Source of the DNA: a virus
IMG/VR virus record: IMGVR_UViG_3300047510_000382
Location: 1-23,228 of that record
Length of the DNA: 23,228 nucleotides
Strand: one strand, 5' to 3'
Shown here: positions 1 through 23,228 of the stretch, piece after piece
Position numbering within the stretch: the stretch's first letter is position 1
Layout: each line of letters opens with the position of its first letter
Translations under genes and position numbers: made by a program
The notes under the pieces: generated by a model
What the model was told of the DNA's origin: nothing
Databases searched by the model: none
Seen by the model: only the letters and a program-made list of their open reading frames with translations

Positions 1-133
1 GGGCTAGCCAACTCTGACCCCACCCCCTAAAAACAAAACCGTTTTCGGATTCGGGTCGGCTGACGCAAAACCGCTATATAGCCCAAACAGTCCTAGCATC
101 TGATAATCTGTAAAGTCGAATCCACTTTTTCTG

Positions 134-141
134 TAAATTTG
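134..141 (+). promoter_or_regulatory. Bacteroidota-type -7 box (TAAATTTG)
   Basis: TAAATTTG matches the Bacteroidota sigma factor -7 consensus TAnnTTTG and ends 14 nt before the ATG at 156, a spacing shared with other boxes in this window. No convincing -33 TTTG partner is visible. Confidence 0.5.
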
Positions 142-155
142 TACAAACGATTAAA

Positions 156-377
156 ATGGAAAACAGCATCTACAACGATAAGTACAGAGGATTGACTGTA
201 CGCAACGGTCGACTTATTAACGAGGAGCCCGGATTTGGTATGGCAGGTATTACTGCTGCTGCTCTCAAGCGTAAACAAATGAAGCAGGAGAAGAAGATCG
301 GTATGATGGAGGAAGCTTATGTTAGAGCGGAGTCCCGTATCGAGACGATGGAGAAGCTGAGAGATATGTTTGGTTAA
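156..377 (+). CDS. Small hypothetical protein (73 aa)
   Basis: I do not recognise this 73-aa protein. It has a hydrophilic N-terminal third, a short Gly/Ala-rich stretch (FGMAGITAAAL, residues about 27-37) and a charged, probably helical C-terminal half rich in Lys, Glu and Met. No signal peptide or catalytic motif is visible. A TAAATTTG promoter box lies 14 nt upstream and a hairpin terminator follows the stop, so it looks like a monocistronic unit at the edge of the accessory region. The start is the first in-frame ATG after the promoter box. Function unknown. Confidence 0.7.
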   Translation: MENSIYNDKYRGLTVRNGRLINEEPGFGMAGITAAALKRKQMKQEKKIGMMEEAYVRAESRIETMEKLRDMFG

Positions 378-407
378 GGTTTTCTCATAGTTCACATTGT
401 GTGTGTC

Positions 408-441
408 GGGGACTTCTCTTTAGTTGTCCCCTTTTCTTTTT
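408..441 (+). terminator. Rho-independent terminator after the 73-aa gene
   Basis: The arms GGGGAC (408-413) and GTCCCC (426-431) form a 6-bp stem with a 12-nt loop, directly followed by a T-rich run (432-441). It begins 30 nt after the stop codon at 377. Confidence 0.7.
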
Positions 442-508
442 CTCTATATGTTATTAATTGACATAACTATGTCTTTTTTATGTCGTCTAAAATAATGATA
501 ATCAATTC

Positions 509-526
509 TATGTCGATTATGTCGAT
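509..526. repeat. Tandem 9-bp repeat TATGTCGAT x2
   Basis: Two head-to-tail copies of TATGTCGAT occupy 509-517 and 518-526. Related TATGTC words occur just upstream at 468-473 and 479-485. They sit in the 252-nt gene-free, AT-rich gap 378-629. Short spaced repeats in an AT-rich gap can be protein-binding sites or replication iterons, but nothing here proves either. Confidence 0.5.
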
Positions 527-555
527 TTAGAAAATGAATTCTAGCCATAAATAAT

Positions 556-585
556 TATATATATATAGTAAAGAGAGAGAGAGAG
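556..585. repeat. Low-complexity (TA)6 and (AG)7 tracts
   Basis: A (TA)6 run at 556-567 is followed within 5 nt by an (AG)7 run at 572-585, in the gap before the metallopeptidase gene. Such tracts may ease strand opening or be prone to slippage. No coding signal is visible here. Confidence 0.6.
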
Positions 586-617
586 TAGGGAAAGGTATTA
601 ATCTGTCATATTCGTCA

Positions 618-625
618 TAGCTTTG
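618..625 (+). promoter_or_regulatory. Bacteroidota-type -7 box (TAGCTTTG), nearly abutting the start codon
   Basis: TAGCTTTG fits TAnnTTTG but ends only 4 nt before the ATG at 630. If used, transcription would begin at or next to the start codon, giving a leaderless or nearly leaderless mRNA. Another box at 6218-6225 has the same geometry. Confidence 0.4.
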
Positions 626-629
626 TTTT

Positions 630-914
630 ATGCCAAAACGCAAACGCATCAAGGTGGTCTACAATAAACTCGGGCGTGCCAACGCATGGGGGCTTGCGGA
701 TACGGATGGTCATATGGTCCAGCTTGATGAAAGGCTCAGGGGCAAGAAGCACTTGGAGATACTTGTGCATGAGGTTGTACATATACTGCTGCCTGATGCC
801 AGCGAGGAGGAGGTGGAGCGTATAAGTATAAACCTGACCACGGTGCTTTGGAAGGAAGGGTATAGGAGGATCGACAACTCATCGGACGAGCCGTTGCAGG
901 ACGGCAGGCATTGA
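630..914 (+). CDS. Small HExxH putative zinc metallopeptidase-like protein (94 aa)
   Basis: This 94-aa protein has a Lys/Arg-rich N-terminus, a strand-like region ending in a Gly-rich turn, then a helix carrying H47-E-V-V-H51, the HExxH zinc-binding signature. Glu/Asp residues follow about 10 residues later (EEEVERI, 60-65), where a third ligand could lie. It resembles the short SprT/ImmA-like putative metallopeptidases common in phage genomes. Those proteins are rarely characterised, so peptidase activity and substrate are inferred. The gene ends at a TGA (912-914) immediately before the parS-like site and lies upstream of groEL. The start at 630 keeps the basic N-terminus; a promoter box sits only 4 nt upstream. 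Confidence 0.7.
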   Translation: MPKRKRIKVVYNKLGRANAWGLADTDGHMVQLDERLRGKKHLEILVHEVVHILLPDASEEEVERISINLTTVLWKEGYRRIDNSSDEPLQDGRH

Positions 915-930
915 TGTTTCACGTGGAACA
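915..930. promoter_or_regulatory. parS-like ParB-binding site
   Basis: TGTTTCACGTGGAACA begins on the base after the metallopeptidase stop codon. Read on the minus strand it is TGTTCCACGTGAAACA, a full match to the bacterial chromosomal centromere consensus TGTTNCACGTGAAACA. It is a palindrome with one mismatched pair around CACGTG. On base composition alone the expected number of such matches in 23 kb is about 4 in 100,000. No parA or parB gene is present in the window, so the likely binder would be host ParB or a protein encoded elsewhere on the phage. Binding is inferred, the match is directly seen. Confidence 0.75.
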
Positions 931-932
931 TA

Positions 933-962
933 TATCTTTGTAATGAATTAAGTCTATATTTG
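933..962 (+). promoter_or_regulatory. groEL operon promoter region (two TAnnTTTG boxes)
   Basis: Two Bacteroidota -7 boxes lie in the 64-nt gap upstream of groEL: TATCTTTG (933-940) and TATATTTG (955-962). The second ends 16 nt before the ATG at 979, the spacing seen at several other promoters here. The first begins 2 nt after the parS-like site, so a protein bound there could affect this promoter. Confidence 0.55.
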
Positions 963-978
963 TTACAAATTAAATTGA

Positions 979-2592
979 ATGGACACACTTGGTTATTCTC
1001 CAAAGGACCTGAAGTTTGGCGCCGAGGGCAGGGATAAACTTATCTCGGGTATCAGTAAGATGGCTCTGGCTGTTAAGAGCACGCTTGGTCCTAGCGGCAA
1101 CACTGTTCTTATTGAATCTGTTCAGCACACCCATGGGATCACGGTCACCAAGGATGGGGTCACTGTTGCTAAGTCTATTGACCTGATCGACCCGGTAGAG
1201 AACCTAGCGGTAAAGATGATGAGGGAGGCAGCTGACAGGACAGCCACGGTTGCAGGTGACGGTACCACTACAGCTATTGTACTGACCGAGGCTCTGGTAA
1301 AGGGTGGGGTTAAGTACATCGAGCCGAAGCATAACAGGACCACTGTCCTACGTGAGCTTGTGGACTTGTCTAACATTGTGGTGGAGAAGCTTAAACAAAA
1401 GAGTCAGGCGCTGACAAAGGAGAAGATGCTTGACGTGGCTACGATCTCGGCTAACAACGACGCATCGATTGGAAAGATTATATCGGAGGTGTATGGTGAC
1501 GTTGGCGAGAACGGCATCGTTACAGTTGAGCGCTCGCAGACATCTGATACATACGCCGAGACCACCAAGGGTCTGAAGATCGATAGAGGCTACCTGAGCC
1601 CGCTGTTCATTAATAACCAGAAGAAGGACGAGTGTATCTACGAGGACATCATGGTCCTAGTGGCTGACATCGAGATAGCGAACATCTTGCAGATAGAGTC
1701 TGTACTGAAACCAATCATACAGGAGGGCAAGAAGCTTCTGATCATCTCGCCGTGCCACAAGAACGTGGTCAACACCTTAGCGGCTAACGTGCTCAAGAAC
1801 AACCTGAAGGTGGTAGCTATCCAGCCACCTAGCTTTGGATACAAGCAGCACGAGCTGATGCAGGACATCGCTATCTCTGTAGGCGCAACATACTTCAGTG
1901 AAAAGACAGGGGACGATCTAAGTGTAATTACTTACGGAGACCTAGGGCACGTGTCTAAGTGTATTGTAGGTAAGGACCGGACCGTCCTGATTAAGTCTGA
2001 CCTGAAGTCCAAGCAGTCTGACATTGACGAGCGTGTGGCTCAGCTGTGGCAGGCGCATGAGGTGGCTACCAAGAAGGCTGACCGTGACTTCATCCTCGAG
2101 CGCATCGCTTCCCTGACAGGGGGCGTTGGGGTTATCTACGTTGGTGGCAACACTGACCTAGAGCAGAAGGAGCTTTACGATCGGGTTGACGATGCGGTGT
2201 GTGCGGTTCGATCGGCTATGGAGGAGGGCATCCTTCCCGGCGCTGGCAAGGCGCTGTACGAGATCGCTGTTCGCGAACTGCAAACAGGTAGCACCCCTGA
2301 GGCTGATGTGGCTGTCAAGATCCTGTCGGATGCGTTGGCTGCACCTGTCTCGCAGATACTTGCTAACGCTGGCTTGGAGCTGAATGAGATCTACGGTGAT
2401 ACCAATAAAGATGGGTGGGGGTATAACCTAAAGGGCGGTGCATTTGGGGACCTTATTGACATGGGGGTCATTGACCCACTGAAGGTCACAAGGTCAGCGC
2501 TGCAAAATGCGATCAGTGTTGCAACAACGATTCTTTCAACAAACGCTATCATCACGATGGCACGAAGCTATGAGTCAGGAACCAATGCTTGA
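979..2592 (+). CDS. groEL: Phage-encoded chaperonin GroEL (Hsp60)
   Basis: Group I chaperonin of 537 aa, close to the roughly 545 aa of bacterial GroEL. Equatorial ATP-binding motifs are present: LGPSG (36-40), TKDG (57-60) and GDGTTT (93-98), plus ILPGAGKAL near 418-426. The catalytic Asp equivalent to E. coli D398 is in VDDAV (403-407). The intermediate-domain DRGYLSP (202-208) and the apical helices with KLLIIS (252-257) and PPSFG (283-287, for the usual APGFG) are recognisable, so the protein looks intact and able to hydrolyse ATP. It lacks the C-terminal Gly-Gly-Met tail and ends in SYESGTNA. It heads an operon with two small paralogous genes and groES; its stop overlaps the next start. 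The likely role is folding capsid or tail proteins in the host cytoplasm. Whether it forms single or double rings cannot be told. Confidence 0.95.
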   Translation: MDTLGYSPKDLKFGAEGRDKLISGISKMALAVKSTLGPSGNTVLIESVQHTHGITVTKDGVTVAKSIDLIDPVENLAVKMMREAADRTATVAGDGTTTAIVLTEALVKGGVKYIEPKHNRTTVLRELVDLSNIVVEKLKQKSQALTKEKMLDVATISANNDASIGKIISEVYGDVGENGIVTVERSQTSDTYAETTKGLKIDRGYLSPLFINNQKKDECIYEDIMVLVADIEIANILQIESVLKPIIQEGKKLLIISPCHKNVVNTLAANVLKNNLKVVAIQPPSFGYKQHELMQDIAISVGATYFSEKTGDDLSVITYGDLGHVSKCIVGKDRTVLIKSDLKSKQSDIDERVAQLWQAHEVATKKADRDFILERIASLTGGVGVIYVGGNTDLEQKELYDRVDDAVCAVRSAMEEGILPGAGKALYEIAVRELQTGSTPEADVAVKILSDALAAPVSQILANAGLELNEIYGDTNKDGWGYNLKGGAFGDLIDMGVIDPLKVTRSALQNAISVATTILSTNAIITMARSYESGTNA

Positions 2593-2830
2593 TAAACTAC
2601 TTGAGGCTTACCCCGGGGAGCTGTTCCTTAGGGCTGATGGGTTTGACGCCGCTATCATAGGGGTCGAGCCAACAAAGATGGTTATTGCATACTCGTGCAA
2701 GAAGTGCATAGACCTACTGATCGAGAAGGGGTACGAGTACGTGGACGCAATTGACTACTTCGAGTTCAGCGTTAGGGATGTTGACTTCGGCGCCAAGACC
2801 CCCATATTTATTGAGGACAACTTTGACTGA
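2585..2830 (+). CDS. Small conserved phage protein, first of a tandem paralogous pair (81 aa)
   Basis: This 81-aa protein aligns along its whole length with the next gene product. Shared features are an early YP, GFDxAxxGxE, an M followed by YSxxKCI, a helix ending in DAIxxFExxVR, and a C-terminal IFIxxxFD. Similar proteins are common in tailed phages and some bacteria, but I know of no assigned function. I chose ATG 2585 because the paralogue starts at the equivalent place; it overlaps the groEL stop by 8 nt. An in-frame ATG at 2570 would add five residues. Its place between groEL and groES suggests co-expression with the chaperonins, not necessarily a chaperonin role. Confidence 0.75.
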   Translation: MLDKLLEAYPGELFLRADGFDAAIIGVEPTKMVIAYSCKKCIDLLIEKGYEYVDAIDYFEFSVRDVDFGAKTPIFIEDNFD

Positions 2831-3078
2831 TGACACTAGAGGATGTTATAGTACACTACCCCGAGCAGATGTTCTATACCCCAGAGGGTTTTGACGATGC
2901 TGTTGTCGGGATAGAGGAGGACAGCATGAGGCTGGTGTACTCGGTGAACAAGTGCATCAACATACTTGTCAACAACGGCATGGACATGATCGATGCGATC
3001 GAGCACTTCGAGCTTAGGGTCCGACACTCAAACCCGTCAGGCGGGGCGATCTTTATTCAAACAGACTTTGATATATGA
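2830..3078 (+). CDS. Small conserved phage protein, second of a tandem paralogous pair (82 aa)
   Basis: Paralogue of the preceding gene product, sharing GFDDAVVGIE, the YSxxKCI motif, DAIxxFExxVR and the C-terminal IFIxxDFD. The start overlaps the upstream stop by one base (TGATG) and its stop overlaps the groES start (ATGA), so translation is probably coupled through all four genes. The pair looks like a tandem duplication that has diverged. A single Cys before Ile is kept in both copies. Function unknown; an adaptor or regulator made with the chaperonins is only a guess. Confidence 0.75.
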   Translation: MTLEDVIVHYPEQMFYTPEGFDDAVVGIEEDSMRLVYSVNKCINILVNNGMDMIDAIEHFELRVRHSNPSGGAIFIQTDFDI

Positions 3079-3335
3079 AACCAATCGGTAAGTACATTGT
3101 AATCAACTCAGTAGTAGAGGAGGACGTAAGGACCCAGTCGGGGCTCCTGTTATCTGGCGAGGACGCCAAGGGGTTCAGGTACCAGAGGGCGGTTGTGGTT
3201 AAGCCCGGGACTGACGTGACCGTCATCAAGGAGGGGGACACCATCTACTACGACAAGGGGCATGGGTTCACTATGCTGATCGAGGATAAGCCCTACACTG
3301 TCATCATGGAGCGTGACGTGGTGGTTGTTGTCTAA
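3075..3335 (+). CDS. groES: Phage-encoded co-chaperonin GroES (Cpn10)
   Basis: An 86-aa Cpn10-family protein. It starts KPIGKYIVI, like the KPLxDRVLV start of GroES, continues with a mobile-loop-like segment (EEDVRTQSGLLLSGEDAKG, about residues 13-32) containing the SGLLL/SGIxL hydrophobic tripeptide that docks on GroEL, then an EGDTIYYDK beta-barrel motif and a C-terminal strand pair ending MERDVVVVV. Slightly shorter than bacterial GroES (about 95 aa), with the roof loop apparently reduced. It is the last gene of the groEL operon. It would cap the phage GroEL, or possibly host GroEL, during folding of phage proteins. Its TAA lies inside an 18-bp palindrome shared with the convergent gene. 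Confidence 0.88.
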   Translation: MKPIGKYIVINSVVEEDVRTQSGLLLSGEDAKGFRYQRAVVVKPGTDVTVIKEGDTIYYDKGHGFTMLIEDKPYTVIMERDVVVVV

Positions 3336-3349
3336 ACAAATTTGTTTAG
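3332..3349. terminator. 18-bp perfect palindrome containing both convergent stop codons
   Basis: CTAAACAAATTTGTTTAG equals its own reverse complement. It contains the groES TAA (3333-3335) and, on the minus strand, the TAA of the MarR-like gene (3346-3348). It could act as a compact bidirectional terminator or a protein-binding site. The stem is AT-rich, so a terminator role is only moderately likely. Confidence 0.5.
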
Positions 3350-3780
3350 TCCGCCGACCGCTTCTTGTCCCTGACGAACTGGTTCATTGACATGATCATG
3401 TCACGGTACCTGCGGTCTGAGTAGCCAACGTTCTTATGGAACACTGTGTTATTGTGTGACGCTGTCTCCGGTATCTCTTCCCCATTCAGCTTCTTATATA
3501 TGCTGTCTATCAGTCTCTTTGCTTTATACGATAGCTCGTACAGGGCTCTTCGGTTCCCCTTCCTTTCTCTAAAGGTTACCACCCATCCTTCTCTTAGGAG
3601 CCTGTCGAATCTATTGTCGTCCCAAGACAGGAGCCTGTCGAACTCCTCGAACCTGTCCCTACCGAAGTATGACTCTGAGTTTAGGAACAGCAGCACGTCT
3701 AGGTCCGCTTGGGTCAGTCCGTACTTGGTCTTTACAAAATACCTGATGACCCTCCAGTACTTTAGGTAGTCCGATTTCAT
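3346..3780 (-). CDS. MarR-like winged helix-turn-helix transcriptional regulator (144 aa)
   Basis: The only minus-strand gene in the window. From the chosen ATG (3780) the 144-aa product has an N-terminal dimerisation-type helix, GLTQADLDVLLFLNSE (21-36), a basic/acidic helix-turn-helix around residues 42-63 (FEEFDRLLSWDDNRFDRLLREG), a wing with WVVTFRERKGNRRALYELS (66-84) and a long helix (KAKRLIDSIYKKL). This is the MarR/PadR winged-helix pattern. A roughly 45-aa basic tail follows. An upstream in-frame ATG (3909) would run through the divergent promoter, so I reject it. It probably acts as a DNA-binding switch between the groE block and the late genes; its operator may be the inverted repeat in the divergent gap. 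Exact family not certain. Confidence 0.75.
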   Translation of the reverse strand: MKSDYLKYWRVIRYFVKTKYGLTQADLDVLLFLNSESYFGRDRFEEFDRLLSWDDNRFDRLLREGWVVTFRERKGNRRALYELSYKAKRLIDSIYKKLNGEEIPETASHNNTVFHKNVGYSDRRYRDMIMSMNQFVRDKKRSAD

Positions 3781-3794
3781 TAGATTTAATTTGC

Positions 3795-3826
3795 TACTTT
3801 TGTATGCAAAGGTAAACACAAAGGTA
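3795..3826. promoter_or_regulatory. Divergent promoter region with facing -7 boxes and repeats
   Basis: The + strand carries TACTTTTG (3795-3802), 23 nt before the ATG at 3826. The minus strand carries TACCTTTG twice (seen as CAAAGGTA at 3807-3814 and 3819-3826), 26 and 38 nt before the ATG at 3780. The two copies are a 12-bp-period direct repeat. TACTTTTG and the first CAAAGGTA form an imperfect inverted repeat with a 4-nt spacer, a plausible operator for the dimeric MarR-like protein. All boxes fit TAnnTTTG. Confidence 0.6.
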
Positions 3827-4056
3827 TGTCTAAAAGCATGAACAGGGACTATCCGCTTTCTCAGTCTCCAGACCCGGGGGAGCGTCAGCGTTATATCAAA
3901 AAAGTCCAAGACTTATTTAACTCTAAAAGAGAGTCTAAGAAAGGAAAGTATGTGTCTGATACTAAAAAAGGATTAGAGGGATTGATGTCTGAAGATAAGG
4001 CTTACAGAGATGCAAAGAAGAAAGCCTTAGATGTACTTACTGGTAAAAAACTTTAA
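3826..4056 (+). CDS. Small basic protein with RDYPL-SPDPGER motif (76 aa)
   Basis: A 76-aa Lys-rich protein. Residues 7-23 carry RDYPLSQSPDPGERQRY, which recurs at the same residue numbers in the gene product at 4831 (13 of 17 identical). The rest is charged, helical-looking and rich in Lys/Asp/Glu; there is no membrane segment. It is the first gene downstream of the divergent promoter and heads a run of tiny basic genes separated by only a few bases. A virion-associated or DNA-binding role is possible but unproven; I do not recognise a named family. Confidence 0.7.
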   Translation: MSKSMNRDYPLSQSPDPGERQRYIKKVQDLFNSKRESKKGKYVSDTKKGLEGLMSEDKAYRDAKKKALDVLTGKKL

Positions 4057-4061
4057 CAACA

Positions 4062-4562
4062 ATGGCACTAGGTAAAAACGGAAGCGACAAAGGAAAGAAA
4101 AGTAAACTTAGAGTTCGCAAGAACGAAGAGGCTAATGTATCTGAGCTAAAGAAGCAGGGATACCAGCTGATTAAAGAAAGAGGTGGGCGTCAAGTCTGGG
4201 AGAAGACCTCATCAGCTAGCGGGACAACCGAGAAGCCTGCTCAAAAAAGATTTGCCGGCGTTCCTGCAAAGACAGGGTCAGCCACTAGATCTATTGTAAT
4301 GACACCTGATGCCGCTGCTGGTAGTGGGGGTTATAGCTCAAAGTCAAGAGATAGAGTAGCTCTAAAGACAACTAAGCCAAAGGAGAAAAGCGGATCATCC
4401 TTCTCGGAGAAAGTGTTCGGGTCTAAAGAGAACTGGTTCATGATGAGCGGCAAGGGTAAGGAGCAGAGACAGATTGATCGTCAGAATAGAAGAAACTGCA
4501 AGGTGGGTCAGGGCTGCTATGTTGGTGGGAACACATACGGTAACAGGAAGTTCAATAAGTAA
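4062..4562 (+). CDS. Basic low-complexity hypothetical protein (166 aa)
   Basis: A 166-aa protein rich in Lys, Ser, Gly and Arg, predicted mostly disordered. A short ordered patch near residues 25-46 (ELKKQGYQLIKERGGRQVW) could be a helix-strand unit. The middle is a Ser/Thr/Pro/Ala-rich linker. The C-terminus has CKVGQGCYVGGNTYGNRKFN, with two Cys five residues apart and Gly/Asn/Tyr repeats. It begins 5 nt after the previous stop, behind the A-rich leader AACAACA. Function unknown; composition is compatible with nucleic-acid binding or a minor virion protein. Confidence 0.7.
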   Translation: MALGKNGSDKGKKSKLRVRKNEEANVSELKKQGYQLIKERGGRQVWEKTSSASGTTEKPAQKRFAGVPAKTGSATRSIVMTPDAAAGSGGYSSKSRDRVALKTTKPKEKSGSSFSEKVFGSKENWFMMSGKGKEQRQIDRQNRRNCKVGQGCYVGGNTYGNRKFNK

Positions 4563-4564
4563 TT

Positions 4565-4825
4565 ATGTCTAACGATACTAATTCAAAAGAGAAGACCGAC
4601 GTTACTAACGATGACATTAACTTTCGTAACAGTGTTATCGATAGGCTGAATTCACTTCAGAAGCAGACAGCTAGCCTTTCCGAGTATGCATCAAAAGCAA
4701 AGGAAAAGGAGAAGAAGAAAGAGAAGGCTGAGAATAAGAGAAGGGTTGGAGATACATCATCTAGGATTTCTGGACTACAAAAACTTAGTCGTCTTGGTGA
4801 ATCTGTATACAAAAGAAATAAGTAA
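4565..4825 (+). CDS. Small charged coiled-coil protein with FRNxVIDRL motif (86 aa)
   Basis: An 86-aa highly charged protein. Residues 19-28 (NFRNSVIDRL) match the start of the gene product at 5687 (8 of 9 residues in FRNxVIDRL). Residues 29-63 are heptad-like with a strong Lys/Glu run, consistent with a coiled coil. It starts 2 nt after the previous stop. No known function; the repeated motif suggests a common binding partner with the 5687 protein. Confidence 0.7.
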   Translation: MSNDTNSKEKTDVTNDDINFRNSVIDRLNSLQKQTASLSEYASKAKEKEKKKEKAENKRRVGDTSSRISGLQKLSRLGESVYKRNK

Positions 4826-4830
4826 ACAAA

Positions 4831-5127
4831 ATGAAAAAGAATAAGAGCAGAGACTATCCGCTTGCTGAATCTCCAGATCCTGGAGAGCGTAAGCCGTATA
4901 TGACAAAGAAGCAATATAGAGCTGAGCTGAAGCAGGCTAAGAGAGAGCATAATATAGAAGCCGCTGCGAAGGGGACTCTCGGAAAAGAGAGAGCCCAAAA
5001 GGCTAGAGAAATTGCTGGAGCTATTGGTGAGGTTGTTAATACCGCTACTAATGTTCAAAGGTTGACTCGTGGTGGTCGTGGTGGTGGTCGTGGTGGTGGT
5101 CGTGATTTTGGATCTATGTTTGATTAA
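4831..5127 (+). CDS. Small basic protein with RDYPL-SPDPGER motif and RGG-type tail (98 aa)
   Basis: A 98-aa protein with three parts: residues 7-23 repeat the RDYPL-x2-SPDPGER-x2-Y motif of the gene at 3826; residues 24-75 are helical, Lys/Ala/Glu-rich; residues 80-91 form an Arg-Gly tail (RGGRGGGRGGGR) before a short DFGSMFD end. RGG-like tails bind nucleic acids in many proteins, so DNA or RNA contact is a reasonable inference. The tail is encoded by 12-bp repeats. It begins after the A-rich leader AAACAAA, 3 nt beyond the previous stop codon. Confidence 0.7.
   Translation: MKKNKSRDYPLAESPDPGERKPYMTKKQYRAELKQAKREHNIEAAAKGTLGKERAQKAREIAGAIGEVVNTATNVQRLTRGGRGGGRGGGRDFGSMFD
5068..5103 (+). 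repeat. CGTGGTGGTGGT 12-bp tandem repeats (RGG coding)
   Basis: Arg codon CGT followed by Gly codons GGT recurs with a 12-bp period, beginning CGT at 5068, 5077, 5089 and 5101. The first unit is one GGT short. The repeat encodes the RGG tail and is a likely site of copy-number slippage. Confidence 0.7.
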
Positions 5128-5143
5128 TTAAAAAATAAACAAA

Positions 5144-5215
5144 ATGAAAAACTCAAGCGTACCATGCACAGTTAAAGTGCAATCAGCTGTAGGAAAACCT
5201 AAACCCAAAAAATAA
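5144..5215 (+). CDS. Very small basic peptide (23 aa)
   Basis: A 23-codon reading frame, MKNSSVPCTVKVQSAVGKPKPKK, preceded by the same A-rich AAACAAA leader as the 4831 gene. Its N-terminus (MKNxS) resembles that of the next gene at 5223. It is Lys/Pro-rich at the end and holds one Cys. The size makes it uncertain, but the gap would otherwise be an unexplained 95 nt in a region where genes nearly touch. Confidence 0.4.
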   Translation: MKNSSVPCTVKVQSAVGKPKPKK

Positions 5216-5222
5216 AACAACA

Positions 5223-5393
5223 ATGAAAAACGTATCAACTAAAGGCGCATCAGGTCTGCCTAAGTCTAGCATCCTCGGTGCCCCCGGAAAAAGCGGAGCC
5301 ATGAAGGTAGCTAAGACTGCTGCTAAGAAGGCTGTAACTAAAGCAGTTATGAAAGGTGCTGCCAAGTCTTTGAAGTCTAAGAGAGCCAAGTAA
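5223..5393 (+). CDS. Histone-H1-tail-like Lys/Ala-rich protein (56 aa)
   Basis: A 56-aa protein too short for many gene finders. Residues 1-26 are Ser/Gly/Lys-rich; residues 27-56 are a run of Lys and Ala (KVAKTAAKKAVTKAV, then KGAAKSLKSKRAK). This resembles the C-terminal tail of histone H1 and bacterial H1-like nucleoid proteins. It starts after an AAAACAACA leader and ends 3 nt before the next gene. DNA condensation in the head or nucleoid is a plausible role, inferred from composition only. Confidence 0.65.
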   Translation: MKNVSTKGASGLPKSSILGAPGKSGAMKVAKTAAKKAVTKAVMKGAAKSLKSKRAK

Positions 5394-5396
5394 TTA

Positions 5397-5687
5397 ATGG
5401 CAGAGAAATCGAAAATGAAGTGCAACCGTGTCGTGGCATCAGATCGCCCCGGCAAGAAGAAGATGGTCCTAGCCTGTTCGGGAGGTAGGGAGAAGCTTCT
5501 GCATTTCGGTGCTAAGGGTTACGGACACAACTACTCAGCAGCGGCACGGTCTTCTTTTCGAGCTAGACACAAATGCGATACAGCAAACGACAAGTTAACA
5601 CCAAGATACTGGGCTTGTAAGAACCTATGGGCTGGACCCGGGGGGTCGACGCAGGCTTCACCAAAAACAAAAAAAGGGAAATACTAA
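5397..5687 (+). CDS. Conserved small phage protein with RHKCDT-RYWACK motif (96 aa)
   Basis: A 96-aa basic protein. Residues about 34-76 read as a single conserved block: KLLHFGAKGYGHNY, then AARSSFRARHKCDT, then LTPRYWACKNLW. I recognise this arrangement (FGxxGY, KSFRxRHxC, RYWxCKxLW) from small proteins in diverse tailed phages of aquatic bacteria, where it is unassigned. The two conserved Cys, together with an N-terminal Cys and ACSGG, could bind zinc. It starts 3 nt after the previous stop; its stop overlaps the next start (TAATG). Role unknown; a virion or DNA-associated protein is likely from its neighbours. Confidence 0.75.
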   Translation: MAEKSKMKCNRVVASDRPGKKKMVLACSGGREKLLHFGAKGYGHNYSAAARSSFRARHKCDTANDKLTPRYWACKNLWAGPGGSTQASPKTKKGKY

Positions 5688-5869
5688 TGGACTACAATAG
5701 CATACCATTCAGAAACAAAGTCATTGACCGTCTTCAAAAAAAAGAAGACAAGCTTGTAAGAAAGGGTTACAAAGCTGTTGATGAGGGCAGAGAAAAAAAG
5801 GCTGACAGACTTTTAGGTAGAGCAGCTAAAGCTCAAGACAAGAAGATAAGACTGTCTGAGAAGAAGTAA
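5687..5869 (+). CDS. Small charged protein with FRNxVIDRL motif (60 aa)
   Basis: A 60-aa protein that begins MDYNSIPFRNKVIDRL and so repeats the motif of the gene at 4565. The remainder is Lys/Arg/Glu/Ala-rich and helical. I chose ATG 5687, which overlaps the preceding stop (TAATG), over a longer frame from 5627 that would lie inside the previous gene. Similar short IPFRxKVIDRL proteins occur in other Bacteroidota phages as far as I recall. Function unknown. Confidence 0.7.
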   Translation: MDYNSIPFRNKVIDRLQKKEDKLVRKGYKAVDEGREKKADRLLGRAAKAQDKKIRLSEKK

Positions 5870-6204
5870 TGAAGGACGCCTGCTATAGGAAGGTCAAGGC
5901 GCAGTACGATGTGTTCCCATCAGCTCGTGCATCTCAGGCTATTGCCAAGTGCCGTAAGGGTTCTGGTAGCGTAAGGAAGAGCGAGGCTGGTACTAGCCTA
6001 AAGAGATGGCAGGCTGAGAAGTGGGTGGACACTAGGACAAATAAGCCATGTGGTGCTGGAGGTAAGAACGAGTACTGCCGTCCATCAAAGCGTGTGTCTT
6101 CGAAGACACCAAGAACAAGATCTGAGATAAGCCCATCCACTCTGGCAGCCAAGAAGGCTGAGAAGTCTAGGGTTGGGATGGGAAGACGTGTTTCAAAAAT
6201 CTAG
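5869..6204 (+). CDS. Conserved viral CYRKVK/KWVD-CRPSKRVS protein (111 aa)
   Basis: A 111-aa basic protein with two conserved blocks: DACYRKVKAQYDVFPSARAS...AKCRK (residues 3-29) and LKRWQAEKWVD...KPCG...EYCRPSKRVSSKTP (44-81). I recognise this pairing from small proteins of phages and large DNA viruses of algae (a DUF5872-like pattern, from memory). Four Cys residues at 5, 28, 61 and 70 are candidate metal ligands. It starts on the last base of the preceding stop codon. The wide spread across unrelated viruses suggests a general role such as DNA binding, but none is established. Confidence 0.78.
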   Translation: MKDACYRKVKAQYDVFPSARASQAIAKCRKGSGSVRKSEAGTSLKRWQAEKWVDTRTNKPCGAGGKNEYCRPSKRVSSKTPRTRSEISPSTLAAKKAEKSRVGMGRRVSKI

Positions 6205-6217
6205 TCAGTATATTCAA

Positions 6218-6225
6218 TAACTTTG
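6218..6225 (+). promoter_or_regulatory. Bacteroidota-type -7 box (TAACTTTG), nearly abutting a start codon
   Basis: TAACTTTG fits TAnnTTTG and ends 4 nt before the ATG at 6230. Use of this box would give a leaderless or nearly leaderless transcript for the following gene set. It is the only promoter-like box I see between the tiny-gene cluster and the virion-surface genes. Confidence 0.4.
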
Positions 6226-6229
6226 CAGC

Positions 6230-6358
6230 ATGGGTAGATTTATGCTATGGCTCGGGTTCCAACTTGTTATGGCGGGTCACCGTGTGCAGCGCTGGTGGGG
6301 TCGTGTTGTTGATGTGTGGAATGGAATTGTAAAAAAACTTTTAATCAAGAAGAAATGA
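6230..6358 (+). CDS. Tiny Trp/Arg-rich hydrophobic peptide (42 aa)
   Basis: A 42-codon frame: an amphipathic, hydrophobic N-terminal half (MGRFMLWLGFQLVMAGHRVQ) followed by RWW and a C-terminal KKLLIKKK. It could be a peripheral membrane or membrane-inserting peptide. Support: a TAACTTTG box just upstream, and its TGA overlaps the next start as ATGA, a pattern used repeatedly in this window. The small size keeps confidence moderate. Confidence 0.5.
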   Translation: MGRFMLWLGFQLVMAGHRVQRWWGRVVDVWNGIVKKLLIKKK

Positions 6359-6528
6359 AATTGAATGAAAGAAGCAAGGGGTTTGGGGACACGGTCGAAA
6401 AGATTACCACTGCAACAGGGATTAAGAAGGTTGTAGAAGGGATCTCAAAGGCTACCGGAAAAGATTGTGGATGTAAACAAAGAAAGGACGCACTCAATAG
6501 AATGTTTCCTTATAAAGATAAAAAGTAA
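6355..6528 (+). CDS. Small conserved phage protein with GFGDTVEKITxxTGIKK and CGC motifs (57 aa)
   Basis: A 57-aa protein with GFGDTVEKITTATGIKK followed by KDCGCKQRKDALNRMFPYK. This pattern (a G-x-G-D-T-x-E-K helix, then a Cys-Gly-Cys knot and a short FPYK end) is familiar from many tailed-phage genomes, without an assigned function. I chose the ATG at 6355, which overlaps the 42-aa gene as ATGA, over one at 6316 that lies inside it. The two close Cys may bind metal or form a disulfide. It ends 3 nt before the spike-base gene. Confidence 0.72.
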   Translation: MKLNERSKGFGDTVEKITTATGIKKVVEGISKATGKDCGCKQRKDALNRMFPYKDKK

Positions 6529-6531
6529 AAA

Positions 6532-6999
6532 ATGGCAACTCAAAAATTACAGGTAGGTAGAGCGCTGAGTGTTATTCCTTCAAATGACTGCGAGGTACCT
6601 TTCCCGGCGGTAACCGTGAGCGGGGTCAATACTGCTCCGTCTACTTTTCAGTTGGTTGATTCGACAAAAAATTTTATAGCCCTGAATGTTCAGACCGGGG
6701 ATATTGTATATAACCTATCTACTGCAACAGCAGCTACAGTTGTAAAAGTTATCTCTGCTACTGTTCTAGAGATTAATGTAAGTATCTTCACTACATCTCC
6801 AAACTCCTACACTATTTATGCTGGTGGTAATAATGATGGATGCGTTCTTTATATTGGAGCAGCTGGTGATATTAGTGTTGTTACGATTGGAGGAGATACC
6901 GTAACATTTGTAGGAGTTCTTTCCGGTCAATTCATTCCAGTAAAGGTGTCAAAGGTTCTAGCAACAACAAGCGCTACTAACATTTTAGCTCTCTGGTGA
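6532..6999 (+). CDS. Spike-base-like virion protein with inserted beta domain (155 aa)
   Basis: A 155-aa protein. N-terminal RALSVIPSNDCEVPFP and C-terminal VLYIGAAGDISVVTIGGDTVTFVGVLSGQFIPVKVSKVLAT...ILALW match small virion proteins often called spike base protein (gene transfer agent Rcc01079-like), which form a beta barrel at tail tips or capsid spikes. Between them, residues about 38-96 hold a separate beta-rich segment that closely resembles one in the 22158 gene product (VDST, VQTGDIVYN, then an L-x-x-x-x-x-IFT end). No signal peptide. It is the first of four virion-surface genes. The assignment is by pattern from memory; exact position in the particle is unknown. Confidence 0.65.
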   Translation: MATQKLQVGRALSVIPSNDCEVPFPAVTVSGVNTAPSTFQLVDSTKNFIALNVQTGDIVYNLSTATAATVVKVISATVLEINVSIFTTSPNSYTIYAGGNNDGCVLYIGAAGDISVVTIGGDTVTFVGVLSGQFIPVKVSKVLATTSATNILALW

Positions 7000-7000
7000 T

Positions 7001-7147
7001 ATGACAGGATTAATGATTGCAATAGGGAATTATGTGGGGAACCTTATTCTGGGCGGATCGCCCGGACCCGGCTCCTCTTTTATGATTACAGAAAGTGGAG
7101 TTGATTTTATTATTAGCGAATCGGGGAATAACTTAATTATAGAATAA
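7001..7147 (+). CDS. Small virion-associated protein with repeated (I/F)IxESG units (48 aa)
   Basis: A 48-aa frame filling the gap between two virion genes. Residues 1-17 are hydrophobic (MTGLMIAIGNYVGNLIL); the C-terminal part repeats a short unit: MITESG, IISESG, LIIE. Such ETG/ESG-type repeats occur in tiny proteins next to tail genes of many phages. The start follows the previous stop by 1 nt and the stop precedes the fibre gene by 2 nt. Likely translated with its neighbours; role unknown. Confidence 0.6.
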   Translation: MTGLMIAIGNYVGNLILGGSPGPGSSFMITESGVDFIISESGNNLIIE

Positions 7148-7149
7148 TT

Positions 7150-9885
7150 ATGGCAAACATAAAATTTTCGCAGTTTAATTTAGACGCCTACGATGTGAAT
7201 AATTTCATTGTAGGATACAGTCCTACTACGAATGCAAACGTAAGGATTCCAATTGCTGCGTTCAGTCAGTTTATTACGCTTACTACAACTGGCAACTCTG
7301 GTTCGGCTACTCTTTCTGGAGGGTCCCTTAATGTCCCAACATACACTCTTAGTGGGCTTGGTGGTGTTCCTACCAGTAGAACGCTTACAATTAATGGTAT
7401 AACTCAGGATCTTTCAGCCAATAGGACTTTTACAATCACTGCTATTTCTTCATTGAATGGGTTAACAAACTCTAGTCAGACGTTCGCTACTGGTACCGCT
7501 GGGACAGACTTTGTGATCTCTTCTGCTGGCTCTACTCACACTTTTAATCTTCCTACTGCATCTGCCCTCAATAGAGGTGCGCTGTCTTCTGCTGACTGGA
7601 CCACATTCAATTCAAAGCAGAATCAGATTGCGCTCACTACGACTGGTAACTCAGGGTCATCTACCCTTGTTGGTAGCACTCTTAATGTTCCAACATATAC
7701 ACTTGCTGGGCTTGGAGGTATCTCTTTGACTAGCTTGTCTGCTGCTTCTCCATTGCAGTATAACAATACTACTGGTCAGTTTAGTATGCCAGCTGCTACT
7801 TCTTTAGCAAGTGGATTCCTTACATCAACAGACTGGAACATTTTCAATAGTAAGCAGGACGCAATCACGCTTACAACAACTGGCTCCTCTGGTGCATCTA
7901 CACTTGTGGGTAGCACATTAAATGTGCCAAACTACACATTGTCTGGTCTTGGAGGTGTCCCATCTACTAGAACATTGACTATCAATGGTACTGCATTTGA
8001 TCTGTCTGCGGATAGATCTTGGAGTGTTGGTACGGTGACTAGTGTTAGCGCATTGACTTTAGGTACAACCGGAACGGATCTTAATAGCTCTGTAGCTACA
8101 GGAAGTACAACTCCTGTAATTACATTGAATGTACCTACCGCTTCCGCCACAAACAGAGGGGCTCTTTCATCAGCAGACTGGACAACATTCGATAGTAAGC
8201 AAAGCCCTATAGCTCTTACAACTACTGGCTCTGCTGGTCCTTCTACATTTATTGGAAGTACTTTGAATATCCCTAACTATACTCTCTCTGGTTTGGGCGG
8301 TGTTCCAACAACAAGAACCCTTACTATTAATGGAGTTAGTTATGATTTATCTGCTGACCGTAGCTGGACTGTAACTACAAGTGGTCAGACATTAAATGAT
8401 GTTACACTTCTTGGTAACACATCCAACCAGAATATAATAACAGAGAACGGTGCTAACTTTAGAACAGAAGATTCTGGAGGAGCAGATTTTCTTAGACTAT
8501 CAAGTGTTTCGGGTAGAGCTGTTCTTGGTTATGTCGCATCTGGAGTAGATGTTTTAATAGCAGGTACGGACCGTCTGATATGGGGGAATAGTTTAGGAAC
8601 TCAAATTCAGTTTAGAACATCTAACCTGTCTGCTGGCATAGCGCTAGAGATGCCAGACATTATTACAACAAGAACAATACCTGTAACGGTAAATGGTGTT
8701 GCTGCGGGAACAAATGGCGATATATCAATTCCTATTGGCGGTAGTCAGACTCTTCAACAAACAACAACACTTGGGAATACAACAACTGATGATATTATAA
8801 TGGTTGAGTCTTCGTTAGTTGGTGTTGAGACTATCGACTTTGATTTAACCCCGACTCTTACCACTCACTCTGAGGGAAGAGTTAGATGGAATGATTTCGA
8901 TAAGAGTATTCAGGTTGACACTGAACAGACTGGTGTGTCTGTATCTGTTGGTCATGATTTGGTTCAGAGAGTAAATAACCAGACTGGTGTAACACTGACT
9001 AAGGGAAAGGTTGTTTATATAAATGGGCAGCAGGGTGGAAGACCTACAGTTACTCTTGCCGATAATACATCTGATGCTACATCAGCATCTACGCTTGGTG
9101 TAATAATGGCTGACATATCCAATAACAATAATGGGTATGTTATTACAAATGGATTGTTGTCTGGAATAAATACAAGCACATATACTGCTGGTCAAATTCT
9201 TTACTTGAGCACAAGTGGAGATCTTACCGGAACAAAACCAGTAGCTCCAGCCCATACGGTTATGGTCTGTAAGGTTGTTTCTGTTGGATTGGTTGGATCC
9301 ATATTTGTTACAGTACAGAATGGTTACGAGCTTGAAGAACTGCATGATGTATTGATTGGTGGAACAGGGAATCCAATACTTGATAAGCAGGTGCTCACTT
9401 ATGACAGTACCACTTCATTGTGGATAAATGAATATCCTAGTAGATATTACAATTTTGGCTTCAACAACATTGCAAGCTACACTGTAAATGGTGGGGCTGG
9501 CACTCAGAACCTTGGAGCTGGAACGCTTGGAATGTCTTTGTTTAGTCCAATAAACGAGACTCTATTTGCCACATCTGGAAGTAACTATGTTTACAATTTA
9601 ACAACAATCACTTGTGAGGAGTTTGGTGGTGTTGCAAACCAGATTGGCGTAAGGGTAACATATTCTAGCTCTGCCGCTTCTGGAACATTTGATTCAATAG
9701 GTGTAGCCAGTAGAACAGGCGAGTTTGGCAGCAACTTTGCAGTACAAAGATTTCAATCAACGTTTAACGTACCAATCCTTACTGGCGGTGCACCGACAAA
9801 CTTAATCAAGTTTGAGGTCCTTATGAATAGAACTGCCGGTGGCTCTACAGGTGTTTATCTTTCACAATTAATCTTTGCTCAATAA
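7150..9885 (+). CDS. Large repeat-rich tail fibre / receptor-binding-type structural protein (911 aa)
   Basis: A 911-aa Ser/Thr/Gly-rich beta protein. The N-terminal MANIKFSQFNL...NNFIVGY is a start often seen in Bacteroidota phage fibres. Residues about 43-406 hold four diverged copies of LTTTGxSGxSTLxGxTLNVPxYTLxGLGG, at about 43, 161, 240 and 355; three are followed by RTLTINGxxxDLSAxR. Interspersed are three copies of an ALSSADWTTFxSKQ unit, ending at 157, 236 and 351. A central region (about 610-740: VQRVNNQTGVTLTKGKVVYINGQQGGRPTV) resembles a domain found in other phage tail proteins. The last 130 residues are unlike the repeats and are the likely host-contact tip. Probably a trimeric adsorption fibre; the receptor is not predictable. 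Confidence 0.75.
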   Translation: MANIKFSQFNLDAYDVNNFIVGYSPTTNANVRIPIAAFSQFITLTTTGNSGSATLSGGSLNVPTYTLSGLGGVPTSRTLTINGITQDLSANRTFTITAISSLNGLTNSSQTFATGTAGTDFVISSAGSTHTFNLPTASALNRGALSSADWTTFNSKQNQIALTTTGNSGSSTLVGSTLNVPTYTLAGLGGISLTSLSAASPLQYNNTTGQFSMPAATSLASGFLTSTDWNIFNSKQDAITLTTTGSSGASTLVGSTLNVPNYTLSGLGGVPSTRTLTINGTAFDLSADRSWSVGTVTSVSALTLGTTGTDLNSSVATGSTTPVITLNVPTASATNRGALSSADWTTFDSKQSPIALTTTGSAGPSTFIGSTLNIPNYTLSGLGGVPTTRTLTINGVSYDLSADRSWTVTTSGQTLNDVTLLGNTSNQNIITENGANFRTEDSGGADFLRLSSVSGRAVLGYVASGVDVLIAGTDRLIWGNSLGTQIQFRTSNLSAGIALEMPDIITTRTIPVTVNGVAAGTNGDISIPIGGSQTLQQTTTLGNTTTDDIIMVESSLVGVETIDFDLTPTLTTHSEGRVRWNDFDKSIQVDTEQTGVSVSVGHDLVQRVNNQTGVTLTKGKVVYINGQQGGRPTVTLADNTSDATSASTLGVIMADISNNNNGYVITNGLLSGINTSTYTAGQILYLSTSGDLTGTKPVAPAHTVMVCKVVSVGLVGSIFVTVQNGYELEELHDVLIGGTGNPILDKQVLTYDSTTSLWINEYPSRYYNFGFNNIASYTVNGGAGTQNLGAGTLGMSLFSPINETLFATSGSNYVYNLTTITCEEFGGVANQIGVRVTYSSSAASGTFDSIGVASRTGEFGSNFAVQRFQSTFNVPILTGGAPTNLIKFEVLMNRTAGGSTGVYLSQLIFAQ
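7276..8367 (+). repeat. Internal protein-coding repeats of the fibre gene
   Basis: Four LTTTG...GLGG units lie at about 7276-7434, 7630-7719, 7867-8019 and 8212-8367, with spacings of roughly 354, 237 and 345 nt. The second copy lacks the RTLTING half. DNA similarity is weaker than protein similarity, so these are old duplications. Confidence 0.7.
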
Positions 9886-9886
9886 T

Positions 9887-10141
9887 ATGGCTAACATTAA
9901 TTCTCAAGAGTACATAACTAAGTTTGGATCTCTTGTCCAATATGGAGTTTCTTATATGCAAGGTTTTTCAACCTTTGCCGATCAGTTTATTTATCAGCAC
10001 GATTCAGCTGCAGCCGAAATAAATGAGTACGGATATTCCGATGCTTGGATTGCTTGGCAGAAAGCAAACTCTGGTAGTATAATTGATTTATACAATCAGC
10101 TTGATGCTCAAGGTTTAATTCCTCAATCACCTATAAATTAA
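9887..10141 (+). CDS. Hypothetical protein after the fibre gene (84 aa)
   Basis: An 84-aa protein starting MANINSQEYITKFGSLVQYG, with many aromatic residues (Tyr, Phe, Trp) and an acidic, helical middle. The ATG at 9887 lies 1 nt after the fibre stop. An ATG at 9875 would overlap the fibre gene, so I prefer 9887. No membrane segment. The position suggests a fibre assembly factor or a minor tail protein, but I do not recognise it. Confidence 0.65.
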   Translation: MANINSQEYITKFGSLVQYGVSYMQGFSTFADQFIYQHDSAAAEINEYGYSDAWIAWQKANSGSIIDLYNQLDAQGLIPQSPIN

Positions 10142-10151
10142 CAGAATCAAT

Positions 10152-10370
10152 ATGCCAGACTTGTATATATTTTTAATAGGGCAGGCGGTAACGATACTTA
10201 TTGGGTTAGTTAGTATATACGTAAAGGTATCACTTAAGCTAAAGGAGCTTGAGATTAGAGTGTCTGTGGTAGAGAAGAAGGACGATCAAATATCTTATAA
10301 GCTTGATAAGATTACAGAGCAGTTGAATGCTTTGTGTATTCAGATGAGCACTAAACAAGATAAGGAATGA
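10152..10370 (+). CDS. Membrane-anchored coiled-coil protein, holin/XhlA-like (72 aa)
   Basis: A 72-aa protein with one hydrophobic segment (residues 4-26, LYIFLIGQAVTILIGLVSIYV) and a C-terminal heptad-like coiled coil (KLKELEIRVSVVEKKDDQIS...ITEQLNAL). This is the layout of XhlA-type lysis-associated proteins. It starts the lysis cassette; its stop overlaps the next gene by ATGA. It probably sits in the host inner membrane and cooperates with the next protein in lysis. Holin function is inferred from context. Confidence 0.6.
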   Translation: MPDLYIFLIGQAVTILIGLVSIYVKVSLKLKELEIRVSVVEKKDDQISYKLDKITEQLNALCIQMSTKQDKE

Positions 10371-10573
10371 GGTTCGGTTGGAAACATTATTTTGCTCCGA
10401 CACCAAAGAGGTTGAGAATCTTAGGGGATAGCCTTGCTGCTGCTGGCACATTTGGTGCAGGTATAGTAGTATTGAATGGGCACCCTATGGCGGGTACAAT
10501 CATCATGGTGATTGGAGTCATAGGAAAGTTTATTTCTAATTTTTTTACAGAAGATGGCGAAGCAGGTATCTAG
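10367..10573 (+). CDS. Putative holin (68 aa)
   Basis: A 68-aa protein with a basic N-terminus (MRFGWKHYFAPTPKRLR), two hydrophobic segments (about residues 18-36 and 40-58) and a short acidic tail. Small two-segment membrane proteins directly upstream of an endolysin are usually holins, which permeabilise the inner membrane at a set time. The ILGDSLAAAGTFGAG...GTIIMVIGVIGKF pattern recurs in Bacteroidota phages in my recollection. Overlaps the preceding gene (ATGA) and the following gene by 20 nt. Confidence 0.6.
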   Translation: MRFGWKHYFAPTPKRLRILGDSLAAAGTFGAGIVVLNGHPMAGTIIMVIGVIGKFISNFFTEDGEAGI

Positions 10574-10685
10574 TTCGTTGTACGTACAAAAACCTAAGAC
10601 AAGGGGCGTACAGGCTAAGACAAAGACTAGCAATAACAAAAAGAGTAAGCTATACAAAAAACCATACAGGGGGCAAGGAAGATGA
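10554..10685 (+). CDS. Small basic conserved protein of the lysis cassette (43 aa)
   Basis: A 43-aa, extremely basic protein with KPKTRGVQAKTKTS...KKSKLYKKPYRGQGR. Short proteins with a KxRGVxAKTKTSxNKxSKxYxKxYRGQGR pattern sit next to lysis or tail genes in many Bacteroidota phages. It overlaps the holin gene by 20 nt and the amidase gene by ATGA, so it is likely translated by coupling. It has about 14 Lys/Arg and no acidic residues, suggesting it binds nucleic acid or anionic membrane or wall polymers. Function unknown. Confidence 0.68.
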   Translation: MAKQVSSSLYVQKPKTRGVQAKTKTSNNKKSKLYKKPYRGQGR

Positions 10686-11332
10686 ATATAATCCAAACTC
10701 AATTCCCGACTGGTCAGTATATTCAGGAGGAGTATCCAAAGAAGCAGATATATCTCCATCACACTGCTGGCAATTCTAGTGGCACAAATGTATTTAAGTG
10801 GTGGGCTTCCAATCCAGAGAGGGTAGCTACATGTGTTGCTATCGCTGGTCCGGGATCATCAGATGGGGATGGTAAGATTGTTCAAGGGTTCAGCTCTAGG
10901 TACTGGGCTTATCACTTGGGGGTTAAGCGATCGGTATTTGATGCATTCGGGGTACCATTCATAAACCTAGATAAGATTTCAATTGGCATTGAGATCTGCA
11001 ACTGGGGTCAGCTTAGCTTTACTGGTGGCAAGTTCTATAACTACGTTGGTGGCGAGGTTCCAGAAAAGGACGTGATAAAACTTGATGTCCCATACAAAAG
11101 ACACATCTACTTCCACAACTACTCTGACGCTCAGATACAGTCTGTCAAGGACCTGCTACTGCTTTGGAAGGACAGATACGGAATCCCTCTTAAGTACAAC
11201 GAGGACATCTGGACTGTTACTCAAAGGGCTCTTCGGGGAGAGAATGGGGTGTTTACTCATAACTCTGTTAGGGCAGACAAGGTTGACATCTACCCACACC
11301 CTAAGATGATCCAAATGCTTAAGTCATTATGA
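10682..11332 (+). CDS. N-acetylmuramoyl-L-alanine amidase endolysin (Amidase_2 / PGRP type)
   Basis: A 216-aa zinc amidase that cleaves the bond between MurNAc and L-Ala in peptidoglycan. Motifs: LHHTAG (25-30, first zinc His), WAYHLG (75-80), SIGIEICNWG (100-109), then a C-terminal H193-NSVRADKVDIYPHP carrying the second zinc His and the Asp/Lys region. T7 lysozyme and PGRP proteins share this order. Residues about 110-150 form an insertion before the final helix. There is no signal peptide, so release to the periplasm needs the upstream holin-like proteins. It overlaps both neighbours by ATGA. Confidence 0.88.
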   Translation: MNIIQTQFPTGQYIQEEYPKKQIYLHHTAGNSSGTNVFKWWASNPERVATCVAIAGPGSSDGDGKIVQGFSSRYWAYHLGVKRSVFDAFGVPFINLDKISIGIEICNWGQLSFTGGKFYNYVGGEVPEKDVIKLDVPYKRHIYFHNYSDAQIQSVKDLLLLWKDRYGIPLKYNEDIWTVTQRALRGENGVFTHNSVRADKVDIYPHPKMIQMLKSL

Positions 11333-11919
11333 TCAAGGTTTCGATAAATAGAAACACCATTCAGAACGTATTGTCTGCCTTGGTTGCGGCAATCACTGTA
11401 TTCATTCTTATGAAGCAGTGCCAGCCAAAGCCCAGCGTTGATGTTCAGTATCTGCCCGGCGATTCTATTCCGTATATGGTATACAAGGATAAGCCGGTGC
11501 CATACAAGATAACATATAGGGACACAATAACATCATATGATACTATCATAAAGGATGGTGACACTACATACGTTATGGAACACGTTGATACTGCGGCGAT
11601 TATGAGAGACTATCATGCGATAGTTGAGTACAGCGATACAGTCAAGAATGATTCTAGTGCCCTCATTGTAATTAGACAGAAGCTCTCTAGAAACAGAATC
11701 GACTCAATGAATGTCAGGTTCCAGAACAGAAGGAAGACGGCTGTTATATCGCAGAGGGATAAAGCCCTTGTCGCTGGCGTAACTGGGTGGCAGAATGGGT
11801 ACGATGTGTCTCTTGGTATGAGGTTGAATAGAAATGTGCTCAGCATTTCTAGGTCAAACAGTGGATGGGGCATTAGATATCAAAGGGAGATAGGATGGAA
11901 AAGTATCCTTGAAAAATAG
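11329..11919 (+). CDS. Membrane-anchored protein of the lysis cassette, spanin-like position (196 aa)
   Basis: A 196-aa protein with one N-terminal membrane segment (residues about 13-29, VLSALVAAITVFILMKQ) directly followed by Cys and a periplasm-facing Pro-rich stretch. The middle (about 60-130) has charged DTI/YDT strands and helices; the end has WGIRYQREIGW. The start overlaps the endolysin stop (ATGA). Genes at this position are often spanins that disrupt the outer membrane, but no clear Rz-like coiled coil or lipobox is visible, so the role is uncertain. Confidence 0.6.
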   Translation: MIKVSINRNTIQNVLSALVAAITVFILMKQCQPKPSVDVQYLPGDSIPYMVYKDKPVPYKITYRDTITSYDTIIKDGDTTYVMEHVDTAAIMRDYHAIVEYSDTVKNDSSALIVIRQKLSRNRIDSMNVRFQNRRKTAVISQRDKALVAGVTGWQNGYDVSLGMRLNRNVLSISRSNSGWGIRYQREIGWKSILEK

Positions 11920-11920
11920 T

Positions 11921-11928
11921 TATCTTTG
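11921..11928 (+). promoter_or_regulatory. Bacteroidota-type -7 box (TATCTTTG)
   Basis: TATCTTTG fits TAnnTTTG and ends 16 nt before the ATG at 11945. It begins 2 nt after the previous stop, so the 11945-13679 genes probably have their own transcript start in addition to read-through. Confidence 0.6.
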
Positions 11929-11944
11929 TAAAAATCAAATAAAA

Positions 11945-12181
11945 ATGGAAAACAAGCAATTAACTCAAGAAGAGCTGACCAAGATTCAGGAAATGAACAA
12001 CACTTTCACTCAGGCTAAGATTGCCTTGGGTGATATTGAGATTCAGAAGCATTCAATCCTTTCTCAGATCAAGCAGCTTCGTGATGAGTTTAGTGTGAAT
12101 GAGAAAGAACTTATTGAAAAGTACGGAGCTAACGCCGTAATAAATATCAAAACAGGGGAGGTAACCTATGGGAAAGATTAG
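11945..12181 (+). CDS. Small coiled-coil protein (78 aa)
   Basis: A 78-aa charged protein, helical from about residue 6 to 60 with heptad-like Leu/Ile spacing, ending KYGANAVINIKTGEVTYGKD. The type (ELxxIQExxxxFxxxxxxLGDIEIQKHxIL...LEKKYG-like tail) is common in phages of Bacteroidota. I chose the ATG 16 nt after the promoter box over an upstream one at 11909 that would overlap the promoter and previous gene. Its end overlaps the next start by 14 nt. Function unknown; oligomerisation likely. Confidence 0.7.
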   Translation: MENKQLTQEELTKIQEMNNTFTQAKIALGDIEIQKHSILSQIKQLRDEFSVNEKELIEKYGANAVINIKTGEVTYGKD

Positions 12182-12404
12182 TTCATACGCAGTTGATGGG
12201 ACCCCATCTATTTCTGATAAGTTAATTGGTACTGAAGTTGCCAACTCCAACGAGACAAAGAATTATACCATTGGGTCTATTCTTTCTTTACCATTACCAA
12301 ATGTTCCTGTATACGCAAACAATGCAGCCGCTCTGACTGCTGGGTTAGTTGCTGGGAATGTTTATAGAATTACCGGCACGGATTACTTAGGTGTAGTGCA
12401 TTAA
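12168..12404 (+). CDS. Small conserved virion-type protein, DKLIGT-YTIGSI (78 aa)
   Basis: A 78-aa protein: ISSYAVDGTPSISDKLIGTEV at the N-terminus, then ATKNY-like KNYTIGSIL, then VPVYANNAAALTAGL and a C-terminal GNVYRITGTDYLGVVH. The combination DKLIGTxVxNSNxTKNxT...PVYANNAAAxxxGLxxGxxYRxxG occurs in small proteins and at the N-terminus of larger tail proteins of Bacteroidota phages. It starts 14 nt inside the preceding gene. Probably a structural or fibre-associated module; no enzymatic motif. Confidence 0.7.
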   Translation: MGKISSYAVDGTPSISDKLIGTEVANSNETKNYTIGSILSLPLPNVPVYANNAAALTAGLVAGNVYRITGTDYLGVVH

Positions 12405-12415
12405 TAATTTAATTT

Positions 12416-12643
12416 ATGGACATCCGAAAGGTATCTATTGGTCCAGACTATAAGGGAGGTGCAATGCACTATATCGTTGGTCAGAAGGTGTTGAACGAAA
12501 CCAATGAGATACATCTTATTAAGTTTGATTCATCTTCTGGATCAATTAAGATTTATATCATAAATGAAAAAAGCGAGGTAATGCTGTGGAAGGAGTTTAC
12601 CCACACCGTGCCTGTATCAATCGAATATAATATATCATATTAA
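12416..12643 (+). CDS. Conserved phage protein (DIRKVSIGPDYK type, 75 aa)
   Basis: A 75-aa protein, mainly beta by appearance: DIRKVSIGPDYKGGAMHYIVG, EIHLIKFD, SIKIYIINE, VMLWKEF and PVSIEYNISY. I recall similar short proteins in Bacteroidota phage genomes, unassigned. It starts 11 nt after the previous stop, behind an AT-rich leader, and its last base is the first base of the next start codon. No metal-binding or catalytic residues stand out. Confidence 0.7.
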   Translation: MDIRKVSIGPDYKGGAMHYIVGQKVLNETNEIHLIKFDSSSGSIKIYIINEKSEVMLWKEFTHTVPVSIEYNISY

Positions 12644-13206
12644 TGAAATCACCTTTCTGCTTCATAGTAAAACCTGTGAACGGAAAGCGATACGACAACA
12701 CAAAGAAAATTGGTGGGATTGATTTTATAGTTAGCACTTCGGAGGAGGACCACAAGTTTTCTAATAGATACGCAGAAGTCGTAGAGCTTCCAATAAACTA
12801 CATCGGTCCTGTTATGGTAGGAGATATACTCCTAGTTCACCATAATGTATTTAAGTTTTACAACGACATAAGGGGTAAGCAAAGAAGCGGCAAGAGCTTT
12901 TTTAGGGATGATATATTCTTTATTGACCCTGATCAGTTCTTCATGTATAAGCGTGATGACAAATGGATAGCATACGATAAGTACTGCTTTGTTAAGCCGA
13001 TCCCAGTTACAGACTCATACATCAAGAAGCCATTCTCCGAAGAGCCTCTGATTGGTATTATGGTGTATCCAAATGGATACATGACTGAGAAGGGGGTTAG
13101 TTCTGGTGACAAGGTATGCTTTGCGCCAGATAGCGAGTACGAGTTTAATGTTGATGGTGAGAAGCTGTATAGAATGTTTGATCATCAAATAACAATGGTT
13201 CTATGA
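12643..13206 (+). CDS. Putative two-domain GroES-like protein (187 aa)
   Basis: A 187-aa protein with two halves that each look like Cpn10. First half (about 1-120): FCFIVKPVN, a strand with RYAEVVELP, then GPVMVGDILLVHHNVF. Second half (about 114-187): YCFVKPIPV, PLIGIMVYPN, then GVSSGDKVCFAPDSEYEFNV and DGEKLYRMFDHQITMVL. The end of the second half aligns well with the end of the GroES at 3075: GD, an aromatic after three residues, an acidic/Gly turn with Glu/Asp-Lys, and a hydrophobic final strand. A double Cpn10 is known in plastid Cpn20. It is coupled to the upstream gene (1-nt overlap) and the downstream one (ATGA). A GroES role is inferred; a mobile loop is not clearly seen. Confidence 0.55.
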   Translation: MKSPFCFIVKPVNGKRYDNTKKIGGIDFIVSTSEEDHKFSNRYAEVVELPINYIGPVMVGDILLVHHNVFKFYNDIRGKQRSGKSFFRDDIFFIDPDQFFMYKRDDKWIAYDKYCFVKPIPVTDSYIKKPFSEEPLIGIMVYPNGYMTEKGVSSGDKVCFAPDSEYEFNVDGEKLYRMFDHQITMVL

Positions 13207-13679
13207 ATATGATGGTAATAGATAACGTGCTGCATGACCCTAACGAGTATGTTGTCGATATATATTCTAGGCAGTTCTCTGATGTCTTTGATGGTAAGAA
13301 TTTATTCAAGGGTATACAGCCAAGGAATAACGACGAGTTTTCTGACTATGTTTTAAGCATAGCAGGCGACTCTTTTGAGGTGGCTTGGAACTTTATTAGG
13401 ATGTCTCCCTTAAATCAGGAGGAACCCAACTTCATGCACACTGATGATATGATGGGGGATATAACAGCTATACTATATTTAAGTAAGCAGCATCCTGAAA
13501 ATGATGGTACAACGGTATATGATCTCGATGGCAAGATAGCCTCTGTTGTATACTCAAAGTTTAATAGGGCTATCATGTTCGATTCAAATCTTCCGCACCA
13601 TAGAAATATATTTGAGAACTTTGGTGCTGGTGAATCATCAAGGCTGATACAGGTTGTCTTTCTAAGAGAAAAGAAATGA
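13203..13679 (+). CDS. 2-oxoglutarate/Fe(II)-dependent oxygenase-like protein (158 aa)
   Basis: A 158-aa protein with the double-stranded beta-helix pattern of 2OG/Fe(II) oxygenases: HTD (79-81, iron ligands), a following strand ITAILYLS, a distal His in LPHHR (132/133), and an Arg at 147 before the final strand LIQVVFL, placed to bind 2-oxoglutarate. It resembles the short phage members related to prolyl hydroxylases. Start overlaps the GroES-like gene (ATGA) and stop overlaps the small terminase. The reaction would hydroxylate a protein or nucleotide substrate; the substrate is unknown. A role in modifying virion proteins is speculation. Confidence 0.7.
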   Translation: MNMMVIDNVLHDPNEYVVDIYSRQFSDVFDGKNLFKGIQPRNNDEFSDYVLSIAGDSFEVAWNFIRMSPLNQEEPNFMHTDDMMGDITAILYLSKQHPENDGTTVYDLDGKIASVVYSKFNRAIMFDSNLPHHRNIFENFGAGESSRLIQVVFLREKK

Positions 13680-13954
13680 AAGAGATAAAGCTAAAAATTA
13701 TTGAGGCAGGGCATAGGGCTGTAGAGCAACTTATTAAGGTTGCAAAGGAGGAGATTATAAAGCCGGACCCGGATGATGAGCTTGCTGCGGACAGGCTTAA
13801 GAATGCTGCTGCCACAAAGAAGCTAGCTATATTTGATGCGTTCGAGATTCTTAATAGGATAGAAGCTGAGCGTGAAAGTATAGAGATGTCTGAGAAGGGA
13901 TTAAATAAAACTGAAACAAAGCAGGGCTTTGCTGAAAGAAGAAGTAAACAATAG
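13676..13954 (+). CDS. Putative terminase small subunit (92 aa)
   Basis: A 92-aa helical protein. Key stretch: AVEQLIKVAKEEIIKP (15-30), DELAADRLKNAAATKKLAIFDAFEILNRIEAER, then a charged tail GFAERRSK. It sits immediately upstream of the large terminase with a 26-nt overlap, the classical TerS place, and its size is within the low range for small subunits. There is no clear DNA-binding helix-turn-helix at the N-terminus. It would recognise the packaging site and stimulate the motor. Assignment rests on position and on resemblance to proteins before TerL in Bacteroidota phages. Confidence 0.6.
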   Translation: MKEIKLKIIEAGHRAVEQLIKVAKEEIIKPDPDDELAADRLKNAAATKKLAIFDAFEILNRIEAERESIEMSEKGLNKTETKQGFAERRSKQ

Positions 13955-16178
13955 TATCTATAGGGTTCTCGTAGACTACGTACCTAAGAGCGTTATGTCC
14001 TCAAAGAATAATGCTAAGGCTTGGAGGTATGGGTACAACGAGAAGTACGATATGGTCGTAATATCAAAGACTGGTCGTATAGGAGAGGTTGTTGAAATAT
14101 CTGGACTTGCGATTGCGCTTCCGGCAGAACCGGATAGTATTTACTCAAGAAGTGAACTAAAGGAGGATCAGTACTGGGATAGGGTTGACTTGCCAAAGGA
14201 GCTATCCAAGATACAGTCTATATTCCATTGGAACGAGATGCCTGCCGAGTTTAAGGACAGGTGGGTTGATTACATAGAGAAGCAGTTTGATTACAGGGAA
14301 GAGGGGTTTTGGTTCATGAACAATGGGAAGCCTACCTATATAACTGGGGCGCACTGGATGTATCTTCAGTGGTCTAGTATAGATATCGGGTACCCCGACT
14401 ACCGTGAAGCCAACAGGATATTTTTTATTTTCTGGGAGGCATGTAGGGCTGATGATAGATCCTTCGGAATGATATATCTTAAGATCCGTCGTTCTGGGTT
14501 CTCATTTATGTCATCTTCTGAGTGTGTGAACATTGCAACCCTTGCCAGAGATTCTAGGGTTGGTATACTATCAAAGACAGGTGCTGATGCAAAGAAGATG
14601 TTTACAGATAAGGTTGTCCCAATTAACAGCCGCTTGCCTTTCTTCTTTAGACCCATCATGGACGGTATGGATAAGCCTAAGACTGAGCTGGCATATCGGG
14701 TGCCTGCGTCTAAGATTACTAAGAAGAACATGCACAACGTGGATGGGGAGAGCATGGATGGTCTTGATACAACGATAGACTGGAAGAATACAGAGGAGAA
14801 CTCATACGATGGAGAAAAGCTCCTGTTCTTAGCTCACGATGAAAGCGCTAAGTGGGTTAAGCCTAATAACATCCTAAACAACTGGCGTGTCACCAAGACC
14901 TGTCTTCGATTGGGTAGTAAGATTATTGGTAAGTGTCTGATGGGGTCTACCTCGAATGCACTCAGTAAGGGTGGAGACAACTACAAGAAGCTGTACGAGG
15001 ACTCAAACGTAAAAGATAGAAACGCAAACGGTCAGACCAAGAGCGGTCTATACTCACTGTTTATTCCAATGGAGTGGAACATGGAGGGCTTCATTGATAT
15101 CTATGGGATGCCTGTATTCAGGAAGCCGGATAGCAAGCTAAGGGGTGTTGATGGGGCTTGGATTACGAATGGGGCGATAGATTACTGGGAGGCTGAGGTT
15201 GATTCATTAAAGTCCGATCCAGATGCACTGAACGAATACTACAGACAGTTCCCGAGGACAGAGTCCCATGCGTTTAGGGACGAGAGCAAGCAGTCTCTTT
15301 TTAACCTGACTAAGATATACCAGCAGATAGACTATAACGACTCCATGATTAAGGAGCACTACCTGACTAGGGGGTCATTCCACTGGAAGGATGGGGTGAA
15401 GGACTCAGAGGTGGTCTGGACTCCAGACAGCAGGGGAAGGTTTCTGATCAGCTGGGTCCCACAGAAGAACCTACAGAACAACGTAGTAACCAAGGGTGGG
15501 GCTAAGTATCCGGGCAATGAACACCTAGGCGTTTTCGGGTGTGACTCATATGACATATCTGCCGTGGTTGGTGGTAGGGGTTCCAATGGAGCGCTGCATG
15601 GTCTGACAAAGTTCCATATGGATGACGCTCCGGTCAACGAGTTCTTCCTTGAGTACATAGCTCGTCCACAAACGGCAGAGATTTTTTTCGAGGAAGTGTT
15701 GATGGCTTGTGTATTTTATGGGATGCCTATCCTTATAGAGAACAACAAACCTAGGATACTATATCATTTTAAGAACAGGGGGTATAGGCATTTCTGTATG
15801 AACAGACCAGATCGACACTACACAAAGCTGTCAAAAACTGAGCGTGAGCTCGGAGGGATTCCGAATACATCTGAAGAAGTAAAGCAGGCTCACGCCACAG
15901 CTATTGAGTCATACATAGAAAAGCATATAGGTATTGATATGTCGGGTACATACAGAGAGCCGGACATAATGGGGACCATGCCATTCACCAGAACATTGGA
16001 GGATTGGGCTAAATTTGATATCAACGACAGGACTAGGTTTGATGCCTGTATTAGCTCGGGTCTGGCTATTATGGCAAACCAAAAACACCTGTACGTACCT
16101 GAAAAAAAAGAGAATAAAATTAGCGTTAACTTTGCTAGGTATAACAACCACGGCAGTACAAGTCAAATTATTAGATGA
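13929..16178 (+). CDS. terL: Terminase large subunit (TerL)
   Basis: A 749-aa DNA-packaging motor. ATPase part: LKIRRSGFSFM (184-194) occupies the Walker A position but has Gly-Phe-Ser in place of Gly-Lys-Ser/Thr; LLFLAHDES (298-306) is Walker B with the catalytic Glu; LMGSTSN (337-343) is the coupling motif. Nuclease part: GCDSYD (537-542), ILIENNK (601-607) and RFDACISSG (703-711) supply the acidic metal ligands of the RNase H-like fold. About 750 aa is long for TerL, with extra N-terminal sequence (1-140). The start is a TTG at 13929 inside the small-subunit gene; the next ATG is 13995, which would lose 22 residues including YRVLVDYVPKS. It cuts concatemers and pumps DNA into the prohead through the portal. 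Confidence 0.88.
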   Translation: MLKEEVNNSIYRVLVDYVPKSVMSSKNNAKAWRYGYNEKYDMVVISKTGRIGEVVEISGLAIALPAEPDSIYSRSELKEDQYWDRVDLPKELSKIQSIFHWNEMPAEFKDRWVDYIEKQFDYREEGFWFMNNGKPTYITGAHWMYLQWSSIDIGYPDYREANRIFFIFWEACRADDRSFGMIYLKIRRSGFSFMSSSECVNIATLARDSRVGILSKTGADAKKMFTDKVVPINSRLPFFFRPIMDGMDKPKTELAYRVPASKITKKNMHNVDGESMDGLDTTIDWKNTEENSYDGEKLLFLAHDESAKWVKPNNILNNWRVTKTCLRLGSKIIGKCLMGSTSNALSKGGDNYKKLYEDSNVKDRNANGQTKSGLYSLFIPMEWNMEGFIDIYGMPVFRKPDSKLRGVDGAWITNGAIDYWEAEVDSLKSDPDALNEYYRQFPRTESHAFRDESKQSLFNLTKIYQQIDYNDSMIKEHYLTRGSFHWKDGVKDSEVVWTPDSRGRFLISWVPQKNLQNNVVTKGGAKYPGNEHLGVFGCDSYDISAVVGGRGSNGALHGLTKFHMDDAPVNEFFLEYIARPQTAEIFFEEVLMACVFYGMPILIENNKPRILYHFKNRGYRHFCMNRPDRHYTKLSKTERELGGIPNTSEEVKQAHATAIESYIEKHIGIDMSGTYREPDIMGTMPFTRTLEDWAKFDINDRTRFDACISSGLAIMANQKHLYVPEKKENKISVNFARYNNHGSTSQIIR

Positions 16179-18610
16179 AAGATGTCTTAATAAACATAAC
16201 ATCTACGGGGTTCCCTAGTCAATTTGTATCAGATGCTGAAAAAGCAAGCGACCAATTTGGTTTGCAAGTTGGTCAGGCTATTCAGTATGAATGGTTTAGG
16301 AAAGATGGGAATCAGTGTAGATACTATGGGCAGTGGCGTGATTTTCACCGTCTCCGTTTGTATGCTCGTGGTGAACAGTCTGTTCAGAAATATAAGAACG
16401 AGCTTGCCATTGATGGCGACTTATCTTATTTGAATCTGGACTGGACTCCTGTTCCTATTTTACCAAAGTTCGTTGACATCGTTGTCAATGGAATGTCTGA
16501 TAGATTATTTAAGGTAAAGGCTTACGCTCAAGACGCTATGTCTCAGGCGAAAAGAAGCAAATTCCAAGATATGATTGAGGGGCAGATGGTTGCAAAAGAC
16601 ACCCTCACCACCATTCAGGATTTGACAGGCGTAAACCCATTCATCATGGACCCTGACCAGCTTCCAGAGAATGATGAAGAGCTTAGCCTGTACATGCAGC
16701 TTAAGTACAAGCCGGCTATAGAGATTGCTGAAGAGGAGGCTATCAATACTATACTTGACGAGAACCACTACCACGATTTAAGAAAGAGATTAGACTATGA
16801 CCTTACGGTTCTTGGGATTGGATGCTTAAAGCATGAGTTCCTGCCGGGGGCTGGGGTTGAGGTTTCGTATGTTGATCCGGCTAACATTGTGTATAGCTAC
16901 ACAGAGGACCCATACTTTAGGGATTGTTTTTACTGGGGGGAGATAAAGACCCTTCCTGTCACTGAGCTGCTTAAGATTGACCCAACCCTTACAAGAGAGG
17001 ATCTAGATGAGATTTCAAAATATAGTCAGAACTGGTATAACTATTTCAACGTGTCTCAGTTTTATGAGAACAGTTTATTCTATAGGGATACCTGCACGCT
17101 GTTATATTTTAATTATAAGACCACTAAGAAGATGGTCTATAAGAAGAAAATCCTAGAGGGCGGAGGGGCTAGAGTTATCGAGAAGGACGATCAGTTTAAC
17201 CCGCCAGTAGAGATGATGGAGGAGGGTAACTTTGAGAAGATGGAGAAAACCATTGACGTATGGTACAACGGTATCATGGTCATGGGGACAAACATCCTAT
17301 TGAAGTGGGAGCTTGCACAGAATATGGTCAGACCTAAGTCAGCCTCTCAGCACGCCATACCAAACTATATCGCTGTAGCCCCAAGATTATATAAGGGGGT
17401 AATTGAGTCTCTGGTTCGTAGGATGATTCCTTTTGCGGATCTTATTCAGATTACACACCTTAAGCTACAGCAGGTTATTGCTAGGACTGTACCGGATGGG
17501 GTGTTCATTGATGCAGATGGTCTTAACGAGGTTGACCTTGGAACTGGTAACGCATACAATCCCGAGGATGCTTTGAGGCTATACTTCCAGACAGGTAGTG
17601 TTATCGGTAGAAGCTACACTCAGGACGGAGACTTTAACAACGCACGTGTACCTATCCAGCAGCTGACTTCAAACTCTGGAGCCAGCAAGACGCAGATGCT
17701 GATTGCAAACTACAATCACTACCTAGGAATGCTTCGTGCTGTTACAGGACTTAATGAGGCTAGAGATGGTTCAATGCCTGATCCAAACTCATTGGTTGGT
17801 ATCCAGAAGCTTGCAGCCTTGAACTCCAACACAGCCACCAGACATATATTGGAGGGCGGTCAGTTTATTTACAGATCACTCGCAGAGGCTTTGACGTACA
17901 GGGTAGCTGATATTTTGCAGTACGCAGACTTCAAAGATGACTTTGCAAATAAGATCGGTAAGTATAACGTGTCTATCCTAGATGACATCAAGGACCTTTA
18001 CATCTATGACTTTGGCATCTTTATAGAGATATCTCCAGACGAGGAGCAGAAGGCTCAGCTCGAGGCAAACATCCAGATGGCTCTATCTAAGGGAGACATT
18101 AATCTTGAGGACGCAATAGACATCAGAGAGATAAAGAACATCAAGCTTGCCAATCAGTTACTCAAACTCAAGAGAGTTAAGAAGCAGGAGCGAGAAGAGA
18201 AGATGGAGATGCAGAAGCAGGCTATGATTGCACAGCAGCAGCTTAAGTCTCAGGAGCTAGCAGCTCAGGTTGCAATGCAGAAGATACAAGCCGAGTCTCA
18301 ATCAAAGATGCAAATCAAGCAGGCTGAAGTTGCTTTTGAGATTGAGAAGATGAGAGCCGAGGCTGAAATGAAGAAGGATCTAATGGCTGTCGAGTTTGAT
18401 TATAACATGCAGCTTGCTGGTATAAAGGAGTCATCACTTTCTGATCGTGAGCAGAATCGTGAGAAAGAGAAGGCTAAAAGGATAAGCCAGCAGAATAGCG
18501 AGCAGTCTAAGTTAATAAATCAAAGAAAGAACAACCTGCCTCCTCAGAGCTTTGAGTCTAATGAGGACAGCTTAGATGGTTTTGATTTTGCTGAGTTCTC
18601 TCCTAGATAA
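16175..18610 (+). CDS. Portal protein with long C-terminal coiled coil (811 aa)
   Basis: An 811-aa portal. The gene starts inside the TerL stop (ATGA), the standard TerL-portal order. N-terminal half: FRKDGNQCRYYGQWRDFHRLRLYARG, PVPILPKFVDIVVNGM and EEEAINTILDEN; then a wing/crown region with a strand-rich VYYxxP-like segment, and NSLVGIQKLAALNSNTATRHIL (about 545-567) typical of portal stem helices. After PDEEQKAQLEANIQMALSKGDINLEDAIDIRE comes a roughly 118-residue Lys/Gln/Glu/Ala-rich coiled coil (about 657-774) and an acidic end. Large portals with such tails occur in crAss-like and related Bacteroidota phages. It forms the 12-fold ring through which DNA enters, and docks the terminase and tail adaptors. 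Confidence 0.82.
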   Translation: MKDVLINITSTGFPSQFVSDAEKASDQFGLQVGQAIQYEWFRKDGNQCRYYGQWRDFHRLRLYARGEQSVQKYKNELAIDGDLSYLNLDWTPVPILPKFVDIVVNGMSDRLFKVKAYAQDAMSQAKRSKFQDMIEGQMVAKDTLTTIQDLTGVNPFIMDPDQLPENDEELSLYMQLKYKPAIEIAEEEAINTILDENHYHDLRKRLDYDLTVLGIGCLKHEFLPGAGVEVSYVDPANIVYSYTEDPYFRDCFYWGEIKTLPVTELLKIDPTLTREDLDEISKYSQNWYNYFNVSQFYENSLFYRDTCTLLYFNYKTTKKMVYKKKILEGGGARVIEKDDQFNPPVEMMEEGNFEKMEKTIDVWYNGIMVMGTNILLKWELAQNMVRPKSASQHAIPNYIAVAPRLYKGVIESLVRRMIPFADLIQITHLKLQQVIARTVPDGVFIDADGLNEVDLGTGNAYNPEDALRLYFQTGSVIGRSYTQDGDFNNARVPIQQLTSNSGASKTQMLIANYNHYLGMLRAVTGLNEARDGSMPDPNSLVGIQKLAALNSNTATRHILEGGQFIYRSLAEALTYRVADILQYADFKDDFANKIGKYNVSILDDIKDLYIYDFGIFIEISPDEEQKAQLEANIQMALSKGDINLEDAIDIREIKNIKLANQLLKLKRVKKQEREEKMEMQKQAMIAQQQLKSQELAAQVAMQKIQAESQSKMQIKQAEVAFEIEKMRAEAEMKKDLMAVEFDYNMQLAGIKESSLSDREQNREKEKAKRISQQNSEQSKLINQRKNNLPPQSFESNEDSLDGFDFAEFSPR

Positions 18611-18630
18611 AAGACTATTGTTTTTTTGTA

Positions 18631-18638
18631 TAATTTTG
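18631..18638 (+). promoter_or_regulatory. Bacteroidota-type -7 box (TAATTTTG)
   Basis: TAATTTTG fits TAnnTTTG and ends 16 nt before the ATG at 18655, just after a T-rich stretch. It is the only promoter-like box upstream of the scaffold and capsid genes and could give the capsid a separate high-level transcript, ended by the hairpin at 21274. Confidence 0.6.
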
Positions 18639-18654
18639 TGTAAAATTTAATCAA

Positions 18655-19797
18655 ATGGAAATTAAGGTAAGAGCAATTGATGGGGGTGAACCCAAGGGAG
18701 TACAAGAGGTTGAGAAAGAACTTCTTGAAAAGCATGAGCAGGAGGTGGGTAGCGCAGAGCCGCCAGCTTCCAATTCTATCCCAAAGATAGATCTGTCTCA
18801 GCCAGAGCCACCAAAGGCTCAAGAGCCGGAGCCAGAGATATCTCAAACGGAAACACCAAAGGAGATTGATCTTACCGAAGAGCAAGTTCTTTCATATATC
18901 GGTAAGCGATACAATAAGCAGATCAATTCATTTGATGAGTTGGTTTCCGAGCGTCAGCAGGCAGAAGATATGCCAGAAGACGTTGCTGCTTATATGAAGT
19001 ATAGGAAAGAAACTGGTCGTGGATTCGAGGACTTTCTCAAGTTGAATAAGGACTACGAGTCGATGGACCAAGATGAAATCCTAAAAGAGTATCTATCTAT
19101 TACCCAGCAGGGTTTGGATAGTGAAGATATTGATGTCTTGATGGACGACTACAGGTACGATGAAGATATCGACGATGAGTCTAAAGTCAAGAAAGTAAAA
19201 ATCGCTAAGAAAAAAGCTGTTGCTGAAGCAAAGAAGTTCTTCAACGAGCATAAGGAAAAATACAAAATCCCCCTTGAGTCAAGGTCGGGTTTTATTCCAG
19301 ACGCTGAAAGAGAGGAGTTCGAAGCTTATAAGCAATATATTAGCAGCGCTAAAACTCTGCAAGAGGAGAATGAACGTAAGCGTGGCTGGTTCGAGCAGAA
19401 GACTGATGAGGTTTTCAGCAATGAGTTCAAAGGTTTTGAATTCAAAATAAACGACCGCTCACTTAAGTTTTCACCAGCAGATGCAGCAGAACTTAGGAAA
19501 GCTCAGACAACTCCAATGAACTTTATTAATAAGTTTTTGGACGATACTGGGATGATTAAGGATGCGGCAGGATATCACAAGTCTTTAGCGGTGGCTATGC
19601 ATCCCGACAGGTTTGCCAAGTTCTTTTACGAGCAAGGCATTGCCGATGCGACTGAAGATGTAATGCGTAAGACTAAAAATATAAATATGTCTGAGCGTAG
19701 AGCACCAGAGGTTGTAGGTAAGGGTGGGGTACAAATTAAAGCGGTAAACCCCGATTCCGGTAAAGGACTCAAAATCCGCAGCATAAAAAAAGTATAA
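18655..19797 (+). CDS. Putative capsid scaffolding protein (380 aa)
   Basis: A 380-aa acidic protein directly between portal and capsid. Residues about 12-75 are Glu/Pro-rich and disordered; residues 75-250 are highly charged helices (for example DESKVKKVKIAKKKAVAEAKKF); the C-terminal third is more structured and ends in a basic tail LKIRSIKKV. Acidic disordered starts, long helices and a basic end are typical of phage scaffolds, which guide prohead assembly and leave before packaging. There is no recognisable protease motif, so cleavage would need an enzyme encoded elsewhere. It has its own promoter box. Confidence 0.65.
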   Translation: MEIKVRAIDGGEPKGVQEVEKELLEKHEQEVGSAEPPASNSIPKIDLSQPEPPKAQEPEPEISQTETPKEIDLTEEQVLSYIGKRYNKQINSFDELVSERQQAEDMPEDVAAYMKYRKETGRGFEDFLKLNKDYESMDQDEILKEYLSITQQGLDSEDIDVLMDDYRYDEDIDDESKVKKVKIAKKKAVAEAKKFFNEHKEKYKIPLESRSGFIPDAEREEFEAYKQYISSAKTLQEENERKRGWFEQKTDEVFSNEFKGFEFKINDRSLKFSPADAAELRKAQTTPMNFINKFLDDTGMIKDAAGYHKSLAVAMHPDRFAKFFYEQGIADATEDVMRKTKNINMSERRAPEVVGKGGVQIKAVNPDSGKGLKIRSIKKV

Positions 19798-19814
19798 ACT
19801 AAAAAAGAAAAAAA

Positions 19815-21248
19815 ATGCCTGTATTATCTACCCCCGGGTTCCAGTTACAGCCAAGTGCTGAGCAGGTCCCGTTGTCGACAAACTACATTACCAACTTCAA
19901 CTTCTTGAACCAGTATCTTCCTGATACTTACGAGAAGGAGTTTGAGCGTTATGGTAATCGCACTGTAGCTTCCTTCCTCCGTATGGTTGGAGCTGAGATG
20001 CCCTCTAACTCTGACTTGATTAAGTGGGCTGAGCAAGGTCGTCTGCACACTAAGTACACAAACTGTGCTACTTCTGCTGCTGCTGGTTCTGACTCTGCTA
20101 CAATCACCGTAAACGATGCTAACGTAACTGCTATCGCTATCCGTCCCGGTCAGACTGTTTTCATTTCTGATAACACAACCGGTCTTAGCAACAAGGGTAT
20201 CGTTACTTCTGTTAACACTACAACCGACACTTTCGTAGTAGCTTACTATGAGGGTCCCGGTCAAACATTCGCTATCACTGCTACTGTATCCGTATGGATC
20301 TATGGTTCTGAGTTCAAGAAAGGAACTGTAGGTATGGTTGGATCTCTGGAGGCAGAAGATGAAATCTTCCAGAACAGCCCTATCATCATTAAGGACAAGT
20401 ACGCTGTTAGTGGTTCTGACATGGCTCAGATCGGATGGGTTGAAGTAACTACCGAGAACGGTGCTACTGGATACCTGTGGTACCTGAAGAGTGAGCACGA
20501 GACTCGTCTGCGTTTCGAGGACTACCTTGAGACTGCAATGATCGAGGCAGTTCCTGCTGAGTCTGGTTCTGGTGCTGCTAACGCTGCGCTGAACCCCAAC
20601 TTTGGTAACAAAGGTTCTGAGGGTATCTTCTACGTTGTTAACAACCGTGGAAACGTATGGGGCGGTGGTAACCCCACAACTCTGGCTGACTTCGACACTA
20701 TCATCTCTCGCTTGGATAAGCAAGGTTCTATCGAGGAGAACGTAATCTTCGTTAACCGTGACTTCTCTTTCGACATCGATGATATGCTGGCTACCTTGAA
20801 CGGTTTCAATGGTACCGGTGTTGCTCAGTCTGCTTCCTTCGGTCTGTTCGATAACGATACCGATATGGCATTGAACCTTGGATTCAGCGGTTTCCGCCGT
20901 GGTTATGACTTCTACAAGTCTGACTGGAAATACCTGAACGATCCTACAATGCGTGGTGGTCTGCCTACAGCTGCTACCGCTACTGGTACCGTAACTGGTC
21001 TGTTGGTTCCTGCTGGTTCCACTACCGTGTACGATCAGATCCTCGGAAAGAACGCTAAGCGTCCGTTCCTGCACGTTCGTTATCGTGCCACTGAGGCTGA
21101 AGACCGCCGCTATAAGACTTGGATTACAGGTTCTGCGGGTGGTGCTCAGACTAGCGACCTCGATGCAATGGAAGTCAACTTCCTGTCCGAGCGTTGTGTG
21201 TGTACCTTGGGTGCTAACAACTTCGTGTTGTTCCGCTACGGTTCTTAA
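19815..21248 (+). CDS. Major capsid protein (HK97-fold type)
   Basis: A 477-aa protein in the capsid position. The N-terminal arm (1-60) has NYITNFNFLNQYLPDTYEKEFERYG; residues about 80-165 hold a beta-rich insertion with IAIRPGQTVFISDNTTG that resembles a surface domain; the remainder has the spine-helix and P-domain arrangement of HK97-type capsids, including FVNRDFSFDIDDML and the C-terminal ERCVCTLGANNFVLFRYGS. Codon choice is much more uniform than in neighbours, with GCT, GGT, AAC, AAG, GAC and CTG dominant, as expected for the most abundant phage protein. The gene starts 17 nt after the scaffold stop behind an A-rich leader and ends before a strong terminator. Confidence 0.82.
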   Translation: MPVLSTPGFQLQPSAEQVPLSTNYITNFNFLNQYLPDTYEKEFERYGNRTVASFLRMVGAEMPSNSDLIKWAEQGRLHTKYTNCATSAAAGSDSATITVNDANVTAIAIRPGQTVFISDNTTGLSNKGIVTSVNTTTDTFVVAYYEGPGQTFAITATVSVWIYGSEFKKGTVGMVGSLEAEDEIFQNSPIIIKDKYAVSGSDMAQIGWVEVTTENGATGYLWYLKSEHETRLRFEDYLETAMIEAVPAESGSGAANAALNPNFGNKGSEGIFYVVNNRGNVWGGGNPTTLADFDTIISRLDKQGSIEENVIFVNRDFSFDIDDMLATLNGFNGTGVAQSASFGLFDNDTDMALNLGFSGFRRGYDFYKSDWKYLNDPTMRGGLPTAATATGTVTGLLVPAGSTTVYDQILGKNAKRPFLHVRYRATEAEDRRYKTWITGSAGGAQTSDLDAMEVNFLSERCVCTLGANNFVLFRYGS

Positions 21249-21273
21249 TCCTAACAGGAAAATCAAAAGGGGT

Positions 21274-21307
21274 GGAGTGTCTTCAAGGACACTCCCTCCT
21301 TTCTTTT
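21274..21307 (+). terminator. Rho-independent terminator after the capsid gene
   Basis: The arms GGAGTGTC (21274-21281) and GACACTCC (21288-21295) are perfectly complementary with a 6-nt loop, followed by a pyrimidine run ending in TTCTTTT. It begins 25 nt after the capsid stop. Confidence 0.8.
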
Positions 21308-21327
21308 AACAAATTAAATCTTATCAA

Positions 21328-22074
21328 ATGAAAAGCAAATTGCAACCTGCCGATCGAATTTACAAGCTTAAAAACGACGCAGCTCCCCTCTCTTTTACCT
21401 TACCCTCAAGAAATACCAGAAGATTCCCTTTGCTGTGGTATGATGAGGAGAACAACGTAAACCGCCCACTCAGATACGCAATCAACCAGAAGTCCCCATT
21501 TGAGGACGAACAGGATGGTAACGTTATCGTGGAGCCTATCATATTTGAAAACGGATTCCTTAGAGTCGCTAAGAATAATCCTGTCCTTCAGCAGTTCCTT
21601 TACTACCACCCATTAAATGGTCGATCCTTCGAAGAGGTTGATTATGAGAAAGATGCAGCAAGAGTTGTAGAGGATTTGACCGCTGAGGTGGATGCTCTTA
21701 TTCAGGCTAGAGACCTTGCTATTGAGCAGCTTGAGACAGTTTACAGAGTCATGATGGGCAAGGACCCGTCTCGTGTTACTACCGCTGAACTGCGTAGGGA
21801 TGTGCTTATTTATGCAAAGCGAGAGCCTCAATCCTTCCTGAACCTGCTGAACGATCCGATGCTTAAGCTCGAGTCTAACGTGCACATTTTCTTTGAGAAG
21901 AAGGTGCTATCGTTTAGAAATGGTCAGAAGGAGGTATGGTTTAATACCACGACAAATAAAAAGAAGATGCTATCTGTGCCATATGGAGAGGACCCCTACC
22001 ACACGGTGGCTATGTTCTTAAGATCTGACGAAGGTCTTGACGCCTTGAAGATGCTAGAAAATAGCATATCTTAG
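21328..22074 (+). CDS. Conserved post-capsid protein, probable head component (248 aa)
   Basis: A 248-aa protein starting MKSKLQPADRIYKLKNDAAPLSFTL, then TRRFPLLWYDEENNVNRPLRYA and QKSPFEDEQDGN. A helical, charged middle (about 100-145) has coiled-coil character; the end has NKKKMLSVPYGEDPYH and RSDEGLDALKMLE. I recall similar proteins immediately after the capsid gene in Bacteroidota phages but no defined function. Likely a head decoration, completion or neck protein. It lies between two terminators with no obvious promoter box, so it may depend on read-through. Confidence 0.65.
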   Translation: MKSKLQPADRIYKLKNDAAPLSFTLPSRNTRRFPLLWYDEENNVNRPLRYAINQKSPFEDEQDGNVIVEPIIFENGFLRVAKNNPVLQQFLYYHPLNGRSFEEVDYEKDAARVVEDLTAEVDALIQARDLAIEQLETVYRVMMGKDPSRVTTAELRRDVLIYAKREPQSFLNLLNDPMLKLESNVHIFFEKKVLSFRNGQKEVWFNTTTNKKKMLSVPYGEDPYHTVAMFLRSDEGLDALKMLENSIS

Positions 22075-22103
22075 CTGTTGGTTGTTGGTTTTGTTATATA
22101 GAG

Positions 22104-22132
22104 AAGGGGGTGTATAATGCACCCTCTTTTTT
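22104..22132 (+). terminator. Rho-independent terminator overlapping the next promoter region
   Basis: A stem of AAGGGGGTG (22104-22112) with CACCCTCTT (22120-22128), one G-T pair, loop of 7 nt, and a T run to 22132. It ends 3 nt before the TATCTTTG promoter box, so stop and restart of transcription are tightly packed. Confidence 0.7.
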
Positions 22133-22135
22133 GTT

Positions 22136-22143
22136 TATCTTTG
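22136..22143 (+). promoter_or_regulatory. Bacteroidota-type -7 box (TATCTTTG)
   Basis: TATCTTTG fits TAnnTTTG and ends 14 nt before the ATG at 22158, directly behind a terminator hairpin. This is the clearest promoter in the window by position. Confidence 0.65.
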
Positions 22144-22157
22144 TAAAAAGGATGTAA

Positions 22158-23096
22158 ATGATAAACTCGGTTAGAAATACCGTATTGTCGATACTGAACA
22201 AGAATAACTACGGCTACATCTCTCCGTCAGACTTTAACCTTTTTGCTAAGCAGGCTCAGTTAGAGATATTCGAAGAGTACTTCAGCAACTACAATAAGGT
22301 TATTAATATGGAGAACGCCCGGATGTCTGGCTCTGGGTATGCGGCTTTGCGCAAGCCTATTGAGGAGGCGTTGGAGGTTTTTTATGAGATAAACTTCTTG
22401 AGCCAGTCGGCGGCTAATGAGTACTTTCTCCCATCTCCAACAACAACAAACGACGAGTACTACATGATTGACAAGGTGTTATGTTATCCAATAATACTGG
22501 AGACAGGCACAAATACTGCTTTGTCGTTAAACTTTTTGTCAGACTCTACGGCTACATTCCAGACGGCAGGTGTATCGGTTGGTGATATTGTTGTGAACAT
22601 AACAACAGGGAATATAGCTAGGGTTGTGGTTGTTACAAGCCAGACTGCTTTACAGCTTACGTCTAACATATTTACTGTTCTTGGTACTCCGTATGCCGTA
22701 ATTGATTCTTCTGTTTTCAAGCAGGCTGATAGGGTTTCTCAGAGCAAGATAACAATGCTGTTGAATTCAAATCTTACATCCCCGAACACTTTGTTCCCTT
22801 CATATACTCAGCAGTCTGACCTGATGACTATATATCCTGCAAGCCTTTCAACCAAGGGGCAAGTTCAGGCGCACTATTTCAGATTGCCAAAAGAACCGAA
22901 GTGGACATACGTAACTCTTGTTGGGGGGTCTCCTGTATTCGACCAGACTCAGCCAGACTATCAAGACTTTGAATTGCCTTTAGAGGATGAGTATAAGCTA
23001 GTTACAAAGATTCTTGAGTATGCTGGTATGTCTATCCGAGAGACAGAGGTTGTTCAGTTTGGTATGACACAGGAGCAGATGCAACAGCAGCAATAA
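22158..23096 (+). CDS. Head-tail connector / ring-type protein with inserted beta domain (312 aa)
   Basis: A 312-aa protein. The N-terminal NSVRNTVLSILNKNNYGYISPSDFNLFAKQAQLEIFEEYF and the C-terminal DFELPLEDEYKLVTKILEYAGMSIRE are helical and resemble ring or adaptor proteins below the portal in crAss-like phages. Between residues about 124 and 182 lies a beta-rich segment (LSDSTATF, VSVGDIVVN, ITTG...IARVVVV, ALQLTSNIF) that closely resembles residues 38-96 of the 6532 gene product. The tail end is Met/Gln-rich (QEQMQQQQ). It has its own promoter box and follows the head genes, consistent with head completion. Assignment by pattern and position. Confidence 0.65.
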   Translation: MINSVRNTVLSILNKNNYGYISPSDFNLFAKQAQLEIFEEYFSNYNKVINMENARMSGSGYAALRKPIEEALEVFYEINFLSQSAANEYFLPSPTTTNDEYYMIDKVLCYPIILETGTNTALSLNFLSDSTATFQTAGVSVGDIVVNITTGNIARVVVVTSQTALQLTSNIFTVLGTPYAVIDSSVFKQADRVSQSKITMLLNSNLTSPNTLFPSYTQQSDLMTIYPASLSTKGQVQAHYFRLPKEPKWTYVTLVGGSPVFDQTQPDYQDFELPLEDEYKLVTKILEYAGMSIRETEVVQFGMTQEQMQQQQ

Positions 23097-23106
23097 AAAT
23101 AAATAG

Positions 23107-23228
23107 ATGGCTTATATATCTCAATATCAGTATTACGACAACTCTGGTAACTCACCGCAGAATGCCAACTGGGGATCTTATCAGTACGTTAGTCTGGAGG
23201 ATATCGTGAATAACTTCATGCTGATGTA
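23107..23228 (+). CDS. Partial connector/neck-type protein (cut off by window end)
   Basis: An open frame from ATG 23107 to the window end (40 complete codons): MAYISQYQYYDNSGNSPQNA, then NWGSYQYVSLEDIVNNFMLM. The GSYQYxSLxDIVNNFMxM start resembles head-tail connector-type proteins that follow the ring gene in other Bacteroidota phages, by recollection. It starts 10 nt after the previous stop. Length and C-terminal features are not visible. Confidence 0.6.
   Translation, partial: MAYISQYQYYDNSGNSPQNANWGSYQYVSLEDIVNNFMLM

Follow-up and report, generated by a model that had tools for sequence, protein, structure and literature searches.

The palindrome and the genes around it

The window analysed here is the whole of a virus record of 23,228 bases. 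As its relatives measure about 62-65 kb, this record is probably a fragment. Its gene content includes GroEL, two small paralogs, GroES, terminase, portal and a virion structural protein (Table 1). The two small paralogs lie in tandem in the groEL-groES interval (2570-3078) and both match phrog_13182. Beside groES, on the minus strand at 3346-3909, a 187-aa protein weakly matches a family of transcriptional regulators (phrog_12817, E 0.006), and a 'repressor protein' is annotated beside the groES of MW202828. Between the 187-aa gene of the plus strand, to which the term refers hereafter, and the terminase gene (13203-13679), a 2OG-Fe(II) oxygenase match was found below the Pfam cut-off. The window terminase is related to those of 87 named phage records, comprising 68 Flavobacterium, 15 Cellulophaga, 2 Tenacibaculum and 1 Maribacter phages and 1 environmental genome, and from these relatives and the style of the promoter we infer that the host phylum is Bacteroidota. 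None of 296 Bacteroidota genomes contained a relative of this terminase at 1e-30, in a search run without a positive control.

The sequence TGTTTCACGTGGAACA at 915-930 is a palindrome of the chromosomal parS type, perfect over all 16 bp. An initial annotation had reported a parS match here, and the reverse complement TGTTCCACGTGAAACA does agree with the consensus TGTTNCACGTGAAACA at every base. The 16-bp palindrome TGTTYCACGTGRAACA that marks chromosomal-type parS is therefore present with 0 mismatches, and it is also the sequence of the presumed parS of the presumed host phylum. With the window's own base composition 2.3e-5 occurrences of TGTTYCACGTGRAACA are expected, in agreement with the figure of about 4e-5 given earlier. 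No second place within three mismatches of the consensus was found in a scan of all 23,228 bases; as shuffled sequence gives a mean of 0.67 matches when three mismatches are allowed, it is only the exactness of the site that is informative.

The site starts directly after the TGA (912-914) that ends the 94-aa gene, and 2 nt separate its last base from TATCTTTG, with the groEL start following at 979. The TTG and TATCTTTG, which would form a promoter of the Bacteroidota type, enclose a putative spacer of 19 nt (914-932) that holds the palindrome, and a second box, TATATTTG, is found at 955-962. The setting described in the initial annotation, after a stop codon and 2 nt before a promoter box, is thus accurate, the box being a putative promoter element.

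Table 1. Features of the window, and the five places (A-E) at which exact sites occur in the family records
Feature	Position	Strand	Basis or records
94-aa protein with HEVVH	630..914	+	Metallopeptidase-like by eye only; no Pfam match; weak phrog_1233, E 0.0035
Possible -33 element TTG, Bacteroidota-type groEL promoter	911..913	+	Sequence; Bacteroidota-type consensus
parS-type palindrome TGTTTCACGTGGAACA, place A	915..930	No strand	Sole window place within 3 mismatches
Possible -7 element TATCTTTG of groEL promoter	933..940	+	Sequence; kept in L122; Bacteroidota-type consensus
groEL, chaperonin	979..2592	+	PF00118, 1.7e-58; phrog_5725
groES, co-chaperonin	3075..3335	+	PF00166; phrog_3188
187-aa protein without assigned function (place D)	12643..13206	+	No Pfam match
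Terminase large subunit (place E)	13929..16178	+	phrog_6681
Place A, before groEL			Window, G001
Place B, directly after groEL stop			G005, G007, G008
Place C, Zn-ribbon-like ORF after groEL, read EFHVEL			G002, G003, G004, G006, G030
Place D, 187-aa gene, read GSTWN			G001, G005, G007, G008, G011, G012, G022, G036, G043, G047
Place E, terminase, read VSRGT			G004, G006, G011, G016

Recurrence of the site among related phages

The position before groEL was found to be rare. The nearest groEL relative found (L122, 80%) has the same layout with one end base changed, and it is the only one of 80 groEL relatives with the site in the 160 bases before groEL, some of the contigs holding less than 160 bases there. 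The upstream gene and groEL are kept in L178 with the site absent, and L187 looks alike by sequence; among 26 loci of the upstream 94-aa gene the site occurs in one, L202, which is the same record as L122. A longer place-A pattern matched only this L122/L202 record in viral_contigs, very near records possibly having been left out. In relatives without the site, groEL is still preceded by a box that looks promoter-like by eye. The expectation that the site would recur at the same place in close relatives was therefore not borne out (1 of 80 groEL loci), and at the groEL side the flanking genes persist where the site is gone, which the initial annotation had named as evidence against its reading. 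A groEL-adjacent position as a conserved feature was rejected on these counts, and the window and L122 alone show a link to the chaperonin promoter. By sequence, the element is kept in kind across relatives and not in position.

The wider recurrence was surveyed in a family set of 79 whole records (2,830,575 bases), which comprises the window together with the records that hold 78 of the 80 groEL loci. The exact GTTYCACGTGRAAC occurs in 24 copies in 17 of the 79 records, some of which are close kin, compared with 0.036 copies expected. If one mismatch is allowed, the number of positive records rises to 27 of 79, versus 3 of 79 for the reversed pattern. The exact site is absent from the other 62 records, eleven of which are at least 60 kb long. 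A second set held 40 further metagenomic records, 10 of them chosen for carrying a site; the 30 not so chosen yielded one exact site (G164). Ten named phage records out of the 87 terminase matches, nine with a named host, lack the motif even at one mismatch. Among 420 perfect palindromes obtained from half-site shuffles, the palindrome of half-site GTTCCAC ranks first with 16 distinct contexts, the next best having 7 and 2 and the remaining 417 none (265 family loci, 3.0 Mb, some overlapping). Other perfect palindromes also recur in the groEL-family loci L122-L201, namely TGTCTTTAAAGACA in 12 of 80 and TGTCTTCGAAGACA in 8 of 80.

All 24 copies fall at the five places of Table 1, with seven records carrying two. 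Two of these places are intergenic and three lie within genes, where the site is read in three reading frames, so the constraint of one peptide cannot account for the sites. Four relatives (G005, G007, G016 and G022) are probably complete, their first 50 bases recurring near the end, and they carry two, two, one and one sites, respectively. No common rule or position was apparent in the cumulative skew of these four, and a reading of the site as a phage replication origin found no support there. A terminase packaging signal, suggested by two places in or near the terminase gene, was rejected, since most relatives are without the site and other copies lie by groEL.

Codon usage at the genic places was also compared. 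At place D the relatives carry the site near codon 104 of the 187-aa gene, where the window reads RDDKWIA and has no site. The exact site is present in 16 of 76 clusters of this gene. These clusters are not all separate cases: L175 and L357, at least, come from the same record. In the 24 clusters that encode STWN, TCC is used in 21, ACG in 23 and AAC in 20, the background usage of these codons in the same genes being 0.09, 0.14 and 0.43. When ranked with the other conserved codons of the gene, those for T, S and N come 2, 16 and 24 of 125, and on this account the codon bias alone is suggestive, not decisive, as a sign of selection at the DNA level. Among the peptide variants, G047 reads CSTWN and G001 (L346) reads GFTWN, with phenylalanine in place of the serine and the palindrome intact.

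At place E the site is found in 11 of 164 terminase rows, a count that includes overlapping loci, and each of the 11 reads VSRGT; nearly all rows without it have T before RG or KG, with exceptions seen in L497 and L518, and the window itself reads LTRGS. At place C the peptide is kept without the exact DNA in L123, L126 and L156. On the terminase tree, which keeps 95 of 151 rows after removal of near-copies, place E requires 2 changes and place D 6; on the tree of the 187-aa gene itself, for which short clusters were removed to leave 71 of 76, place D requires 9, of which 1 is forced by starred branches. The gains within place D may be independent of each other, although not firmly so.

Host sites, partition genes and the wider viral collection

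The exact inner 14-mer was found in 76 of 80 Bacteroidota genomes, typically in two copies, compared with 3 of 80 for the reversed control; the centre genome of this set, G079, had been chosen for a site. In six of seven loci examined, all picked by the motif, the host copies adjoin a gene that, named by eye, we take to be mnmG, L234 being the exception. In five of six such host genomes a ParB_N match is present, either on a different contig from the sites or, if both could be placed, far away from them. Phages and hosts alike have GTTCC as well as GTTTC half-sites. The host copies are presumably parS bound by ParB.

Partition genes were sought with several models in record sets of which some members, the window included, are fragments. 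The ParB model PF02195 matched in none of 29 records, a set that covers 13 of the 17 with a site, and TIGR00180 in none of 18 virus records, all 17 included, while matching in both host genomes given. The ParA model (PF13614) likewise gave no match in 35 metagenomic virus records and the integrase model (PF00589) none in 31, all 17 site-bearing records being covered each time. In the window none of the models for ParB, ParA and integrase matched, in line with the earlier statement that it lacks parA and parB, and the proposed search of related phages for these genes gave no match in the 17 site-bearing records. The cognate parB (and parA) in cis that characterizes phage- or plasmid-borne ParABS was thus not found. 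One of four named phages, Cellulophaga phage phi13:2, does have a PF00589 match (NC_021803.1 17372-17899, E 6.5e-9); it is a distant terminase relative, and its integrase-type match sets it apart from the metagenomic relatives.

Across the viral_contigs collection TGTTYCACGTGRAACA occurs in at least 120 stretches, compared with 2 and 40 for two control palindromes of the same letters in full scans. The two controls differ 20-fold, and the rarer one contains GTGCAC, which is possibly shunned as a restriction site, a guess on our part. Among the matches listed, 74 of 147 parS sites lie outside ORFs of at least 80 aa, whereas for sites of the second control the figure is 3 of 40 (Fisher 4e-7). 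Several sites per locus are seen in 17 of 120 parS loci and in 0 of 42 control loci, loci being counted regardless of kinship. Clustered sites are seen in L031 (five at 2657-3444), L014 and L030. A ParB profile built on four Bacteroidota sequences, of which two represent a single protein, gave weak matches in 2 of the 120 listed loci (E 5e-5 and 0.003), whose flanks are short, so ParB may lie elsewhere on a contig. A distant relative of the window terminase is present in one of the 120 listed loci, and none of them matched one host MnmG or ParB. Ten proteins chosen for size from ten listed loci gave seven matches to PHROG families, three of which are portal or head-tail; some host DNA among the listed contigs is possible.

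It is conceivable, if somewhat doubtful, that centromere mimicry without ParB is widespread, with many phages of many hosts riding the host segregation machinery and the window as one case. If so, non-integrating phages would gain a way to be inherited, and should the collection-wide excess hold, the presence of parS would offer a simple marker of such phages.

Possible roles and known systems

The explanation that we favour, with moderate confidence, is that the site is a selected parS that loads host ParB onto phage DNA, its likeliest use being tethering or segregation. We infer selection as the cause, and likewise the binding of ParB and its use, from sequence comparison. Capture of host ParB had been called the simplest reading in the initial annotation, and it stays so because the site is identical to that of the host phylum and par genes were not found, whereas the groEL position has to be given up as a general feature. 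Host ParB is, on the sequences compared, the only partner in sight for the phage site. On injected phage DNA, host ParB-CTP would bind the palindrome, close into a clamp and then spread along the DNA. The ParB-coated phage genome would be treated like the host origin region, with ParA-driven positioning and perhaps SMC loading, so that the phage would stay with the nucleoid and could pass to daughter cells when infection is slow or has stalled. One or two sites per genome would suffice, set where the sequence tolerates them. Against this, most relatives are without the exact site, place A is common to two phages only, and nothing points to a state that is persistent or resembles that of a plasmid. 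That most relatives lack the site might be explained by differences in host or lifestyle.

A regulatory role, in which host ParB bound within the spacer would block groEL transcription or set its timing, acting as a local repressor that the phage reads, appears unlikely. Such a role would fit the palindrome's place within the 19-nt spacer of the putative promoter and the same layout in L122, and repression of promoters next to parS at a raised ParB level is reported for Pseudomonas aeruginosa (PMC5521831). It leaves unexplained the copies in the terminase gene, in the 187-aa gene and after groEL, as well as the relatives whose groEL has the promoter-like box and no site. The scattered places argue against a purely regulatory role. 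It is improbable that the phage copies act as a decoy, titrating host ParB or disturbing host segregation or replication control as a takeover step. Phage replication would indeed raise one or two sites per genome above the host's typical two, but a decoy should work best with many sites in each genome, and the four relatives that look complete carry one or two, while most family members manage without any.

Recognition by another binder, either a phage regulator or a different host factor, would make the likeness to parS coincidental, and this we regard as distinctly improbable. Binding of ParB at the site is a prediction, palindromes are common operator shapes and further palindromes recur in the family; on the other hand, all 16 bp match, both half-site types are shared by phages and hosts, and there is no fixed operator position. 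Chance in the window combined with codon coincidence in the relatives is very hard to credit: the peptides FHVE, STWN and VSRGT permit the palindrome, the three place C loci keep the peptide without the exact DNA and a site once gained is inherited by related phages, but 24 copies were found against 0.036 expected, at five places and in three frames, and the shuffled-palindrome and reversed controls fall far behind.

Should the favoured reading, a selected parS that loads host ParB, be true, a host centromere without par genes would be a minimal 16-bp route to the host segregation, and perhaps SMC-loading, machinery. Some Bacteroidota phages persist long without lysogeny; such persistence is reported for crAss001, with capsule phase variation as a linked factor (PMC8375218). 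Already known are parS itself, phage partition systems and a phage with ParB alone (PMC10286716). In the literature searched, which did not extend to the parS survey of Livny et al. (2007), no account was found of a natural phage that uses the parS of its host and lacks ParB, and any priority is provisional.

The closest likeness is to the chromosomal parS of the Bacteroidota ParABS system, with which the window shares the 16-mer and the family the half-site variants, and which is typically present in two copies per genome; the window site differs in lying on a phage and not beside mnmG, and in that its places shift in relatives. Phages that mimic dif use the host XerCD, and so also copy a host chromosome-maintenance site in order to borrow host proteins, although for recombination and integration and not for partition. 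The parABS of P1 is the partition system of a plasmid-like prophage (PMC12704722), and extrachromosomal mycobacterial prophages also carry partition systems (PMC7157519). In these, as perhaps here, a centromere on phage DNA could serve inheritance, but they encode their partition proteins and the window and its relatives have no ParA or ParB match. Staphylococcus phage Lacachita has parB without parA, and a plasmid-like state was proposed by its authors (PMC10286716); in that partial system it is the protein that is phage-coded, and the window phage is the reverse, having the DNA site only. In an engineered lambda-parS phage, CFP-ParB loads on the injected phage DNA and forms foci (PMC13190303); there the site is artificial and the ParB is supplied, both being used as a label, whereas the window site is a natural one.

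Follow-up and report, generated by a model that had tools for sequence, protein, structure and literature searches.

In Escherichia coli GroEL, substitutions at the docking positions L234, V263, V264 and Y203 abolish the binding of both substrate and GroES, and the double ring is built through staggered contacts via K105, A109, R452, E461 and V464. Bacteriophage T4 encodes gp31, a co-chaperonin that works with host GroEL, has no roof hairpin and forms a larger, wider-mouthed cage for a big capsid protein (PMC6318259). Phages EL, OBP and AR9 encode GroEL-like proteins, far more diverged from GroEL than the one described below, some of which are single-ring according to passages in PMC5934643 and PMC9598537, and those of EL and OBP are reported to be co-chaperonin independent (PMC5934643). 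GroEL has also been reported in environmental flavobacterial phages (PMC5332604) and, as the product of Cellulophaga phage phi38:1, detected in infected cells (PMC13288928); its phylogeny is linked to gene order according to a passage in PMC9611531 that cites Marine et al. 2017, and a statement in PMC7185714 has it that some phages possess both GroEL and GroES. That a phage has both genes is already known and is not new; what is distinctive in the system described here is the clade-wide remodelling of the docking groove, the ring contacts and the lid, rather than the pair itself.

The locus lies in a complete viral contig record of 23,228 bases with terminase, portal and virion genes, and this whole stretch of DNA is what we call the window. 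The chaperonin genes and the elements in front of them are the following:

915-930, plus strand: parS-like (ParB-site-like) sequence TGTTTCACGTGGAACA, one mismatch to the palindromic parS consensus
933-940, upstream of groEL: second candidate -7 element, TATCTTTG
955-962, plus strand: candidate Bacteroidota -7 promoter element TATATTTG, putative operon promoter
979-2592, plus strand: groEL, 537-aa group I chaperonin (Pfam Cpn60, E=1.7e-58; PHROG chaperonin groEL, E=2e-130; residues compared with those of the E. coli protein and of 80 GroELs from bacteria)
2585-2830, plus strand: gene A, for a small phage protein of 81 aa when read from the ATG at 2585, alternative ATG at 2570 (phrog_13182, E=4.5e-11)
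2830-3078, plus strand: gene B, for a small phage protein of 82 aa that is paralogous to A (phrog_13182, E=2.1e-9)
3075-3335, plus strand: groES, 86 aa, with SGLLLSG as mobile loop and a deletion of the roof hairpin (Pfam Cpn10, E=2.6e-10)

A reading made earlier from the sequence alone had claimed an intact groEL and groES at 979-3335 in one coupled operon, and Pfam bears out the two genes, as PHROG does groEL. Every junction overlaps: the ATG of A (2585) precedes the groEL stop (2592), the ATG of B (2830) falls on the stop of A (2828-2830), and the ATG of groES (3075) precedes the stop of B (3076-3078), which makes translational coupling likely. The motif TANNTTTG, which we take to be a Bacteroidota-type promoter consensus, occurs among the 70 nt that precede groEL at 55 of 58 non-redundant loci, where 0.054 would be expected in each such interval, and was found before groES in none of the 14 testable loci. 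Its place before groEL and never before groES points to one transcript and to a Bacteroidota host, and the named relatives with known hosts, which are Flavobacterium and Cellulophaga phages, agree with such a host. The higher GC of the operon was considered as a sign of recent acquisition and rejected, as groEL exceeds its surroundings in GC in 77/77 loci.

Several neighbouring elements deserve mention in their own right. The parS-like TGTTTCACGTGGAACA is nearly kept in one relative (L002), and similar sites stand just after groEL in two others (L032 and L034); most relatives are without it. Convergent with groES is a gene on the minus strand (3349-3789) with weak similarity (phrog_12817, E=0.003; phrog_17028, E=9e-9) to a transcriptional regulator of phages, and a "repressor protein" is annotated at the matching position in the uncultured podovirus record MW202828. 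An 18-base palindrome at 3332-3349, CTAAACAAATTTGTTTAG, contains the stop codons of both groES and this convergent gene.

A scan of viral contigs found relatives encoded on at least 597 stretches, and 83 loci were read (the window, 80 contigs, MW202828 and Flavobacterium phage elemo). In 82 of these 83 groES comes after groEL on the same strand, and the one exception is cut off by a contig end; in bacterial loci groES is upstream of groEL in 79/79. Among named phages the pair occurs in MW202828, elemo, immuto and phi38:1, and its genes are adjacent in elemo and immuto. The sequence-only reading had held the presence of both partners to be less usual; instead, a clade comprising hundreds of contigs from uncultured viruses carries the pair as a rule, and the pair is found in isolates and in the literature. 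Among the closest named relatives is ctfjg026 (MW202828, from Manatee Spring), a member of the same clade in which groEL is followed by an overlapping groES; it shares the head module and is 64% identical in GroEL, 80% in terminase and 70% in a 187-aa protein discussed below, but lacks the small genes that separate groEL from groES in the window. Elemo (Elemovirus) likewise has groEL then groES, a roofless GroES and a second Cpn10-like gene before terminase; its GroEL, however, is only 37% identical, keeps L234, and belongs to an operon on the strand opposite to the head module. Phage phi38:1 (Callevirus) also has both partners and a second Cpn10-like gene before terminase, but there the order is groES, one intervening gene, groEL, and the GroEL is distant (36%).

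When 61 GroELs were placed in a tree, those of the phage clade grouped together (SH-aLRT 100), outside the bacteria and on a long stem; Bacteroides phage SJC03, by contrast, has a GroEL that falls among the Bacteroidota. The tree comes from a quick search, and as several other phages stand on long branches its deep relations call for caution. The separate clade, long stem and position outside the bacterial GroELs rule out a recent capture of groEL from a host. On the question of whether the two genes moved together, the constant downstream position of groES is joined by the distance matrices of GroEL and GroES within the clade, which are correlated (r=0.75, p=2e-4), though simple linkage would also be expected to give a correlation. 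Both observations favour joint movement.

As a chaperonin the window GroEL is conventional in its chemistry. It matches PF00118 with 199 bits against a curated cut-off of 34.3 over residues 31-527, a full-length Cpn60 domain, and is 38% identical to E. coli GroEL over its full length; its nearest relation is canonical GroEL rather than the protein of phage EL. The catalytic residues D52, D87, T89-T91, D398 and D495 are all present and invariant in 82/82 clade members, confirming the full complement of ATPase motifs noticed earlier in the 537-aa product; two salt bridges, R197-E/D386 and E409-R501, are likewise retained. What this GroEL shares with E. coli GroEL/GroES is the group I fold and the catalytic residues; the differences lie at L234, V263, V264, Y203, A109, R452 and V464, in the GGM tail, in the GroES roof and in gene order. 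Across the clade, 71 positions are fixed differently from 80 bacterial GroELs, which were picked by similarity to the query and are mostly from Pseudomonadota and Bacteroidota. The loss of the GGM tail and the PPSFG in place of APGFG had been read correctly, but as marks specific to this phage they are ruled out, both being clade-wide: the tail occurs in 0/83 phage loci against 78/80 bacteria, and P278 in 82/82 clade members. In E. coli the tail is dispensable (PMC10723157).

The mobile loop of GroES is contacted by GroEL residues L234, L237 and V264 (PMC3514286). In the apical groove of the window GroEL we find Y203L, L234E, L259V, V263A and V264A, together with unchanged Y199, F204 and L237 and a retained N265. 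These changes run through the clade: residue 234 is Glu in 81/82 members against Leu in 72/80 bacteria, residue 263 Ala in 80/82 against Val in 80/80, residue 264 Ala in 82/82 against Val in 79/80, and residue 203 Leu or Met in 82/82 against Tyr in 80/80. Judged from the aligned residues, these four docking positions, common to substrate and GroES, are replaced clade-wide. With the groove rewritten in this way (Glu234, Ala263, Ala264, Leu203), the phage GroEL would most likely prefer its own GroES, while the retained Y199, F204, L237 and N265 may still allow canonical GroES binding.

Constraint at the ring-ring interface is altered as well. In bacteria K105, A109, R452 and E461 are invariant or nearly so and V464 is V, I or L, whereas all five vary in the phage clade; the window GroEL keeps K105 and E461 and has A109P, R452S and V464E. 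Over eight contact sites the entropy gain is 1.78 bits, with p=5e-5 in a permutation against sites matched for bacterial conservation. R452 ranks top of all sites by entropy gain, and other high-ranking sites (105-110, 429-452 and 461-476) lie in or around the equatorial contact regions. This loss of constraint predicts that the protein acts mainly as a single heptameric ring, and single-ring working is probable on the strength of the alignment; alternatively, the unconserved interface could reflect two rings that meet in another way, as those of phage EL do.

The partner of this GroEL is a member of the Cpn10 family with a shortened top. The groES product matches PF00166 with 40.6 bits against a cut-off of 21.1, and the structural matches of its AlphaFold model (pLDDT 88.7) include solved Cpn10s, at E about 1e-5, and T4 gp31 (1g31). 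The barrel and the mobile-loop tripeptide (LLL in SGLLLSG) recognised in the sequence-only reading agree with both domain and model, and in the clade the loop follows G-L/I/M-x-L-S/T with invariant Gly and Leu. The roof loop, by comparison, has 5 residues in 58/58 clade GroES proteins, against 14 in E. coli (residues 44-57) and 14 (51 sequences), 13 (3) or 9 (20) in bacteria. The roof beta-hairpin is therefore absent from the window GroES; as it is also absent from gp31, Cpn10 membership stands. By the argument made for gp31, a lid of this shape would not close the cage at its top. The altered substrate handling proposed earlier is plausible, though what speaks for it is the changed docking groove together with the missing roof of GroES, and not the PPSFG loop or the missing tail.

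Between the two partners lie A and B, which are 38% identical to each other and are duplicated members of phrog_13182, a family with no function assigned. One copy stands between groEL and groES in 34/82 other loci, two copies only in the window. Only 10 of the best 80 viral loci of the family have groEL within 4 kb, and a Bacillus phage has a member with no annotated groEL nearby; the AlphaFold model of B (pLDDT 88.5) has no match in the PDB and matches only uncharacterised viral proteins. A role as chaperonin cofactors is unsupported for a family that so many phages carry with no groEL close by, and with a fold that has no PDB match. The two extra genes pointed out in the earlier reading are really there, but they represent a duplicated, generic phage family that is not specific to chaperonins, and they are probably passengers in the operon.

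A further gene bearing on the lid, missed in the sequence-only reading, lies some distance away, before the terminase gene of the head module:

12643-13206, plus strand: second GroES-like protein, 187 aa, upstream of terminase (phrog_13932, E=1.2e-21)
13929-16178, plus strand: terminase large subunit, head module (phrog_6681, E=5e-181)
19815-21248, plus strand: 477-aa virion structural protein (phrog_13704 "virion structural protein", E=2e-100)

The match of the 187-aa protein to phrog_13932, "co-chaperonin GroES", spans nearly its full length, and its homologue in phi38:1 is named co-chaperonin GroES in RefSeq. In hhalign comparisons with GroES the C half gives E=5.5e-7, with column-shuffled controls at or below 0.3% probability, and the N half E=2.4e-3 at a probability of 12%; in the PDB the C half matches GroES chains only (E=0.04) and the N half has no match. 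By these profile comparisons the C half is clearly Cpn10-like and the N half uncertain. The gene is present in 22/24 long contigs of the groEL clade, and "Chaperonin cpn10" is listed among the core genes of Pervagoviridae (PMC8776804). We consider the chances about even that it is a head or packaging protein re-using a Cpn10-like barrel and no second co-chaperonin. Its position upstream of terminase in 80/80 loci speaks for this, as does the fact that the likeness is convincing in the C half only, where no obvious mobile loop is seen; against it, the named phage records that have the gene (68 elemo records, 7 Callevirus, Panino and MW202828) all come from GroEL-carrying groups. Such a role would be compatible with a dedicated chaperonin. 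Just after this gene, 13203-13679 encodes 158 aa with a weak 2OG-Fe(II) oxygenase match (Pfam E=4e-5, below cut-off) and a match to phrog_1644 "minor coat protein", and at 7150-9885 there is a 911-aa repetitive protein that matches hardly any family; its repeats and position make it a probable tail fibre.

We favour, at a probability of roughly 0.7, the view that the phage makes a chaperonin of its own, devoted to virion proteins, which works with a roofless lid that the phage also encodes and probably as a single ring. One transcript from a Bacteroidota-type promoter would give GroEL, two unrelated small proteins and GroES; the catalytically intact group I ring, its apical groove rewritten, would pair most likely with its own GroES, whose lost roof hairpin would leave the cage top open as argued for T4 gp31. 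A single heptameric ring would be the main working form of the chaperonin. In this it would resemble mitochondrial Hsp60 and certain chaperonins of giant phages, although a co-chaperonin would take part. We infer its clients and its timing: the clients are likely phage head proteins, such as the 477-aa (51-kDa) protein, which from its gene position is likely the major capsid protein and a candidate substrate. A tentative and rather doubtful elaboration is that the whole clade relies on a self-sufficient, single-ring chaperonin that has two lids. The roofless GroES would be produced alongside GroEL and the other lid, a tandem Cpn10-like protein, alongside the head proteins, and each would suit a docking groove in which residue 234, otherwise hydrophobic, is a fixed Glu.

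The intact catalytic residues and salt bridges and the 38% identity to E. coli would fit an ordinary double-ring GroEL/GroES duplicate, equivalent to that of the host and raising chaperone capacity during infection; we judge this unlikely in view of the 71 differently fixed positions, which include the docking residues, the unconserved ring contacts, and the lost GGM tail and roof. It is very unlikely that GroEL is instead co-chaperonin-free like the proteins of phages EL, OBP and AR9, with GroES and the 187-aa protein serving elsewhere, for example in the virion. The reported independence of EL and OBP provides a precedent and L234E removes a GroES contact residue, but the window operon, unlike those of the EL type, encodes groES, which adjoins groEL wherever the locus is long enough, and the invariant Gly and Leu of the mobile loop, the co-divergence of the partners and the closeness of the window protein to canonical GroEL all speak against such a reading.

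The locus represents a chaperonin from nature that many uncultured viruses share. Its ATPase chemistry is conserved, but there have been joint changes in co-chaperonin docking, in the contact between rings and in the shape of the lid. Its comparison with GroEL/GroES would probe which features folding needs, and would also probe private phage chaperonins for capsid proteins.
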